Positions 1 to 64,000 of a DNA stretch of 64,000 nucleotides are shown here, piece by piece. The notes under the pieces were generated by a model. It had not been told where the DNA came from. It did no database searches and saw nothing but the letters and a program-made list of their open reading frames with translations. The stretch covers positions 1-64,000 of the forward strand of contig JAQTLX010000008.1 in NCBI GenBank assembly GCA_028714695.1, given 5' to 3'. How positions within the stretch are numbered: position 1 is the first letter of the stretch; each line of letters opens with the position of its first letter. A program made the translations under genes and the position numbers. The DNA is from Ignavibacteria bacterium (GTDB lineage: Bacteria > Bacteroidota > Ignavibacteria > Tepidaquicellales > Tepidaquicellaceae).

Positions 1-41
1 ATATCTGTTCCCGTAAAATATTTTTTGCTATCTTTTTCCAT
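1..41 (-). CDS. N-terminus of a gene cut by the window edge
   Basis: An ATG on the minus strand at 41 is preceded by a good ribosome binding site (AAGGAG, 7 bases upstream). The frame stays open to the window edge and encodes MEKDSKKYFTGTD. Only 13 residues are visible, so no function can be assigned. The start codon and part of the ribosome binding site lie inside an inverted repeat, described separately. Confidence 0.5.
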   Translation of the reverse strand, partial: MEKDSKKYFTGTD

Positions 42-108
42 GGTAAGTCTCCTTATTTAAATTTTTTGTCAAAAAATTAATTTATAAAATATTGTTGAGA
101 CTTACCAT
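40..108 (-). promoter_or_regulatory. 12-bp inverted repeat over a start codon
   Basis: ATGGTAAGTCTC at 40-51 is exactly repeated in inverted orientation as GAGACTTACCAT at 97-108, with an AT-rich 45-base loop. In the minus-strand transcript the 3' arm covers the last bases of the ribosome binding site and the start codon of the leftmost gene. It could be a translation-blocking leader hairpin or the two half-sites of a DNA-binding protein. The symmetry is seen directly; its role is inferred. Confidence 0.4.
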
Positions 109-122
109 TTTAAACATAAGGT

Positions 123-559
123 CTCGCAAGTTCCCCCTTGTCATTCCCGCAAGTTTTTAGCGGGAATCTCAAGATCCTAAATAAAAGTTCGTGGTACAAT
201 TGAATGAATCCGCATTATCTCCCCCTCTGCCATTCCCGAATACTCTCGCAAGTTCCCCCTTGTCATTCCCGCAAGTTTTTAGCGGGAATCTCAAGATCCT
301 AAATAAAAGTTCGTGGTACAATTGAATGAATCCGCATTATCTCCCCCTGTCATTCCCGCAAGTTCCCCCCCTGTCATTCCCGCAAGTTTTTAGCGGGAAT
401 CTCAAGATCCTAAATAAAAGTTCGTGGTACAATTGAATGAATCCGTATTATCTCCCCCTGTCATTCCCGAATACTCCCGCCCCTGTCATTCCCGCAAGTT
501 TTTAGCGGGAATCTCAAGATCCTAAATAAAAGTCCGCAGTACAATCGAATGAATCCGGA
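123..559. repeat. Four-unit tandem array of a hairpin-bearing intergenic repeat
   Basis: Four imperfect units of about 111-122 bp begin near 141, 263, 374 and 486. Each contains a perfect stem ATTCCCGC/GCGGGAAT with a nine-base loop, followed by a conserved tail that includes CTCAAGATCCTAAATAAAAG and a GAATGAATCC box. The units differ mainly by short indels in the C-rich linkers. A reversed remnant (GATTCCCGCTAAAA) lies at 38031-38044, so the sequence is dispersed. It resembles REP-type extragenic palindromes. The array abuts the 3' end of a GIY-YIG nuclease gene. Confidence 0.8.
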
Positions 560-922
560 TCACTCGCTGAATGATTCTTTGTTCTCCAAAATGATTTCTT
601 TCGTTTCTTTGATTTGTTCTTCAGTTGCAATATCACATAATAAATCTTTCCATTCCGGATTTTCTTTCTCAATCAAACCGACTTTCCATTTCCTCTCCCA
701 TTTTTTCAATTGTTTTTCCCTTTCTATTGCAGCGCCAACATATTCATATTGTTCAAAATATACGAGATGGCTAAGAAAATAACTCTCCGCAAATCCGGTT
801 TTGAGTTTAAGTCGATGTTCAAGAATCCTTCGGACAATATTATTCGTAACGCCTGTGTATAATACACCGTCTTTTTTATTTGAAAGAATATAAACATAAT
901 ATGTCTTCGATTTATCATTCAT
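560..922 (-). CDS. GIY-YIG nuclease family protein
   Basis: A 120-residue single-domain member of the GIY-YIG superfamily, probably a small DNA endonuclease. The two signature strands appear as YYVYIL (residues 8-13) and LYTGVT (about 21-26), followed by the helix with the catalytic arginine (NIVRRILEH) and the conserved glutamate (AIEREKQLKKW). Proteins of this size are common in Bacteroidota as stand-alone genes of unknown biological role and are often annotated as excinuclease-like. It has no operon partner: its 3' end touches the hairpin repeat array and the next gene upstream is unrelated. It is not closely similar to the GIY-YIG copies at 55.7-56.4 kb. Confidence 0.85.
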   Translation of the reverse strand: MNDKSKTYYVYILSNKKDGVLYTGVTNNIVRRILEHRLKLKTGFAESYFLSHLVYFEQYEYVGAAIEREKQLKKWERKWKVGLIEKENPEWKDLLCDIATEEQIKETKEIILENKESFSE

Positions 923-989
923 ACTTGCAATGATTACGATTTTAAAGATACCCGTTAAGAACTCGCTGGTATGACAAAAAAAAACAACG

Positions 990-2540
990 CTATTTTATCA
1001 GCACCATTTTCTTAATTGCTAATTGCTTATCGTTAATTGCTAACTGATAAAAGTACACTCCGCTCGAATATTTCGATGCATCGAATTCAACCTCGTAAAC
1101 TCCGGGTGTAAATTTATCGTTTACCAAAACGGCGATTTCCTTTCCGAGCAAATCATAAACCTTCATAGTGATTACACCGTTTCCATCTTTCCACTTCCCG
1201 AATTCCGGAACAGAGAATCGTATCTTCGTTACAGGATTAAACGGATTCGGATAATTCTGCGACAGAGAAAACTTTTCGGGAACTGAACTGCCAATCCTTT
1301 TTATATCGGACAAAGGGATTATTCTGTACCTTGCCCATAAATTTGAATACGCTGCCGAATCCTTTGTGTAAACTACCCAGCCGTATAAATGACTGCTATT
1401 AGATACCCCGTTATTAATTGTTATTCTTGTAGATTTGGATGTATCTCCAATTGTTACGCTGTCCTTGTATATTGGATACTGAGCACGGTCGTCAAAAATT
1501 ACTTTAAGAGAATCTCTTCCTTTTCTTACAAAAGCACAGGATACAAACGAGACATAATCCGTTATAATACCGTAATACATATTTACGAAATTTGAGTAAT
1601 TATATCCGGGATTATTTGTGTAGATTGTTTCCTGAGCAGATGTGCCTGTTGTTAAAGGTACGGAGGTCGCATAGATATTGTAAAATCCGCTCCTGTTTGA
1701 TTCGAACGCGATACCTTCAGCCATGTTCGAATACGTATAACAGAAACTATTAAAAGTATTGTCGCCCGCATATGCTGCAGTATCAGGCTGCGACCAGACG
1801 GGAAGCGCAGATGATTTCCTGTAATATATAGCCCTCTTGTTGTCGGGTTTTTTCTTTTCATAGGTAACTATATAATAACTCTGGCTTACCGAGGATGTGT
1901 AATTCCATAAATTTGCATTAGAACAAAATGATGTATCCGAAACCGTAAGATTTGTATCGTACAAAATCGTCCTGTTAAGCGGATTGAACTTTCTGAAAAT
2001 TACATCTCCGCTTTTTGTATACGAAACAGCGTAAGTAACGGAATCTATGAAGTACGAATGGGGAGAGTATTTGTCCCCTGAGGCTGTATCAAAAGGAAAT
2101 ACTGTTCCCCAGCCCGAAAGCCGGGTGTAATACCTTCCGTATATATCCCATTTTCCGTTCTGATTTGTTTCCCACAGCACGAGAGCGCTGGCTATGTTAT
2201 AATCGTAATAGTTATTGTAATTTCTGCCGTACGCAATCGACGGATTTCTTTTCAATGATGCATTTGAAGTCAGCATCATTACCGAATCCAATGGACTGGT
2301 AGACCCCAACTTTAATACGCAGATTTGCGCATTGGGCAGCGACTGCCTTTCGAAAACAAATAATTCCCAGCCGTACGTATAGAAATTACTGTGGTCCCAG
2401 AATGGATTGAATGAAGGATTTTTATCTACGAAACCGTTTGTCAGTTTCTGCGGCGCCTGCCAGTTATACTGCGAAAATAAATTTGAACAAGTAGTCAATA
2501 ATATGCAGGTAATTACAGCGGGTAAAAGTAACTTTTTCAT
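990..2540 (-). CDS. T9SS type A sorting domain-containing secreted protein
   Basis: A 516-residue exported protein. The N-terminus is a signal peptide (KKLLLPAVITCILLTTCSN; the cysteines could also suggest a lipoprotein). The centre has repeated strand-rich blocks such as IASALVLWETNQNGKWDIYG, typical of beta-propeller-like surface proteins. The last 85 or so residues form a T9SS C-terminal sorting domain: SLSQNYPNPFNPVTKI, then VYDLLGKEIAVLVN, then SSGVYFYQL and a basic end (KKMVLIK). The passenger function is unknown. The gene stands alone, with a 54-bp gap to the Omp85 gene upstream on the same strand, so the two could be co-transcribed. Confidence 0.85.
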   Translation of the reverse strand: MKKLLLPAVITCILLTTCSNLFSQYNWQAPQKLTNGFVDKNPSFNPFWDHSNFYTYGWELFVFERQSLPNAQICVLKLGSTSPLDSVMMLTSNASLKRNPSIAYGRNYNNYYDYNIASALVLWETNQNGKWDIYGRYYTRLSGWGTVFPFDTASGDKYSPHSYFIDSVTYAVSYTKSGDVIFRKFNPLNRTILYDTNLTVSDTSFCSNANLWNYTSSVSQSYYIVTYEKKKPDNKRAIYYRKSSALPVWSQPDTAAYAGDNTFNSFCYTYSNMAEGIAFESNRSGFYNIYATSVPLTTGTSAQETIYTNNPGYNYSNFVNMYYGIITDYVSFVSCAFVRKGRDSLKVIFDDRAQYPIYKDSVTIGDTSKSTRITINNGVSNSSHLYGWVVYTKDSAAYSNLWARYRIIPLSDIKRIGSSVPEKFSLSQNYPNPFNPVTKIRFSVPEFGKWKDGNGVITMKVYDLLGKEIAVLVNDKFTPGVYEVEFDASKYSSGVYFYQLAINDKQLAIKKMVLIK

Positions 2541-2594
2541 AATTATCCCCCTTTTGGAATTAATTTAAAAAGTTAATGTGTAATTGTATATAAT

Positions 2595-4436
2595 TTAAAA
2601 TTCATTAACAAGACCGAAGTGAATTTTGCCGTCAAGCATTCCGTCTCCTTTGCCGATAGCGTAACTGATGCCGATTACTCCTATCGCTGTCTCTATGCGA
2701 ATTCCCGCTCCGTAACCGAATATGAAACCCTCCTGTTTCGGTATGTTGTTTATGTCGTCGGAAGGGCGGTAATAATAACCCGGATCGAAGAAAATATCCC
2801 CGAAACTCTTTCTCGAAAACGCATAACGGAGTTCTATGTTTCCGTATGTGAATCTTGATGCGCGGAACTGCTCCTCCCTGTATCCCCGTATATTTTTTAT
2901 CCCGCCGACTTTATAGAAATCCGCGTCTTCAAGTTTTCCGGATGTAACCTGCCCGATGAAAAATCTTAATAGCAGCGACTGCCTTTTAAAGAATGATGAA
3001 TAGAAATCGATGTCCATAGAATATCTCTGAAGCGAAAAACTCCGGTCATTGGTTGACGTTGCGGAATATATTTTTTTATCTCCATAAACGAAATTTGCCC
3101 TGTACAGAAATCCGGATGTCGGTATGTATATATTGTCCCTGCTGTCGTACCTTATCTCTGTGCCGGCATAAAGAACTCTCGAGTCCGCAATAGTAAATGC
3201 AACTGCCGAATCGGGAGGAATGACCCTGTCAATACCTGCCGATAGACCGAGTGTGAATTTATTTGTAAGAAGTATGTCGCCTTTGAAATCGAATTTTCTG
3301 TGTGTATAACTCGTGTCCTGAATTCTCTGTGTGAATCCCGCGCTAAGGTTAAGCGGAAGTCCGAAGAAATACGGCTCGGAGTATTTCAATTCGAGTTCCT
3401 GAGTCGATTTTGTTTCCTGCTGCCATCTGGCATCGAGTCTGCGCGCGGTACCAAAAAGGTTTCTGAAAGACAGATTCACAAGTCCCGTAAGATACCCCTT
3501 TTCGTTTTCAGTAGGCGGAGGCACGTATCCGAGTATTCCGTCAAATGTATTCGTGCTTCCTTCCTTTACAATAATAAGCAGTCCCGATTCCTTTTTATTA
3601 GGGAGTGTATAAATTTTCGGCTCTTCGACTGAAGTGAAAATGTTCAGGCGTTCAAGCCTGAACTTCATGTCATGCATATTCTCTCTTGTAACCGTCTTGT
3701 CTTCGCGTATCCTGAGTTCCCGCAGTATTACAACATCTTTTGTATCTTCATTTCCCTGAATCCTGACATTCGATATTTTAATCTGAGATTCTTCTTTAAT
3801 CGATATCGATATGCGTATTCTGGGATTGTTATCATCATAGAGCGTTACTTCCTCAAGGTAAGCCTTTGTAAACAGGCTCCCTTTCTTTTCGTACAAACCC
3901 AGAAGGGCTTTAATGTCGTTTGAAAGTGTGTTATTATCAAGAACTTCGCCGGCCTTTGTTTCAAATATATCGTGAATTTCTTTGGTTGTTACCGATACAT
4001 TCCCGTGTACGTTTATTTCTCCGACTTTAATCTGCTTTCCTTCGGCGATTGTAATTTTCAGGTCAACATAAGAAGAATCCGAAGTGAATATTTTCGAAAC
4101 CCCTGTGATCTTAGCAAGCAGAAATCCGTTCTCCCTGTATTTTTCACGCAGTGATTTCAGGTCGGTATTCAACAGGTCTTCCGTAAACTGCTTGTCCGGC
4201 TTCAGCATCATCGCACCCTTGAGATTATTGTCGGAGAAAAATGAATTTCCTTCAAAAGATACTGTCCCGACTATTGTCTGTGCATCTGCCGTCCGGAAAA
4301 CAGAAGAAAGAAAAAATACAGTGCATATAACGATTAGTATTTTCGATAAAACAGGAATTGTGATATTTCTTATCCTGCAATATTTTAAATCGAAATATTT
4401 GAATGCATCTCTTGGCATCCTTTTAATTTTAAGCAT
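2595..4436 (-). CDS. Omp85/BamA-family outer-membrane protein with POTRA repeats
   Basis: An outer-membrane protein of the Omp85 superfamily, which assembles or translocates proteins at the outer membrane. After a signal peptide (hydrophobic stretch ending FRTADA) come POTRA-type repeats, e.g. VGTVSFEGNSFFSDNNLKG, IKVGEINVHGNVSVTTKEI and IKISNVRIQGNEDTKDVVI. The C-terminal half is a beta-barrel with the family's surface-antigen features (GGIKNIRGYREEQ, then FGYGAGIRIETAIGVIGISY). At about 610 residues it is shorter than typical BamA (around 800), so it could be a BamA paralogue or TamA-like. The frame extends upstream to a TTG at 4478, but ATG codons at 4436 or 4418 are more likely starts; no strong ribosome binding site decides between them. 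Confidence 0.85.
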   Translation of the reverse strand: MLKIKRMPRDAFKYFDLKYCRIRNITIPVLSKILIVICTVFFLSSVFRTADAQTIVGTVSFEGNSFFSDNNLKGAMMLKPDKQFTEDLLNTDLKSLREKYRENGFLLAKITGVSKIFTSDSSYVDLKITIAEGKQIKVGEINVHGNVSVTTKEIHDIFETKAGEVLDNNTLSNDIKALLGLYEKKGSLFTKAYLEEVTLYDDNNPRIRISISIKEESQIKISNVRIQGNEDTKDVVILRELRIREDKTVTRENMHDMKFRLERLNIFTSVEEPKIYTLPNKKESGLLIIVKEGSTNTFDGILGYVPPPTENEKGYLTGLVNLSFRNLFGTARRLDARWQQETKSTQELELKYSEPYFFGLPLNLSAGFTQRIQDTSYTHRKFDFKGDILLTNKFTLGLSAGIDRVIPPDSAVAFTIADSRVLYAGTEIRYDSRDNIYIPTSGFLYRANFVYGDKKIYSATSTNDRSFSLQRYSMDIDFYSSFFKRQSLLLRFFIGQVTSGKLEDADFYKVGGIKNIRGYREEQFRASRFTYGNIELRYAFSRKSFGDIFFDPGYYYRPSDDINNIPKQEGFIFGYGAGIRIETAIGVIGISYAIGKGDGMLDGKIHFGLVNEF

Positions 4437-4511
4437 TTCCTTAAATAAAGAAATACAAAAATGAATAGGGGAGAACAATGCGGGTTATCTTAAAAATTGT
4501 ATATAAAATAA

Positions 4512-4535
4512 GAAACTCCGCATAAGCGGAGTTTC
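4512..4535 (-). terminator. Intrinsic terminator after ccmF
   Basis: A ten-bp stem GAAACTCCGC/GCGGAGTTTC with an ATAA loop lies between the 3' end of ccmF (4590) and the Omp85 gene. Both sides are AT-rich (CTTATTTTATA on the minus strand), so it should end the minus-strand ccm transcript. Confidence 0.7.
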
Positions 4536-4589
4536 TTTATTGTTAACCCAAAAAATAATAACGAATTATTATTCTTTGTCTGTTGGCAA

Positions 4590-6935
4590 TTATTTTTTCT
4601 TCTTTGCTGGTGTATTCGTCTGTGCTTTCGGCGCTTCTTTCTTCTCTTCAATCCTGTCGGGATATTTCATGCTGATTTCTTTTCTTCTTCTGAAAATTGA
4701 AAGTATGAATCCCGCAAAGAGCATAAGAACACCCGTCCAGAGAACACTTATGAAAGGCTTGATTGATGCGCTTACAACAAGTGTTTCTCCCGCTGCTTTC
4801 GTGTTGTTTTTCATCGGGTCCATAACGGCAATTTTAGCAACCGAGCCGCCCTTTTCTTCTCCCATTACGGTCATATTCAGGAAATAGAAGTTATATTTTG
4901 AGTTGCTCTGCATAACCGCAGGCACAGGCATCGGCGCGCCGTTCACGAACTGTGTCTTTATGTTCAGTGTTTCGGTGTTCTTTCCGTCGTTTACCTTTAT
5001 TATGGCGCCCAGCGTGTAATTTCCCGAAGCCATTTCTTTTCCGCCCTTTTGCATGGTTCCGAAATCATAATCTATGAACTCAACTTCGAGTTCGTTGATT
5101 TTCGTTTTCTCGCCTCTCTTTAATTCATATACATTTTCTTTCGGGAACTGATCGGGCTCTTCAAGACTCATCGGCGAAATATATAAATCCTTAACCGTGA
5201 AATTCGCTATATCCGGATTCTTCATAACGCCGTTTGAGAACGAACTCATAAACATTATAGGTCTCAATGTAACTTCCTTGTTGTCCTGTTCAACTTTTAC
5301 GTTGAAGGCATACATCGTGTCGCGTTTATTGTTCGGGTCCATAAAAGGAGTCGCGCCTACATACGTGAATTTATATCCGAATGCCTCTTTCGGAACGTCC
5401 TGTTCAAGCGAAAGATTTGTTTCCTCGCTGTACCTTCCCGAACCTATAACGCCAAGAAAGAACAGCGCAATTCCGATGTGGGCAAACATGCCGCCGAAGT
5501 TGAGTTTACCGTTTCTTATAATTCTTACTGCAAGTCTCGCGTTTACAAAGAATGCAATCAGTGACACGAAAGCAAATACAATATAGAGTATATCCGTGAG
5601 TCCGACAATAACCAGCACTATTGTAGTAATCAATGCAAGCGACAACGGTAATATCAGATTGTTTAAAAACTTCTTTGCATCAGTCTGCTTCCATTCGATG
5701 TAAAGGCTGATTCCCATTGTAATCATCAGGAATATCGCTACCGGAATGTTCATCTTATTGTAGAACGCGGCTTCAACCTTTGCCGATGAAAATATCGGCA
5801 GGCTGGTTCCGACAAACACAACAAGACCTGATGCGCATAAAAGCAATGCTCCGATAAACAGGAACGATTCCTTCGTGAGAAAATGCGCGCTCTCCGACCT
5901 TAAATCCTTTAAACTCTTAAACCTGAAAGCAATTGCAATAATCGATATCAGAGTGAAAGATGAAATGAATATTACAAGCACAAGATATACAAGCGCTCCT
6001 GGGTCAACAAAAGAGTGTACCGATGATTCACCGAGTATACCGCTTCTTGTAAGGAACGTCGAATATAATACAAGCAGGAATGCAAGAATGCTGAGTATCA
6101 AATTCGTCTTTTTGTATCCGCCTGTTTTCTTCTGTGAAATAATCGTGTGCAGACTCGCTACGTTTATAATCCATGGAATAAGCGACGAGTTTTCAACCGG
6201 ATCCCATGCCCAGTAACCGCCCCATCCGAGTACTCCGTACGCCCAGTAGCCGCCCATCATAATCCCGAGTCCGAGAATGCCTCCCGAAAATAAAATCCAG
6301 GGCACTGAAAATGTAACCCATTTTTGATATTCGTTTTTCAGAAGCGAACCTATTGCAAAAGCAAAAGGAACCGTGAGCGATGAAAATCCGAGAAAGAGTG
6401 TCGGCGGATGAATTGACATCCAGAAATTCTGAAGCAGGGGATTCAAACCTCTTCCTTCAGGCGGTGTAAAACCGTATTCGACTTCTTTCGGAAATGCTTC
6501 CCAGATATAATTAAACGGCGATTTAAGTATTATTATAAGAGTAAGAAAACTCAGTACTAGCGTGTATATCAGCATCGCCTGAGGTTCGAGCCTGTCGCCT
6601 TTCGAAACAAAGTTGAGCAGAAAAATTCCGATAACCGCAGTCAGGAACGCCCACAACATGAAACTCCCTTCCTGTCCGGCATAGAAAGTCGACATCAGTA
6701 ACGGCAGTTGTAAATCCGTGCTGCTTTCTTCCCAGACATAAGCGAACTGAAACTGATGTGACAGTATTATGTACAAAAGGTACAGAGAGGCTGTGATTAT
6801 TCCGATTGTTGTTACATGGAAAAATATCCTCCCCACTTTCAGATAATTCTCTTTGCCCGTATGCGCAAGGAAAAATCCAACCATCGATATTATCGAAGCA
6901 GCGAATGCGATATATATTAAGGCTTTGCCTATCAT
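4590..6935 (-). CDS. ccmF: Cytochrome c haem lyase subunit CcmF
   Basis: CcmF is the polytopic inner-membrane protein of System I cytochrome c maturation that transfers haem from CcmE to CxxCH motifs of apocytochromes. The 781-residue protein carries the tryptophan-rich WWD-type signature GWGGYWAWDPVEN at residues 237-249, about 15 membrane segments and a large periplasmic domain (about 500-720), then a final membrane helix and a lysine-rich tail. The length is somewhat above the usual 650. It is the last gene of the order ccmC, ccmD, ccmE, ccmF on the minus strand, with 21 bp from ccmE. No ccmH or ccmG lies next to it. Confidence 0.93.
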   Translation of the reverse strand: MIGKALIYIAFAASIISMVGFFLAHTGKENYLKVGRIFFHVTTIGIITASLYLLYIILSHQFQFAYVWEESSTDLQLPLLMSTFYAGQEGSFMLWAFLTAVIGIFLLNFVSKGDRLEPQAMLIYTLVLSFLTLIIILKSPFNYIWEAFPKEVEYGFTPPEGRGLNPLLQNFWMSIHPPTLFLGFSSLTVPFAFAIGSLLKNEYQKWVTFSVPWILFSGGILGLGIMMGGYWAYGVLGWGGYWAWDPVENSSLIPWIINVASLHTIISQKKTGGYKKTNLILSILAFLLVLYSTFLTRSGILGESSVHSFVDPGALVYLVLVIFISSFTLISIIAIAFRFKSLKDLRSESAHFLTKESFLFIGALLLCASGLVVFVGTSLPIFSSAKVEAAFYNKMNIPVAIFLMITMGISLYIEWKQTDAKKFLNNLILPLSLALITTIVLVIVGLTDILYIVFAFVSLIAFFVNARLAVRIIRNGKLNFGGMFAHIGIALFFLGVIGSGRYSEETNLSLEQDVPKEAFGYKFTYVGATPFMDPNNKRDTMYAFNVKVEQDNKEVTLRPIMFMSSFSNGVMKNPDIANFTVKDLYISPMSLEEPDQFPKENVYELKRGEKTKINELEVEFIDYDFGTMQKGGKEMASGNYTLGAIIKVNDGKNTETLNIKTQFVNGAPMPVPAVMQSNSKYNFYFLNMTVMGEEKGGSVAKIAVMDPMKNNTKAAGETLVVSASIKPFISVLWTGVLMLFAGFILSIFRRRKEISMKYPDRIEEKKEAPKAQTNTPAKKKK

Positions 6936-6956
6936 AAAATTTTATTTAAACTTTTA

Positions 6957-7361
6957 TTATTGTTGTTTGTTCGTGTTCTTCACGTCTTCACCCTTGGCTT
7001 CGTATTTTGAAGGACATTTTGTAAGAATGTCTTTCGCGTAAAATGTATCGCCTTTCACTTTCCCCTTTGCCACAATCATAGTCGCAATGTCGAAGTTGTT
7101 CGGTTTGGCTCCGTCAAATACAACTTTCATTTCCGTATTGCTGTCGTCTTTCATGTAAAAGGTAAACGTGTTGTTTGAGGCGTCGTATTTCGCGTCTTTC
7201 TCCTTGACCCATGCGCCTTTCACTTCAACAGTTTTTAACTTCTTCTGCGCATCGCTGAAAGAAGCATATTCTATTTTATTGTCCATAAAAGAGATGAAAC
7301 CTACAACAATGAATACAACAACAATGACAGACGCTATAACAATCTTGATTTTGTTTGTCAT
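6957..7361 (-). CDS. ccmE: Haem chaperone CcmE, cysteine (CxxxY) variant
   Basis: CcmE is the periplasmic membrane-anchored haem chaperone that receives haem from CcmC and hands it to CcmF. The 134-residue protein has one N-terminal membrane anchor (residues 5-25), an OB-fold domain and a hydrophilic tail. The haem-attachment site reads DILTKCPSKY (residues 111-120): the usual histidine of HxxxY is a cysteine, C116, with Y120 retained. Such CxxxY CcmE proteins are known from archaea and Desulfovibrio-type System I* pathways. The start codon overlaps the stop of ccmD (ATGA), so the two genes are translationally coupled. Confidence 0.92.
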   Translation of the reverse strand: MTNKIKIVIASVIVVVFIVVGFISFMDNKIEYASFSDAQKKLKTVEVKGAWVKEKDAKYDASNNTFTFYMKDDSNTEMKVVFDGAKPNNFDIATMIVAKGKVKGDTFYAKDILTKCPSKYEAKGEDVKNTNKQQ

Positions 7362-7492
7362 TTTTGTTCCTCTCTTTCGAGTTTTTTAAGATTTCTGTCA
7401 ATCTTATTTAAATATAAAAATATTCCTGCCCAGATGATTAATGCAATAAACAGGACGAGATACATTGAGTTCTGCTCTAAAAAATCGTACAT
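7358..7492 (-). CDS. ccmD: Small membrane protein CcmD
   Basis: A 44-residue reading frame starts with ATG at 7492 (MYDFLEQNSMYLVLFIALII) and has one membrane helix (residues 10-28) followed by a charged tail with KIDRNLKKLE. Size, topology and position between ccmC and ccmE match CcmD, the small protein that holds CcmE in the CcmABCD complex. The upstream gap to ccmC is 2 bp and its stop overlaps the ccmE start by four bases. Confidence 0.85.
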   Translation of the reverse strand: MYDFLEQNSMYLVLFIALIIWAGIFLYLNKIDRNLKKLEREEQK

Positions 7493-7494
7493 AC

Positions 7495-8163
7495 TTATAT
7501 GTTATTTTTTTGAATTCTGTTTAATTTTAATTTTTCTATCCTGATTTTCACATTCAGCACCCAGAAAAAAACAAGCGTGAAACTGAAAAGTGAAAACAGA
7601 AATATCGTCAGCATTACAGGGTTCATATTTATCTTTCCCTGCGTGTTTACTATAGTGTCAGCCGGATGAAGAGATTCAACTATTCTCGGCATTATAAAAA
7701 TAAAGAACGGCACCGTTACAAAAGCAATTATAGCGTAAACAGAAGCAAGTTTTGCTTTCTGGTCGTGGTTCTCGATGGCAGACCTCAACGAAAAATATGC
7801 CCCGTAAATCAGCATAAGAATAAATATCGATGTCTCTCTCGGGTCCCAATTCCAGAATGAACCCCAGTTGAATTTCGCCCATAATGAACCCGTAATAGTC
7901 GCAAGTATTGTAAACAGAAATCCTACTTCGGCTGCCGATACTGCCTTAACATCATCCACTAGGTCCCTTTTTCTCAGATACTTTACGGAATAAATCATCG
8001 ATAAAAGGAATGACAACACCGCTATCCATGACATTGGCACATGAAGATATATTATTCTCGCTTTATCGCCGAGCCCCGGTATAAACGGTATCGGTATTAT
8101 AGTTGTTCCTATCAGGACTAATGTTATAGACAGAAATACTGTTATCTTATAAAAGTTATTCAT
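7495..8163 (-). CDS. ccmC: Haem export/transfer protein CcmC
   Basis: CcmC is the inner-membrane protein that attaches haem to CcmE. The 222-residue sequence has six membrane helices and the WWD signature WGSFWNWDPRE at residues 100-110, with conserved histidines flanking it (HVPMSW at 41 and SLHPAD at about 166) as possible axial haem ligands. It heads the visible ccm group. The ATP-binding transporter genes ccmA and ccmB are not adjacent; upstream lies a TPR lipoprotein gene 14 bp away that may belong to the same transcript. Confidence 0.92.
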   Translation of the reverse strand: MNNFYKITVFLSITLVLIGTTIIPIPFIPGLGDKARIIYLHVPMSWIAVLSFLLSMIYSVKYLRKRDLVDDVKAVSAAEVGFLFTILATITGSLWAKFNWGSFWNWDPRETSIFILMLIYGAYFSLRSAIENHDQKAKLASVYAIIAFVTVPFFIFIMPRIVESLHPADTIVNTQGKINMNPVMLTIFLFSLFSFTLVFFWVLNVKIRIEKLKLNRIQKNNI

Positions 8164-8177
8164 ATTTTAAATATGCG

Positions 8178-8651
8178 TTAATCGTTAGGAATAGGTCTTC
8201 CCATGCTTTGATAAATTTCCTCAATCTGACCTTTGTTTCTCATTGCTTCTGCATTGCTTGGGTCGAGTTCTAATACGCGTCTGTAATGCTTAAGCGCAGG
8301 TCTGTATTTTTTCTTCGGGCTGACATTCGCCTCAAACATTAGATAATTTCCCGCTGCCATATGCTTGTCTATGAGTTGTTTCTTCAAGCCGTTGTCTTTT
8401 TTATAATTGGCTTCGAAATCATAAGCGGCTTTCGAAAGTTCTTCCGCTTTCGGGTCAGTAGCAGTTTCAGGCGCAGTATCCATATTTCCCTGGCTCATCT
8501 GGTCGGGATTAGTATTACCGTGAGGATTCTGCATGTTCTGCTGGCTCGGCGGTACTGTCTTATTATCAGAGACATTCTTTTTCTCTTCCATTTTTGTGCA
8601 TCCTGCAATAAGCAGTGCGAATACCGACAATAAAATAATTTTCTTCATCAA
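8178..8651 (-). CDS. TPR-containing lipoprotein upstream of ccmC
   Basis: A 157-residue lipoprotein. The N-terminus MKKIILLSVFALLIAGC has a clear lipobox (LIAGC). A low-complexity linker rich in N, Q, P and M follows (about 30-70). The C-terminal half holds roughly one and a half tetratricopeptide repeats: AGNYLMFEANVSPKKKYRPA, then LKHYRRVLELDPSNAEAMRN. TPR proteins in cytochrome maturation (CcmI/NrfG type) hold apocytochromes, and the 14-bp spacing to ccmC makes a similar role here possible, but that is inference. Confidence 0.75.
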   Translation of the reverse strand: MMKKIILLSVFALLIAGCTKMEEKKNVSDNKTVPPSQQNMQNPHGNTNPDQMSQGNMDTAPETATDPKAEELSKAAYDFEANYKKDNGLKKQLIDKHMAAGNYLMFEANVSPKKKYRPALKHYRRVLELDPSNAEAMRNKGQIEEIYQSMGRPIPND

Positions 8652-8832
8652 TTTATTATTTTAATAATTTAAACAAATATACAAATTTTATACTTCAAAA
8701 TTCCTATAAATAGTAACAATAACCGGATTTAATCCGTTTCATTTAAATTGCTATTTTTTGTGTATTTTATGCGTCTTTTTTTTTGAGGAATTTCAGCAGT
8801 AAAGACCGATAAAACAACGCATTTATATATAT

Positions 8833-8868
8833 AAAAAATCCCATCCTTCGCCGAAGAATGGGATTTTT
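8833..8868 (-). terminator. Intrinsic terminator ending the multiheme operon
   Basis: A long stem AAAAATCCCAT-C-CTTCG / CGAAG-A-ATGGGATTTTT with a 2-3-base loop sits just after the 7-haem cytochrome gene (ends 8883). It is close to symmetrical, with T runs on both sides. It separates the cytochrome operon from the ccm operon. The rest of 8652-8832 holds no gene; a small palindrome CGGAT-TTA-ATCCG lies at 8724-8736. Confidence 0.8.
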
Positions 8869-8882
8869 AAAAATTACGAAAA

Positions 8883-9710
8883 CTATTTAATAGTACTGAA
8901 GTTCACAACTCCGTTTATGTGCAGCGATTGATTAATAATCACGCCGCTGGAATCTATAACACCGCCGTGACAAAGATAGCATTTTGCCAGCGTCGGATGT
9001 GTTCCTCCGGGCAGCGGATTTCCGGTTACGGGATCGCCGTGACAAGAACCGCAGCGCACCGATGTCGGATCCGTGAATTTAGGTTCAGCGCTCTGATTGC
9101 CGTTCTTGAATGTACCGTGGCAGTAAACATTCGTACAGGTTTGTGTGCTTCTGTCCCACTGGGGATTAGGAGTCACGCCTTCTGTAGTCTTTCTCGCAAG
9201 GTCGCCGAAAACAACGGTAGCAAATGACTGATTCTTCTTGATGTGATTTGAATCCGAAAAACCTGTAAGCGGAATGTGGCATTGCTCGCAATCCACTACG
9301 GCGGAATAACGCTGAGTTGTATCATTTGTCATATGCTGTTCGTGTGCACCCACACCCGTCTGCGTGTTCAGAGTATTTCCGAACAAAGACCTCGGCGGAT
9401 AAATATGTTCCTGATTGCCGTGGCATGTATTGCATGCGTCGGGACCGTTCTCGTGGCAGGTCAAACACGATGCCTTTGCCGTACCTCCCGAAAAATCAGC
9501 GCCGTGGCACGATTTACAGCCGTTAATATCCCAACTGTTCGATGCGATGTATTTGCCGTGGAAATTAGCCGATACGGTATTAAGCCATCCGTCGCCGTGA
9601 AAAGCCGAGGACGGCGCCATGACCAGGTCGTTTTTTACTTCGCTGCATCCGTAGATGAAGCCGAAGACTGTTAAAATTATCAGTGAATAAAAAATAAATA
9701 TTTTTTTCAT
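8883..9710 (-). CDS. Seven-haem c-type cytochrome lipoprotein, CxxxxCH/CxxCH type
   Basis: A 275-residue exported cytochrome. The lipobox-like FGFIYGC near residue 22 suggests a lipid anchor in the outer membrane. Six CxxCH motifs (CKSCH, CLTCH, CNTCH, CEQCH, CGSCH, CYLCH) and one CX4CH motif (CTNVYCH) give seven predicted haems. The alternation of CxxxxCH and CxxCH resembles the Geobacter-type domain family of that name. It is the last gene of the multiheme operon, 12 bp after the 14-haem gene, and could be the outermost electron carrier. Confidence 0.85.
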   Translation of the reverse strand: MKKIFIFYSLIILTVFGFIYGCSEVKNDLVMAPSSAFHGDGWLNTVSANFHGKYIASNSWDINGCKSCHGADFSGGTAKASCLTCHENGPDACNTCHGNQEHIYPPRSLFGNTLNTQTGVGAHEQHMTNDTTQRYSAVVDCEQCHIPLTGFSDSNHIKKNQSFATVVFGDLARKTTEGVTPNPQWDRSTQTCTNVYCHGTFKNGNQSAEPKFTDPTSVRCGSCHGDPVTGNPLPGGTHPTLAKCYLCHGGVIDSSGVIINQSLHINGVVNFSTIK

Positions 9711-9722
9711 ACTCTTTTTGTT

Positions 9723-10982
9723 TTAGTGTTTTTGACCGTGACAATAACCGCAAAAACCGACGCCTGCCGTTCCGTTTGGACTTGCAGTCGCGTCAGTGTG
9801 ACAGGTATAACATATGGAAGCCTTTGTTGTATGCCAGCTTCCGTGCTGATCGCTCATAAAACCCGATTCGTGAGTTTTTGGATTTGTACCTTTAATACCG
9901 TCATTGTCGAAATGGCATTTTACACATGTCGGATCGCCTCCGTTAACGCTGTGGCATGATTCGCATGATTCTATATCTCTTCTCGCCAGTTCCGCATGAA
10001 GTCCGCCGCCTGTATTTACGCCGAATGTCTTAAAGTTTGCAAGCGAATGATTCTTTGGTTTCATTCCCGTCTGCAGATTGCCGCCGTTCTGGTGGCATGA
10101 AGCACAGAATGACACAGGGTCGTGACAGGTTTTGCATTCGAAACTCTTTTGCTTTGCATCGAGTCCGTGCGTGAACTGATAGTTCATGTCATGTACGGTA
10201 GAAAGTTTCTGAAGCGCTGTCCTGTCGGTTCTCGTTGCGAAATCCTTCGTATAATACGGAGCATAGAAATTTTTCTTTGTATTTTCGCCCGAATACTTCA
10301 CAGGCTGATGACACGATTCGCAGAAATAATTCGAATGGCACATCATGCAATTGCTGTTATTGTTGCCTGTTGACGCGTCATAAATCACCTTATGTTCGTT
10401 AAGGTAATTTTTATTTAAATGGTCCGCAGGTTTCAGGTTTGTCAGATTTGTATGGCATGCTTCGCAGTTATTTACCTGCCTCTTGCCGTCATGGCAGGAA
10501 TAGCAGTTTTCCATCTTTGCAAATCCGCCGTTTGGCGCTTCTGCCGCATACTTTACCTTTTCAATGCCCGCATGGCACACACTGCAGTCAATTTTCTGAG
10601 TGATGTGCTTCTTGTGCGGGAAAAGAAGTCCGCGGTCGGTTCTTTCGAATTTTTTGTAAACACCTTCGTAGTGACAGAAATTACAATTCTTGCTGTCGCC
10701 TACGTCATGGCAGGTTCCGCAATCCTTCATAACGGGTAAAAGATTGTCAGTCCCTTTAAGGGATTCGAGCGCCCCTTTATGGCAGTCCTTGCATGCAAGG
10801 TTTGCATCTTTAATATGAAATGCGTGATTAAACTTAATCACATCTTTGTTGCTGCTGCCGTTTAGTACAGCCGATTTTCCAAATATATTTGTCAAACTCT
10901 TATTCGTAGTAACATAAGCCGTTAAGGTAACAAACAGCAGAGCGCAGCCGAGAAACACTATATAAAACTTTTTTAAATTCAT
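9723..10982 (-). CDS. Fourteen-haem c-type cytochrome
   Basis: A 419-residue exported protein with an N-terminal signal/anchor (residues 5-24) and 14 CxxCH motifs spread evenly from CKDCH near residue 64 to CGYCH at the C-terminus (about one per 25 residues, a wire-like density). Additional histidines such as FNHAFHI and FPHKKHI fit bis-histidine ligation. It lies 31 bp downstream of the outer-membrane barrel gene, the usual arrangement for a porin-cytochrome conduit, so it may sit in or beside the barrel. No catalytic haem motif was noticed. Confidence 0.87.
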   Translation of the reverse strand: MNLKKFYIVFLGCALLFVTLTAYVTTNKSLTNIFGKSAVLNGSSNKDVIKFNHAFHIKDANLACKDCHKGALESLKGTDNLLPVMKDCGTCHDVGDSKNCNFCHYEGVYKKFERTDRGLLFPHKKHITQKIDCSVCHAGIEKVKYAAEAPNGGFAKMENCYSCHDGKRQVNNCEACHTNLTNLKPADHLNKNYLNEHKVIYDASTGNNNSNCMMCHSNYFCESCHQPVKYSGENTKKNFYAPYYTKDFATRTDRTALQKLSTVHDMNYQFTHGLDAKQKSFECKTCHDPVSFCASCHQNGGNLQTGMKPKNHSLANFKTFGVNTGGGLHAELARRDIESCESCHSVNGGDPTCVKCHFDNDGIKGTNPKTHESGFMSDQHGSWHTTKASICYTCHTDATASPNGTAGVGFCGYCHGQKH

Positions 10983-11013
10983 GATTTCAAATTTTGTTTT
11001 TGCTTATGCTGAT

Positions 11014-12333
11014 TTATTTGAATTTTGTGAATAACCAGTAATTAAATCCGACCATGAATCTGGTATCGAATTTGTAAATCTCGTTAGTCATTATTTGTCC
11101 CTGTGCGTCAACTGTAAACCTGCTGAACGGTCTGTAAGTCAACCCCAGCATGCCGCCGAATACGTCTGTTTTATTTACGTTTTCGTTTCCAAGGTTATAT
11201 CTTGAGTAATTCAGACTCGAAGTAAGAGTAAGTAAAGATTTTATCATTTCCTTATTGAAGTATGCAAATGCTCCTTCGGACTCACCTGCATATCCCGTGT
11301 ACTTTGTAATGCCTATTCCGTACCACGGGCTGGAAACGCCTAACTGAAATTTAAGCGATTTGGAAACGTCATAAAACACGCCGCCGAATCTTCCGTATAC
11401 ATTCAGATTCGTTCCCATAAAGTTAGTCGTGTAATCAAGTCCGCCTTCTATTTCCTGATATTTCTTTTGTTCGAATACCCAGAATATTGAGTTGTATGCA
11501 ATCTGCGGTACTTTATAGAAATATCCCGCCGTGAAATGCAATTTGTCGTTCAGGGCTATATTCGCGTTGAATTCACCCTTCTGAAATTTCATCCTGTTAA
11601 TATCGTAATATGCCTTAGCATAGAAATTGTGTTTCTTCAGCAATCTGTATGCTACGTCGATACCGCCGTACTGTTCGGCTTTGGATTCCGTTTCTATATA
11701 AACAGTCTTTGTGTTGAAGAGTTCGTCTGCTCTGAGTGTGTAATAAGGATCGAGCGCCCTTTGCTTCATTGCATAACTCACTCCTACCGAAAGATCTTTC
11801 ACTCCGTAATACTGAAATAAACCGCCGGTTAGAAAGTTATCTTTCAGTTTGTAATTATATCCTTTAAAATCATAGGCAAGCGGTGTTAGATAACCGCCGT
11901 AACCCGTTATCTGATACTCTTTGCTCTTTCCGAATTTCAATTTGAAATTCAAACCTTCTATTGTGCCTTTTCCCGAACCTGCGGAAACATACTGCCTTCC
12001 GAGTTTAACGTCGAGGGCGTTGAATAGGTTTGTTCCCTTAATTGTTGCGTCATAAAATCTGTAGGAGAAACCCCTGTCGATTTTCTTTACAACGTCTTCA
12101 TCTGTCTGGATAAATGAACTCACTGTCCATTTGCCCATATTCAGGTCAAAGGCAAGGTTCTGATATCCTTTCAGATGTGTCGTGTATGATGCGTCTGCTC
12201 CGGGCTGGGGAACTTCATCGAGCGTTTTCCAGGTGTAAAAATAATTATTGAGCCTGAGGTTCAATGTCTGAGAATAACCCGATAATTGTAAAGCAAAGAA
12301 CAGAACAAATGTTAGTAGAATAAACTTCCTCAT
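11014..12333 (-). CDS. Outer-membrane beta-barrel protein of the multiheme cluster
   Basis: A 439-residue protein with a signal peptide (FILLTFVLFFALQLSGYSQ) and alternating amphipathic strands throughout, ending in an aromatic-rich strand RFMVGFNYWLFTKFK, as outer-membrane barrels do. It has no haem motif. The many short strands separated by turns fit a porin of about 20 strands. Set between cytochrome genes in one operon, it is the best candidate for the barrel through which a cytochrome passes electrons across the outer membrane, as in porin-cytochrome complexes of Geobacter. The function is inferred from context. Confidence 0.75.
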   Translation of the reverse strand: MRKFILLTFVLFFALQLSGYSQTLNLRLNNYFYTWKTLDEVPQPGADASYTTHLKGYQNLAFDLNMGKWTVSSFIQTDEDVVKKIDRGFSYRFYDATIKGTNLFNALDVKLGRQYVSAGSGKGTIEGLNFKLKFGKSKEYQITGYGGYLTPLAYDFKGYNYKLKDNFLTGGLFQYYGVKDLSVGVSYAMKQRALDPYYTLRADELFNTKTVYIETESKAEQYGGIDVAYRLLKKHNFYAKAYYDINRMKFQKGEFNANIALNDKLHFTAGYFYKVPQIAYNSIFWVFEQKKYQEIEGGLDYTTNFMGTNLNVYGRFGGVFYDVSKSLKFQLGVSSPWYGIGITKYTGYAGESEGAFAYFNKEMIKSLLTLTSSLNYSRYNLGNENVNKTDVFGGMLGLTYRPFSRFTVDAQGQIMTNEIYKFDTRFMVGFNYWLFTKFK

Positions 12334-12376
12334 AGTTTGAAGTATAGTTTGTTAAAATTTTCTTTTAATTTAAGAA

Positions 12377-12401
12377 AGGCCGTACAATTAAAGTACGGCC
12401 T
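12377..12401 (-). terminator. Hairpin between the tetrahaem and barrel genes
   Basis: A perfect nine-bp stem AGGCCGTAC/GTACGGCCT with a seven-base loop, followed on the minus strand by TTCTTAAATT. It lies 15 bp after the tetrahaem gene and before the barrel gene. It may reduce transcription into the outer-membrane genes or protect mRNA ends within the operon. Confidence 0.65.
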
Positions 12402-12415
12402 CTCTGAATGAAATT

Positions 12416-12982
12416 TTATTTACCGGGTTTCGGGTGCTGTATCTTTGCCCACATTTCGTCAAACTTGAATTCTTTGGCTGTCGGACTGTCGGAATTGTGA
12501 CATCCCGTGCATAATGCCGCCTTGTCAGTCATCGGATTCATACCGTTTTCGATTGCTTTCTGTTTGTCCTTCATAATGGACATTGATTTGTATTCGGAGC
12601 CGGGACCATGACACGTTTCGCATTGCACGCCCTGTGTCTTATCGAATGTATCCGATAATTCCGCCGGGTCAATGTCTTTTCCGAGCACATGGCATTTGAT
12701 ACATGCCGGTGTTTCACTTGCTTTGGACGTGAATCCCTTATCCTTGGCGATTTTATCTGCCTCGGGGGTTTCAAGTGTTTTCCATGCAGTTGAATGCTTT
12801 GAACCCTGCCAGATGTCCAGTTGCTTTCCTGCGGCATCCGACTTATGACAGGTTCCGCATTTGCTTACTCCCACATACTTGAACGATCCCGATGTGTGAG
12901 ATTGCAGATTCGTTGACATGGATACGACAAATATCCCTATCAACAAAAGTAAACCTGATTTCAAATAAAGGTTTCTCTTCAT
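12416..12982 (-). CDS. Tetrahaem cytochrome c554-like protein
   Basis: A 188-residue exported cytochrome with a signal peptide (LYLKSGLLLLIGIFVVSMST) and four CxxCH motifs: CGTCH (about 42), CIKCH, CETCH and CTGCH. The pattern KYVGVSKCGTCH, followed by SKHSTAWKTL, matches the cytochrome c554 / multihaem nitrite-reductase-like periplasmic carriers. A soluble periplasmic shuttle between the inner-membrane cytochromes and the outer-membrane conduit is the natural role in this operon (inference). Confidence 0.85.
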   Translation of the reverse strand: MKRNLYLKSGLLLLIGIFVVSMSTNLQSHTSGSFKYVGVSKCGTCHKSDAAGKQLDIWQGSKHSTAWKTLETPEADKIAKDKGFTSKASETPACIKCHVLGKDIDPAELSDTFDKTQGVQCETCHGPGSEYKSMSIMKDKQKAIENGMNPMTDKAALCTGCHNSDSPTAKEFKFDEMWAKIQHPKPGK

Positions 12983-13046
12983 ATCTCTTTTTTTTGTTTA
13001 AGGTTTTTTGAAATATATATAATTTAATTCAAACTAAACATAATAA

Positions 13047-15071
13047 TTATTGTTTACCTAATTTCTTCTTTTTCTCGGCCAATAAGGTCGAAAGCAGGTC
13101 GTAATTGTGCACATATAAACTCGGATTCCCGTTTATGCTTTTTACGAGCGCTTTTGCATCATTTATCGCACTCTGATCACCTGTAATCTCCATACTATTT
13201 TTACTTAACATATCATTCAATGTTCCGGATAATGCCTTTATATCCGACTTCCAGTCAAGCATCATTTGCGAGTATCCGGCATCGTGGCACTTTGCGCATA
13301 TTTTTTCATTGGGCTTCTCGACCTTTCCTTTTTCGTTGTGGCAGTCAATACAGCCTACACCCCCGGTTTTCATAATATCAGGCGTATTCCTGCCTTCGTA
13401 ATTCCCGTTATATACCTGAGTCTGAAGCGAATGACATTTCGTACAGGCATCACTGGATTTCGCATCGGTATGGTGGCATGAATTACATCCGTCTTTCGTT
13501 ATGAAAAGTTTCCCGTGCTTGCCTTCGTTTGTATGGCATCTGTCGCACTGAAGTTTTTGCTTTACTATGTGCGTATTATGTGAAAATGTTTTTCCGAATA
13601 TGGTTTTGCTGATCGATTCAATACCCGCATGGCAGTTGTAACATTCATTCGGAACGAAGTTGGAACTCGATTTAAAGTCGGGCAGTTTCTTTGTGGAACC
13701 AATCATCTCAAGCGCCTCTTTCATGATTCCGTAACTCCCTACAAGCAGTTTATCCGCGAACTGAATGTTATGCACGCTCTTGCCTATATCGACGGTCTTG
13801 ATATTATGCATTGCCTCGTCAAGTTTAAGCATTGCTTCGTTTTTACGGCTGCTCGATGAATTCTTTATCGTGCTGTTTACAGTCGCGTATATCGATTTTA
13901 TTTCCGCTAATCTCTTAATGGATGACGCTTCCCATAACTTGATTAACTTTCCGTAACCTGCTCCGTGGCATTTGTCACACGCGTCCTGACTCGATACCTT
14001 CGTTCCTATGTCTCTCTTGCTCGTCTGGTGAAGTATGTGGCAGCCCTGACAATTAATTCCGCTCTGGAACATCGAACTCGGCGTCGACTCGGTGTTGAAT
14101 CCTTTTTCTCCTGCAAAAAGATTTAACTGATATGTGTGCGCTCCCGTATGACATGACTGACAATCGGGCGGAGAATTGATATCCATTTTTTCTATCTTGT
14201 GCTTGATTGGCGTATGACAATACATGCAGTTCATGCTGTGCTTTGCAATATGCGTCTTGTGCATAAATTCGGTATCGCTGTATTTATCAAGTTTGTTGTC
14301 TTCGAAATGGCACTGGAAACATCTTTCTTTCCCGACTTCGCCTTTTCCTGAAATAATATTTGTATGGCAGCTTGAGCATTCCGTCTTTGTTTCCAGCACC
14401 GCGGTATGATTATACTTCATCGCGGCGAGTTGCTCTTTCGATTTCTTCTCGAGATTGTGGCATGTTGTGCAATTCGCCAGTTTGTCATATTTATGTTCCG
14501 GATCGTCCGACTTGTGAAAGTGGCAGTTAAAACATGTTGAATACGTTACCTGCATATGCGAACCCTGCACTATCTGCGAATGACAACTCGTGCATTTCAG
14601 TTTCTTGCCGCGCCTTAATTCCTGCAGATGGTGCTTGTGATTAAAGAGTATTCCTTTCGTTTCGTAAACCGTATCCTGTGTAGATTGTGACGCATGACAT
14701 TCCGGACGCGAACAGGTGTTATCGGGAATATCAGCCCATGGTTTTCTTTTCTTATAGGAAGTGGAAACATAACTTACTATCTGTACAAGACCGTTTAACT
14801 TTCCCTTTATCTTGCCTTCAAGCCCGGGCTCAAAGTGGCACTGCACGCACTGTACTTTATTGTGCGAAGATGTTTTCCAACTCTGATAAAACGGCTCCAT
14901 GTAGTGGCATGTCGGACAAAAACTCGGTCTTGATGTGTATTCCGCAGTAGCAGCCAGTACTATAATAAATACAACAAACCATAAAACAAATAAGTAAGAA
15001 AATCTTTTAAATCCTTTGGATTTTGGAAATAACCATTTCTTCTTTTTGACCTTTACAGTTTCTTCTTCCAT
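13047..15071 (-). CDS. NapC/NrfH-type domain fused to a long multiheme chain, 18 haems
   Basis: A 674-residue cytochrome. The N-terminus has one membrane anchor (residues 23-45) and a NapC/NrfH-like quinol-oxidising segment: CPTCHYMEPF, SSHNKVQCVQCH and CSRPECH (a CX4CH motif). Fifteen further CxxCH motifs follow, to CAKCH near residue 615, for 18 in total. The centre (about 375-450) has a helical stretch with no haem. NapC-family proteins usually carry four or five haems, so this is a large fusion. It is placed between cytochrome b and the tetrahaem shuttle. Inferred role: moving electrons from quinol into the periplasm. Confidence 0.85.
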   Translation of the reverse strand: MEEETVKVKKKKWLFPKSKGFKRFSYLFVLWFVVFIIVLAATAEYTSRPSFCPTCHYMEPFYQSWKTSSHNKVQCVQCHFEPGLEGKIKGKLNGLVQIVSYVSTSYKKRKPWADIPDNTCSRPECHASQSTQDTVYETKGILFNHKHHLQELRRGKKLKCTSCHSQIVQGSHMQVTYSTCFNCHFHKSDDPEHKYDKLANCTTCHNLEKKSKEQLAAMKYNHTAVLETKTECSSCHTNIISGKGEVGKERCFQCHFEDNKLDKYSDTEFMHKTHIAKHSMNCMYCHTPIKHKIEKMDINSPPDCQSCHTGAHTYQLNLFAGEKGFNTESTPSSMFQSGINCQGCHILHQTSKRDIGTKVSSQDACDKCHGAGYGKLIKLWEASSIKRLAEIKSIYATVNSTIKNSSSSRKNEAMLKLDEAMHNIKTVDIGKSVHNIQFADKLLVGSYGIMKEALEMIGSTKKLPDFKSSSNFVPNECYNCHAGIESISKTIFGKTFSHNTHIVKQKLQCDRCHTNEGKHGKLFITKDGCNSCHHTDAKSSDACTKCHSLQTQVYNGNYEGRNTPDIMKTGGVGCIDCHNEKGKVEKPNEKICAKCHDAGYSQMMLDWKSDIKALSGTLNDMLSKNSMEITGDQSAINDAKALVKSINGNPSLYVHNYDLLSTLLAEKKKKLGKQ

Positions 15072-15130
15072 GGGGATTTTTTTTACTATATTTTTTAAAA
15101 ATATAAATTAATACCGATAGTATTAAAATT

Positions 15131-15859
15131 TCACTCCTCTGTTTCTTTAACTTCTTCCGCTGCTTCTTCCTTTCTGTTTGCTGCGTTTTCAAGTTCCATG
15201 AGTTCGCGCGGATGTTCATTCTCCATCTGATGCCTCGTAAGGTAACCCGTGAACCATGCCTTGTTCATCGGAGATACATCGGGATTTAGAAACACAAAAT
15301 AAAAATGCCATACAAGAATTGCCAGCGATGCCAGTATCGCTTCATACCAGTGTATTGCCGTAGCAATGTTCATTCCGTCGACGTTTATTATCGGCAGGAA
15401 ATAGTTTTCAAACCACAGAACCATTCCCGTGCCTCCCATCACAACAGTACCCCAGATAACAGCCCAGTATTCCGCTTTTTCAATATATGAAAATCTTCCA
15501 AGTTTCGGCTTCTCTTCGCTTTTTCCTATCAGATAAAGAAGCGATGATGCGACTTCGGTAAAATCACTTCTGTAAAACCACATATCGCTTATGAATTTCC
15601 TTCCTCTTTTTGTGAAAATAATATACATGAGGTGATAAAGCGATGCCGCGACCATTACGACCGCCGCGATTCTGTGTATTACTCCGCGCACTATAAAAGC
15701 ATTTTCGCCGATTATGTATATGCCCCATCTTACCCAGAACGCTTCGGGATATTTTAGAGCAAAGCCTGTAATAACAAGTGTAATAAATGAAGAGAGCAGC
15801 AGGAAATGCTGAATCCTCTCATTCTTGGTCATTCGTAAATATTTTCCTTCTGATTCCAT
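15131..15859 (-). CDS. Membrane cytochrome b subunit (cytochrome b561/FdhI-like)
   Basis: A 242-residue integral membrane protein with four main membrane helices and conserved histidines for b haems (RIQHFLLL, VRGVIHRIAA, LYHLMYI, IHWYEAIL, WHFYFVF). It belongs to the family of formate dehydrogenase gamma or thiosulfate reductase cytochrome b subunits. It starts 1 bp after the stop of the 19-haem cytochrome, so the two are co-translated and probably form a quinol:cytochrome complex comparable to the Cbc complexes of Geobacter. The C-terminal tail is charged and rich in E and K. Confidence 0.85.
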   Translation of the reverse strand: MESEGKYLRMTKNERIQHFLLLSSFITLVITGFALKYPEAFWVRWGIYIIGENAFIVRGVIHRIAAVVMVAASLYHLMYIIFTKRGRKFISDMWFYRSDFTEVASSLLYLIGKSEEKPKLGRFSYIEKAEYWAVIWGTVVMGGTGMVLWFENYFLPIINVDGMNIATAIHWYEAILASLAILVWHFYFVFLNPDVSPMNKAWFTGYLTRHQMENEHPRELMELENAANRKEEAAEEVKETEE

Positions 15860-15860
15860 A

Positions 15861-17756
15861 TTAATGCCCTGCCTTTTTATCTTTCATTTTTCTTCTGTAG
15901 TCAAGTATGTTGTGTAAAAGCATGCCGCCTATTGTTGCTATTATTAAAATAATGTAAAATCTCGTAATCCAGAAAAGTACAGGACTGTCTTTGTCCTTAT
16001 CGGAATCGAGTACGTGTATCTTTGCATTGATAAATACTTCATTCGCGCCCGGATGGCATTTCCCGCACGTCTTTCCGAGATTCTTTTTGTTTATTGTCGA
16101 AAGCGTGTCGTTTGAATTTCTTATGTTGTGGTTGCTGTGACAGGAACCGCAGTCCGCCGCCTGTTTTGAACCGCCCCTTACGGCAAGTCCGTGGAAACTT
16201 TCAAGGTACGTTCCCGCGACATTTTTCAGATTGTTGTTCTGAATGATTTTTACCGAAGCGTGACAACTGGAACAAAGTTTAATGTATCCTCTCTGCTTTG
16301 AACCTTCCGCATTACCCAGCGAATCCGTCGATTTCACCTGATGGTTGCCGTGGCAGTCAACGCAGTTCGGTGCATCGGGATTCTCTTTCGTTCTCAGCGA
16401 GACTTCGTGAACGCTTCCAGTGTATTCCGCCAATTCCTTTGTGTGGCATGAAGACTGTCCGCACGTCTTATCGACGTTCTTCTTGTTGATGTTCGATGTC
16501 GGATCGCTCGCCATTTTCATCTGATGCGCGCCGTGGCAGTTCGAACATGTTGCCGCCGCCGTGTTTCCTTCCTTAAGAGCGAGATAATGATAACTGGATT
16601 TATAATCTTCCGTGTGGTTGTTCTTGCCCTGCGTCACTTTGTTGTTGCTATGACAGTTCAGACACGTTTCCGTCTGATTGATTTTGGAAAAATCATCAGA
16701 CTGAAGAACTGCCTTAATGTTATGTTCGCCGTGGCAGTCGAAACAACTCGGAGCATCCTTGTTTCCGCTGTTGAATGCCTTGCCGTGATTTGAATTATTG
16801 TAAAAATTAACTTCGTCAGTGTGGCATTTCCCGCATGTCTGTATCATTCTTGCTCTTGATGTCGATTGCAAAGGATCGCTCATTTTTTCAATCGTATGGT
16901 CGCCGTGGCAGTCTACACAGCCCGCCGCAGGTTTGCCGTCTTTCTGTATCGAACTGTGTATGCTTGTCTTGTAATTCGCGACAAACTTTGCCGAACCTTT
17001 TTCCGTACCCGGAAATAATTTTTCGTCAAGATGACACTTCAGGCATGCCTGTGATTCAATTGTCATCTTGCTGTTTGTTATCTTGTGCGAACCGTGACAG
17101 TCGACGCAGTTAGGCGCGTTTTTGTTTCCGTTCTTTAAAACCGTATGATGAATGCTGTTGTTGAAATCCTTTTGATTCGCGCCGTGGCATTTTCCGCATA
17201 TGTTCTGTATTTCGTTCTTGCTTATCTTCTGTACTTCGTGTCCGCCTTTGTGGCATGCGTCGCAAGATAGGTTTTTCTTGTAGTGCGTGCTTGTCGTAAA
17301 ATCTTTTACGTTTCTGTTTGTATGGCAGTTCAGACACATTGATGTCCGGTCTTTCATCGTTTCCTTCATCGGTCTCTGCGTATGAGGATTGTGGCACGAT
17401 GAACAATCTTTGTTCTTGTGTACGCTTTTATCGAGTGGCTTCACTTTGTCGTGGCATGTCTTGCAGTCGATTTTTGTCTTTTTGGGGTTGTGGGGCATTG
17501 CATCGGGATTGTATCCTTCGTGACAGTCCTTGCAGTCGAATCCTGAATGTGTCGATTTTTTATAAAGTTCGGGATCTACATAAACGGAAACTTTCTTTCC
17601 GTTTTTATCCATCGTCAGTGACTTGTCTTCATGGCATGCAAAACATTCATCCGTGCTCTTTGCTTTTATGAAGCCTGTATTCAATGCAATCAAAACAACC
17701 GTTAACAAAAACGCTGCCGATGCAATAACGAATACAAATTTTCTTTTTGCGGTCAT
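15861..17756 (-). CDS. Nineteen-haem membrane-anchored c-type cytochrome
   Basis: A 631-residue protein with an N-terminal signal/anchor (residues 7-27) and a C-terminal membrane helix (WITRFYIILIIATIGGMLLH, about 595-615). Between them lie 18 CxxCH motifs and one CX4CH (CGQSSCH). A repeated pattern C-x-D-C-H-G-x-H (CVDCHGSH, CVDCHGDH, CFDCHGEH, CVDCHGNH) alternating with CGKCH gives a periodic structure of about 65 residues, suggesting internal duplication. It overlaps the preceding small gene by four bases (ATGA) and is directly followed by cytochrome b, its likely partner. Confidence 0.87.
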   Translation of the reverse strand: MTAKRKFVFVIASAAFLLTVVLIALNTGFIKAKSTDECFACHEDKSLTMDKNGKKVSVYVDPELYKKSTHSGFDCKDCHEGYNPDAMPHNPKKTKIDCKTCHDKVKPLDKSVHKNKDCSSCHNPHTQRPMKETMKDRTSMCLNCHTNRNVKDFTTSTHYKKNLSCDACHKGGHEVQKISKNEIQNICGKCHGANQKDFNNSIHHTVLKNGNKNAPNCVDCHGSHKITNSKMTIESQACLKCHLDEKLFPGTEKGSAKFVANYKTSIHSSIQKDGKPAAGCVDCHGDHTIEKMSDPLQSTSRARMIQTCGKCHTDEVNFYNNSNHGKAFNSGNKDAPSCFDCHGEHNIKAVLQSDDFSKINQTETCLNCHSNNKVTQGKNNHTEDYKSSYHYLALKEGNTAAATCSNCHGAHQMKMASDPTSNINKKNVDKTCGQSSCHTKELAEYTGSVHEVSLRTKENPDAPNCVDCHGNHQVKSTDSLGNAEGSKQRGYIKLCSSCHASVKIIQNNNLKNVAGTYLESFHGLAVRGGSKQAADCGSCHSNHNIRNSNDTLSTINKKNLGKTCGKCHPGANEVFINAKIHVLDSDKDKDSPVLFWITRFYIILIIATIGGMLLHNILDYRRKMKDKKAGH

Positions 17757-18127
17757 AACCTATTTCTCTGCGTTAAATTTAATATAACATCTTCGAATTC
17801 ACTCAACCTGAACGGTTCCGAGATTTGCTTCACTCTTGCGGATTCGATTTTATCCGTTTCGTCGAGTGCGGGCAGACAGATAATTGAAGAATTTGAAAAC
17901 TTCGATATGATTTCTTCTTTTAATTTTCTCGGTATCTCTTTATCGACTATTATTACGTCAGGATTATCGGAATTGTACTGAATAAGTTCGTCAAGAGATA
18001 TGTCTGAATTATCATCTGTTATTATTACACAATCATGAATAAAACTATACTTGTCCAGTACTTTGTTGATTAATTTGCAAATTTCAGCGGTCAGACTGAA
18101 GATTTTTATTCTAATAGTTTTTTCCAT
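17753..18127 (-). CDS. Degenerate receiver-domain protein heading the cytochrome operon
   Basis: About 124 residues from the ATG at 18127 (a TTG at 18169 would extend it, but ATG is preferred). The layout is that of a response-regulator receiver: strand IRIKIFSL, a central PDVIIVDKEIP with an aspartate at the phosphorylation position, and a terminal SEPFRLSEFEDVI in place of KPFxxxEL. The acidic pair after strand 1 is missing and the conserved lysine is a glutamate, so normal phosphotransfer is unlikely. Its stop overlaps the 19-haem start. It may act as a regulatory or scaffold pseudo-receiver. The assignment rests on pattern only. Confidence 0.55.
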   Translation of the reverse strand: MEKTIRIKIFSLTAEICKLINKVLDKYSFIHDCVIITDDNSDISLDELIQYNSDNPDVIIVDKEIPRKLKEEIISKFSNSSIICLPALDETDKIESARVKQISEPFRLSEFEDVILNLTQRNRL

Positions 18128-18393
18128 TTTGATTTTATCTATCTCTATATTAAGCAATAAATGTACCAAAACTATGTCTATTCGCTTATATTATGGGGGA
18201 ATAAACTGGGGAAATAATCCACAAAAGACACTTAATTTCAAGATTTAGATAGGGATTTTTATGAGCAAAATTGAAATTACAAATTCTCCGAAATCTTGTA
18301 GAAATTATGGACTAATCATGTAGAAATATTACCCCGATTTTTTACAAAAAAATAAGAAAATTTATATGTCCGGATGTATAATTAGCGTTGTAT

Positions 18394-19737
18394 TTATAAA
18401 TCCATGCCGAATTCCGACAGTTTGTTGTATAACGTCTTTCTGTCGATGCCGAGCAGTTCTGCTGTCTTTTTTTTGTTGCCGTTTGAGATTTCGAGCATCT
18501 TCAGAATGTATTTCTTCTCAAGTTCTTTAAGGCTTATTCCGCTTGAATTGCTGAGGTATTCTTCGAAATAGTTTTTTTCTCCGTTAGTTGAAATATGTTT
18601 CGGCTCTATAGAGCCGTTCGGCGCCGTAATGGCTGCCTGTTCAAGTATGTTCTCCAGTTCGCGTATGTTGCCTTTGTAATTATGATTCATTAATAGTTTA
18701 AGTGCGTCCGGAGAAATCGACAAAGTCTTTCCCAGTTTTCCGCTTAACAGATTCAGTATGAAATTTGTCAATGCCGGTATATCGCTCATCCTTTCATTTA
18801 GCGGCGGCAGTGTTACTGAAACAGTCGATATTCTGTAAAACAAATCCTCGCGGAATGCTTTCGCGCTTATCATTTCGCGTATGTTCTGATTCGTCGCCGA
18901 TATTAATCGGACGTTGACTTTCTTTACGTTGTCGCTTCCGAGCGGTTTCACTTCCCATGTCTCTATCACTCTCAGCAGTTTTGCCTGAAGAGTATAAGGC
19001 ATTTCCGCAATCTCATCGAGGAATAAACTTCCGCCGTTTGCCTGCTCGAAAACACCCTTCTGCGTTTCGGTCGCACCCGTGAATGCGCCTTTTGTATGTC
19101 CGAATAATTCGCTCTCAAGCAGATTTTCCGGAATCGCGCTGCAGTTTATCGCAATGAACGGCTTGTCCTTTCTCTCGCTGTTTATGTGCAATGCCCGCGC
19201 TACAAGTTCTTTTCCCGTTCCGCTCTGTCCCTGTATAAGCACGTTTACGTTAATCTTCGCGGTTCGCTCGATGAAATCATAAACGTCTATCATCTTTTTG
19301 CTTGAACCTATAATCCCGAAGTACGGCTCTTTGTCGGGTACCATCTTCTTTAGATTGCTCAGTTCTTTTGTAAGAGATATTTTCTCGATTGCTTTATCCA
19401 CTTTCAATATGAATTCTTCCAGATTGAAAGGCTTGTTCACGTAATCATACGCGCCGTTCTTCATGGATTCGACAGCCGATGCTACCGAGCCGTATCCCGT
19501 AATCATTATAAAGAGTGTATCCTTTGGTTTTATTTTCAAAAGGTCCATACCCGATAAATCCGGCATCTGAAGGTCAGATATGACGATATCATAAAAATTT
19601 TCTTCTATGAGTTTCTTCGCCGCTACGCTGTTATTTTCGCCTGTTACATTTAACCCCTTCTTTAATAGGACCTTCCTGATTAGGTTCGTTGAATTCTCTT
19701 CGTCATCTACAACAAGCACTTTTATGTGTTCGGACAT
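18394..19737 (-). CDS. Sigma-54-dependent response regulator, NtrC family
   Basis: From the ATG at 19737 this is a 447-residue regulator; the frame continues upstream to 19794 without support. Domains are receiver (VLVVDDEE, phospho-acceptor in VISDLQMPDLSG, lysine in VNKPFNLEE), AAA+ sigma-54 activator (GQSGTGKELVARAL, GAFTGA loop, LFLDEIAEMP) and a Fis-type helix-turn-helix at the C-terminus (KKTAELLGIDRKTLYNKLSE). The GAFTGA loop is intact, so it should activate sigma-54 promoters. No histidine kinase gene is beside it. It lies upstream of, and on the same strand as, the cytochrome operon and may control it (inference). I found no convincing -24/-12 site in 18128-18393, which has no gene. 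Confidence 0.9.
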   Translation of the reverse strand: MSEHIKVLVVDDEENSTNLIRKVLLKKGLNVTGENNSVAAKKLIEENFYDIVISDLQMPDLSGMDLLKIKPKDTLFIMITGYGSVASAVESMKNGAYDYVNKPFNLEEFILKVDKAIEKISLTKELSNLKKMVPDKEPYFGIIGSSKKMIDVYDFIERTAKINVNVLIQGQSGTGKELVARALHINSERKDKPFIAINCSAIPENLLESELFGHTKGAFTGATETQKGVFEQANGGSLFLDEIAEMPYTLQAKLLRVIETWEVKPLGSDNVKKVNVRLISATNQNIREMISAKAFREDLFYRISTVSVTLPPLNERMSDIPALTNFILNLLSGKLGKTLSISPDALKLLMNHNYKGNIRELENILEQAAITAPNGSIEPKHISTNGEKNYFEEYLSNSSGISLKELEKKYILKMLEISNGNKKKTAELLGIDRKTLYNKLSEFGMDL

Positions 19738-19885
19738 ATTATAATAATTTTTGTTTTCTGAATTTAAATACAAAAAGGGAAAAATTCCACACATTTGTAT
19801 TTATTGAGTTGCCTGAATTGACTAACTTACATTAATAACTGAACGATACTAAACAAAATTCCGTTATAATCGTAATTGTAATAAA

Positions 19886-21169
19886 ATGGAAATCGAAAGA
19901 ATATTCTTCTTTTTAATATTTTTCTCTATATTACTGCTGATTCAGTACCTGGTTTACAGAACGTTTCGTAAATTTATCCTGAGAAGCAGATTAAAACCTC
20001 TGACTGTTAATCTTTTAACAAGAGTGCCGTTCATAATATTCCTGATACCGTATTTCCTTTTCATAATTACGAAATTCGATTATTCCAGACTCCCGGATTG
20101 GAGTAACAAATTTATTATCATACCGTTCTTTGTCTTTCAGGGCGCGGTGATTTTCATTGGGTTGTATCTGCTTGCGGGAAAGATAATTAAACTTCCGTTT
20201 CTGTTTATCCGTTTTATAGTAAACCGTTTCAATTTCCTGAAAGAAAAATATAAGAAAATACGCACAAAGAAAGTTGTAGTCGTATTCGATAAATCAAGAA
20301 GGAATTTCCTGACCGCCGCGAGCGCTGGAGTCGCGGGATATGCGTTCATTGGGGCGGGTCTGGGAGCAATGACTAAGGATGAGTTTGTCCTCGAAGAGAA
20401 AAAAGTACGCATAAATAATCTGCCCGATGAAATGAAAGGTCTTATTATCGCTTTAATCAGCGACGTCCATAGCGGTCCCTTCATGGATTACGGGCTTATG
20501 AAACATTATGCGGATGTTATAAACGATATGAATCCCGATTTGATTTTCATTCCCGGCGATATTACAAACTCACGGAAAAACGAATCACAAGTCTTTGCCG
20601 GCGCATTCAGAGATTTAAAAGCAAAATACGGAATATTCGGAACGATGGGAAATCACGACTATTTCAGCGACGCGAATTATATTTCCGATGTACTAAATAA
20701 TGAATCGCCTATAAAAGTGCTGAGAAACGATTTCAGTCACATTAAGATAAACGGCAAAGATTTAATTATTGCAGGCACCGAAGATACTAAAGACAGCGGC
20801 AACGGTTCAAATCACATTATTGTGGATTATATAAACAGTACCGTCAATAAATCAAAAGAGTACCTCAAAACAAATTCATTGCCTTTAAACGTACCAAAAC
20901 TTCTTCTTGTTCATAAACCGTATATGTTCGACCAGATCGCGGATGTGGATTTCGACATGATGTTCAGCGGTCATACGCACGGCGGACAGGTTGTAATTTT
21001 CAAGTACGCGGACTTAAATATTTCCTTTGCCGCTACCGTTAATAAATACATAAGCGGCTTATACAATAACAACGGCAAGTATCTCTACGTTTCGCGCGGT
21101 CTTGGAACCGTCGGACTCCCAATCAGGCTTAATTGCCCTCCCGAAATCACGAAAATCACGCTTATCTGA
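19886..21169 (+). CDS. Membrane-anchored metallophosphoesterase (YkuE/YaeI-like)
   Basis: A 427-residue protein. The N-terminal 140 residues hold three hydrophobic helices and a basic stretch. A twin-arginine-like RRNFLTAASAGVAGYAF segment (about 139-155) precedes the enzyme domain. Calcineurin-like motifs are complete: SDVHSGP, PGDITN, GNHDYF, VHKPYMF and SGHTHGGQ. Relatives include YkuE and YaeI-type enzymes that hydrolyse UDP-diacylglucosamine or other phosphoesters at the membrane; the substrate here is unknown. It is transcribed divergently from the NtrC-type regulator with a 148-bp gap. Confidence 0.87.
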   Translation: MEIERIFFFLIFFSILLLIQYLVYRTFRKFILRSRLKPLTVNLLTRVPFIIFLIPYFLFIITKFDYSRLPDWSNKFIIIPFFVFQGAVIFIGLYLLAGKIIKLPFLFIRFIVNRFNFLKEKYKKIRTKKVVVVFDKSRRNFLTAASAGVAGYAFIGAGLGAMTKDEFVLEEKKVRINNLPDEMKGLIIALISDVHSGPFMDYGLMKHYADVINDMNPDLIFIPGDITNSRKNESQVFAGAFRDLKAKYGIFGTMGNHDYFSDANYISDVLNNESPIKVLRNDFSHIKINGKDLIIAGTEDTKDSGNGSNHIIVDYINSTVNKSKEYLKTNSLPLNVPKLLLVHKPYMFDQIADVDFDMMFSGHTHGGQVVIFKYADLNISFAATVNKYISGLYNNNGKYLYVSRGLGTVGLPIRLNCPPEITKITLI

Positions 21170-21233
21170 ACATAATATTTCAGTTTTTTTAATCAAATTA
21201 TTTTCCCATTTTTGTGTAACATTTACAACAATA

Positions 21234-22841
21234 ATGAAAAAAGCATTTTTAATCTTTCTCTTCATGGGTATTGCTTATTCAATTTTTTCGCAATCATCCT
21301 ATACAAACATTACTATCAGTACCACTAATTCACCCGAGGAACCGTCAATTTGCATTAACCCGAAAAACCTTTACCAGTTAGCGGCGGGCGCAAATATCAG
21401 TTCCGCTTACTATTCTACAAACAGCGGTTTTAACTGGACGCGATTCAACCTGACTAACAGTTCATGGGGTGTCTGGGGCGACCCGTGTCTCATAGCGGAT
21501 ACGGCAGGTAATTTTTATTATTTCCATCTTGCAAATACAACCTCTCCGAACGGATACTGGATTGACAGAATTATCTGCCAAAAATCCACGAACGGCGGAG
21601 CAAGTTACAGCAATCCGGGTTCTTTTACATATTACAATCCGCCCAACTGCCAGCAGGATAAAGAATGGGCAATTGTCGACCCGCGAAATAATAATATATA
21701 TGTTTCCTGGACGCAGTTCGATGTTTACGGAGTAACCACACAGACCGATAGTTCAAGAATTCTGTTTTCTAAATCAACAGACGGCGGTCTTACTTGGGTA
21801 AACTGGGGAACCGGTACCGCTAAAAGAATCGATAAACTTGGCGGCGACTGCGAAGATTCCGATAATACGGTCGAGGGCGCTGTCCCTGCCGTAGGACCAA
21901 ACGGCGAAATATATGTCGGCTGGGCTGGACCGAAAATAAGAAATTCTCAGTTCGGAATATTTTTAAATAAATCCACTGACGCCGGATTAACCTGGCTCAG
22001 TGATCCAATCTACGTCGCTGATGACCCGGGCGGCTGGGATTATATGATTAGCGGCATACAGCGCGCTAACGGAATGCCGATAACATGCTGCGATTTGAGC
22101 AGCAGCCCCTATAGAGGCTATGTCTACATTAACTGGTCAGACAGCGCGGGACCAAATAATCATGATGTGAAATTTGTCCGTTCGACTAACGGCGGCGTAA
22201 ACTGGAGCGCCCCCCTTAAAGTCAATCTTGATACAGGCGGTAAAGAACAGTTCTTCTGCTGGATGACAGTTGACCAGAAAAACGGAAATATTTATATCGT
22301 CTATTACGACAGAAGAGATGACGCTTCTAATGCAGGCGCGACTCAGTTTTATATGGCAAAATCAACAAACGGCGGAGCATCTTTCACGGAAGAAAGAATT
22401 AGTGAAAGCGCATTTATTCCTACATCCAGTACATTCTTTGGTGATTACACAAATATAACGGCATATAACGGTGTGGTGCGCCCCATCTGGGCACGGCTTC
22501 AGGGAACATCTTTAAGCGTTATGACGGCAATTATCGGAGTCCCGACTGGAATCGTTGAACCCGTTGCCGTAACTCCGAAAGAATATAAACTCTTTCAAAA
22601 TACACCGAATCCGTTTAACCCTGCAACAAGCATTAGTTATTCAATACCGAAAGATAATTTCGTTACGCTTAAGGTTTATAACATGCTCGGACAGGAAGTA
22701 GCATCGCTTGTGAACGAATTCAAAAAAGCGGGCGAACACACATTCGAATTTTCGGCAGGAAATCTCTCCAGCGGCGTCTATTTCTATAAACTCACCGCCG
22801 GCGATTTCAGTTCAACAAAAAAGATGATATTAAATAAATAA
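21234..22841 (+). CDS. T9SS-sorted BNR/sialidase-like propeller protein
   Basis: A secreted protein of 535 residues from the ATG at 21234; the open frame upstream overlaps the previous gene and is not coding. It has a signal peptide (AFLIFLFMGIAYSIFSQ). The body holds BNR/Asp-box-like repeats: STNSGFNWT, STNGGASYS, STDGGLTWV, STDAGLTWL, STNGGVNWS, STNGGASFT, which form a six-bladed propeller as in exo-sialidases. The C-terminal 85 residues are a T9SS sorting domain (LFQNTPNPFNPATSIS and SSGVYFYKL). The catalytic residues of sialidases cannot be confirmed, so a binding or structural role is equally possible. Confidence 0.85.
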   Translation: MKKAFLIFLFMGIAYSIFSQSSYTNITISTTNSPEEPSICINPKNLYQLAAGANISSAYYSTNSGFNWTRFNLTNSSWGVWGDPCLIADTAGNFYYFHLANTTSPNGYWIDRIICQKSTNGGASYSNPGSFTYYNPPNCQQDKEWAIVDPRNNNIYVSWTQFDVYGVTTQTDSSRILFSKSTDGGLTWVNWGTGTAKRIDKLGGDCEDSDNTVEGAVPAVGPNGEIYVGWAGPKIRNSQFGIFLNKSTDAGLTWLSDPIYVADDPGGWDYMISGIQRANGMPITCCDLSSSPYRGYVYINWSDSAGPNNHDVKFVRSTNGGVNWSAPLKVNLDTGGKEQFFCWMTVDQKNGNIYIVYYDRRDDASNAGATQFYMAKSTNGGASFTEERISESAFIPTSSTFFGDYTNITAYNGVVRPIWARLQGTSLSVMTAIIGVPTGIVEPVAVTPKEYKLFQNTPNPFNPATSISYSIPKDNFVTLKVYNMLGQEVASLVNEFKKAGEHTFEFSAGNLSSGVYFYKLTAGDFSSTKKMILNK

Positions 22842-22883
22842 TATTTTATATTTTATAAATCGCAATAAAGATTTTATTATAAC

Positions 22884-22919
22884 AAAAAGTGTCAGGTCCT
22901 AAACCTGACACTTTTTTTA
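22884..22919 (+). terminator. Intrinsic terminator after the BNR protein gene
   Basis: A 14-bp stem AAAAAGTGTCAGGT/ACCTGACACTTTTT with a five-base loop, followed by TTTAT, lies 42 bp after the stop. A second, damaged copy of its right arm (AACCTGACACTTTTTT) is at 22979-22994, preceded by the palindrome TCCCGA-ATCA-TCGGGA at 22958-22973. Confidence 0.85.
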
Positions 22920-23117
22920 TTTACATATAATATTATTTAGTGGTACCGGACTGAAAGTCCCGAATCATCGGGATATTAAACCTGACACTTTTTTCATATA
23001 TAATATTTTTTCTTCTGACAGCCAAATCCCGGCTTCGTGACTATCATAAACCCGGTTCAGTTACGAAACAAATGTCTAATAACCGGGAAAATATTTCTTT
23101 TGAATTTTCCCGCCTTC

Positions 23118-23327
23118 ACTTATCTGCTAACCTTGTCTGCTAACCTTGTCTGTTAACCTTATCTGTTAACCTTATCTGTTAACCTTGTCCGTTAACCTTG
23201 TCTGATAACCTTATCTGCTAACCTTGTCTGCTACACCTGTCTGCTACACCTGTCTGCTAACCTTGTCTGCTATATCTGTCTGCTAACCTTGTCTGCTATC
23301 CATGTCTGCTATATCTGTCTGCTATAG
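23118..23327. repeat. 13-bp minisatellite, array 1
   Basis: About 16 imperfect copies of a 13-mer of the form TCTGCTAACCTTG, with variants CTGTTAACCTTAT, CTGCTACACCTGT and CTGCTATATCTGT. It ends in CTGCTATAGGCAGAGG, a palindromic phrase also found near 28267 and 48527, which is probably the seed that expanded. No gene is visible in 22842-23934 apart from repeats and a broken gene end. Confidence 0.85.
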
Positions 23328-23587
23328 GCAGAGGCGTGATATTTTTCAATAGCCCCCGCCTTTAGGCGGGGGAAATATAATAAAATAAACCGGGCTTTAG
23401 CCGAAATCTATTTTATCAAATATTCTTTTGCTTGTTCTCAAATTTAACATTTATCATTGAATCAGAACTCCGCCATAAAAGATTGGCGGATTTTCCCGAT
23501 TCTCGGGACAGGCTGTTAAAATACTTTCATTATTTTATCATCATCATCTTCTTTACCGCTAATTGCTTATTGTCAATTGTTAACCGA
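23321..23587. repeat. 267-bp direct duplication, left copy
   Basis: This stretch is repeated at 23726-23992 (offset 405 bp) with very few differences. It holds the hairpin CCCCCGCC-TTTA-GGCGGGGG and a CGGGCTTTAGCCG phrase. Its right end includes the last codons of the T9SS gene that ends at 23935. Each copy follows a 13-mer array, so array and 267-bp block were duplicated together. Confidence 0.85.
23530..23587 (-). pseudogene. Broken 3' end of a T9SS sorting-domain gene
   Basis: The last 18 or so codons of a T9SS gene (reading the terminal LTIDNKQLAVKKMMMIK region and its stop) are present here, then the frame is lost at the junction with the 13-mer array. The same bases form the true end of the gene at 23935-25464. 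This is a duplication remnant, not an expressed gene. Confidence 0.75.
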
Positions 23588-23733
23588 ACTTATCTGCTAA
23601 CCTTGTCTGCTATATCTGTCTGCTATATCTGTCTGCTATATCTGTCTGCTATATCTGTCTGCTATATCTGTCTGCTATATCTGTCTGCTATATCTGTCTG
23701 CTATATCTGTCTGTTATATCTGTCTGCTATAGG
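23588..23733. repeat. 13-bp minisatellite, array 2
   Basis: About 11 copies of the 13-mer CTGTCTGCTATAT, much more homogeneous than array 1, which suggests recent expansion. Because 13 is not a multiple of three, open frames run through it (for example a plus-strand one encoding an LSAISVCYICLLY repeat), but these are artefacts. Confidence 0.88.
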
Positions 23734-23934
23734 CAGAGGCGTGATATTTTTCAATAGCCCCCGCCTTTAGGCGGGGGAAATGTAATAAAATAAACCGGGC
23801 TTTAGCCGAAATCTATTTTACCAAATATTCTTTTGCTTGTTCTCAAATTTAACATTTATCATTGAATCAGAACTCCGCCATAAAAGATTGGCGGATTTTC
23901 CCGATTCTCGGGACAGGCTGTTAAAATACTTTCA

Positions 23935-25464
23935 TTATTTTATCATCATCATCTTCTTTACCGCTAATTGCTTATTGTCAATTGTTAACCGATAGAAATA
24001 AATCCCGCTTGGCAATTGGTTATTTGAAAACGGGACTTCATAAGTACCGGGGCGTAGTTTTTCGTTTACCAATGTTGCAGCCTCTTTCCCTAGTACATCA
24101 TATACTTTTAATGTCACTAATCCGGTTTCCGGTTTCAGATTTACATCTTCACCTATCGAAAACTTTATCGTCGTAACCGGATTAAACGGATTGGGATAAT
24201 TCTGGTATAACTTGTACTCGCCCGGAGTAATTGTCGTGACTTGTCTTATGATTGTCAAACTATCGGGTTTGTTAAAAGAACGGATATTGCAATATATATC
24301 AAAAGAACCCAGTCTATCATCTACAAATATTGTAATTATTTTATCGTTAAATATTGCTATTGATGATGTTCCTTTATTCGAATTGGGATATTGATTAGTA
24401 ACCAAAAATGGACTTCCTATTAATAATCCCGATGCGGTCATTCTCTGCATGTACGGAACTGTCTTTGTGCCGGCTTCTCTCTCAAAACTGATTACCATAT
24501 CGCCATTTTTTCGTTTACATAACTGCGGATATAATTCTGTGCCGCCGTTTGAAAACCTAAAGTTATTCCCGTTTGGCGTTCCGTCGGCATTGTACAATTG
24601 AATCAAATTATATGCATCTCCCGAATTATCTTCTATTTGTATAAACACAATACAAAATCTTCCCGAATCATCCGATGATATTTTCGGTAAATGCTGATAA
24701 TCATATAACACGGTATCATTGTTTACTCTTACATTATTTCCTGTTTTATTCCCGAATTTGTCGTACATCTGCATGTAAATATCATCCCCATTCTGAATCG
24801 AAGGGGGTCTTGGGTCCTGCCAGGCAGCAATGAAACTCCCATCACGCCTTTTTGTGACAACAGGATGTGTATGCCGTCCGGTAATTGTTGTGTCATCATT
24901 TACTCGTGTTCTGCTCCCAATTCTATTGCCAGAAGCATCTATTAATTGATAATAGATGTTTATGTTACTTGGTGTATAATTTATTTCATGCACTATAACA
25001 AAAGTGCCGCTTGTGTCGCAGGATATATGATGATAACCAGCCCCCCAATCTCTTAAACTATCTAAAATTATTATATCTGAAATTGGAATACCGGTATTGT
25101 TAAATAATCTGAATTTAGGAACTGTATCAGAAAAAACCATTCCAAAACTACCATCTTTTCTAACGGCAATCTCCTGATTACTTGCGTTCGATATTAATAA
25201 AAAATTATTTCCTGTTTTTTGACCATTATTGTTGAACTTTTGACAATATATGCCGTACGGGGTAGTCCTTGTATCCGTCCATACAACCACAAAATTCCCG
25301 TTGCTGTCCACACCGACTTTTCCTTGTTCTTGTATCGTCTGTGTCGTATCATCATTCACCCTGAAATCATTCACGAGTTGTGAATAGGAAATGGAAGTTT
25401 TAAAAGCAGTAAAAAATATTATGAAGACTGTAATCTTAAGAAATATTTTTAATCCGTTTTTCAT
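23935..25464 (-). CDS. T9SS-sorted propeller-like secreted protein, paralogue A
   Basis: A 509-residue secreted protein with a signal peptide (FLKITVFIIFFTAF) and repeated strands such as GNFVVVWTDTR, GSFIAAWQDPR and GRFCIVFIQ, which suggest a beta-propeller. The C-terminal T9SS sorting domain has LYQNYPNPFNPVTTI, VYDVLGKEAATLVN and PSGIYFYRL. It is a tandem paralogue of the gene at 25517-27040, with long identical stretches. No enzymatic motif is visible. Its 3' end has been copied upstream of the second minisatellite. Confidence 0.85.
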   Translation of the reverse strand: MKNGLKIFLKITVFIIFFTAFKTSISYSQLVNDFRVNDDTTQTIQEQGKVGVDSNGNFVVVWTDTRTTPYGIYCQKFNNNGQKTGNNFLLISNASNQEIAVRKDGSFGMVFSDTVPKFRLFNNTGIPISDIIILDSLRDWGAGYHHISCDTSGTFVIVHEINYTPSNINIYYQLIDASGNRIGSRTRVNDDTTITGRHTHPVVTKRRDGSFIAAWQDPRPPSIQNGDDIYMQMYDKFGNKTGNNVRVNNDTVLYDYQHLPKISSDDSGRFCIVFIQIEDNSGDAYNLIQLYNADGTPNGNNFRFSNGGTELYPQLCKRKNGDMVISFEREAGTKTVPYMQRMTASGLLIGSPFLVTNQYPNSNKGTSSIAIFNDKIITIFVDDRLGSFDIYCNIRSFNKPDSLTIIRQVTTITPGEYKLYQNYPNPFNPVTTIKFSIGEDVNLKPETGLVTLKVYDVLGKEAATLVNEKLRPGTYEVPFSNNQLPSGIYFYRLTIDNKQLAVKKMMMIK

Positions 25465-25516
25465 AACTCTTTAATTTAAATTTAATTGCTTTTTCATTCG
25501 AAGAATTCATAGTCAT

Positions 25517-27040
25517 TTATTTCAATAACGTCATCTTCTTTACCGCTAATTGCTTATTGTCAATTGTTAATCGATAGAAATAAATTCCGCTTGGCAATTG
25601 GTTATTCGAAAACTGGACTTCATAAGTACCTGGACGTAGTTTTTCGTTAACTAAGGTAGCAATTTCTTTCCCGAGTACATCATATACTTTTAGTTTCACT
25701 AAACCGTTTTCCGTTTTCCGGTTTACATCTTCACATATCGAAAACTTTATCTTCGTAACCGGATTGAACGGGTTTGGATAATTCTGAAACAACTTATATT
25801 CGTTCGGAGTAATTGTCGTGACTTGTCTTATGATTGTTAAACTATCGGGATTGTTAAACGAACGGATATTGCAATATACATCGCTGTTTCCATTCCGTGT
25901 GTCTGTCCACACGGTTATTATTTTGTCATTATATAATGCTGTTGATGTTTGGTATTTAGAAAAATTTGATGCTTGGTTTGATACAGGAAATGAATTTCCG
26001 ATTAATGTTCCATTTGCGTTAAATCGCTGTTCAAATGGAAGATATACTCCTAAATCCCTTCTGTAACAGATAATCATATCTCCGTTTTTTCTTTTACTTA
26101 CCAGAGGATACATTTCTGTCTGTTCGCTTCCTTGAAATCCAAAGTTATTTCCTTTTGGCGTTCCGTCCTGATTATACAGTTGCATTAAGTTATATGCAGA
26201 ACCTGAGTAGTCCTCAACTTCTATAAACACAATACAAAATCTTCCCGAATCATCCGATGATATTTTCGGTAAATGCTGATAATCATATAATACTGTGTCA
26301 TTATTTACTCTTACATTATTTCCTATTTTATTTCCAAGTTTGTTATAGATTTGCATATATACATCGTCCCCATTTTGAACAGCCGGTGGTCTCGGGTCCT
26401 GCCATACAACTATAAAACTCCCGTCGCGTCTTTTTGTAACCACAGGATTGGTATGCCGCCCGGTTATTGTCGTGTCGTCGTTTACACGCGTTCTGTTTCC
26501 TATTTTATTCCCCAAAGAATCTATTCTTTGAAAATATATGTTTATATTTGAATTGGAAAAATATTTTCCGTAAACAACCACAAAGTTTCCGCTTGAGTCA
26601 CAGGAAATTGAATGGGAAACGAATTCGAAACCCCGCGCACTGTCAATTACAACGACACTGGATATCGGCATTCCCAAATTGTTGAACAATCTGAATTTTG
26701 ACACTGTATCTAATACCAAAACCCCAAAACTCCCGTCCTTTCTTACGGCAATATTAGGCGCGCTTGAATTGGGAAATATCTGAGAATTCATCCCTATACG
26801 CTGACCGCTATTGTTGAATCTCTGGCAAAAAATGCCTCCTGGTGTTATTCGATTATCACGCCATACAACCACAAAATTCCCGTTGCCGTCCACACCAACT
26901 TTTCCCTCTTCCTGTATCGTCTGTGTCGTGTCATCATTCACCTTGAAATCATTCACAAGTTGCGAATAGGAAATGGTAGAAGTAAGAAATAATATGGCAA
27001 AGACTGTAATTGTAAGAAATATTTTAAATTCTTTTTTCAT
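25517..27040 (-). CDS. T9SS-sorted propeller-like secreted protein, paralogue B
   Basis: A 507-residue protein, clearly homologous over its whole length to its neighbour: same signal peptide, the same N-terminal QLVNDFKVNDDTTQTIQE segment, the same RVNDDTTITGRHTNPVVTKRRDG block and the same T9SS end (LFQNYPNPFNPVTKI). Differences cluster in the middle blades. Gap to paralogue A is 52 bp on the same strand, so a recent tandem duplication and probable co-transcription. The ligand or role is unknown. Confidence 0.85.
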   Translation of the reverse strand: MKKEFKIFLTITVFAILFLTSTISYSQLVNDFKVNDDTTQTIQEEGKVGVDGNGNFVVVWRDNRITPGGIFCQRFNNSGQRIGMNSQIFPNSSAPNIAVRKDGSFGVLVLDTVSKFRLFNNLGMPISSVVVIDSARGFEFVSHSISCDSSGNFVVVYGKYFSNSNINIYFQRIDSLGNKIGNRTRVNDDTTITGRHTNPVVTKRRDGSFIVVWQDPRPPAVQNGDDVYMQIYNKLGNKIGNNVRVNNDTVLYDYQHLPKISSDDSGRFCIVFIEVEDYSGSAYNLMQLYNQDGTPKGNNFGFQGSEQTEMYPLVSKRKNGDMIICYRRDLGVYLPFEQRFNANGTLIGNSFPVSNQASNFSKYQTSTALYNDKIITVWTDTRNGNSDVYCNIRSFNNPDSLTIIRQVTTITPNEYKLFQNYPNPFNPVTKIKFSICEDVNRKTENGLVKLKVYDVLGKEIATLVNEKLRPGTYEVQFSNNQLPSGIYFYRLTIDNKQLAVKKMTLLK

Positions 27041-27444
27041 TGACTTGGCAATTAATGTTTATCTCAAATCAGCGGTACTAATCTTAAACTAAAATAAATG
27101 AGATGAAACCAACAATAATATTATATTATTTCACGATACAAACAAGATAATAATGCAAATATTTATAATAATTATATTAATAAAATAATAACATTTTATT
27201 GTCATGGAATAATTCGTTTTCAAAAACTCGCGCCTATTTTATTCCAATTATTATTCATATCCGCATAAAATGAAACCATACCTTTTACAAAAAATATTTG
27301 ACCTGTAGATTAACTATCATTAACTCCGGCCCGGCGGTTATTTGTTATTTGTTTCGCTAAATTTGTTGTAACTTAAATATTTGAATATATCGAAAGACAC
27401 TTTCGTCTTTGAAATCATTACCCGAAAACACTCCATCATATCTC

Positions 27445-27795
27445 ATTTGTAAACAATAATTTAACTCACTCCTTGGTCATTTATTGTCGGACTTCTCCTA
27501 TTATTTTTTATATTTGTACTGAATATTTTTTACAAAAATGGTAACTCTGATAATCACATATCATCAAACAAAATGCGGCAATACAATCGATACAAAAATG
27601 ATACCTGAAATGACCCCCCAGGGGTCATTTTTAAACTACTTAAAAATCAATGTTTTATCGTCGAAATGATGCCGAATGAGACCTTTTTGTGAAATTCAAT
27701 AAGTTCTTTGACATAAACGATTGTTTTTTCAATACCGACACCTGAGAAATGACACCAAAACGGTGTCATTTTGATACCCCCGGTATCATCCCGTC
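27445..27795. repeat. Dispersed nine-octamer element, copy A
   Basis: About 350 bp homologous to 48846-49222. Nine octamers related to ATGATACC occur in fixed order: 27598, 27610, 27621 (inverted), 27666, 27676, 27749, 27762 (inverted), 27771, 27782 (inverted). They form hairpins at 27608-27630, 27749-27769 and 27772-27788. A conserved GTTCTTTGACATAAAC lies at 27703-27718. Upstream, TTG-N22-TATATTTG (27484-27516) resembles a Bacteroidota-type promoter. No protein is encoded. 27041-27444 is AT-rich with no gene seen. Confidence 0.75.
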
Positions 27796-27860
27796 AAATC
27801 CTGTTTCCCTGCCTGCATGAACTTTGCACTATTAGGCATCTGAACTGATATCGAAAAATA

Positions 27861-28215
27861 AAATGAGCCGTTATGAGCCGTTATGAGCCATTATGAGCCG
27901 TATTTTAAAAAATATTTTCTTTCTTTTAACCCGCCTGAATGAGCGGCATCTTGGTAGAAATATGAATACAAAAATCTCTGAGCCCCATCGGGGCGGCATC
28001 TTGGTAGAAATATGAATACAAAAATCTCTGAGCCCCATCGGGGCGGCATCTTGGTAGAAATATGAATACAAAAATCTCTTAGCCCCATCGGGGCGGCATC
28101 TTGGTAGGAATATGAATACAAAAATCTCTGACCCCGCATCGCGGGCGTCATCTTGGTAGAAATATGAATATAAAAATCTCTGAGCCCTATCGGGGCGTCA
28201 TCTAATAGAAATGAT
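27861..28215. repeat. 10-bp and 50-bp minisatellites
   Basis: Four copies of ATGAGCCGTT-like 10-mers occupy about 27863-27900. From 27943 there are five units of exactly 50, 50, 50 and 52 bp spacing, each with GGCATCTTGGTAGAAATATG, then ATACAAAAATCTCTGAGC and a small palindrome GCCCCATCGGGGC. A degenerate sixth start is at 28193. Unlike a CRISPR, the whole unit is conserved and there is no variable spacer. Remnants of the unit occur at 48435-48505. The rest of 28216-28497 has no gene; a CGGC-TTTA-GCCG hairpin is at 28311-28322. Confidence 0.85.
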
Positions 28216-28497
28216 AGAAAAAAATTGTTTTGCATTGTTGTCTTTTGAATAGTCCCCGCCTTCACCTGTCTGCTACAGGCTGAGGCGGTGGAATAAAAAA
28301 ACCAAAAATCCGGCTTTAGCCGAATATATTCGATCTGTTTCATATTCTCTTACTGCGTGCCTGCGCTTTGTTCAGAATTTCGTAATAACACGGTATTTTT
28401 TTATTACTGCCCTTTCTCCCTTTTATTACTGCATATATTGAGATATTTTTGCTGTGTTTGATGTTATAAATATATCTAAATCAACATATTAAATTTA

Positions 28498-30726
28498 ATG
28501 GCCGCATTCAGAAAATATACGAAAGATAACTGTTCGAAGATTATTAAGTTTGAAAACATTAATCCTTATGATATTCTCGGTCCTCACTACGAAATAGAGA
28601 AGAAAGAGTATTTCATAAACTGCTTTTTCCCGAATTCTACCGAAGTCGTTTTAATCCCCGGTATCGGTTCGAGGAAAGAACAGAAAATGAAATTAATCGC
28701 TAAAGAAGGATTCTGGCAGGCAGTTTACAAAAATGTAGAAGAACCGTTTGATTATAAATTCTCCGTCAAATATTCCGAAGGATATCCGCATGAATTGCAT
28801 GACCCTTATGCATTCGGAACGGATATGACCGAATTTGATTTGTTCCTCCTCGGTGAAGGAAATTTTTTCAAGTCATACGAAAAACACGGCGCGAAATTGA
28901 AAACAAAGAAAGGCGTTACAGGCGTCGAATTCGCCGTATGGGCGCCGAATGCACAGTCGGTAAGCGTTCTGGGAAATTTCAACCGCTGGACTCCCGGCTC
29001 TTATCCAATGCATAATATAAACGGCTCGGGTGTATGGTCGCTTTTTATTCCCGAACTTGGCGAAGGCGAAGTTTATAAATATTCTTTGAAATCATGGGAA
29101 GGCGAAATTTTCTTTAAATCCGACCCTTATGCTTTTATGATGGAGGAAAGACCGAAAACCGGCTCGGTTGTTGTTGATATCGGCAAACATGAATGGAAAG
29201 ACAATGACTGGATGAACAAACGCGAACAATGGAATTTTCAGAAACAGCCGATTTCTATTTATGAACTTCACTGCGGCTCTTTTAAAAGAGATTATTACAA
29301 TGCCGAATTTCCGAATGACTGGGGATTCCTGAATTACAGGCAATTGGCAAAAGAAGTTGTCGAATACGTAAAAAGAATGGGCTACACGCATATAGAACTC
29401 CTTCCTATTATGGAACACCCGCTTGACCAGTCATGGGGCTATCAGGTCAGCAACTACTTTGCTCCCACAAGCAGACACGGCACTCCCGAAGACTTCATGT
29501 ACTTCGTGGATTACTGCCATCAGAATGATATTGGCGTAATCCTCGACTGGGTACCTGCTCACTTTCCTTCGGATGAACACGGACTCGCGAATTTCGACAG
29601 TTCGCAGTTGTATGCGTATAAGAGCCGGAAAAAAGGCTACCACATGGAATGGGGAACATACGTTTTCGATTACGGACGAAATGAAGTGAGAGGTTTTCTG
29701 ATTTCGAACGCGCTGTTCTGGTTCGATAAATATCACATCGACGGATTAAGAGTTGATGCCGTTGCTTCCATGCTGTATCTCGATTATTCAAGGAAAGACG
29801 GCGAATGGGAACCGAATATTTACGGCGGCAGAGAAAATCTCGAAGCAATCGAGTTCATAAAAAAACTTAACGTAATAGTACACGAATATCATAAAGGCGT
29901 TTTAATGATTGCCGAAGAATCCACGGCATTCCCTGCAATGACTCTTCCTGTTTATCTCGGCGGTCTCGGTTTCGATATGAAATGGAACATGGGCTGGATG
30001 AACGATATACTATCGTATTTTTCTAAAGATCCCGTTTACAGAAAATTTCATCAGAACCTGATTACATTTTCTTTATGGTATGCGTTTAGCGAAAATTTTG
30101 TTCTTCCCGTTTCGCACGATGAAGTCGTTCACGGAAAACATTCCCTTTTCGATAAAATGCCGGGCGATACCTGGCAGAAATTTGCAAACCTTCGTTTGTT
30201 CTTTGCTTTCATGTTCGGTCATCCCGGCAAGAAACTGAACTTCATGGGAAACGATATTGCGCAGTATAACGAATGGAACTGCGACGCTTCGCTCGACTGG
30301 AATCTGCTCGATAATGATTTCAACAAGAAACTGAATCTGCTCGTTTCAGACCTGAACAGGATTTACAGGGATTACAAATCATTGCATGATGTTGATTTTA
30401 AAGGCAGCGGTTTTCAGTGGGTCGATTTTTCCGATTCAGAAAACAGCGTCATATCTTTCATGAGAAAATCAGAAGACGAAAAACAATTTTTGATATTTAC
30501 TTTTAATTTCACCCCCGTTATTCGTGAGGCGTACATATTCGGAGTTCCGTTCGAAGGTTATTACAGGGAAATATTCAATTCCGATGCGCTTGAATACGGC
30601 GGCAGCGGAGTAGGCAATAACGGCGGAATGCACTCGTCGCCGGAAAAAAGATTCACATCCGATAATTCAATCCGCGTTAATCTTCCGCCGCTCGGCGCTA
30701 ATATATTTCTGTACGAGAAGGAGTAA
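28498..30726 (+). CDS. glgB: 1,4-alpha-glucan branching enzyme GlgB
   Basis: GlgB moves alpha-1,4 oligoglucan pieces to alpha-1,6 branch points during glycogen synthesis. The 742-residue protein has an N-terminal extra domain (about 15-115), a CBM48 domain (GVEFAVWAPNAQSVSVLGNFN at about 140-160) and a GH13 catalytic barrel with LDWVPAHFPSDEHG, DGLRVDAVASMLYLDYSR (nucleophile Asp), MIAEESTAFP (acid Glu) and VSHDEVVHGK. A beta-domain closes the protein. The length matches two-domain GlgB enzymes. It heads an operon with GH57 and malQ genes; the next gene starts 6 bp downstream. Confidence 0.95.
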   Translation: MAAFRKYTKDNCSKIIKFENINPYDILGPHYEIEKKEYFINCFFPNSTEVVLIPGIGSRKEQKMKLIAKEGFWQAVYKNVEEPFDYKFSVKYSEGYPHELHDPYAFGTDMTEFDLFLLGEGNFFKSYEKHGAKLKTKKGVTGVEFAVWAPNAQSVSVLGNFNRWTPGSYPMHNINGSGVWSLFIPELGEGEVYKYSLKSWEGEIFFKSDPYAFMMEERPKTGSVVVDIGKHEWKDNDWMNKREQWNFQKQPISIYELHCGSFKRDYYNAEFPNDWGFLNYRQLAKEVVEYVKRMGYTHIELLPIMEHPLDQSWGYQVSNYFAPTSRHGTPEDFMYFVDYCHQNDIGVILDWVPAHFPSDEHGLANFDSSQLYAYKSRKKGYHMEWGTYVFDYGRNEVRGFLISNALFWFDKYHIDGLRVDAVASMLYLDYSRKDGEWEPNIYGGRENLEAIEFIKKLNVIVHEYHKGVLMIAEESTAFPAMTLPVYLGGLGFDMKWNMGWMNDILSYFSKDPVYRKFHQNLITFSLWYAFSENFVLPVSHDEVVHGKHSLFDKMPGDTWQKFANLRLFFAFMFGHPGKKLNFMGNDIAQYNEWNCDASLDWNLLDNDFNKKLNLLVSDLNRIYRDYKSLHDVDFKGSGFQWVDFSDSENSVISFMRKSEDEKQFLIFTFNFTPVIREAYIFGVPFEGYYREIFNSDALEYGGSGVGNNGGMHSSPEKRFTSDNSIRVNLPPLGANIFLYEKE

Positions 30727-30731
30727 TTGTA

Positions 30732-32243
30732 TTGGAGAAGTTTATCTGCATACACGGTCATTTTTATCAGCCCCCGCGGGAGAATCCCTGGACGGATGAA
30801 TACGAACAGGAAATTTCCGCGTCGCCCTTCCATGACTGGAACGAACGAATCTATCAGGAATGCTATAAACCGAACACTGAGGCGGTAATCGTAAATGAAT
30901 CGGGAAGGGTTCTTAAAAGAATTAATAACTATGAGTATCTGAATTTCAACTTCGGTCCCACACTACTTCACTGGATAAAAGAAAAACATTTTGATACGTT
31001 TCAAAAAATAATAGAAGCCGATAAGAACAGCGTCAAAAATCATAGCGGACACGGAAACGCGATTGCGCAGGTTTATAATCATATAATTATGCCTCTCGCA
31101 AACAAGCGCGATAAGATTACGCAGGTTAGATGGGGTATAAAGGATTTCGAATTCCACTTCAGACGCAAGCCTGAAGGTATGTGGCTTGCAGAGACTGCAT
31201 GCAATAATGCAACGCTCGAAATTCTGATTGAAGAGGGAATTGCTTATACAATTCTTGACCCTTCTCAGGCGGAAAAAATCAGAAAGATAGGAACCCAGAA
31301 CTGGGAAGATGTGTCAGGCGGAAAAATAAACCCGAAAATTCCTTACAGGTATTTTTCAAAAATAAGTAAAGGTTATATTGACGTTTTCTTCTATGACGGT
31401 CCGCTGTCAAAAGGTCTCGCGTTCGATGACATTGTTTACGATGCGCGGAGATTAATGCAGCGAATTGAGTTTGCCTCTATTCCCGAATACAGAAACGACC
31501 AGTTGATTTCAATCGCTGTGGACGGAGAAACGTTCGGACATCATAAGCATTTTACTGAAAGAACAATAGCATACCTTTTATCCGAATACGCGGATACGAA
31601 AGGATACAAAGTCGTAAACTTTGCAGAGTATCTCGCGGCGCATAAGCCGGTTTATGAATTCACTATGAACGAAGGACCCGGGGGCGAAGGAACTTCATGG
31701 AGTTGCGTCCACGGCGTCGGCAGATGGAAAAAAGACTGCGGATGCAATACAGGCGGGCTTCCCGGCTGGAACCAGCAGTGGAGAACGCCCCTTAGAAATG
31801 CGCTTAATCTTCTTAACGGCAAACTCGCCGTTTATTTTGAAATCGAAGGACATAAATATCTGAAAAATGTCTGGAACGCAAGGAACGATTATATCGATAT
31901 CATGCTCAACCCCGGCGATAGTGATATATTAATTAAATTTCTTGAAAAACATTCGAGAATGATTTTGATGGAAGAAGAAATTGGAATCGTTCTGTCGCTT
32001 CTCGAAATGCAAAAGTTCGCTCTGTTCATGTTCACAAGTTGTGCATGGTTTTTCTCCGATATATCGGGAATTGAAACGCTGAAAATTCTCGAATACGCGA
32101 AACGCGCTGTTGAAATTGCTGAACAATTATCCGGACTTGATTTCGACGAAGAATTTCTTGAAGAACTTGAGCATGCAAAAAGCAATAAATTGTTGTTCGG
32201 CAGCGGCAAAGAAATTTATCTGAATTTAGGACAAAACAAATGA
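30732..32243 (+). CDS. Glycoside hydrolase family 57 protein (DUF3536-type)
   Basis: A 503-residue GH57 protein acting on alpha-glucans. The opening HGHFYQPPRENPW is the family hallmark. Others are NFGPTLLHWI, GMWLAETACN, SIAVDGETFGHHKHFTER and a cysteine-bearing WKKDCGCNTGG. The C-terminal third (EMQKFALFMFTSCAWFFSDISG) matches the start of the DUF3536 region, but the protein ends earlier than the roughly 800-residue relatives I recall. It starts at TTG (30732), supported by AGAAGGAG eight bases upstream inside the glgB end. It overlaps malQ by four bases. Exact activity (debranching or transglycosylation) is open. Confidence 0.85.
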   Translation: MEKFICIHGHFYQPPRENPWTDEYEQEISASPFHDWNERIYQECYKPNTEAVIVNESGRVLKRINNYEYLNFNFGPTLLHWIKEKHFDTFQKIIEADKNSVKNHSGHGNAIAQVYNHIIMPLANKRDKITQVRWGIKDFEFHFRRKPEGMWLAETACNNATLEILIEEGIAYTILDPSQAEKIRKIGTQNWEDVSGGKINPKIPYRYFSKISKGYIDVFFYDGPLSKGLAFDDIVYDARRLMQRIEFASIPEYRNDQLISIAVDGETFGHHKHFTERTIAYLLSEYADTKGYKVVNFAEYLAAHKPVYEFTMNEGPGGEGTSWSCVHGVGRWKKDCGCNTGGLPGWNQQWRTPLRNALNLLNGKLAVYFEIEGHKYLKNVWNARNDYIDIMLNPGDSDILIKFLEKHSRMILMEEEIGIVLSLLEMQKFALFMFTSCAWFFSDISGIETLKILEYAKRAVEIAEQLSGLDFDEEFLEELEHAKSNKLLFGSGKEIYLNLGQNK

Positions 32244-34084
32244 TAGATTATTCCTTTCTGAAAAATACACGAACCGCTTCAAAATGGGAAAAATTCGGTA
32301 TGAGACGACGCTCCGGCGTTGCCGTTCCTTTATTCTCGGTGAAGTCAAAAAAGAGCATCGGAATCGGCGAAATACCCGATATCAAAATGGTTGTCAAATG
32401 GTGCGAACAGACTGGAAATACAATTGTACAACTTCTTCCGCTTAACGATACAGGCTATGATTTTGCTCCGTATAATTCTGTCTCTTCTTATGCTCTGGAC
32501 CCGATGTATATTTCGATCCAATCCCTTCGCGATGTCAATCTAAACCCTTTTAAAAAAGACATAAGAGAGTTGAGAAGTAAATTCAGCGCTGCCTGCGACA
32601 AGGTCGATTACGCGATTAAACAGGGAAAAGTGGATTTGCTGTGGAAGATTTATAAAAGAACATATCTTAACCGAAACAGGAAATACGAAACTTTCATAAA
32701 GGAAAACAGTTTCTGGCTGAAGAATTATGCGCTCTTTAAAGCGCTTAAGCATCTCTACACAGGATTAAGTTGGGAGGAATGGCCCCGGCAATATAAAGAT
32801 AAAGACGAAACTGCATTAAGTAATTTTTGGGAAAAGAATAAGAATAAAATCGAATTTCATTACTGGATGCAATGGCAGTTGTCCGAACAATTGAAGAGCG
32901 TGAAAAACTACGCTTCCGAAAAAAATATTTTTCTTATGGGGGATATTCCTTTCCTCGTAAGCAGAGACAGCGCGGACGTATGGTCTGAAAGAGAAATTTT
33001 CAATCTCGAACTCTCATCAGGCGCGCCGCCTGATATGTATTTCGCTAACGGACAGAGATGGGGTATGCCGCCCTATAAGCGCGATGTTATTGAAAAAACG
33101 AATTTCGATTATTTCAGAAAGAAACTTGTTTACGCCGATAATTTTTATGACATGTTCAGGATTGACCACTTCGTAGGCTTTTTCAGACTGTGGACGATTG
33201 ACATGAATGAACCTGAAGACACCGCCGGACTTAATGGAAAATTTGACCCGCCCGGCGAATGGAACTGGGAAGAGACCGGAAGAAAACTCCTCGATGCTAT
33301 GCGCGACGGTCCCGAAATGCTTCCGTGTGCGGAAGATTTAGGTACCGTACCGGACTGCTCCGGAAAAGTCCTCTGGGAATACGGCATTCCCGGAATGGAT
33401 GTGCAGAGATGGAAAAAAGAATCCGATAATTCTTTCGTAAATGCGGACGGCTTCAGATGGTTATCCATTGCGACGGTATCTACGCATGATTCGTCATCGG
33501 TTGTTGAATGGTGGCATAACGAAGCGGGAACGGTTGATGGAATTCTGTTCGGAAGATTGTGCGCGAATAAAAACATCGGCGATGAAAAGACAAAAGAAAT
33601 TATTTCGTCTTTGTTCGACCCCGAACATTCATACTACGACAGACTGTTATGGAAAAATAATATTACGGAAGAAATCATTCTGCAGGCTTTTAATCTCCCG
33701 AAAGAAAATTGCTACGATATTATTGCTTTGTATTATGATAGTTTCGGTGAAAAAGAAAAATTTCTCGACCTCATCGAACTGACCGATGCGGATGAAAGAG
33801 ACTTACTTTTAAAAGGAAAAACAAATCTTAATTTTATAAGAAAAAATCTTCAATTTATATCGGGCACGTCATCTATATTCAGCATTCAACTGCTGCAGGA
33901 ATGGCTCTGCCTCGACGAAAACTTTCTTCGCAAGGTCGAAGAGAAATCATACCGCATAAACTTTCCCGGCGTAGTCAACGACGCTAACTGGACAATGATA
34001 CTTCCTTACAATCTCGAAAAAATTCTGAATCTCGATGTTAACGGCGAGATAAGCGGAATGGTTCTTAAGAACGAAAGAATCTGA
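32240..34084 (+). CDS. malQ: 4-alpha-glucanotransferase MalQ (GH77)
   Basis: A 614-residue amylomaltase that transfers glucan chains between oligosaccharides. GH77 signatures are complete: PLNDTGYDFAPYNSVSSYA near the N-terminus, MGDIPFLVSRDSADVWS, MYFANGQRWGMPPY, FRIDHFVGFFRLW (nucleophile Asp), CAEDLGTVPD (acid/base Glu) and ATVSTHDSSSVVEWW. The C-terminus contains a small mixed region and a final VVNDANWTMILPYNLE. Its ATG overlaps the GH57 stop (ATGA). With GlgB and GH57 it forms a glycogen/maltodextrin remodelling operon. Confidence 0.93.
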   Translation: MIDYSFLKNTRTASKWEKFGMRRRSGVAVPLFSVKSKKSIGIGEIPDIKMVVKWCEQTGNTIVQLLPLNDTGYDFAPYNSVSSYALDPMYISIQSLRDVNLNPFKKDIRELRSKFSAACDKVDYAIKQGKVDLLWKIYKRTYLNRNRKYETFIKENSFWLKNYALFKALKHLYTGLSWEEWPRQYKDKDETALSNFWEKNKNKIEFHYWMQWQLSEQLKSVKNYASEKNIFLMGDIPFLVSRDSADVWSEREIFNLELSSGAPPDMYFANGQRWGMPPYKRDVIEKTNFDYFRKKLVYADNFYDMFRIDHFVGFFRLWTIDMNEPEDTAGLNGKFDPPGEWNWEETGRKLLDAMRDGPEMLPCAEDLGTVPDCSGKVLWEYGIPGMDVQRWKKESDNSFVNADGFRWLSIATVSTHDSSSVVEWWHNEAGTVDGILFGRLCANKNIGDEKTKEIISSLFDPEHSYYDRLLWKNNITEEIILQAFNLPKENCYDIIALYYDSFGEKEKFLDLIELTDADERDLLLKGKTNLNFIRKNLQFISGTSSIFSIQLLQEWLCLDENFLRKVEEKSYRINFPGVVNDANWTMILPYNLEKILNLDVNGEISGMVLKNERI

Positions 34085-34273
34085 AAAACAAAAAAATCTA
34101 AGAGGTCCTGTGTTCCCCCCTTTGGAGGGTGTGGCTTCAGCCGGGGGAGGGAATAATAATTAATCTTCTATTCCTCAAGAGTAATCCCGTTATTAATAGA
34201 ACCTTTAAGAGATAGAAAAAGGTATATTAATAATCGTATAAAAAAATTACGTTTATCCAATCCCTAACCAAAT

Positions 34274-34984
34274 ATGCTTATGAGGAAAATCAAATTTTTA
34301 TTACTTGCAGTAATATCTTCAGTAATTTTATTAAGCAATATTTCATTCTCGCAGGTCGAAGACAAATACAGTTATAGCGATGACGAATACAACTGCCTTG
34401 CCGACAAAAAGTGGTCGATAATTTTCGATATCGGAACATATTTCAAAAATATAGACAGCGGTATGTACAAATCATTCACTGTGTCGGGAAAATACCATTT
34501 CAATAAAAAAAATGCCCTGAGATTATCATTGGGAGCAGGCGGTTCAAGAGAAACCGGTGAATCGAAAATAAGTTATAGTCAATCTGTAACCGAAGGACTC
34601 ACCATCGAAAAATTAAAACTGGAAACAAGCATTCAGTTCATTCACTACCTGAATCCTGATTCGAAAATAAAAGTGTATCTGGGGCTGGGACCGTATTTTA
34701 ATTTTACGCATTCATTTGAGGAAACCACCGATTCGTACGGGTATTCAATTTACAGTCAGACTGACAATAAATGGAGTCTCGGGCTTGCAGGTTCGCTTGG
34801 TGTTGAATATTTCATCCTTGATAATGTCAGTATAGTTGGTGAATATTTTTGTACCGGAACGTACAGCAGAGTAATACGAAGCTATTATACATACTATAGC
34901 AATAGCGAATATAAAGACAGTAAATCAGACGAGTGGGGATTTGATATAAATAGAATGCGGATTGGTTTCACCGTTTACTTTTAA
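34274..34984 (+). CDS. Outer-membrane beta-barrel protein, OmpA-barrel-like
   Basis: A 236-residue exported protein with a signal peptide (FLLLAVISSVILLSNISFS) and eight or so amphipathic strands alternating with polar loops (KWSIIFDIGTYF, NALRLSLGAGGS, KIKVYLGLGPYFNFT, WSLGLAGSLGVEYF), ending in INRMRIGFTVYF with a terminal aromatic residue. This is typical of small eight-stranded outer-membrane barrels of unknown function. The second ATG (34280) is an alternative start. The intergenic region before it (34085-34273) carries only a fragment of a C/G-rich palindromic phrase. Confidence 0.75.
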   Translation: MLMRKIKFLLLAVISSVILLSNISFSQVEDKYSYSDDEYNCLADKKWSIIFDIGTYFKNIDSGMYKSFTVSGKYHFNKKNALRLSLGAGGSRETGESKISYSQSVTEGLTIEKLKLETSIQFIHYLNPDSKIKVYLGLGPYFNFTHSFEETTDSYGYSIYSQTDNKWSLGLAGSLGVEYFILDNVSIVGEYFCTGTYSRVIRSYYTYYSNSEYKDSKSDEWGFDINRMRIGFTVYF

Positions 34985-35031
34985 ATAACATAATGATTAA
35001 AAACGAATCTTAAATTACCGGAATATCATAT

Positions 35032-36330
35032 ATGCAAAATAATCAATCTAAGATAAAAGGGCTGTTTACTGCTTTCGCTTTAATGCTGGTTCTGATTTAT
35101 TTGTTGTCTGCTCAGGGCTGCGAGAGTACTTCGGAAAGTCTAACTATGAATGCTCAGGTAAGCGGTTATATTATGGGTTTGTATAATGCTCCTTTCTCCG
35201 GTTTATCCGTATCTGTGGGAGATAAAACAACAAGTACTAACTATTTCGGGTATTTCTTATTTCCTCATATCGATTATCCGTATCAACTTACAGTACTCGA
35301 TACTAATAACAGAAAATGTATATATATACCAAAAAGAGATAAAATGACCAAAAACAATATTACAATTCAAAACTATCCAGCGCAAAATCCCGGCATGATT
35401 TCCTCGGAAATTATAGTAACGTATCCTTCCGGTGAATTTACTTCCGGCGGTAAAATAATTTTCAGAGCATCAAGTGAGAATGAATATATTGGCGATGCGG
35501 GAATAACGGGTGGTTCCGTTGACTTTGGAATGGCGCGGGGTACAAGTTTTGGCGGTAAGTTATATGTTTTATTATATACAAAAGACAATAACAACCATAT
35601 TATTAAATATGATAAATATTATGCATCACCTGATTGTATTAATATAGGAGCAGGGGAAACTTATTCTTTAAATCTGTCATCTTCTGATTTTAAACCTATT
35701 ACACAGCAGTCCTCATATCATGTTGATTTAAACCCCCTGCAAAACCATATTGTGGATATGAGATATTTCTATATAAATATCGGTTACGGTTTTACAATCA
35801 ATAACCTGAATAATGTAGTATTTGATACTTTTAATACGAACAGTTTCGATGTTGATGTACCGGTAGGTATCGCTAACGACGTTTATCCCGTGGTCGGATT
35901 TTTATCTCATGATGCTTCGGGTAATTCTTCCGACATTTTTTCAAGGATAGACGTTAATACTGCTCTTGATGCACCGCCGCCGCCGACTCTGGTATTACCC
36001 GTCAATAATTCCAATGTAGATATAAATACCGAACTGGTATTTAATCAGGGGCTCGGTCATGTTGAGAATAAGTTTTATAAACTTTATTTAATCGATACAA
36101 CAAGCATAAATCAACAACATTCAACTTTTGAAGTGTATCTTGATAAAGAAAAATTTAATCTTTCGGAATTAAATAATATCGGACTTGGTAATATTAAAGG
36201 AAAAACATTCTACTGGAAAGTTGAATTATATAGCGGTAATGATATAAATACTTACTTTAGTTATGGGTACCAAGAGTTAAATAAGTTCATGTCACAAAGC
36301 GAACAGAGGGTGCTGACTATTAATCCTTAA
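35032..36330 (+). CDS. Lipoprotein with carboxypeptidase-regulatory-like domain, paralogue 1
   Basis: A 432-residue lipoprotein: hydrophobic N-terminus ending LLSAQGC. A carboxypeptidase-regulatory-like/Ig-fold domain follows (QVSGYIMGLYNAPFSGLSVSV, then TSTNYFGYFLFPHI at about 45-85). The rest is strand-rich with no recognised fold, and ends with a domain starting APPPPTLVLPVNNSNVDINT that resembles fibronectin-type modules. It is a tandem paralogue of the next gene; both share YHVDLNPLQNHIVDMRYFYI-type and LDKEKFNLSELNNIGLGN-type blocks. Surface or periplasmic location; function unknown. Confidence 0.7.
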   Translation: MQNNQSKIKGLFTAFALMLVLIYLLSAQGCESTSESLTMNAQVSGYIMGLYNAPFSGLSVSVGDKTTSTNYFGYFLFPHIDYPYQLTVLDTNNRKCIYIPKRDKMTKNNITIQNYPAQNPGMISSEIIVTYPSGEFTSGGKIIFRASSENEYIGDAGITGGSVDFGMARGTSFGGKLYVLLYTKDNNNHIIKYDKYYASPDCINIGAGETYSLNLSSSDFKPITQQSSYHVDLNPLQNHIVDMRYFYINIGYGFTINNLNNVVFDTFNTNSFDVDVPVGIANDVYPVVGFLSHDASGNSSDIFSRIDVNTALDAPPPPTLVLPVNNSNVDINTELVFNQGLGHVENKFYKLYLIDTTSINQQHSTFEVYLDKEKFNLSELNNIGLGNIKGKTFYWKVELYSGNDINTYFSYGYQELNKFMSQSEQRVLTINP

Positions 36331-36557
36331 TAGTGTAATCTTGTATAATATTTTTGACGGGATTATGAGGTTTGTGATTATTAAATATCTGTCTAATTCC
36401 GATTAAAAAATATATTGCATGTTAATATAAATCTGGTTAAAATTATAAAAAACCACACTATATAGTATTTCTACAAATTTTATTTCAAAATAAATAAAGA
36501 GTAGCAATAACCAAAAGAATACAATTCTTTCTAATTTAATTTTTCGGAGGATTCACT

Positions 36558-37877
36558 ATGTTTGAGAAAGTTCTTAAAAAAGAATTGTTTCTTGTTAAGT
36601 TCTCTACTCTTTTTTTATTGCTTGTCGTTTTAATTATAATTGTTTTCCAGTGCTCGGGCTGCGATAATAACAGCGCCGTAAGTACTTCAAATATTGTTGA
36701 TGTTAAGGGAAAAATTTACGGAATTAATAACTCTCCATATTTCGGAGTTAAAGTAACCGCCGGAAACAAATCCCGCATAACGGATATTAACGGTAACTTT
36801 GTTCTTCCGGAAGTGGAAAATCCTTACAAATTGGCTATTTTTGATTCTGTCGGCAAAACCGGTATCTTAGTCCCTCAATTCGAGGTCAGTTCATTTAATT
36901 TAAATAACTTTTCTATAGGTTATTTAACGGGTTATAGTAATTTGTTACCTACAACTCTGCATGTAACTTTCCCTTCCAATATGGTGCCGTCTTCCGCGAA
37001 AGCGGTTTTTACGGATTTCAAAGACAAAAATTTCTACGGAATTGCTGCCTCAGGCGGTTGCGATATAGTATTTAATATGACTTCAGGAACCCAATATACG
37101 GGTTCTCTGATTTTCCTCGCTTATACGTTGGACTTAAACGGACATATTACTTCTTATGATAAATTTTGCAGGATTGACAGCATCTCGATAAATGCGGGAA
37201 ATATAGTCAATGTTAATCTGACACAAGGGGATTTTAAAAATAATACAAGGGATACTTTGTATCACGTCAACTTCAATCCCGCGCAAAACCAAACAGTGAG
37301 TATGAGATATACCTATCTTTCGTTTGGTTCGCACCGTACGATTAATTATTTAAGTAATCTCGTTTATGAATTCGTTAACTCAAATTCATTTGATTTCGTC
37401 GTTCCTATGGGAATAGGCATTCCTGTTTATCCTGTTGCGGGTTTAATTTCAAACGATGCGGGCAGCATGACTTCCTCAAGCATTTTCTCCGTAGTTTCAG
37501 GAAACATGGATATCAATGCTCCACGGCCGCCTGCGCTGGTGTCGCCTGCGGACAATGCAACTGTCGGTATTAATTCCGAAATTGTTTTTGACGAGGGATT
37601 GATTTCTACAAGCACAAAGTATTATAAGTTATATCTTACTGAACTGGCTCCTGTAAACCAGTCGGTGACGAACTACGAAATATATCTTTCAAAAGAAAGA
37701 TTCACATTATCCGAATTAAATAATATCGGTACGGGAAATTTGAACGGGAGAACATTCTTCTGGAGCGTTGAAGTTTATGATAATACAAATCTGCAGGCGG
37801 ATTTAACTTACAATTCTCAGAATAATACAAAACTCATGTCGCGCAGCAGCACAAGAAAATTTACTGTTAGTCCGTAA
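36558..37877 (+). CDS. Lipoprotein with carboxypeptidase-regulatory-like domain, paralogue 2
   Basis: A 439-residue lipoprotein (hydrophobic segment then FQCSGC). Same architecture as its upstream neighbour: regulatory-like domain (VKGKIYGINNSPYFGVKV, then GNFVLPEVENPY), a long strand-rich core and a C-terminal module beginning RPPALVSPADNATVGINSE. A strong ribosome binding site (CGGAGG, eight bases before ATG) marks the start. The 227-bp gap before it has AT-rich DNA and may hold its own promoter, so the two paralogues may be expressed separately. Confidence 0.72.
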   Translation: MFEKVLKKELFLVKFSTLFLLLVVLIIIVFQCSGCDNNSAVSTSNIVDVKGKIYGINNSPYFGVKVTAGNKSRITDINGNFVLPEVENPYKLAIFDSVGKTGILVPQFEVSSFNLNNFSIGYLTGYSNLLPTTLHVTFPSNMVPSSAKAVFTDFKDKNFYGIAASGGCDIVFNMTSGTQYTGSLIFLAYTLDLNGHITSYDKFCRIDSISINAGNIVNVNLTQGDFKNNTRDTLYHVNFNPAQNQTVSMRYTYLSFGSHRTINYLSNLVYEFVNSNSFDFVVPMGIGIPVYPVAGLISNDAGSMTSSSIFSVVSGNMDINAPRPPALVSPADNATVGINSEIVFDEGLISTSTKYYKLYLTELAPVNQSVTNYEIYLSKERFTLSELNNIGTGNLNGRTFFWSVEVYDNTNLQADLTYNSQNNTKLMSRSSTRKFTVSP

Positions 37878-37886
37878 CAAATAAAA

Positions 37887-37915
37887 ACAGGGCTGCGGTT
37901 TATTCGCAGCCCTGT
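37887..37915 (+). terminator. Intrinsic terminator after the lipoprotein pair
   Basis: A perfect 11-bp stem ACAGGGCTGCG/CGCAGCCCTGT with a seven-base loop starts 9 bp after the stop codon. The following bases are AT-rich rather than a pure T run. Confidence 0.75.
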
Positions 37916-38030
37916 ATAAATATATCATAATCTATATTACTTGGATATAATGTACAAACATGCCGGAGTGACAGAAGATGAGTATTTATTTCTGCAAAGA
38001 AATTAATTATTACTACAAAACTATTTTTAC

Positions 38031-38605
38031 GATTCCCGCTAAAATCCGCCGCGGCGGAGGAATGACAGAATCAGAGTGCTCTGCTCTCAAATATTAAATT
38101 ATCTTTGCGTTCTTTGCGGTAAGTGTTTTTTCATTGAATGCTCTTATGCTTTTACTCTTTAAAATATGATAAATCTTTGCGCGCTTTGCGCACTTGGCGG
38201 AAAATGTTTTTTCAGTAAATGCTCTTATGCTTTTACTCTTTAAAATATGATAAATTTTTGCGCGCTTTACGGAAAATGTTTTTTTCAGTAAATGCTCTTA
38301 TGCTTTTGCTCTTTAAAATATGATAAATCTTTGCGCGTTTTGAGCGCTTTGCGGTAAATGCTCTTAATCTTTTGCTCTTTGATATGTGATTAATCTTTGC
38401 GTTCTTTGCTCACTTTGCGGTGAATGCTCTTAAGCTTTTGCTCTTTGATATGTGATTAATCTTTGCGTTCTTTGCGCACTTTGCGGTGAATGCCCTTAAG
38501 TTTTTGCTTTTTGATATGTAATGCGAATCTTTGACTTCTAGATTCTAAATTCTAGATTCTAAATTCTAGATTCTAAATTCGAAATTCTAGATTCTAGATT
38601 CTCTC
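38031..38605. repeat. Degenerate intergenic repeats, about 65-80 bp period
   Basis: A reversed remnant of the hairpin repeat of 123-559 (GATTCCCGCTAAAA) opens the region. From about 38100 to 38520 there are six imperfect units with the phrases ATGCTCTTATGCTTTTACTC, AATATGATAAATCTTTGCGC and CTTTGCGGTAAATG; spacing shrinks from about 79 to 65 bp. At 38540-38603 an 8-15-bp simple repeat (GATTCTAAATTCTA) follows, ending at the transketolase gene. No gene is visible. Confidence 0.75.
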
Positions 38606-38607
38606 TA

Positions 38608-39513
38608 TTAACTCCTTTTAATATAATCCGTAATCCTGTTTGCAATCTGCTCGCCTGTGAATCCTTCGTGTTCAAGTACGTCATTTATTAAAGCAGGCTT
38701 GAACCAGTTATTCTCAAGTGCAATCGGTAATACCGGCGTATGGATTTTATTCTTTACGAATAACTCGGCTGTTATCGAATAAAGCCCGCCTGTAAGAAAA
38801 TGATCTTCAAGCGTTACAATCAGTTTTGTCTTTTCCGCCGTCTCAAGCACAAGCGCCTCGTCGAATGGCTTTGGTGTCCTCACGTTTATAAGCCCGATTG
38901 ACATTCCCATACCTTCAAGAATTTCTTTTGCCTTAAGCGCCTGATTGAACAAATATCCGTTCACCAATATCGTGATGTCTTTCCCTTCCGATATCACTTC
39001 CGCCTTGCCAATCTCAAAATCTTCCGAATGCTTATACACGGGCGCTTCATCGTTAAACCTGATGTAAAACGCTTCCTGAGATTCAAGGATTTTTCTCAGA
39101 CATATGGAAAGGTCTTCTTCATCCGCCGGACAGAATACATTCATGTTCGGAATTCCGCGCATTAATGAAACGTCTTCAAGCGCCTGATGAGCAGGACCGT
39201 TCGCTGTCGATAAAAATCCGGGAGAGAAACCGACCAGTTTCACAGGCAGTTTGCCGACACCGATATCAGTTCTTATAAATTCAAATGCTCTCATAGTTAG
39301 AAACGCTGCGAAGCCGTGTGCAACTGCATTCCTTCCCCGGAGCGCGAATCCGCAGGCTGTGCCTACTAAAGTCTGTTCCGTTATTCCCGTATCAATGAAT
39401 CTTTCTCCGAGCAGAAGCGGCAAATTGCTGATATGAGTTCTGCTTTCGGCTGTAAGGATTATGTATGTTTCGTCTCCAATAACGATTTCTTTCAGGGCGT
39501 CTTCGTAAGTCAT
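38608..39513 (-). CDS. Transketolase C-terminal half (split transketolase family)
   Basis: A 301-residue protein matching the pyrimidine-binding and C-terminal domains of transketolase/DXP synthase-type thiamine diphosphate enzymes: FIDTGITEQTLVGTACGFAL (activating Glu), GPAHQALEDVSLMRGIPNM, CPADEEDL and a C-terminal LVTLEDHFLTGGL. In split transketolases an N-terminal subunit of about 270 residues with the diphosphate-binding GDG motif is normally adjacent. Here there is none: the gene is flanked by repeats and the divergent queA. The partner must lie elsewhere, or the enzyme acts on its own. Confidence 0.85.
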   Translation of the reverse strand: MTYEDALKEIVIGDETYIILTAESRTHISNLPLLLGERFIDTGITEQTLVGTACGFALRGRNAVAHGFAAFLTMRAFEFIRTDIGVGKLPVKLVGFSPGFLSTANGPAHQALEDVSLMRGIPNMNVFCPADEEDLSICLRKILESQEAFYIRFNDEAPVYKHSEDFEIGKAEVISEGKDITILVNGYLFNQALKAKEILEGMGMSIGLINVRTPKPFDEALVLETAEKTKLIVTLEDHFLTGGLYSITAELFVKNKIHTPVLPIALENNWFKPALINDVLEHEGFTGEQIANRITDYIKRS

Positions 39514-39586
39514 AAGTTTAATGTGTTATGCAATTAAATTAAAATTTAATAATACAAATAAAAAGGTTATTTTCGCTTTGCACATT

Positions 39587-40801
39587 ATGACTCCCGATAA
39601 CATATTAAATCTTAAAGATTTTGACTATGATTTGCCTTTGGAGAGGATTGCTCAGTTTCCGCTTCCCCAAAGGGATAAATCTAAGTTGCTTGTCTTTAAA
39701 AACGGTATAATTAAAGAATCTGTTTTTTCGGCAATAAACACTTATATTCCCGAAGACTCATTTCTTGTGTTCAATAACACTAAGGTTATAAACGCAAGAT
39801 TGTTCTTCAGGAAAAAAACAGGCGCGAAAATCGAAATATTCTGTCTGGAACCTTCAGGTAACAAAACCGTTGAAATTGCATTTTCAGAGAAAGAATATTC
39901 TAACTGGATTTGCCTTGTCGGAAACGCAAGCAAATGGACAGATGAGATCCTTGAAAAAGAAATCTTCGTAAACGGTGAAAAATGTATTCTCTATGCCGAA
40001 AAAATCAGAGCAGTATCCGGTAATTTCGAAATAAGATTTTCATGGAGTCTGAAAGCGCTTACTTTTTCTGAGATTATTCACGAAGCAGGCTTAATCCCTT
40101 TGCCTCCGTATATTAAAAGAACTCCTGAAAAGGACGACTCCGAAAGATACCAGACTGTTTATGCCGATTCGGAAGGCTCGGTTGCCGCTCCTACGGCAGG
40201 TCTTCATTTTACGGAAGAAATATTGATTGAATTCGGTAAAAAAGGAATACAATACGATTATCTGACGTTGAATGTCGGCGCAGGCACATTTAAACCTATT
40301 AAAGAGGAAAACGTCTTTAATCACAGTATGCACTTTGAAAGTTTCTCGGTGAAAAAAAGTTTTCTCGAAAAATTACTCGGTTATTCAGGCAGTAATATAG
40401 TTGCAGTCGGAACAACATCAGTGCGAACACTCGAAAGCCTTTACTGGATGTATGTTCTTGGCAAACATAAAACGGGATTTGTTCTCAATCAGTGGGAGGT
40501 CTATAATTACAACGAAAAAGACTTTCCCGATTTAAAAACTGTTTTAAAAGGTCTTATTGACCATCTCGACGACATTAATGAAGATACAATAAACGGTTCA
40601 ACCGAACTTATGATAATACCGGGATATAAATACAAAGTTGTCGATGTCTTAATTACAAATTTTCATATGCCGTGCAGTTCTCTGCTCCTGCTTGTTTCAG
40701 CGTTTACAGGCGAAAACTGGAAAAAGATTTATGAATATGCGCTTGCGAATAATTTCAGATTTTTAAGTTACGGCGACAGTTCGATTTTATTTAAACAATA
40801 A
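39587..40801 (+). CDS. queA: S-adenosylmethionine:tRNA ribosyltransferase-isomerase QueA
   Basis: QueA transfers and isomerises the ribosyl group of SAM to 7-aminomethyl-7-deazaguanine in tRNA, making epoxyqueuosine. The start ATG at 39587 gives MTPDNILNLKDFDYDLP, the family's usual beginning; the 22 codons upstream are not supported. Signatures are RIAQFPLPQRDKSKLL, FNNTKVINARLF, SVAAPTAGLHFT, LNVGAGTFKP, NFHMPCSSLLLLVSAF and YGDSSIL. At 404 residues it is longer than the 345-residue norm, with an insertion before the C-terminus (about 295-340). It is 4 bp from the next gene. Target tRNAs include tRNA-Asp, which is encoded at 55.5 kb. Confidence 0.93.
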   Translation: MTPDNILNLKDFDYDLPLERIAQFPLPQRDKSKLLVFKNGIIKESVFSAINTYIPEDSFLVFNNTKVINARLFFRKKTGAKIEIFCLEPSGNKTVEIAFSEKEYSNWICLVGNASKWTDEILEKEIFVNGEKCILYAEKIRAVSGNFEIRFSWSLKALTFSEIIHEAGLIPLPPYIKRTPEKDDSERYQTVYADSEGSVAAPTAGLHFTEEILIEFGKKGIQYDYLTLNVGAGTFKPIKEENVFNHSMHFESFSVKKSFLEKLLGYSGSNIVAVGTTSVRTLESLYWMYVLGKHKTGFVLNQWEVYNYNEKDFPDLKTVLKGLIDHLDDINEDTINGSTELMIIPGYKYKVVDVLITNFHMPCSSLLLLVSAFTGENWKKIYEYALANNFRFLSYGDSSILFKQ

Positions 40802-40805
40802 TTAT

Positions 40806-41771
40806 ATGATTAATATTTTAAAGAAATTTCCAAAACTGAATTATTCTCTTCTGCCCACTCCGATACATAAACTCGAAAATCTGTCGAAGTTTTTCGGAGC
40901 GAATATCTATTGCAAAAGGGACGATATGACGGGCTTTGCTTTCGGCGGCAATAAAACGAGAAAACTTGACTATCTCGTTGCCGAAGCAATTGCGCAAAAA
41001 ACGGATACACTTGTTTGCGTCGGTGCTAACCAATCGAATTTCTGTAGAATCGCCTCCGCATACGGCTCTGCCTGCCATCTTGATGTTACACTTGTACTCG
41101 GAGGCAAAAAACCTCCCGTAGCGACCGGCAATCTTATGCTTGATTACCTTTTCGGTGCGAGAATCACACACATCGATTCAGAAGACTGGGATGTGTGGGA
41201 GAATGAAGCGATAAGAATTTCGGAAGATTTAAGAAAGAAAGGGAAAAAAGTTTACTGGATGCCTATCGGCGGCTCCACACATACAGGCGCACTCGGATAT
41301 GTTGAATGCATGATAGAAATAACCGATTACAGCAAAAGACATAAAGTTGATTTCGATTATATCATTCATGCTACAGGCTCGGCGGGCACGCAGTCCGGTC
41401 TGGTCGTAGGAAAACAGTTAACCGGCTGGAAAGGCGAGATTATCGGCATGGCTGTTACTAAACATAAACATCAGTTGACTGAAGAAGTACTTACATTATC
41501 AAGAGAAACTGCCGCGATGTTCGATATCGAAGTAAACAAACAAAACATAAAAGTTGACGATAATTACATCGGCAAATGCTACGGAGCGCATACTAAAAAA
41601 GCCGAAGACGCAATCAAACTATTCGCTAGAAAAGAAGGAATTTTGCTCGATAATGTATATACCGGGAAAGCGGCATCCGGAATGCTGGATTATCTGAGCA
41701 AAAAACACTTCGAAAAGAACGCTAATATACTGTTTTTACATACCGGAGGGAATATACAGTTGTTTAAATGA
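40806..41771 (+). CDS. D-cysteine desulfhydrase / ACC deaminase-family PLP enzyme
   Basis: A 321-residue pyridoxal-phosphate enzyme of fold type II. The family block CKRDDMTGFAFGGNKTRKL contains the Schiff-base lysine. Other motifs are GANQSNFCRIASAYG (phosphate/substrate loop), HATGSAGTQSGL and the C-terminal FLHTGG. Members convert D-cysteine to pyruvate, sulfide and ammonia or deaminate 1-aminocyclopropane-1-carboxylate; the sequence does not settle which. It follows queA at 4 bp and probably shares its transcript. Confidence 0.85.
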   Translation: MINILKKFPKLNYSLLPTPIHKLENLSKFFGANIYCKRDDMTGFAFGGNKTRKLDYLVAEAIAQKTDTLVCVGANQSNFCRIASAYGSACHLDVTLVLGGKKPPVATGNLMLDYLFGARITHIDSEDWDVWENEAIRISEDLRKKGKKVYWMPIGGSTHTGALGYVECMIEITDYSKRHKVDFDYIIHATGSAGTQSGLVVGKQLTGWKGEIIGMAVTKHKHQLTEEVLTLSRETAAMFDIEVNKQNIKVDDNYIGKCYGAHTKKAEDAIKLFARKEGILLDNVYTGKAASGMLDYLSKKHFEKNANILFLHTGGNIQLFK

Positions 41772-41824
41772 TGTATTAATCTGCATTATCTTTTATTTTA
41801 TAAAAAAACTTTATATATTAAAAT

Positions 41825-42349
41825 ATGGATGGCATATTAACACAGAAACCCTTTCTCGAAGAGTATCCGGGACATTATTCCCATTACGTAAATCTCGTCG
41901 AAGAAGGAAATATTCTTGACGTACTCGAAAAACAGTCGATAATTACACAGGATTTCCTTTCTTCAATACCGGAGGATTACGGCGACCATTCCTATGCCTT
42001 CGGTAAATGGACAATTAAAGATATCGTTGGACATTTAATCGATACCGAGAGGATTTTCAGTACTAGGGCGCTAAGAATTGCGCGCGGAGACAAACAGCCG
42101 ATGCCTGGCTTCGAACAGGATGATTACGTTAAGAACGGTAATTTCTTCAAAAGACCGATGAAAGATCTTAATGATGAAAGAATGATGCTGCGTGCCGCTA
42201 ATATTAAAATGTTCAGAAGTTTTGACGAACTCGTTTTTTTAATGAAGGGTGTGGTAAATGACAATGATATTACGGTAAGAGCATTGCTTTATTTACTTTT
42301 AGGGCATGAAATTTACCATTTAAAGTTTATGAAAGAAAATTATTTTTGA
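41825..42349 (+). CDS. DinB-family protein
   Basis: A 174-residue four-helix-bundle protein of the DinB superfamily. Metal-binding histidines are in VGHLIDTERIF and LGHEIYHLKFM, the three-histidine pattern of the family. The N-terminal PGHYSHYVNLV and central GKWTIKDIVGHL are typical of the DinB-like proteins of Bacteroidota. Functions in this superfamily vary (bacillithiol and mycothiol transferases, hydrolases), so no reaction is assigned. It lies 53 bp after the PLP enzyme. Confidence 0.8.
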   Translation: MDGILTQKPFLEEYPGHYSHYVNLVEEGNILDVLEKQSIITQDFLSSIPEDYGDHSYAFGKWTIKDIVGHLIDTERIFSTRALRIARGDKQPMPGFEQDDYVKNGNFFKRPMKDLNDERMMLRAANIKMFRSFDELVFLMKGVVNDNDITVRALLYLLLGHEIYHLKFMKENYF

Positions 42350-42392
42350 ATTCAGGAGAAGGGAAGGAGAAAATAAATCTAGGGAGAAATTT

Positions 42393-43166
42393 ATGAAAAA
42401 TTACGTTAAAACATTTTCAGCATTAATTCTGATACTGGCGCTTGCGGTCTCATTCGAAGCCTGTACAAGAAAAACAAAAAATCCGAATCCAAATCAGAAT
42501 CCTGCCGATTCAAATAAAAATGCTTCGGAGTACAATTACAAAAAACGTGACAGCACGGATATATACGGCAGCGGATATTTTGAGTACAGGGATACACTCG
42601 ATACGTATCATCTGGGTTATTCAATACCAAGGGATAGTATTTATAAAGTGTGGAATATTAAGGAATTCGAAAAACTGAATTATTTAATAAGTACAGATTC
42701 GCTGAATCCCGGTCCTTACCTTGATAGAGGCAATCATCTTCAAAACATCCATAAATACATTGACGCAATCCATGATTATGATATGTATATTATGCTGAAT
42801 CCGTACAACCATTCTGCGTACCAGAACAGGGGAACTGCGCACGAAAGACTTAAACACTATGACCAGGCTCTGTGGGACTATCAAAAGGTGCTTGTACTAA
42901 AACCGGATGATACAATCGCGAATTTCAACAAAGGCGTAATTTATGATGCGATAAATAACCCCTGGATGGCAATAAAAGAATATGATACGGTTGTATATAA
43001 AGACCCGAAACTTGCAAAAGCATATTATAACAGAGGCGCCTCTTATGAAAAAGTCGAGAAATTTGATGAAGCAATTAGGGATTACAGAAAAGCAATTGAA
43101 CTTAACCCAAGATATAAAGAAGAACTCGAAAGAAAAATCGATTTTCTTAATTACGAATATAGATAA
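42393..43166 (+). CDS. TPR-repeat lipoprotein
   Basis: A 257-residue lipoprotein: signal ending AVSFEAC, then an N/P-rich linker, and from about residue 95 four tetratricopeptide repeats with the PYLDRGNHL, AYQNRGTAHERL, TIANFNKGVIYDAI and AYYNRGASYEKV starts, ending AIRDYRKAIELNPRYKEEL. It is likely an outer-membrane or periplasmic protein-protein interaction platform. A GGGAG-type ribosome binding site precedes the ATG. No partner is evident from the context. Confidence 0.8.
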   Translation: MKNYVKTFSALILILALAVSFEACTRKTKNPNPNQNPADSNKNASEYNYKKRDSTDIYGSGYFEYRDTLDTYHLGYSIPRDSIYKVWNIKEFEKLNYLISTDSLNPGPYLDRGNHLQNIHKYIDAIHDYDMYIMLNPYNHSAYQNRGTAHERLKHYDQALWDYQKVLVLKPDDTIANFNKGVIYDAINNPWMAIKEYDTVVYKDPKLAKAYYNRGASYEKVEKFDEAIRDYRKAIELNPRYKEELERKIDFLNYEYR

Positions 43167-43173
43167 GAAATCA

Positions 43174-43203
43174 GGGGATTGGATTATTTAAAATCCAGTC
43201 CCC
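43174..43203. terminator. Hairpin between convergent genes
   Basis: GGGGATTGGATT (43174-43185) pairs with AATCCAGTCCCC (43192-43203) with one G-T pair and a six-base loop. It overlaps the stop codon of the minus-strand gene and lies 7 bp beyond the plus-strand stop, so it may serve both. There is no strong T run. Confidence 0.4.
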
Positions 43204-43585
43204 ATGTTCCTGCGCTTTTTACCGTTACAATGTATGCATCCGTCTGAGGAATCTCAACTTCAGTATTGCTCTCATAATTACCCCTTGTGTCTGCAAGTAC
43301 CTTTACTAATTTTCCGTCATTGGTCTTCAAATCGGCATAAAAATGACCCGTGCCTTCGTGGTAATATTCGAATAACGCCGAACCTTTGTTAAGGTGAATA
43401 ATCTGCGTCTTATCCCCGCTTACGTTATATGCCAGCCGGTACTGTATCTTTTTGCCCTCAACGCTTGTTTTATCCTCAACGATTGAATTAATGAAATTAT
43501 CCTTTAATAAATAATAGGCTAAAACGAATAATCCGAATACGAATAAGAAACTTATGACAAGCCTTGCTTTTGAATTCTTTCTCAT
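43184..43585 (-). CDS. Single-pass membrane protein with periplasmic domain, unknown
   Basis: About 133 residues from the ATG at 43585 (the frame is open to 43633, but MRKNSKARLVISFLFVFGLF is the natural start). One membrane anchor (residues 9-27) leads to a periplasmic beta-sandwich-like part: GKKIQYRLAYNVSG, HFYADLKTNDGKLVKVLADT and a terminal YIVTVKSAGTWGLDF. The end resembles domains that detect or bind via a C-terminal W-x-L motif, but I do not recognise the family. Confidence 0.6.
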   Translation of the reverse strand: MRKNSKARLVISFLFVFGLFVLAYYLLKDNFINSIVEDKTSVEGKKIQYRLAYNVSGDKTQIIHLNKGSALFEYYHEGTGHFYADLKTNDGKLVKVLADTRGNYESNTEVEIPQTDAYIVTVKSAGTWGLDFK

Positions 43586-43677
43586 TGTTCCCTGTTTTTT
43601 TAACAATATAATAAGAATTTTCAATATCCTCAAGTTTGTATTCAGGCTTGAATAATAAGTGATATTTGGATAATTTC

Positions 43678-44547
43678 ATGAAAATTAATTTCGTGAAAAA
43701 AGTATTAATCATTTTATTCGTTTCTCTTTTCTCCATTTCTTGCCAAAGAAAAGAAGAAGAAAAACCTGTCCTGCAGAATATCTACAGAACCTATATGGGC
43801 GAACGCAATAACTTCAAGGTTTGGGTTGTCGACGGCGCCCTTATACGCGAGACAATATTCAATGAATTTATATATGGCGGTAATGACGAAAGATATATCT
43901 TCGTCCCCGAAGGTGAAATGTGGATTGATAATTCCATATCAGCCGAAGAGTATGAAACCACTTTGCAGCACGAGATAAATGAACGGAATCTCATGAGAAA
44001 ATTCGGAATGACGTATTTCGACGCGCATGATTCTTCGCTGTCGCTGGAACTTCAGATGAGAGCAATATATAAATCGGAAAGCGAAAAGCATGAGTCCTTA
44101 CTGCCGCTTATGATGCCCATAGATTTCGATTCCACACAGGAAATAGAAAGTCTGCCCGAAAAAATCAAACTCAAAAATATTTACCGCGTTCCCTTCGGCG
44201 AGCGAAACGGCGTGAAGATCTGGATAGTCGACGGCTATGCCGTAAGGCGCGATGTATATCCCGACTTCGGATTCAGCGGAAACGGATACGCGTATATGTT
44301 CATACCGAAAGATGAAATATGGATTGACGGCGAGATAACTTGCGAGGAAATTGAGTATTCAATAAGTCTGGAATTGAAAGAGCGCGAATTAATGAGTGCC
44401 GGAAAATATTACGATGACGCGTATCTCGAAGCGGTAAAAATTTCGGACGCAATGAGAAAATCGAACAGGGAAATGATTCGCATAAAGAAATTGATCGTTC
44501 CTTCGGTACTTTTAAGAGATACGGGTTCAGGTACGGGCAGAAACTGA
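43678..44547 (+). CDS. Lipoprotein with duplicated domain and one HExxxR motif
   Basis: About 289 residues from the ATG at 43678. The signal ends SLFSISC. Two homologous domains follow: NIYRTYMGERNNFKVWVVDG to FDAHDSSLSLELQMR (about 32-128), and NIYRVPFGERNGVKIWIVDG to YDDAYLEAVKISDAMRK (about 161-266). In the first, IDNSISAEEYETTLQHEINER carries a HExxxR motif like that of related single-domain proteins (H-E-L-x-E-R) that look metallopeptidase-like. In the second the histidine is replaced (SLELKER), so that half is probably inactive. Function unknown. Confidence 0.65.
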   Translation: MKINFVKKVLIILFVSLFSISCQRKEEEKPVLQNIYRTYMGERNNFKVWVVDGALIRETIFNEFIYGGNDERYIFVPEGEMWIDNSISAEEYETTLQHEINERNLMRKFGMTYFDAHDSSLSLELQMRAIYKSESEKHESLLPLMMPIDFDSTQEIESLPEKIKLKNIYRVPFGERNGVKIWIVDGYAVRRDVYPDFGFSGNGYAYMFIPKDEIWIDGEITCEEIEYSISLELKERELMSAGKYYDDAYLEAVKISDAMRKSNREMIRIKKLIVPSVLLRDTGSGTGRN

Positions 44548-44548
44548 T

Positions 44549-44794
44549 TTAAAGCAGTCCGCCGCCTATAATAAGTCTGAAACCTCCTATGAAAATTGCA
44601 ATCGCGCAAAGAATTATTCCTGTAATTGCAGGTCCCTTATTCCTTTCATTCATCCCCGTTGCGACTATGCTTAATATCAAACCGAGTGTCGCCAGCGGTA
44701 TATTGAACCAATTAAACCATCCGAGAAATGGAATTAATCCTATGAAAAATCCTACTATTGTGATTACTCCGATAATTAGTCCCGCTATTCCCAT
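44549..44794 (-). CDS. Small membrane protein, DUF4190-like
   Basis: An 81-residue protein with two hydrophobic segments (residues 4-45 and 55-78) separated by ATGMNERNKGPAI. The organisation, two membrane segments with a short loop N-K/R-G, is like DUF4190-type small membrane proteins. It is convergent with the duplicated-domain lipoprotein, with a 1-bp gap between stop codons. No function can be given. Confidence 0.6.
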   Translation of the reverse strand: MGIAGLIIGVITIVGFFIGLIPFLGWFNWFNIPLATLGLILSIVATGMNERNKGPAITGIILCAIAIFIGGFRLIIGGGLL

Positions 44795-44931
44795 GTTCTT
44801 AATTATTATTTATTCCAAATTAAATTAATGCGTTCTTAAAATCAACTCTCATTGACTTTCTGTTTATTAGACGAATTCCCGTGTAATGGGTTTCAGGAAG
44901 CGGTATTATTGATCTATTTTGTTGAAGATAC

Positions 44932-45330
44932 TCAGTTCCTCCTGTATATTTTAGAATCGTCTTGATATGATTTGCTGCTGCCTGATACATGCATATGCAC
45001 GATTTCAGGAAGCATGTTAATCGGGGCGGAATCCAATACTGCTTTTTCAAATTCTTTCATTTTGTCGTATTTTATCTCTACGATTCCGGTTTGAAAAACT
45101 AAAACAATGTTACCTATAACTCTGAAGAATTTATCATCTGTATTTAAGACGAACCCCCTATATAATCCGGTTTCAAAATCACCGGTTTGTGAAAGAAAAC
45201 CGCTTTCCAGTCCCCCTAAAATATTATCTATTTTCTTCTTCTGTAATTCATCCAGACGCCATTCATATTCAAGTTCTGAACACGCCAGTTTTACCTTTGC
45301 TCTGTCGACACCGATTTTTTCAGTTTTCAT
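44932..45330 (-). CDS. Unknown protein, possibly frameshifted near its end
   Basis: A 132-residue protein (MKTEKIGVDRAKVKLACSEL...) with no recognised domain. It overlaps the upstream gene by 11 bp, so the two form a pair. Its last 15 residues look out of character, while a neighbouring frame (44820-44990) encodes a sensible continuation (KYTGGTEYLQQNRSIIPLPE... to FKNALI). A single-base indel near 44970-45000 would join them into a protein of about 185 residues. Either a sequencing error or a real truncation is possible. Confidence 0.5.
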   Translation of the reverse strand: MKTEKIGVDRAKVKLACSELEYEWRLDELQKKKIDNILGGLESGFLSQTGDFETGLYRGFVLNTDDKFFRVIGNIVLVFQTGIVEIKYDKMKEFEKAVLDSAPINMLPEIVHMHVSGSSKSYQDDSKIYRRN

Positions 45331-45757
45331 TTTGTTTCCAGTATTGTTTATGATATTGAGTGTCTTGTTTTATTTTTTTTGACAATGAATAGAGCGCTTC
45401 CGAGACATTTTTGTAATCAATTATTTCTTTAAAATTTGTTCTCGATATCTCTTTTATCACGAATTTTTCCAGATGTCCGTCAGGGTCGGAATAAACCGAT
45501 ATCGTATTCCCCGTTTCGGTAATTATGATGTTCTTTCTTACTATCACTTTGTACTCGCCTAAGCATACAATTATTATTTCGTGCAGCCCGAATTCAATTT
45601 CCTCAGGTATTTCGGAAAATCCGCAGTTTAAACGGTTTAATATTTTTAAAACCCTCAGGCATTTGAGTCTGTTAATTGATGACTTCACAGTTCTCTTTCC
45701 CGGATAACTGTATATCTCTATCGAGCCGGGCGCTTTATTTGTATTGTGTTGTTCCAT
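45320..45757 (-). CDS. Unknown cytoplasmic protein
   Basis: A 145-residue protein rich in charged residues with no signal peptide. A central strand-rich part (EIIIVCLGEYKVIVRKNIII and GNTISVYSD) and a C-terminal helix (EALYSLSKKIKQDTQYHK) are visible. It begins an apparent two-gene unit with the next minus-strand gene (11-bp overlap). I do not recognise the family. The 234 bp upstream (45758-45991) shows no gene. Confidence 0.5.
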   Translation of the reverse strand: MEQHNTNKAPGSIEIYSYPGKRTVKSSINRLKCLRVLKILNRLNCGFSEIPEEIEFGLHEIIIVCLGEYKVIVRKNIIITETGNTISVYSDPDGHLEKFVIKEISRTNFKEIIDYKNVSEALYSLSKKIKQDTQYHKQYWKQNEN

Positions 45758-45991
45758 AAATGCGTCACTAATACTTCTATGGAAAATTAATCTAAAATGG
45801 CATCATAGAAAAACTAACAATATCGTTATTATTTCCAGATACTAACTCTGTATTTTGCGGGTTTATATTTGAAATGTCTAAAAAAACAATAGTTAAATGC
45901 GTTTTGAAAGGATCCTATATTTCCAAATCTTAGGGCGTTTTTGTATGCATTCAGGCATTAAATCCTGTATATTTAATTCACTGCCGCGGGG

Positions 45992-47509
45992 TTATGAAAT
46001 AATTTCTGATGTTTTTGAATGTGAATTTAATTTTTCGTCTAATTTTTCTAACATCCATTTTCTCATTACAAAACTGTTTTCCTTTGTAATTGTGCTTCTT
46101 AGGTATTCAAGGCTGAATTGCCTTTCTTTGCTTTCCGGCGCATTGATAATTCTTATAAGTTCGGAAAGGTGTTTGAAGAAAATCATAAATCTTGACTTGT
46201 CATACTTCGTCAATAATAAGTCCTTTTTCACTGTTTCCCTGTAATTATGAAATATTCGATCTAAAGAGAAAAAATCCGCTTTCTCAAAATATATTTTCAT
46301 CTCGATATTTATTAAATCGTATTTGTAAACAAACTTATTCAGAGCAACCGAATTGATGTGCTTAAGAGCCTTTTGGTAATTCTGTATTCCGTAATAATAA
46401 TGTGTCAAGGCGAAGTTTACAAAATCCACACGGCTCGAAACATTAAGTTCGTTTGAATAATTTTCTATGAACGAATACATCGATTTCATATCCTTGATGT
46501 CCATACATAAAGTCACATAGTTCCTGTACATAACCGGCGGTAAATCGGACGTAAGTTCGTTTTTGTAAAGACCCTGTTTAATGTAAAATGTGAGTAATTC
46601 CAGTTCTTCGCGGTAAAAAAATTTGTCTTCGTCGGTCATTCTCTGGCTGGCATAACAATATCCGAGCAGAAGATTAAAATTCGAATATTTGGATTCATCG
46701 TCCAGAATGCCGATGTTACGGTTGAATGCCTCTTTGTAAATTAGATAATTTTCTTTGCAGGCAATTTTTTCAAAACACTCAAACGCCTTCATGTGCAAAT
46801 CGAAAATACTTATGTGTTTCTTGTTTTTTGTGTCCAGAACCGCGGACATACAGGACTTGTATAGTTCCTTTAAATTCACCGTAAATCCCGAAACTTTGTC
46901 CTTCCCGCTGTCTATGGAATTCAGTATGTAATTTGCATACAAAATAGTAAGTTTGATTAATGTGAAAATTACCAGATTCTCGCACGCGTCATTAATAATC
47001 CGTAATCTGCTTCCTGCCTCGACGGTGCTTTGATATTTCATTCTCATTATCGATGAATTAAACAGGTTCATATTGTGCAGATAAGCGTTGAAATAGTTTT
47101 CGGCATTCGATTTTTCTATATCGTCAAGTTCTTTTGTAAGTTTGCTCTGCATTTTCTTCAATGTATCATAGTCGCCGTTTCTCAGAAGAAAATCGTTGAG
47201 AGTCGCTTTTGATGAAATGTCATTTGCTGACGCTGATTTCAATTTGTAATATTCCAAAACGGCATTGCTGAGGAATGAAATCAATTTCTTTATCGTCGCA
47301 TCTGAATATCCCGTCTTTTTTTTGATTTGCTGCGTAAGTTTGATGTAATTTCTCTCCGCAAGCAGATTCTTTTTCGCTTTTATTATTTGAAATAAAACTA
47401 TTAGAGGCTTGTTTTTATTGTGTAATGGGGATAATAAAAATAATTCGAATTCGTCGAAATCAATTGCAGTGAAATTTATTAGTAATTTATACAACTCTGT
47501 ATTCTTCAT
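45992..47509 (-). CDS. Large helical protein of unknown function, TPR-like
   Basis: A 505-residue, almost entirely helical protein without signal peptide. The N-terminal block FDEFELFLLSPLHNKNKPLI, followed by YIKLTQQIKKKTGYSDATIKKL, matches a pattern seen in uncharacterised Bacteroidota/Ignavibacteria proteins (S-P-x-x-N-K-x-K). The middle has tandem helix pairs resembling solenoid repeats. It is single and flanked by AT-rich spacers. Such proteins tend to occur in several copies per genome; the function is unknown. Confidence 0.65.
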   Translation of the reverse strand: MKNTELYKLLINFTAIDFDEFELFLLSPLHNKNKPLIVLFQIIKAKKNLLAERNYIKLTQQIKKKTGYSDATIKKLISFLSNAVLEYYKLKSASANDISSKATLNDFLLRNGDYDTLKKMQSKLTKELDDIEKSNAENYFNAYLHNMNLFNSSIMRMKYQSTVEAGSRLRIINDACENLVIFTLIKLTILYANYILNSIDSGKDKVSGFTVNLKELYKSCMSAVLDTKNKKHISIFDLHMKAFECFEKIACKENYLIYKEAFNRNIGILDDESKYSNFNLLLGYCYASQRMTDEDKFFYREELELLTFYIKQGLYKNELTSDLPPVMYRNYVTLCMDIKDMKSMYSFIENYSNELNVSSRVDFVNFALTHYYYGIQNYQKALKHINSVALNKFVYKYDLINIEMKIYFEKADFFSLDRIFHNYRETVKKDLLLTKYDKSRFMIFFKHLSELIRIINAPESKERQFSLEYLRSTITKENSFVMRKWMLEKLDEKLNSHSKTSEIIS

Positions 47510-47666
47510 AATCAGGAAATTAAAATTTGCTGCTAATACATTGATTTAATAATGAATAATATGAAAAAATAACAAAAAAAGTAATGCAAATCAGGAAACA
47601 AAAATAAAATGACTAGTTACTATCCTGAAATGCGCGGGATTAGATTCGCTCAAAAAGGAGCGAATC

Positions 47667-47882
47667 ATGAAATACCTAATATCCTCGTTTTTAATGATAA
47701 TATCGCTTTCGGTATTATTGCCTCATAATATATCTGCAAACAAAATCGATAAATGCAATTCGGTAATAAGATGTCTTGAATGGGTTGAGTATGTAGAAAT
47801 TGACGGTCAATGGTATGAGATAATTCATCAGGACGATGGTACCGTAATTATAGTACCCGTTGCTGCTCCGATTAGGGATTGA
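47667..47882 (+). CDS. Small secreted protein
   Basis: A 71-residue protein with a signal peptide (YLISSFLMIISLSVLLPHNISA) and a short mature part with acidic and aromatic residues (CLEWVEYVEIDGQWYEIIHQ). A good ribosome binding site (AAAAGGAG, seven bases upstream) supports it. The function is unknown; it might be a small periplasmic or secreted peptide. It is followed 99 bp later by another small gene on the same strand. Confidence 0.6.
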   Translation: MKYLISSFLMIISLSVLLPHNISANKIDKCNSVIRCLEWVEYVEIDGQWYEIIHQDDGTVIIVPVAAPIRD

Positions 47883-47981
47883 AAATACGGAGCGCGTAAA
47901 ATGAGAAAATGTACGTTCCGTTTTTATCAAGTCTTCTGTGAGAACATAACTATTTATAAATATTAATAATCGATTAACAAA

Positions 47982-48266
47982 ATGGCAAATGCGATAATTA
48001 CATTTAATGTTACGGATAACGATTTAAGGGATAATATTGAAGATTTTTTAAAAGAAATAAATATGACAAAGGAATTTAGTAACCAAACGGTTTATTTCGG
48101 GACATTAAGCAAATTTGCGCTGAGGCAAATATCTCAGAAAGTTTTGAGCCTTGAAGAATATTTTACGGCGAATGATTGCCTCACGGTCTATCTTGCCGCG
48201 TTCAATACAATTATCAGACAAAAACTGATCGATAACGGAAAATTGGTATTCTATTCAGGCAACTGA
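47982..48266 (+). CDS. Small protein of unknown function
   Basis: A 94-residue soluble protein starting MANAIITFNVTDNDLRDN, with a mixed strand/helix composition (NQTVYFGTLSKFALRQISQ, then YFTANDCLTVYLAAFNTI). It lacks a signal peptide and recognisable motifs. The codon usage is like its neighbours. No strong ribosome binding site is present. Confidence 0.55.
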   Translation: MANAIITFNVTDNDLRDNIEDFLKEINMTKEFSNQTVYFGTLSKFALRQISQKVLSLEEYFTANDCLTVYLAAFNTIIRQKLIDNGKLVFYSGN

Positions 48267-48424
48267 GTTCCCTTATGCTTATCCGCAAATCCATTTTTAA
48301 TCGCTATTTTTAATCGCAATTTTGAATAGTTATTTTGAATTTGTATTCTGAATCTGCATTTCTCACAGTCAGTACTGTGTTTGCTGACTTATCGGACTTA
48401 ATAATTCTAAGAATTTTAATATCG

Positions 48425-48805
48425 TCCGGACGAACGGTATCTTGATAGAAAATGAATTTAATAATCTTTAAGTTCGCCTGGGCGGGCGGCATCTAATAGA
48501 AATAAATTGCTCTGACTCTTAAAACCCCGGACCTGTCTGCTAATGGCAGAGGGGTGACATCTAAATTAACCGATTAACTTCCTCGAGCAGTAAACTTTCT
48601 TTCATCGTAAACTCCATTACACATTGTACTCCTTAAGTTCGGCATCTCGATAGCCGCTTTATATAATTCGCCTTAAAATATATTTTATTTTTTATTTTTG
48701 ATATTCGTTTTTTATTTTTCATATTTGATTTTTGTAGCAGCCCCACTCTTTAGTGGGAAAAAGGTACCCCCAAAAAAGGACTTTAGTCCTTATATGTTTC
48801 CGAAT
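48425..48805. repeat. Cluster of dispersed palindromic remnants
   Basis: Fragments of the 50-bp unit seen at 27.9-28.2 kb occur at 48435-48505 (GTATCTTGATAGAAAATGAA and GGCGGCATCTAATAGAAAT). CCTGTCTGCTAATGGCAGAGG-like palindrome lies near 48525. Two hairpins with a TTTA-type loop follow: CCCAC-TCTTTA-GTGGG near 48746 and AAGGAC-TTTA-GTCCTT near 48778. No gene is seen in 48267-48845. Confidence 0.6.
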
Positions 48806-48845
48806 TTTTTCATTTCCATCAAAAATTACTAACACATAAATTCTT

Positions 48846-49222
48846 TCTAAACAATATTTTAAACTCCCCTCTGGTCATTTATTGAATCAACAAAACTATT
48901 ATCTATTATCTTTGTATAAATATGGCTGTTTTATGTAAAATAATTTACTATATCCGGAACCTGAATGAAATTTATAAAATTATATAACACCGAAATTATA
49001 AACGGTAAAGTTATTACTAGTCTTATGAAAATGATACCTGAAATGATACCCCTGGTGTCATTTTTAAACTGCGAAAATATCAATGTTTTATCGCTGAAAT
49101 GATACCCGAATGATACCTTTTTGCGAAATTCAATAGTTCTTTGACATAAACAACTGTTTTTTCATCACCAACTCCAAAAAATGACACCAAAAAGGTGTCA
49201 TCTTGATACCCCCGGTATCATA
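48846..49222. repeat. Dispersed nine-octamer element, copy B
   Basis: Second copy of the element at 27445-27795. Octamers lie at 49031, 49043, 49054 (inverted), 49099, 49110, 49181, 49194 (inverted), 49203, 49214 (inverted), in the same order and nearly the same spacing. The central GTTCTTTGACATAAAC is at 49136-49151. TTG-N22-TATCTTTG at 48882-48914 corresponds to the candidate promoter of copy A. The rest, to 49484, is AT-rich with no gene. Confidence 0.75.
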
Positions 49223-49484
49223 ATTAATAATTGCTTAATATCAGTTGTGTTTCTGTCTGTTTGATATCAGTACATATTTAAATTGTGATGCGTTTTATAT
49301 CATAATTCTATTTTATAAATTAACGAAACAGGATTTTAATACCGACTCTCATTTTTCGTTATTCCATATACTTTTTATACCGAAATAAATATATTATCAA
49401 TCTTTTATTGAAAATATTGCACGTAAATTTCAAAATAAAAAGAAATTTTATCTGAGATTGGAATGTTAAGAAATATATTGTAAA

Positions 49485-50012
49485 GTGAAAAAATTAATTT
49501 CAATATCGCTTGTACTAATTATTATGCTCAACAGCATGCTGTTCGGCATAATATATTCGGTTCTGAAAGGCGAATTGAAAAAAGATTTTCTCGGTATCCT
49601 TAATGTAAAGGATTCGGGTTTGCCCGTTACCTGTGTCACATCAGATGAAATTGCAACTAACCCGAAAATTGTTTTGCTTGAATACGGTGAACTGAAAATA
49701 GACGGCGAATATTTTGATATTTTTAAAACCGAATATGTAAACGGTAAAACTGTTTATTACTGCATAAGCGATAAAAATGAAGAACACCTTGAAAAAGCAT
49801 TTAATAATTTTCTTTCTTCTTCCGCGAAAAATATCGCTTCGAAAACTACTATATCATTGCTTAAACTAATCAACATTTCCGGATTCCCGGTGCTGTTTCA
49901 CGATAATTCTCTAATACCTCACTTTAAGGCGGATTCTGTAATTACCGAATATGGATTGCGGGACGCCGTAGTGAAAATCCCGACTCCTCCGCCCGAAATT
50001 CATTTTTTATAA
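49485..50012 (+). CDS. Small exported protein upstream of a haem receptor
   Basis: A 175-residue protein with an N-terminal hydrophobic segment (LISISLVLIIMLNSMLFGIIYSVL) and an extracytoplasmic part (GELKIDGEYFDIFKTEY, then VNGKTVYYCISDKNEEHLEKAF). GTG is the start; no better one is present. It lies 70 bp upstream of a TonB-dependent receptor gene on the same strand; small proteins of this kind often accompany metal or haem uptake genes in Bacteroidota/Ignavibacteria, but its role is unknown. Confidence 0.6.
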   Translation: MKKLISISLVLIIMLNSMLFGIIYSVLKGELKKDFLGILNVKDSGLPVTCVTSDEIATNPKIVLLEYGELKIDGEYFDIFKTEYVNGKTVYYCISDKNEEHLEKAFNNFLSSSAKNIASKTTISLLKLINISGFPVLFHDNSLIPHFKADSVITEYGLRDAVVKIPTPPPEIHFL

Positions 50013-50082
50013 TACTGCCCGTTTAAAATATTTTTTTATAATTCCTTATTAATGAGGAATTCAAACTAATTTTATAAATATT

Positions 50083-52392
50083 ATGAAAAAAATAATCATA
50101 CTTTGTCTGCTGCTCATTGTTTATCTCAATGTGCATGCACAGTTCAGTTTACGAGGTACAATAAAAGATATTCAAAATAATCTGCCTATACCAAGCGCGA
50201 TTGTCAGTATCCCTAATACGGATGTAAGCACTACTTCAAATGAAGACGGTGTGTTTGAACTGAAATCCGCTTCGAACATAACAATGATTTCAGTAAAAGC
50301 GATTGGCTACGAGAAGAAAGACGTTTCAATATCCGAATACAAAAATGAAATAATGATAGTACTTCAGCCTACGAATTTATCGACGGGCGAAATACAGGTT
50401 GAATCTAATATGAAAAGAAATATCGAAACGCCTCAGAGTATTGGGTATCTTTCAAGGGAGGATTTAAACAGGGATATCGGTATTAACTTTCAGAATACAA
50501 TGAATCTTGTTCCCGGCGTAAGAATGCAGTTCAGAAATCTCGGCTCTGGTGTACTCATGTCGATAAGAGGTTACGGCGTGCAGACAAACTTCAACGGAAA
50601 CGGCTATAAAGCGTATTACAACGATATCTCGCTCACAGACGCCGATGCGACTACTGCGCTTGATGAAGTTGATTATACGAATCTCGGTAACGTAGAAATT
50701 TATAAAGGACCGTCATCAAGCATATACGGTGCGAATATTGCCGGTACGCTTATTATGAAAACGGAAAAAGCGCCGTGGGGTACGAATGTTTCTTTGACCG
50801 GACTTGCAGGCTCCTATGGTCTCTTCAGAACCAATACCGGCATTTCAGTCGGCAGCGAAAAACTGAATCTGTTCATCAATTACGGTCACCAGCAGGCTGA
50901 CGGTTTCAGAGAACATAACACAACAAAGGAAGATTTCGCGATTGTAAACGGTACAGTGTATATCGATTCGAAAAACACATTGTCGTTTTTCGGAAATTAT
51001 TCGAATGTGTATAATTCGCTTGCAGGCGAACAGGACAGCGCGACATTCTTAAACAATCCCACACATGCCGATACACAGTACGTAAATAACGATGCACATA
51101 TAAAAAGCGAAAGTTCAAGAATCGGTTTCTCGTTCGAACATTTATTCACAAAAGATTTCAAAAATAAAACAACATTGTACGCGGGCTTCTTTATGCAGGA
51201 CCAGCCGTCTGCCGTAGGTCTTACTCGCGCTAACAAAAGCAAATTCGGCGCCAGAACTACATTCAATTACTCGCCGTTAATAGGAAGTGTTCCAACCAAT
51301 CTTACATTCGGCGGTGAGTTTTTACAAAACATAAATTTTCAGAAATCTTACGGACTTGTAGATACCAAACTCGGCGCGCTGCGAGGCGATCAGGAAATTA
51401 AGCCAATGGCGTATAACGTTTTCGGACAGGTCGATGTTGATGTTACGAAATCTACTTTGTTTACTGCCGGCGCCAGTCTTAACTTTGTTGAATATAATGT
51501 AAGCGATATGATTGCCGGCTCGCCGACTCACGTAAACGCGTCGGGTTATAAGAGATTTACTCCCGTGGTTACTCCGCGTGTCGCTATTAACCAGATTATT
51601 AAAGGACTGTTCTCAGTCTATGCAAGCGTAAGCACTGGCTTTACTCCTCCTTCAACAAGCCAGGTTTTAATAACGCAGCTTGGAAAAGTAAATCTCGACC
51701 TGAAACCTGAAACCGCTGTCAGTTATGAACTCGGTACAAAAGGCGATTTGCTTGATAAAAAACTCAGTTACGAAGTAGCGGCTTATCTCATGAACGTTAA
51801 CGATAAACTTGTAACGCAGAATTTCGCGGCAAGCGGAACTACTCCCGCATATTCAATTACGACAAATGCCGGACAGGTGCGCTATAAAGGAATCGAAGGA
51901 AAAATATCCTATGCTTACACTCCCGCGAATTCAAACATTTTCGCCCTAGTAAGACCTTTCGTTACCTATACTTACACTGATAACAAAAACATTGATTTCA
52001 AAAGCGACAATAACAATAACGCTAATACAAAAGACTACAGCGGCTTGAAGGTTGCCGGCGTCGCGCCTAATGTTATAAATGCAGGTCTCGACGTATTTTC
52101 AAAACAGGGCGTTTATCTTAATCTTACTTATTCATGGACGGATGAAATACCCGTTACGTTCAACAATCAGCACTTCGCTCCTTCATACGGTCTGTTGAAT
52201 TCAAGACTCGGATATAAAAAGAACATTGCGCAAATTATCAACCTTGAAGTGTACTGCGGTGCGGATAACATGACAGGGTCGACTTATGCGACGGAATTAT
52301 TCCTTAATCCGAACGATAACCATTTTTTCATTGCAGGACCTAATAAAATCAATTTCTACGGCGGCGCGAACCTGAGTTATATGTTTAAATAA
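50083..52392 (+). CDS. TonB-dependent outer-membrane receptor, haem uptake context
   Basis: A 769-residue receptor: signal peptide (IIILCLLLIVYLNVHAQ), N-terminal carboxypeptidase-regulatory-like domain (LRGTIKDIQNNLPIPSAIV at about 24-100), plug (NLVPGVRMQFRN and NVEIYKGPSSSIYGANIAG) and a 22-stranded barrel ending in FYGGANLSYMFK. The HmuTUV importer genes follow directly, so haem or a related iron-porphyrin is the likely substrate. A hairpin terminator/attenuator separates it from hmuT. Specificity cannot be read from the sequence. Confidence 0.88.
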   Translation: MKKIIILCLLLIVYLNVHAQFSLRGTIKDIQNNLPIPSAIVSIPNTDVSTTSNEDGVFELKSASNITMISVKAIGYEKKDVSISEYKNEIMIVLQPTNLSTGEIQVESNMKRNIETPQSIGYLSREDLNRDIGINFQNTMNLVPGVRMQFRNLGSGVLMSIRGYGVQTNFNGNGYKAYYNDISLTDADATTALDEVDYTNLGNVEIYKGPSSSIYGANIAGTLIMKTEKAPWGTNVSLTGLAGSYGLFRTNTGISVGSEKLNLFINYGHQQADGFREHNTTKEDFAIVNGTVYIDSKNTLSFFGNYSNVYNSLAGEQDSATFLNNPTHADTQYVNNDAHIKSESSRIGFSFEHLFTKDFKNKTTLYAGFFMQDQPSAVGLTRANKSKFGARTTFNYSPLIGSVPTNLTFGGEFLQNINFQKSYGLVDTKLGALRGDQEIKPMAYNVFGQVDVDVTKSTLFTAGASLNFVEYNVSDMIAGSPTHVNASGYKRFTPVVTPRVAINQIIKGLFSVYASVSTGFTPPSTSQVLITQLGKVNLDLKPETAVSYELGTKGDLLDKKLSYEVAAYLMNVNDKLVTQNFAASGTTPAYSITTNAGQVRYKGIEGKISYAYTPANSNIFALVRPFVTYTYTDNKNIDFKSDNNNNANTKDYSGLKVAGVAPNVINAGLDVFSKQGVYLNLTYSWTDEIPVTFNNQHFAPSYGLLNSRLGYKKNIAQIINLEVYCGADNMTGSTYATELFLNPNDNHFFIAGPNKINFYGGANLSYMFK

Positions 52393-52414
52393 ATTTCAGT
52401 TTACTATTATAAAT

Positions 52415-52440
52415 CCGGGGATTTCCTAATCCCCGGTTTT
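52415..52440 (+). terminator. Hairpin between the receptor and hmuT
   Basis: A nine-bp stem CCGGGGATT/AATCCCCGG with a TCCT loop followed by TTTTAAA, 23 bp after the receptor stop and 18 bp before hmuT. It should terminate or reduce read-through so that the receptor is made in excess over the transporter. Confidence 0.75.
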
Positions 52441-52457
52441 AAATTAAAAATTTTAAA

Positions 52458-53339
52458 ATGAAACCAATTTTAGTTTTACTTCTGACTGTTTCGGTTTTCT
52501 TTTCTTCCTGCGGCAGGTTTTCTAATAAACAAAACGAAGCGAATAAAAACAGTGCGGTCCGGATTGTGTGCGTGTCGAAACAATTGACCGAAATTCTGTT
52601 CGCGCTTGGTCAGGGAGATAAAATTGTCGGAATAGATATCTCAAGTACGTATCCCCCTGAAACAAAGAACATAACTACTGTAGGCTACCATAGAATGCTT
52701 AGCGCAGAAGGAATAATATCCCTGAATCCGACCGTTGTTTATTATAACGGCGGAACTGACGCGTCAATCGGACCCGAAAATGTTATTAAACAATTGAAAG
52801 AAGTCGGAATACCTCTGAAAGAATACCCGGGTACTCCCAATATTGACAGCGCGAAAATCCTTATAAGGCAGATTGCAAAAGAATTCGGCGTGGAAAAAAG
52901 AGGCGAAGAACTATGTAATAAACTCGATGCCGATATGAAGACGGCGCAGGATAGATTAAATACATTTACATCAAAACCGAAAGTGCTCGTTATTCATTAC
53001 GGCAGAGCGTCGAATAATTATTTCGTTATGGGAAATAAAGGCAATCAGAATTCAATGATAGTGTGGGCAGGCGGCGTGAACGCGGCTGATACTTCGGGGT
53101 TCAAACTTCTGAGTTCCGAAGTGATTGCAAAATCACAACCCGAAATAATCCTTGCAACCGATTTCGGGTATGACAGAATGGGAAGCGAAGACAAATTTGT
53201 TGAACTTCCGGGACTCAATCTAACCCCCGCGGCTAAGAATCATAAAATCTACAGAATAGAAGAACACGACCTTATTTATCTCGGTCCGAGAACAGGCGAA
53301 AACGTCCTTAAAATAATGGACTTGATACATAAACAATGA
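52458..53339 (+). CDS. hmuT: Haem ABC transporter substrate-binding lipoprotein HmuT
   Basis: A 293-residue lipoprotein (signal then FSSC near residue 18). It binds haem in the periplasm and gives it to the HmuUV permease. Family signatures are RIVCVSKQLTEILFALG, IDISSTYPPE, VGYHRMLSAEGIISLNPTVV and the C-terminal LGPRTGENVLKIMDLI. Tyrosines such as Y79 are candidate haem ligands. Its stop overlaps the next start by four bases. BtuF-like cobalamin binding is less likely because of the STYPPE and LSAEGI blocks. Confidence 0.87.
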   Translation: MKPILVLLLTVSVFFSSCGRFSNKQNEANKNSAVRIVCVSKQLTEILFALGQGDKIVGIDISSTYPPETKNITTVGYHRMLSAEGIISLNPTVVYYNGGTDASIGPENVIKQLKEVGIPLKEYPGTPNIDSAKILIRQIAKEFGVEKRGEELCNKLDADMKTAQDRLNTFTSKPKVLVIHYGRASNNYFVMGNKGNQNSMIVWAGGVNAADTSGFKLLSSEVIAKSQPEIILATDFGYDRMGSEDKFVELPGLNLTPAAKNHKIYRIEEHDLIYLGPRTGENVLKIMDLIHKQ

Positions 53340-54409
53340 ACTTACTTAAAAAAGTAAAATACAGAACTATATACCTCAGTCTCGGAATTTTGTTGTTCTT
53401 GCTTATAATTTTATCGACGAGAGTAGGCGCAGTAAATATTTCTTATGACCAGATATTTGATTTTTTTCTCGATGCACTGGGCAAGAAACCCAACGGGGAA
53501 ATTAATCCGGTTATAGAGGGATTGTTTTTTCAGATAAGACTTCCGAGAACATTTATGTGTTTCATTGTTGGCGCGGCTTTGTCTGTTTCGGGTGCGCTTA
53601 TGCAGTCGCTTTTCAGAAACCCGATTGTTGAGCCCGGTCTTGTCGGCACTTCGGCCGGCTCGGCATTGGGAGCGTCGTTAATGTTCGTTTTCGGCAAGTC
53701 TGCTTTGTTTGCCGGCGTCGCTTTTCTCGGCGACCTTATGCTGCCTGTTTCCGCTTTCATAGGAGGTTTGATTGCAACAATAATCGTTTATAAATTTTCA
53801 TCCTATTTCGGAAAAGTGAATGTTGCAACAATGATACTGGCCGGCATAGCGGTGAATGCAATGGCTGCGGGAGGAACGGGATTCCTTTCGTATATTGCAA
53901 GAGACCCGCAGGCGCGTTCAATCACGTTCTGGAATCTCGGAACGTTTTCTGGCGCTGACTGGAAGTCGGTCGTAATCGTTTCTGTATCTACCGCAATATG
54001 CTTCAGTCTTACTTTGAGATATTCTAAACAACTTAATGCGCTTCAACTCGGCGAAACGGAAGCAGGTTACCTCGGCTTTAATGTTGAAAGAATGAAAATA
54101 CAATTAATTCTTATCAACACGTTGATGGTTTCGGTAGCAACTTCTATGGTAGGAGTAATCAGTTTTGTTGGTTTGACAGTCCCGCATCTTTTGAGACTTA
54201 TGAAAGGTTCTGACAATAGATATTTAATCATAGGTTCGGGTTTGCTCGGCGCGATTGTAATGATAATCGCGGATATGCTTGCCCGTGTTATTATTGCTCC
54301 CGCTGAAATGCCGATTGGAATTATAACTGCATTTGTAGGTGCGCCTGTGTTTTTGTTTTTATTGTACAAGAACAGAAAGTCCCACGGCAAAGGAGGTTTC
54401 CTTGCTTAA
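53336..54409 (+). CDS. hmuU: Haem ABC transporter permease HmuU (FecCD family)
   Basis: A 357-residue permease with about ten membrane helices. The FecCD-family block LSVSGALMQSLFRNPIVEPG and the coupling-region FVGLTVPHLLRL are present. It starts within the end of hmuT (ATGA overlap) and its end overlaps the ATPase gene, so all three are co-translated. The conserved segment VGVISFVGLTVPH fits a type II importer. Confidence 0.9.
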   Translation: MNLLKKVKYRTIYLSLGILLFLLIILSTRVGAVNISYDQIFDFFLDALGKKPNGEINPVIEGLFFQIRLPRTFMCFIVGAALSVSGALMQSLFRNPIVEPGLVGTSAGSALGASLMFVFGKSALFAGVAFLGDLMLPVSAFIGGLIATIIVYKFSSYFGKVNVATMILAGIAVNAMAAGGTGFLSYIARDPQARSITFWNLGTFSGADWKSVVIVSVSTAICFSLTLRYSKQLNALQLGETEAGYLGFNVERMKIQLILINTLMVSVATSMVGVISFVGLTVPHLLRLMKGSDNRYLIIGSGLLGAIVMIIADMLARVIIAPAEMPIGIITAFVGAPVFLFLLYKNRKSHGKGGFLA

Positions 54410-55196
54410 AGCAAACAATGTTTCTTACTGTATAGATAACCGTTACCTTTTAAAGAATATTTCTCTCGAGTTTAAACCCGGTGAATTCACAGTTATCATG
54501 GGACAAAACGGAGCAGGCAAATCAACATTGCTTAGATTGCTCGCCGGAAGCACAAAAGCAACTGAAGGTGAAATAACACTCTTTGATAAAGATATCAAAA
54601 GTTACAAAGAAATTGAACTCGCCCGTATGCGTGCAGTGCTCTCACAGCATTACGAAATATCATTTCCCGTTACAATACGGGATATAGTTATGATGGGCAG
54701 ATATCCTCACTTTAAAAGCGAACCTGCAAAAAAGGATATCGAGATTATTGATAAAACTCTTACCCTTATGGGAATAGAAAACCTGAAGGAACGAAGTTAC
54801 GATACGCTATCCGGCGGGGAAGCGCAGAAAGTGCAGATGGCGCGTGTACTTTCACAAATCTGGCAGCACGAAAACAACAATGATAAGATTTTGTTTCTTG
54901 ACGAACCTGTTTCGCAACTGGATATTCAGTACCAGTATTTCATGCTTCAGGTCGCGAAAAAATTCACGAAGGAAAATGTAATGGTAATCGCCGTACTGCA
55001 CGATTTGAACCTCGCTCTCGCTTACGCCGATAATATAGTCTTTCTGAAGAATGGCGAACTCGTCAGTAAATTCGATTCCATATATGATATAGATAAGAAA
55101 ATCGTAAATGATGTTTTCAATATAGAAATGGAGAATATTCCAAATCCATTTTCCGACAAACCCCATTTTATAGTGAAAAACGAGATGGGACTATAA
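54402..55196 (+). CDS. hmuV: Haem ABC transporter ATP-binding protein HmuV
   Basis: About 264 residues. The start is a TTG at 54402, five bases after a perfect AGGAGG, rather than an ATG far upstream inside hmuU. Walker A is GQNGAGKST, signature LSGGEAQKVQMARVL, Walker B ILFLDEP, switch HDLNLAL. The long helix between signature and Walker B (SQIWQHENNNDK) is typical of HmuV. The overlap with hmuU is 8 bp. It should energise haem import across the inner membrane. Confidence 0.9.
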   Translation: MLKANNVSYCIDNRYLLKNISLEFKPGEFTVIMGQNGAGKSTLLRLLAGSTKATEGEITLFDKDIKSYKEIELARMRAVLSQHYEISFPVTIRDIVMMGRYPHFKSEPAKKDIEIIDKTLTLMGIENLKERSYDTLSGGEAQKVQMARVLSQIWQHENNNDKILFLDEPVSQLDIQYQYFMLQVAKKFTKENVMVIAVLHDLNLALAYADNIVFLKNGELVSKFDSIYDIDKKIVNDVFNIEMENIPNPFSDKPHFIVKNEMGL

Positions 55197-55293
55197 AATA
55201 TTTATTGCATAAATTATTGCGAATATCTGCTTTTGTACGGCAATTGATATTGAAAAATTTAAAATATTATGTTATTTTTATTTCTTGCACAAA

Positions 55294-55486
55294 GAGCCGT
55301 AGTTGTTTTGGTTAGAACGCCTGACTGTCACTACGGAGAGTCGTCCCGAAAATTCGGGAAGTCTCGTCTCAAAGTTCAAAAATAAATATGGAGCCGTAGT
55401 TGTTTTGGTTAGAACGCCTGACTGTCACTACGGAGAGTCGTCCCGAAAATTCGGGAAGTCTCGTCTCAAAGTTCAAAAATAAATAT
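55294..55486 (+). repeat. Two tandem pseudo-tRNA-Asp units of 97 bp
   Basis: Units at 55294-55390 and 55391-55487 begin GAGCCGTAGTTGTTTTGGTTA and run like tRNA-Asp through the anticodon arm (CGCCTGACTGTCAC). They then differ: the anticodon stem is TACGG instead of TCAGG, and the T-arm is replaced by TCCCGAAAATTCGGGA (55344-55359 and 55441-55456). They end in AAGTCTCGTC, then AAAGTTCAAAAATAAATATG, which leads into the next unit and finally the true tRNA. They cannot fold as tRNA. Confidence 0.85.
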
Positions 55487-55561
55487 GGAGCCGTAGTTCA
55501 GTTTGGTTAGAACGCCTGACTGTCACTCAGGAGGTCGCGAGTTCGAGTCTCGTCGGTTCCG
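55487..55561 (+). tRNA. tRNA-Asp (GTC)
   Basis: A complete cloverleaf of 75 nt: acceptor GGAGCCG/CGGTTCC, D-stem GTTC/GAAC, anticodon stem CCTGA/TCAGG with loop CTGTCAC (anticodon GTC), variable AGGTC, T-stem GCGAG/CTCGT with loop TTCGAGT, discriminator G at 55561. CCA is not encoded. A terminator hairpin follows. It is the only intact copy in the window among many fragments. Confidence 0.93.
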
Positions 55562-55562
55562 C

Positions 55563-55592
55563 AAAATGCCGGGTCATAAGCCCGGCATTTTT
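55563..55592 (+). terminator. Terminator of tRNA-Asp, later copied with the element
   Basis: AAAATGCCGGG pairs with CCCGGCATTTTT around a seven-base loop. Four related copies follow, at about 55678, 55998, 56113 and 56462, each after a tRNA 3'-end fragment. So the hairpin is part of the duplicated segment. Confidence 0.85.
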
Positions 55593-55628
55593 CATTTAAA
55601 ATAATTTTTTAAACCCGGGAATTATAGA

Positions 55629-55679
55629 GACTGACACATAGGTCGTCCCGACTAGTCGGGAAGTCTCGTCGGTTCCGCA
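55629..55679 (+). pseudogene. Degenerate tRNA-Asp 3' half
   Basis: GACTGACACATAGGTCG corresponds to GACTGTCACTCAGGAGGTCG of the tRNA. It is followed by the palindrome TCCCGACTAGTCGGGA (55646-55661), then AGTCTCGTCGGTTCCGC, which is the exact 3' end of the tRNA. It lacks the 5' half. The same fragment recurs at 56064-56114. Confidence 0.8.
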
Positions 55680-55713
55680 AAATGCCGGGTCAAAAACCCG
55701 GCATTTTTTATAT

Positions 55714-55974
55714 ATGCCGTTTTATACTTACATACTAAAAAGTAAAATAAAAGATAAATATTATATAGGATCTTGCGAAGATTTAAGTCTAAGATTAGAA
55801 AGACACAATTCAGGTAATAGCCGCTCAACTAAAGGATATCTTCCATGGGAAGTTGTATATTCGGAAGAATATCAAACTAAATCGGAAGCATTAAAAAGGG
55901 AATATTATATAAAACGTCAAAAAAGCAAAGACTTTATTAAAAGACTGATAAACTCAGGAGGTCGTCCCGACTAG
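55714..55974 (+). CDS. GIY-YIG nuclease, tandem copy 1
   Basis: An 86-residue single-domain GIY-YIG protein: FYTYILKSKIKDKYYIGSC holds the two signature strands, LSLRLERHN the arginine, EALKREYYIKRQKS the glutamate-bearing helix. The last residues (NSGGRPD and stop) are translated from tRNA-derived bases (ACTCAGGAGGTCG) and from the palindrome, whose centre supplies the TAG. Without the palindrome the frame would run on through the tRNA 3' half. There is no ribosome binding site and a terminator lies just upstream, so expression may be low. Presumed role: endonuclease that promotes copying of its own element (inference). Confidence 0.75.
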   Translation: MPFYTYILKSKIKDKYYIGSCEDLSLRLERHNSGNSRSTKGYLPWEVVYSEEYQTKSEALKREYYIKRQKSKDFIKRLINSGGRPD

Positions 55975-56148
55975 TCGGGAAGTCTCGTCGGTTCCGCAAA
56001 ATGCCGGGTCATAAGCCCGGCATTTTTCATTTAAAATAATTTTTTAAACCCGGGAATTATAGAGACTGACACATAGGTCGTCCCGACTAGTCGGGAAGTC
56101 TCGTCGGTTCCGCAAAATGCCGGGTCAAAAACCCGGCATTTTTTATAT

Positions 56149-56409
56149 ATGCCGTTTTATACTTACATACTAAAAAGTAAAATAAAAGATAAATATTATA
56201 TAGGATCTTGCGAAGATTTAAGTCTAAGATTAGAAAGACACAATTCAGGTAATAGCCGCTCAACTAAAGGATATCTTCCATGGGAAGTTGTATATTCGGA
56301 AGAATATCAAACTAAATCGGAAGCATTAAAAAGGGAATATTATATAAAACGTCAAAAAAGCAAAGACTTTATTAAAAGACTGATAAACTCAGGAGGTCGT
56401 CCCGACTAG
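56149..56409 (+). CDS. GIY-YIG nuclease, tandem copy 2 (identical)
   Basis: The protein is identical to copy 1 over all 86 residues, and the surrounding DNA is essentially identical too, so this is a very recent duplication. It again ends in tRNA-derived bases and the palindrome. After this copy the junction is more altered: a second palindrome TCCCGATATATCGGAA (56414-56429) and CACTGACTGCGGCAGGTAGG precede the next terminator. Confidence 0.75.
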   Translation: MPFYTYILKSKIKDKYYIGSCEDLSLRLERHNSGNSRSTKGYLPWEVVYSEEYQTKSEALKREYYIKRQKSKDFIKRLINSGGRPD

Positions 56410-56497
56410 TCGGTCCCGATATATCGGAATCGTCGGTTCACTGACTGCGGCAGGTAGGCGCAAAACGCCGGGTCAAAAACCCGGCATTTTTTATATA

Positions 56498-56607
56498 TGC
56501 CGTTTTATACTTACATACTAAAAAGTAAAATAAAAGATAAATAGTATATAGAATCTTGCGAAGATTTAAGTCTAAGATTAGAAAGACACAATTCAGGTAA
56601 TAGCCGC
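56498..56607 (+). pseudogene. Truncated third GIY-YIG copy
   Basis: The first 36 or so codons of the same gene (ATGCCGTTTTATACTTACAT to AATAGCCGC) are present with two base changes (TAGTATATAGAATC instead of TATTATATAGGATC), then homology stops at CATCTTTTAATAAG. The rest, with the catalytic glutamate, is lost. Confidence 0.85.
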
Positions 56608-56681
56608 CATCTTTTAATAAGTTGCTGTGAAATTTAAATCCGTCATTCGGTTCAAATGAACCTTATCTCAAACGGATGAAC

Positions 56682-57566
56682 TTACTCAAGGAACTTCATG
56701 TCTTCTTCGCTTAATTCTATCTCGGTGGATTTTAAATTCTCTTCAAAATGCTTTAATGAAGAAGTGCCGGGTATTGGCAAAATCCACGGAGAACGATGCA
56801 GTAACCATGCTAAGTTTATTTGTGCATCGGTAGCGTTATATTTCTCGGCAATAATTGAAATCCTTTCATCTTTCTTGGGTATCGATAAAAATAAAGAGAA
56901 GAATGGCAATAATGGTATTTTACTTTGCTCACACATTGCAAGCACTTCTTCTCCTCCCCTGGTTTCATCTGCCGTCATTAAATTTAATGTTGTGCGCTGG
57001 CTGTGTCCATACAAATTTTCAACCGTGACAATATTTCCCATAGTCATTGCTATTTGCAATTCTTCAGGTGTGACGTTACTAACTCCTATATGTAAAATCT
57101 TTCCTTCTTTCTGCATTTCAAACATTGCCTGCATGGATTCTTTAAACGGTACATCGCTGCCGGCTAATACCCTGAAATGAACGAGTGCTATCTGTTCCAA
57201 TTTAAGAGTACGCAAATTCTTATCAATGCTGCTTTGTAAATTTTCCGGACGATTAAACGGAATCCAACTTTTATCCGGTTTCCTCGCTCCTCCCACTTTA
57301 GTGCATATCACAAGATCCTTAGGATATGGATAAAGCGCTTCTGCTATCAGCCTGTTTGTTACATCATCTCCATAGTAATCGGCTGTATCTATCAAGTTGA
57401 TGCCGCTTTTAACGCATTGTTTTAATATTTGCAAAGCCTCGCCGCGGTCCGCAGGTTCACCCCAAATTCCCTCACCGGTCAGATGCATTGTGCCGTATCC
57501 GAAACGTCTAACTTTTAAAGGATTAATACTTTCTTCCGCAATTATAATTTCTTCTGTTTCCCTCAA
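56682..57566 (-). CDS. Aldo/keto reductase
   Basis: A 294-residue NADPH-dependent oxidoreductase of the AKR superfamily. The catalytic tetrad is visible: Asp and Tyr in LIDTADYYGDD, Lys in VICTKVGG, His in ALVHFRVLA. The C-terminal cofactor loop PIPGTSSLKHFEENL is typical. The substrate is unknown; members reduce aldehydes and ketones. It begins an accessory cluster of reductases on the minus strand, 190 bp from the next. Confidence 0.88.
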   Translation of the reverse strand: MRETEEIIIAEESINPLKVRRFGYGTMHLTGEGIWGEPADRGEALQILKQCVKSGINLIDTADYYGDDVTNRLIAEALYPYPKDLVICTKVGGARKPDKSWIPFNRPENLQSSIDKNLRTLKLEQIALVHFRVLAGSDVPFKESMQAMFEMQKEGKILHIGVSNVTPEELQIAMTMGNIVTVENLYGHSQRTTLNLMTADETRGGEEVLAMCEQSKIPLLPFFSLFLSIPKKDERISIIAEKYNATDAQINLAWLLHRSPWILPIPGTSSLKHFEENLKSTEIELSEEDMKFLE

Positions 57567-57756
57567 ATTGATTTTATTTATATTTAATTAATGGTCGTTT
57601 ATTTATAAAACATAGATAAGGCATTTAGAATTCACGCGGCACTAAACAACGAATGTCCATCTATGATTCTTGCCCGAATGTGAATTCTCAATTTCTAAGT
57701 TCTGTATTCATTTGATATCTTATCCTGTTAAAATGTTGTAAGTTATACTGAAAAAT

Positions 57757-58473
57757 TTACCAGGGGACTTCCCCTGCATCATCAAAAAATCCTCCGGTCG
57801 GTCCATTTTTGTCCAATGTCGCAAGCCTTACGATTACTACTGCTGCTTGTTGGACAGTCCGTATGCCTTTACCACCGTTCATTTCCGTTGCCGTAAAACC
57901 AGGGGCGGCTGAGTTGATTTTAAGAGGCGTCTCTTTGAATTCTCTTGCAAATTGTATTGTAAGTGCATTTAAGGCTGTTTTAGAACTGTTATAAGCGAGT
58001 TGGAGTAAGCTTGTAGAATTCAAATTACCGTTTCTTGACAAAGATCCTTGCCCGCTTGATACATTAACAATCCTCCCGCCTTCAGTTGATTTATTAAGTA
58101 ATGGTAACATCGTTTTGGTCACTGCAAATACACCGAAAAAATTTGTATCAAAGGTTTGTTTCAACGCAGAAAGATCAATCTGACTTGGTGGTATTCCATT
58201 ATCCATATAAATACCCGAATTATTTATTAATGCATCAAGCGAACCGTATTCCTTTTCAATAAATCCGGCCGCGGTTCTTATTGTTTCTATATTCGTAACG
58301 TCCAGTAAAATAAATTTCGCGTTTATATCTTCATCTTTTAATATAATCTCGGCATATCTGCCTCTTACTTCATTCCTTGAACCAAGAAGAACCATATAGC
58401 CGATTCTCCCCAACTGCCTTGCTGTTTCGAAACCAATTCCTTTGTTTGCTCCTGTGATTAAAACAGTTTTCAT
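57757..58473 (-). CDS. Short-chain dehydrogenase/reductase
   Basis: A 238-residue SDR. The NAD(P)-binding motif is TGANKGIGFE at residues 7-16, then NNSGIY (NNAG-type), VNVSSGQGS with the catalytic Ser, and YNSSKTALN with Tyr and Lys of the active site. The C-terminus (GPTGGFFDDAGEVPW) closely matches the end of the SDR at 59527, so they belong to the same subfamily. It lies 22 bp downstream of the NmrA-like gene and is likely co-transcribed. Confidence 0.88.
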   Translation of the reverse strand: MKTVLITGANKGIGFETARQLGRIGYMVLLGSRNEVRGRYAEIILKDEDINAKFILLDVTNIETIRTAAGFIEKEYGSLDALINNSGIYMDNGIPPSQIDLSALKQTFDTNFFGVFAVTKTMLPLLNKSTEGGRIVNVSSGQGSLSRNGNLNSTSLLQLAYNSSKTALNALTIQFAREFKETPLKINSAAPGFTATEMNGGKGIRTVQQAAVVIVRLATLDKNGPTGGFFDDAGEVPW

Positions 58474-58495
58474 ATCTTATACTAAAATTTGTAAT

Positions 58496-59398
58496 TTATT
58501 GCTGATTATATACAACAGCAAATTCTTTTGCAAAATCTTTCAGTTTTATTTTTCCTAATATTGGCTTGTTACGATTATAATCTTCGTACAAAATTCCGTT
58601 TCGTCCGCTTGCATTCATTTCCACAAAACCTTTGGCAACTTGCGGAGCCATGCCGGATGCTATCATACCGTTAAGCATTTGCTCATCAGAAATAACGAGC
58701 CATCTCAAATCCGGTTTACCGATAGCTTCGCCTAATATTTTTACTAATTCGTTGGGTGAAACTTCATCGCTCGCTATATACCGAACTGTTCTGCCGTTAA
58801 AAGGTTTTTCAATTTCTTCTGCTATAACGGACGCAATATCCAAAGGTGAAACCCAGGGATCTTTTTCATCGCCGCCATAGTTTTGAATGATGGCGCCTTG
58901 TGTTTTTATGGTTTGTATGAAAGCAAACATATTGTAGTAAAAACCGACTGGACGCATAAATTTAATGGAAACATCTTTCGGCAGTTGCTTCAAAATGGTT
59001 CCCGTATTGTAATGAAAAGCAAGATTTCCATTACCTTTGTCTGTGTGGGCGCCTATACTGCTGAGATGAACCACGCGCTTTACACCCGATCGTTCGAGAG
59101 ATTGTTTGTAATTATTGCCAATCTTGTTAATAGCATCAATGATGTCAAAATTTTGGTCAAAGAAACTGCTAACGTCAAGAGCTTCCATAACATAAACTAT
59201 CTCGGCGCCTTTGAAAGCCTCCGTTAGAAAATCAGCGTCTTCCATTGTTCCAATGGCAGCCTTAGCGCCAAGTGCCTCAATATCTTTTTGTCTTTTGGTC
59301 TTACTGCTGATGACCGTGACCGAATGACCCTTGCTAACCAATTCTTCGGTAAGCGGCTTGCTGATGTTTCCTAACGAACCTGTTACTGTAATTTTCAT
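58496..59398 (-). CDS. NmrA-like NAD(P)-binding protein
   Basis: A 300-residue atypical SDR of the NmrA/quinone reductase type. The nucleotide-binding loop reads TGSLGNISKPL (GxxGxxG-like). VHLSSIGAHTDKGN and FMRPVGFYYNMF are family blocks; the catalytic tyrosine of classical SDRs is not obvious. Relatives act as redox sensors or NADPH-dependent reductases. A deleted paralogue lies at 60328-60564. Confidence 0.82.
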   Translation of the reverse strand: MKITVTGSLGNISKPLTEELVSKGHSVTVISSKTKRQKDIEALGAKAAIGTMEDADFLTEAFKGAEIVYVMEALDVSSFFDQNFDIIDAINKIGNNYKQSLERSGVKRVVHLSSIGAHTDKGNGNLAFHYNTGTILKQLPKDVSIKFMRPVGFYYNMFAFIQTIKTQGAIIQNYGGDEKDPWVSPLDIASVIAEEIEKPFNGRTVRYIASDEVSPNELVKILGEAIGKPDLRWLVISDEQMLNGMIASGMAPQVAKGFVEMNASGRNGILYEDYNRNKPILGKIKLKDFAKEFAVVYNQQ

Positions 59399-59526
59399 AA
59401 TTCTATTCTTTATAATTTGCTTAAGTTTTGATTTTAGTCCATTTACAAAATCCGTCTGTCTTGCTTTGTCCGGTCCTGCATTTCTTTTGTGTTGCCAATC
59501 GTTGAAAAACGTGCTGCTGTTTCATA

Positions 59527-60294
59527 TCACCACGGGATATTTACGTTTTCCCACATCGTGTAGGTACCTGTCGGTCCATCGGGACCAAGAAGCGCGACTC
59601 GCACTACTTCACGCGAGCCTTCCGCTACGGATTCCGTACCCTCATATCCATTAAGATTCGTCCTGGTGTAGGCAGGAGAAACTAAATTTACTTTGATACC
59701 GGTCGACTCCAGTTCTGTCATCATGGCCACCGTAATGGCGTTGAGAGCTGTCTTGGACGCAGAGTAAACAGGATCGAAGATTTTGTGGTATGGAGAAGCG
59801 GGATCCGACGTCATTGTCAGCGAGCCTAAGCCGCTCGTTACGTTGACGATGCGTGCGTCAGAAGATTTGCGCAGAAGCGGCAACATCGCCTGGTATACAG
59901 AAAGGACACCGAACACATTAGTTTCCCACACAGTACGAACTTCATCGAGAGACACTTTGCTGGCAAGAGTTAACTGATGGTACTCCTGAAGGGACAAATT
60001 GCCCTTACTTGTATTTGATATCGCCGCGTTTTGGACGAGAACATCAAGGTGTCCAAATTCTTTGCGAATATGCTCTGTAGCATCTGAAATCGATGCCTGA
60101 TCCGTCACGTCAAGGTGGAGCGCATGAACTCCTTTACCAATCTCTCTTGCCGCAGTCTCGCCGCGCTCAAGATTGCGCGATCCAAGTAGCACTGTGAAAC
60201 CTTGCGCAGCGAGTTCTTTAACCACTTGAAAACCTACTCCTTGATTCGCTCCCGTAACTAAGGCAATGCGCTTATTATTTTCTATTGTTGCCAT
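59527..60294 (-). CDS. Short-chain dehydrogenase/reductase, GC-richer
   Basis: A 255-residue SDR with TGANQGVGFQ (cofactor site), VQNAAIS (NAG-type), VNVTSGLGS (catalytic Ser) and YSASKTALN (Tyr/Lys). Its end GPTGTYTMWENVNIPW parallels the SDR at 57757. The gene is clearly richer in G and C than neighbours (some 60-base stretches reach about 60% compared with about 25-35% nearby), which suggests recent acquisition. It is 128 bp from the NmrA-like gene. Confidence 0.88.
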   Translation of the reverse strand: MATIENNKRIALVTGANQGVGFQVVKELAAQGFTVLLGSRNLERGETAAREIGKGVHALHLDVTDQASISDATEHIRKEFGHLDVLVQNAAISNTSKGNLSLQEYHQLTLASKVSLDEVRTVWETNVFGVLSVYQAMLPLLRKSSDARIVNVTSGLGSLTMTSDPASPYHKIFDPVYSASKTALNAITVAMMTELESTGIKVNLVSPAYTRTNLNGYEGTESVAEGSREVVRVALLGPDGPTGTYTMWENVNIPW

Positions 60295-60327
60295 TTCTAT
60301 AAATTTTAACGTTAATTTGGTTGATTC

Positions 60328-60564
60328 TAAATAAATTTTATTTTTGTTTGTGAAACCGCAAATTCCTTAATAAAATCGGTCAGTTTAAATTTGCTCATTT
60401 TGGGGTTGTTTTGAAGAAAAATTGCGGGATGTTAATCCTCTATGCAGTGTTTTTTCTCTATCTGCTTTACTACTGATTACCTTTATCGAATGTTCATTTT
60501 GCACTATCTCATTTTTTAACTTCTTGCTGTTGTTATCTGTCGGACCTGTTACTAAAATTTTCAT
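60328..60564 (-). pseudogene. NmrA-like gene with a large internal deletion
   Basis: The 5' part from ATG at 60564 (MKILVTGPTDNNSKKL, then SIKVISSKADREK) matches the N-terminus of the NmrA-like protein at 58496 (MKITVTGSLGNISKPL, SVTVISSKTKRQK). In another frame, 60330-60405 encodes KFKLTDFIKEFAVSQ, matching KIKLKDFAKEFAVVY at its C-terminus. About 600-700 bp of the middle are missing. So this is a decayed paralogue. Confidence 0.8.
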
Positions 60565-60719
60565 TATATGGTATTTCAATTATCAGAAGGAACAATTATT
60601 TGATTTTTAAAATTCATATAGGTCAAAAAAGAGAAATTTTAGATAGAAAGATTTGTCCTTCAACCTGCTGATTATAAATCTCCTTTGAAAATATAAACTT
60701 TTAACTAAGTCCGCAGTTT

Positions 60720-60966
60720 ACGCTACAGTACCAAAAGAGAAACTGAGCTTTGCAACAACAGCAATCAATATCGTATAAAGGCTTGGTGGATCATTTATGA
60801 CAACTGCGTTGGCGGTCATTGTCACGATTTCCGGAGAGATTCACTCCGATTCAATTTTTTATCCATTTTAATTCCTTTTATTGCATTGATTGTTTTCCAA
60901 TTGGTTTTGATTGGATTTACGAGCCGTCATCTTGTTCGCATATATAAAGAAACAATGCCTGCTTAA
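60720..60966 (+). pseudogene. Remnant of an MFS drug-efflux permease C-terminus
   Basis: In one frame VPKEKLSFATTAINIV, stop, RLGGSFMTTALAVIVTIS resembles the second-half of EmrB/QacA-type transporters (ATAxxNxxQRLGGxxGTA). In another frame PFIALIVFQLVLIGFTSRHLVRIYKE and a stop follow. At least one nonsense codon and a frameshift are needed, and the N-terminal 350 residues are missing. The following stretch, 60967-61426, has no gene; a tRNA-like CAGGAG...AGTC remnant with palindrome lies at 61276-61306. Confidence 0.5.
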
Positions 60967-61426
60967 TGGAGAAAGTTAATATATAATTATTAATTAATTA
61001 AATTATAAGACTCTGAAATGGATTTATCCCGATTCATATTTTATCGGCGGTTTATTTCTTCCAAACTCTATTTTCTATGTAATGAGTGGAGTAATGGGCC
61101 GAGCATTCCAAATCTAGTAAGCCTTAACTTTAAATGTTCGATTAATAAACTTAGTTTGTTGGGTGAATACAAAGGTTACCGGGTCCGTTAAAAGAAAATT
61201 CCACCCTGAAAGTGCGCCTATATTATTGTTTTATAAGTAATTCGAAATTTGTAAATTTTCCTGAGGTTCCTGTATTCAGGAGTCCGTTCCGCCTAATCGG
61301 GAAGTCTTGACAGTTACATATCTCCGATCGAAACAGATGCTTGGAATTATTTTGTAAAATTTATATATATTTTTAAAATATTTTCTTCCGAAGATCGTCT
61401 AACCTATTGTAGGCATTCTTTAACTG

Positions 61427-62005
61427 ATGATCTCTTTAATGACATATAACTTGGAACAAAAAAATAATATTTCGGAAATATTCAGATATTATTCTAATCG
61501 ATTAAAAGGATTTATACGGAATCGTGTAAAAGACACAGAGGATGCCGATGATATTCTTCAGGATGTTTTCTATCGACTGATAGAAACGGATAAATTATTG
61601 AAACCTATTGAAAATCTATCCGCATGGCTCTTTACAGTAGCAAGAAACCGGATAACTGACTTTTATCGAAAAAAGAAGACTGAGTCAACATCCGACTCAT
61701 TTTATTACGATAGTGAAGAAGATTATATTTCCGAAATAGCGGACTTGTTTCACGAAAATGAAGATACTCCTGAAACCCGGTATCTGCAATCCTTGGTTTG
61801 GGTTGAACTCGAAAAAGCGCTGGATGAACTTCCCGAAAATCAACGCTCCGTTTTTGAAATGCATGAATTACAAGGCATCTCATTTAAAGATATTGCTGAA
61901 ATAACAGGAGAAACAATAAATACTCTTATCTCACGTAAAAGATATGCAGTACTGTATTTGCGTGAGCGTTTAAATACTTTGTATAACGAATTAATAAACT
62001 ATTAA
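61427..62005 (+). CDS. ECF-family RNA polymerase sigma factor
   Basis: A 192-residue sigma-70 of the ECF type. Region 2 holds RYYSNRLKGFIRNRVKDTED ADDILQDVFYRL and AWLFTVARNRITDFYRKKK; region 4 holds LPENQRSVFEMHELQGISF and the helix-turn-helix AEITGETINTLISRKRYAV. The start may be the fifth codon (61439). The next gene, 10 bp downstream, is a small membrane protein that may be its partner. No classical anti-sigma factor with a zinc motif is present. Confidence 0.88.
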   Translation: MISLMTYNLEQKNNISEIFRYYSNRLKGFIRNRVKDTEDADDILQDVFYRLIETDKLLKPIENLSAWLFTVARNRITDFYRKKKTESTSDSFYYDSEEDYISEIADLFHENEDTPETRYLQSLVWVELEKALDELPENQRSVFEMHELQGISFKDIAEITGETINTLISRKRYAVLYLRERLNTLYNELINY

Positions 62006-62015
62006 AATAATAATT

Positions 62016-62372
62016 ATGAGACCATTTAGCGGAAGAAATAGATTCTTTTTTGTTCCTATGTTTTTGATTGCAATTGCAGGTTTCAGCGCTATAACAATGT
62101 TACTATGGAACGCTATCATACCCGATATTTTTCATTTGCCGGCATTATCTTTTTGGCAGACCGCCGGATTATTAATTCTTTCCCGTCTGCTTTTTGGGTT
62201 TAAAATACCAAAGCACAGTCATCACAATCGTCACGTTGATTTACGTGAAAAATGGGAACACATGAACGAGCAAGAACGAAATGAATTTAGAAACCAATGG
62301 AAAGAACATAGGTCTTGGTGGACCAAAACAAAAAACGATAACGTCAATCAACAAAATGAAGAAAATAAGTAA
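62016..62372 (+). CDS. Small membrane protein linked to the ECF sigma factor
   Basis: A 118-residue protein with two membrane helices (residues 9-31 and 44-66) and a hydrophilic tail rich in H, E, N and W (HVDLREKWEHMNEQERNEFR, then NQWKEHRSW). The pattern, two helices and an E-R-x-x-F-R-x-x-W tail, is common directly after ECF sigma genes in Bacteroidota. It may regulate the sigma factor at the membrane. Function not established. Confidence 0.65.
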   Translation: MRPFSGRNRFFFVPMFLIAIAGFSAITMLLWNAIIPDIFHLPALSFWQTAGLLILSRLLFGFKIPKHSHHNRHVDLREKWEHMNEQERNEFRNQWKEHRSWWTKTKNDNVNQQNEENK

Positions 62373-62403
62373 TATTTAGTCTATAATTATATCATAAAAA
62401 ACT

Positions 62404-62541
62404 ATGAGCAAAAAGTCGGGTTCACCGTCTACTAATAAAAAGTCTGATAAAAATTACAATTTGCCGGACATTATAGCATCCTCAATAATTATTTTCGTAA
62501 TGGGGATGTACTTTTTTGAACCTTCCGGGAAAAACAAATGA
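62404..62541 (+). CDS. 45-residue membrane peptide
   Basis: A short frame beginning MSKKSGSPSTNKKSDKN, with a single membrane segment (DIIASSIIIFVMGMYFF) and ending EPSGKNK. It is 31 bp from the previous gene and 6 bp from the next, so it fits a co-transcribed unit. The lysine-rich N-terminus suggests an inside orientation. No family is recognised. Confidence 0.5.
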   Translation: MSKKSGSPSTNKKSDKNYNLPDIIASSIIIFVMGMYFFEPSGKNK

Positions 62542-62547
62542 ACAATT

Positions 62548-62841
62548 ATGAATAAGAAACAATCGCTAAATATCATACGGGAGGGACCTTTATTGAAAAC
62601 GCAATTACTAAACCGGAAGCAAGTAACAAGTGTATTTGTTTTTAAAACCTCTGTCCGCAATCAATCCGATATATCAAAATTAAGGCAGCAACTCAATAGA
62701 GTCATTAAATACGGTAAATGGAACTTCGATCTGGAGGATTGCGACAATATATTGCGTATCGAAGGTACTTCTGTTAATACAAATGCAGTAATCCGCCTGC
62801 TTAACCAATCTGGCTTTGAATGTTTAGAGTTGGAGGATTGA
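62548..62841 (+). CDS. HMA-like small protein without the CxxC metal site
   Basis: A 97-residue protein; from about residue 28 (SVFVFKTSVRNQSDISKLR, then WNFDLEDCDNILRIEG and VIRLLNQSGFECLELED) it has the beta-alpha-beta-beta-alpha-beta arrangement of heavy-metal-associated domains. The CxxC motif at the usual loop is absent (RNQS); a single Cys in LEDCD and another in FECLE remain. Similar proteins are common in Bacteroidota as uncharacterised proteins. The last gene of the ECF cluster. The following stretch, 62842-63254, has no gene. Confidence 0.6.
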   Translation: MNKKQSLNIIREGPLLKTQLLNRKQVTSVFVFKTSVRNQSDISKLRQQLNRVIKYGKWNFDLEDCDNILRIEGTSVNTNAVIRLLNQSGFECLELED

Positions 62842-63251
62842 ACAACTTCTGTCACTGCTGCTAAAATTCCATTTGAAAAAAATGGAAAAGTGTTTTCTTC
62901 AAGTTTAATTTCCCGTTTTTATCTATTATTTGTTCCATATAAATTGCAGTATTTTAATTCTATCTGTGAACAAAAAATCAATTATATTGATAACCTTCAA
63001 TCAGTTTATCAAATGAATTTATCACCCAGAGACCTCTGCTCTGGAGATATTCCCGATTAATCGGGTAGACTCGTAGGTGCTTGCTCCAACCTATTGTATC
63101 CGTCTGCTGCAAGTAGTGACAATTTCGGGATATAAGATATGTGTATCTATTTTACCGCCTTTTGTATAAGTCTACTCGCATTTATTTACTTAATTTTGTA
63201 TAAGAAGTTTTTATGTTTTCATTAAATTAAAAATATATAAATTAACGATAA

Positions 63252-64000
<749 letters not shown>

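Follow-up and report, generated by a model that had tools for sequence, protein, structure and literature searches.

A subfamily of small GIY-YIG nuclease genes nested beside duplicated pieces of tRNA genes, apparently as selfish elements

A gene for an 86-residue GIY-YIG nuclease is embedded among duplicated parts of an essential tRNA-Asp gene in an Ignavibacteria bacterium, and sampling of about 150 genomes showed members of the same subfamily in this arrangement at some 33 kinds of tRNA gene, apparently as a selfish element that lives in essential RNA genes while leaving one working copy. The locus lies in a 64,000-nucleotide stretch of DNA, referred to here as the window (assembly GCA_028714695.1, contig JAQTLX010000008.1, positions 1 to 64,000 of the forward strand), and all of the features of the locus listed below are on the plus strand. 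We interpret these genes, with reasonable though not complete confidence, as free-standing, homing-like selfish nucleases that are inserted in an essential RNA gene at a lineage-specific point and that carry, or generate by duplication, the rest of that gene, so that one complete tRNA remains and a leftover half lies on the far side of the nuclease gene. That the protein cuts the empty tRNA gene, and that repair from an occupied allele spreads it, are inferred from sequence comparison alone.

The window contains one intact tRNA-Asp(GTC) at 55487-55562 (68.9 bits), the only complete one found in this genome, which is followed directly by a terminator hairpin (55563-55591). Two GIY-YIG open-reading frames follow at 55714-55974 and 56149-56409, both of 86 residues and identical to each other (Pfam PF01541, E=1.6e-17), and a third at 56497-56610 is truncated (38 residues, 92%). 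The 3'-half block ACTCAGGAGGTCG recurs at 55525, 55952, and 56387, a spacing of 427 and 435 in which the 8-base difference is a 16-base palindrome replacing 8 bases of the T-arm. Gene 1 runs into a tRNA-Asp 3' half at 55952-55997 that begins in the anticodon loop (palindrome at 55965-55980) and is followed by a copy of the terminator hairpin (55998-56026), while gene 2 runs into a more degenerate half at 56387-56461 with two overlapping palindromes (56400-56415 and 56414-56429), also followed by a copy of the terminator (56462-56490). In each unit, a second, degenerate 3' half precedes the nuclease gene, at 55630-55678 (palindrome at 55646-55661) and 56065-56113 (palindrome at 56081-56096), again with copies of the terminator hairpin at 55679-55707 and 56114-56142. 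This organization is far more than chance, as TCCCGANNNNTCGGGA with up to 2 mismatches occurs 13 times in the window against 1.8 expected, and the 17-mer GTCCCGANNNNTCGGGA has 18 hits in the genome against 0 for its backward-read control.

A sequence-only reading of this locus had proposed that a GIY-YIG element inserts in the anticodon/T-arm side of tRNA-Asp and carries a replacement 3' half, and its description of the tandem units was confirmed with three corrections. Every downstream half carries the palindrome TCCCGACTAGTCGGGA in its T-arm, and the stop codon TAG of the nuclease gene lies in that palindrome, so the C-terminus ...NSGGRPD comes from tRNA half plus hairpin. Two identical 97-bp tandem pseudo-tRNA-Asp copies carrying a sister palindrome, TCCCGAAAATTCGGGA, lie upstream of the intact tRNA at 55294-55390 (palindrome at 55344-55359; the copy is an 88% match to tRNA positions 2-51) and 55391-55487 (palindrome at 55441-55456), and these had not been described. 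The statement that the element has no terminal repeats is only partly right, because the tRNA half is itself a direct repeat. The only other relative in the 3.85-Mb genome sits directly after tRNA-Cys, again in tandem and again followed by tRNA-Cys 3' halves, this time with the palindrome TCCGCCTCGGCGGA.

To test whether this association is general, loci encoding related proteins were fetched from 29 genomes of the family and 118 genomes of the phylum Bacteroidota and scanned with ARAGORN. Of 151 distinct genes from the phylum sample, 92 have a same-strand tRNA within 500 bp upstream and 20 more downstream, while none was counted as having only an antisense one. Assuming about 45 tRNAs in 3.6 Mb, a random gene would have a same-strand tRNA within 160 bp upstream roughly once in 1000. 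A further 14 genes have tRNA fragments only, and three sit at RNase P RNA or tmRNA; over all samples together 33 isoacceptors are used. The phylum loci are the best-scoring matches to an alignment built from the window's family, a sampling caveat, but 20 weaker relatives of another GIY-YIG subfamily in one genus have no tRNA in the locus, while the tRNA-type members in the same genomes do, and Patescibacteria relatives in a sample of named genomes mostly show none. The association is confined to parts of the protein tree (23 state changes against 65.6 +/- 3.6 for shuffled labels). A chance local duplication was rejected, since the association recurs in 91 of 109 sampled loci with a complete tRNA and 12 more with tRNA fragments only. 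A metagenome assembly artifact was rejected as a general cause, as single-contig genomes and a named isolate, Litoribacter ruber, show the same arrangement, although there are incomplete metagenome assemblies with repeats and N runs do occur inside some arrays. In the tmRNA case, two tandem GIY-YIG copies with their own hairpins lie directly after tmRNA, without tmRNA fragments.

Of 87 phylum genes with a tRNA within 160 bp, 74 have a piece of that same tRNA on their other side. In the common form the order is complete tRNA, nuclease, 3' part, while in a minority (Ser, Leu, Arg, and some others) it is 5' part, nuclease, complete tRNA. In the common form, the copied piece begins between -12 and +6 nt of the end of the nuclease stop codon in 40 of 84 cases, with a sharp peak at -4 to +1, indicating that the right edge of the element is usually the stop codon itself. 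The position in the tRNA at which the piece begins varies, mostly from 3 to about 58, and tends to recur for one tRNA type, and thus the insertion point is not always on the anticodon/T-arm side and a fixed cut site at the anticodon was rejected. In one locus, the nuclease ORF reads about 50 nt into the following complete tRNA-Leu and ends in ...MAELVDALDSKSSGT, a translated tRNA 5' half. In 27 of 29 tandem loci that hold a tRNA, no tRNA isoacceptor is doubled while the nuclease gene is. One array has eight detected tandem nuclease copies at about 364-bp spacing, each with a tRNA-Met 3' half carrying TCCGCC hairpins, away from any complete tRNA.

Occupied and empty alleles were found within one genus. 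For tRNA-Ser(UGA) in a genus of eight sampled species, seven are empty, and in the eighth the same tRNA is followed by the ATG of the nuclease gene, then the leftover ...aaggggttc, a 22-base hairpin, and gaatccctcactctccgc, and then the flank attttttaaatagccc that follows the tRNA in the empty species, so that the empty flank resumes exactly after the leftover half. The closest sampled relatives of that nuclease all sit at tRNA-Ser in other genomes. The tRNA is identical in this and five of the empty species, and import of a foreign half, as opposed to local duplication, is therefore not shown. RNase P RNA is occupied in three of eight species of this genus, where the ORF lies between the arms of a 19-24 base perfect inverted repeat at what appears, by comparison with the empty species, to be the position of the P3 stem-loop, with stems that differ between two lineages yet stay complementary. 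For tRNA-Asp in the window's family, some species are occupied, sister species of the same genus show scars, and others are empty, while others appear to host large integrase-type islands in the same tRNA, with 3' halves (positions about 29-76) 10-35 kb away and sometimes with a GIY-YIG gene beyond the distal half; the identity of these islands is inferred from sequence.

Given the range of tRNAs used, we asked whether target identity follows protein lineage. On a tree of 148 proteins built from the first 66 residues only, so that tRNA-derived tails could not contribute, the tRNA amino acid changes 50 times against 105.7 +/- 2.3 for shuffled labels, and 42 times against 85.7 +/- 2.8 when labels are shuffled only within host families. 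The nearest relative in a different host family has the same tRNA amino acid in 68 of 135 cases, where chance is about 9%. This is as expected if each lineage recognizes its tRNA gene as a target, but does not by itself prove horizontal movement, since the tree is also compatible with largely vertical inheritance within each tRNA type plus losses (host-family changes are 54 where about 62 would be expected for clean vertical inheritance inside tRNA types). No relative was found in phages, plasmids, or viral contigs, so no vector is known.

The protein is maintained by selection. The median dN/dS is 0.16 over 238 pairs, all below 1, and 0.15 between tandem copies; these pairs are not independent, and 51 disjoint pairs give 0.22. 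Residues Y6, Y17, G19, R27, H31, and E63, which probably correspond to the catalytic positions of I-TevI and SLX1, are 97-100% conserved in 148 proteins. The closest solved relatives by profile are UPF0213 proteins (BH0048, E=1e-15) and SLX1 (E=2e-8), with a phmmer match to 1ZG2 at E=2e-6, although the present proteins consist of a single short domain. At about 80-90 residues they lack the separate DNA-binding domain usual in homing endonucleases such as I-TevI or Seg proteins, and the NCBIfam group I intron endonuclease model scored far below its cut-off (21.4 versus 56.05 bits).

In the spare tRNA copies, 31 clean inserts, in which no tRNA base is lost, were found. These cluster between GGTTC and GAATCC in the T-loop, at the anticodon-loop center, and in the D-loop, and sit at local dyad centers more than random positions of the same tRNAs do (mean score 2.87 against 1.64 +/- 0.19, with none of 20000 draws as high). 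Common forms are TCCCGA-N4-TCGGGA and a 22-base pair of mini-hairpins. These hairpins may mark repaired nuclease cuts, may remove the target in the spare copy, or may simply be tolerated in dead copies; the functional tRNA would not tolerate them, so survivorship contributes in any case.

The anatomy resembles two known systems. Mobile endonuclease ORFs of fungal mitochondria (Allomyces, Glomus) replace the 3' end of atp6, atp9, cox2, or nad3 and leave the native end beyond the insertion (PMC3630166), and one of these is GIY-YIG; they are mostly LAGLIDADG enzymes in mitochondrial protein genes, and the inserted end there is foreign, while tRNAs are too conserved to tell whether this holds here. 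Phage T4/T6 SegB is a free-standing GIY-YIG homing endonuclease encoded in tRNA gene regions, associated with many isotypes, with tandem repeats that include a tRNA and with microhomology between the 3' end of segB and the tRNA (PMC2988022, PMC13096335). The genes described here differ from SegB in being chromosomal, in belonging to a different GIY-YIG branch, in abutting a piece of the tRNA where the SegB study counted tRNAs within 1 kb, and in repeating the nuclease and a dead half where SegB arrays repeat the whole tRNA; hairpin inserts were not mentioned in the passages on SegB that were consulted. No earlier description of the present arrangement was found among open-licence papers. If our interpretation is right, a large and apparently undescribed group of bacterial nucleases, named in family libraries only as GIY-YIG proteins, are selfish genes that use essential RNA genes as safe harbors by rebuilding them, giving a bacterial chromosomal counterpart to both systems, a large natural set of nucleases sorted by target tRNA that would be useful for learning GIY-YIG specificity, and a source for tRNA fragments and palindromic repeats that confuse annotation.

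Other explanations were considered and each seems unlikely. The least improbable is a domesticated host nuclease that happens to be encoded in tRNA operons, for example acting on tRNA or on DNA structures at tRNA genes, with tRNA halves left by ordinary tandem duplication. Strong purifying selection, including between tandem copies, and the co-orientation with the tRNA, which could allow co-transcription, are consistent with this view, as are Pelagibacter (SAR11) genomes that carry a relative 9-21 bp after tRNA-Glu without any tRNA fragment, an older or different form of the association. However, patchy occupancy inside a genus with scars in sister species, the use of some 33 isoacceptors plus rnpB and tmRNA, and tRNA pieces that begin exactly at the stop codon at many different tRNA positions argue against it. 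It must also be said that how an intact tRNA in an occupied allele would escape re-cutting under the homing interpretation is unexplained. A miniature tRNA island moved by tyrosine recombinases is more doubtful still. A 3' half as a direct repeat is the classical att signature, the tRNA is kept intact as in such islands, and larger islands of this kind appear to sit at tRNA-Asp in other members of the family, but no integrase was noticed among the ORFs listed in 53000-59500, where the flanking ORFs read as an ABC transporter ATPase and an aldo/keto reductase; in addition, the unit is only about 430 bp, copy boundaries range mostly from position 3 to 58 instead of one crossover core, 5'-half versions exist, and the rnpB case has no such duplication but sits inside a stem-loop.

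Amplification of tRNA dosage against tRNA-cutting defense or toxins was suggested by SegB, which amplifies a repeat of tRNA-Tyr plus truncated segB to escape Septu (PMC13096335), and 36 tandem loci were seen here, but since the complete tRNA stays single in nearly all arrays that hold one, this reading is improbable. Equally improbable is that the hairpin-bearing copies are the functional part, as processed RNA signals or decoys, and that the nuclease acts on RNA hairpins. The hairpins do sit at loop centers of tRNA arms, and in rnpB the ORF sits at the tip of a stem that is kept complementary in two lineages, but the leftover halves degenerate, differ between copies in one array, and often lack the 5' half. 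A more far-reaching version of our own interpretation, which we regard as speculative and less likely than not, is that these genes form a new class of chromosomal selfish element parasitizing essential structured-RNA genes (tRNA, RNase P RNA, tmRNA), in which an SLX1-like, structure-specific nuclease would recognize hairpins extruded from the arms of its cognate RNA gene and open them at the tip, with repair then inserting either the nuclease gene or short palindromic filler at the dyad center, which would also be one source of the short palindromic repeats in these genomes.

The hairpins also resemble the REP/palindromic repeats moved by Y1 (RAYT) transposases in being short, GC-rich, and dispersed in the genome, but here they concentrate in spare tRNA copies, and no Y1 gene was noticed among the ORFs listed near the element in the window. 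The hairpin does occur outside tRNA copies, as three 138-bp tandem units with TCCCGATATATCGGGA but no noticed tRNA similarity are present at G000 C3:148733-149025 (our genome and contig designation). Finally, one GIY-YIG gene in the wider sample appears to be inserted within what reads, from the translated flanks, as a Y1/RAYT transposase gene, and another within what reads as a 23S-IVS four-helix protein gene.
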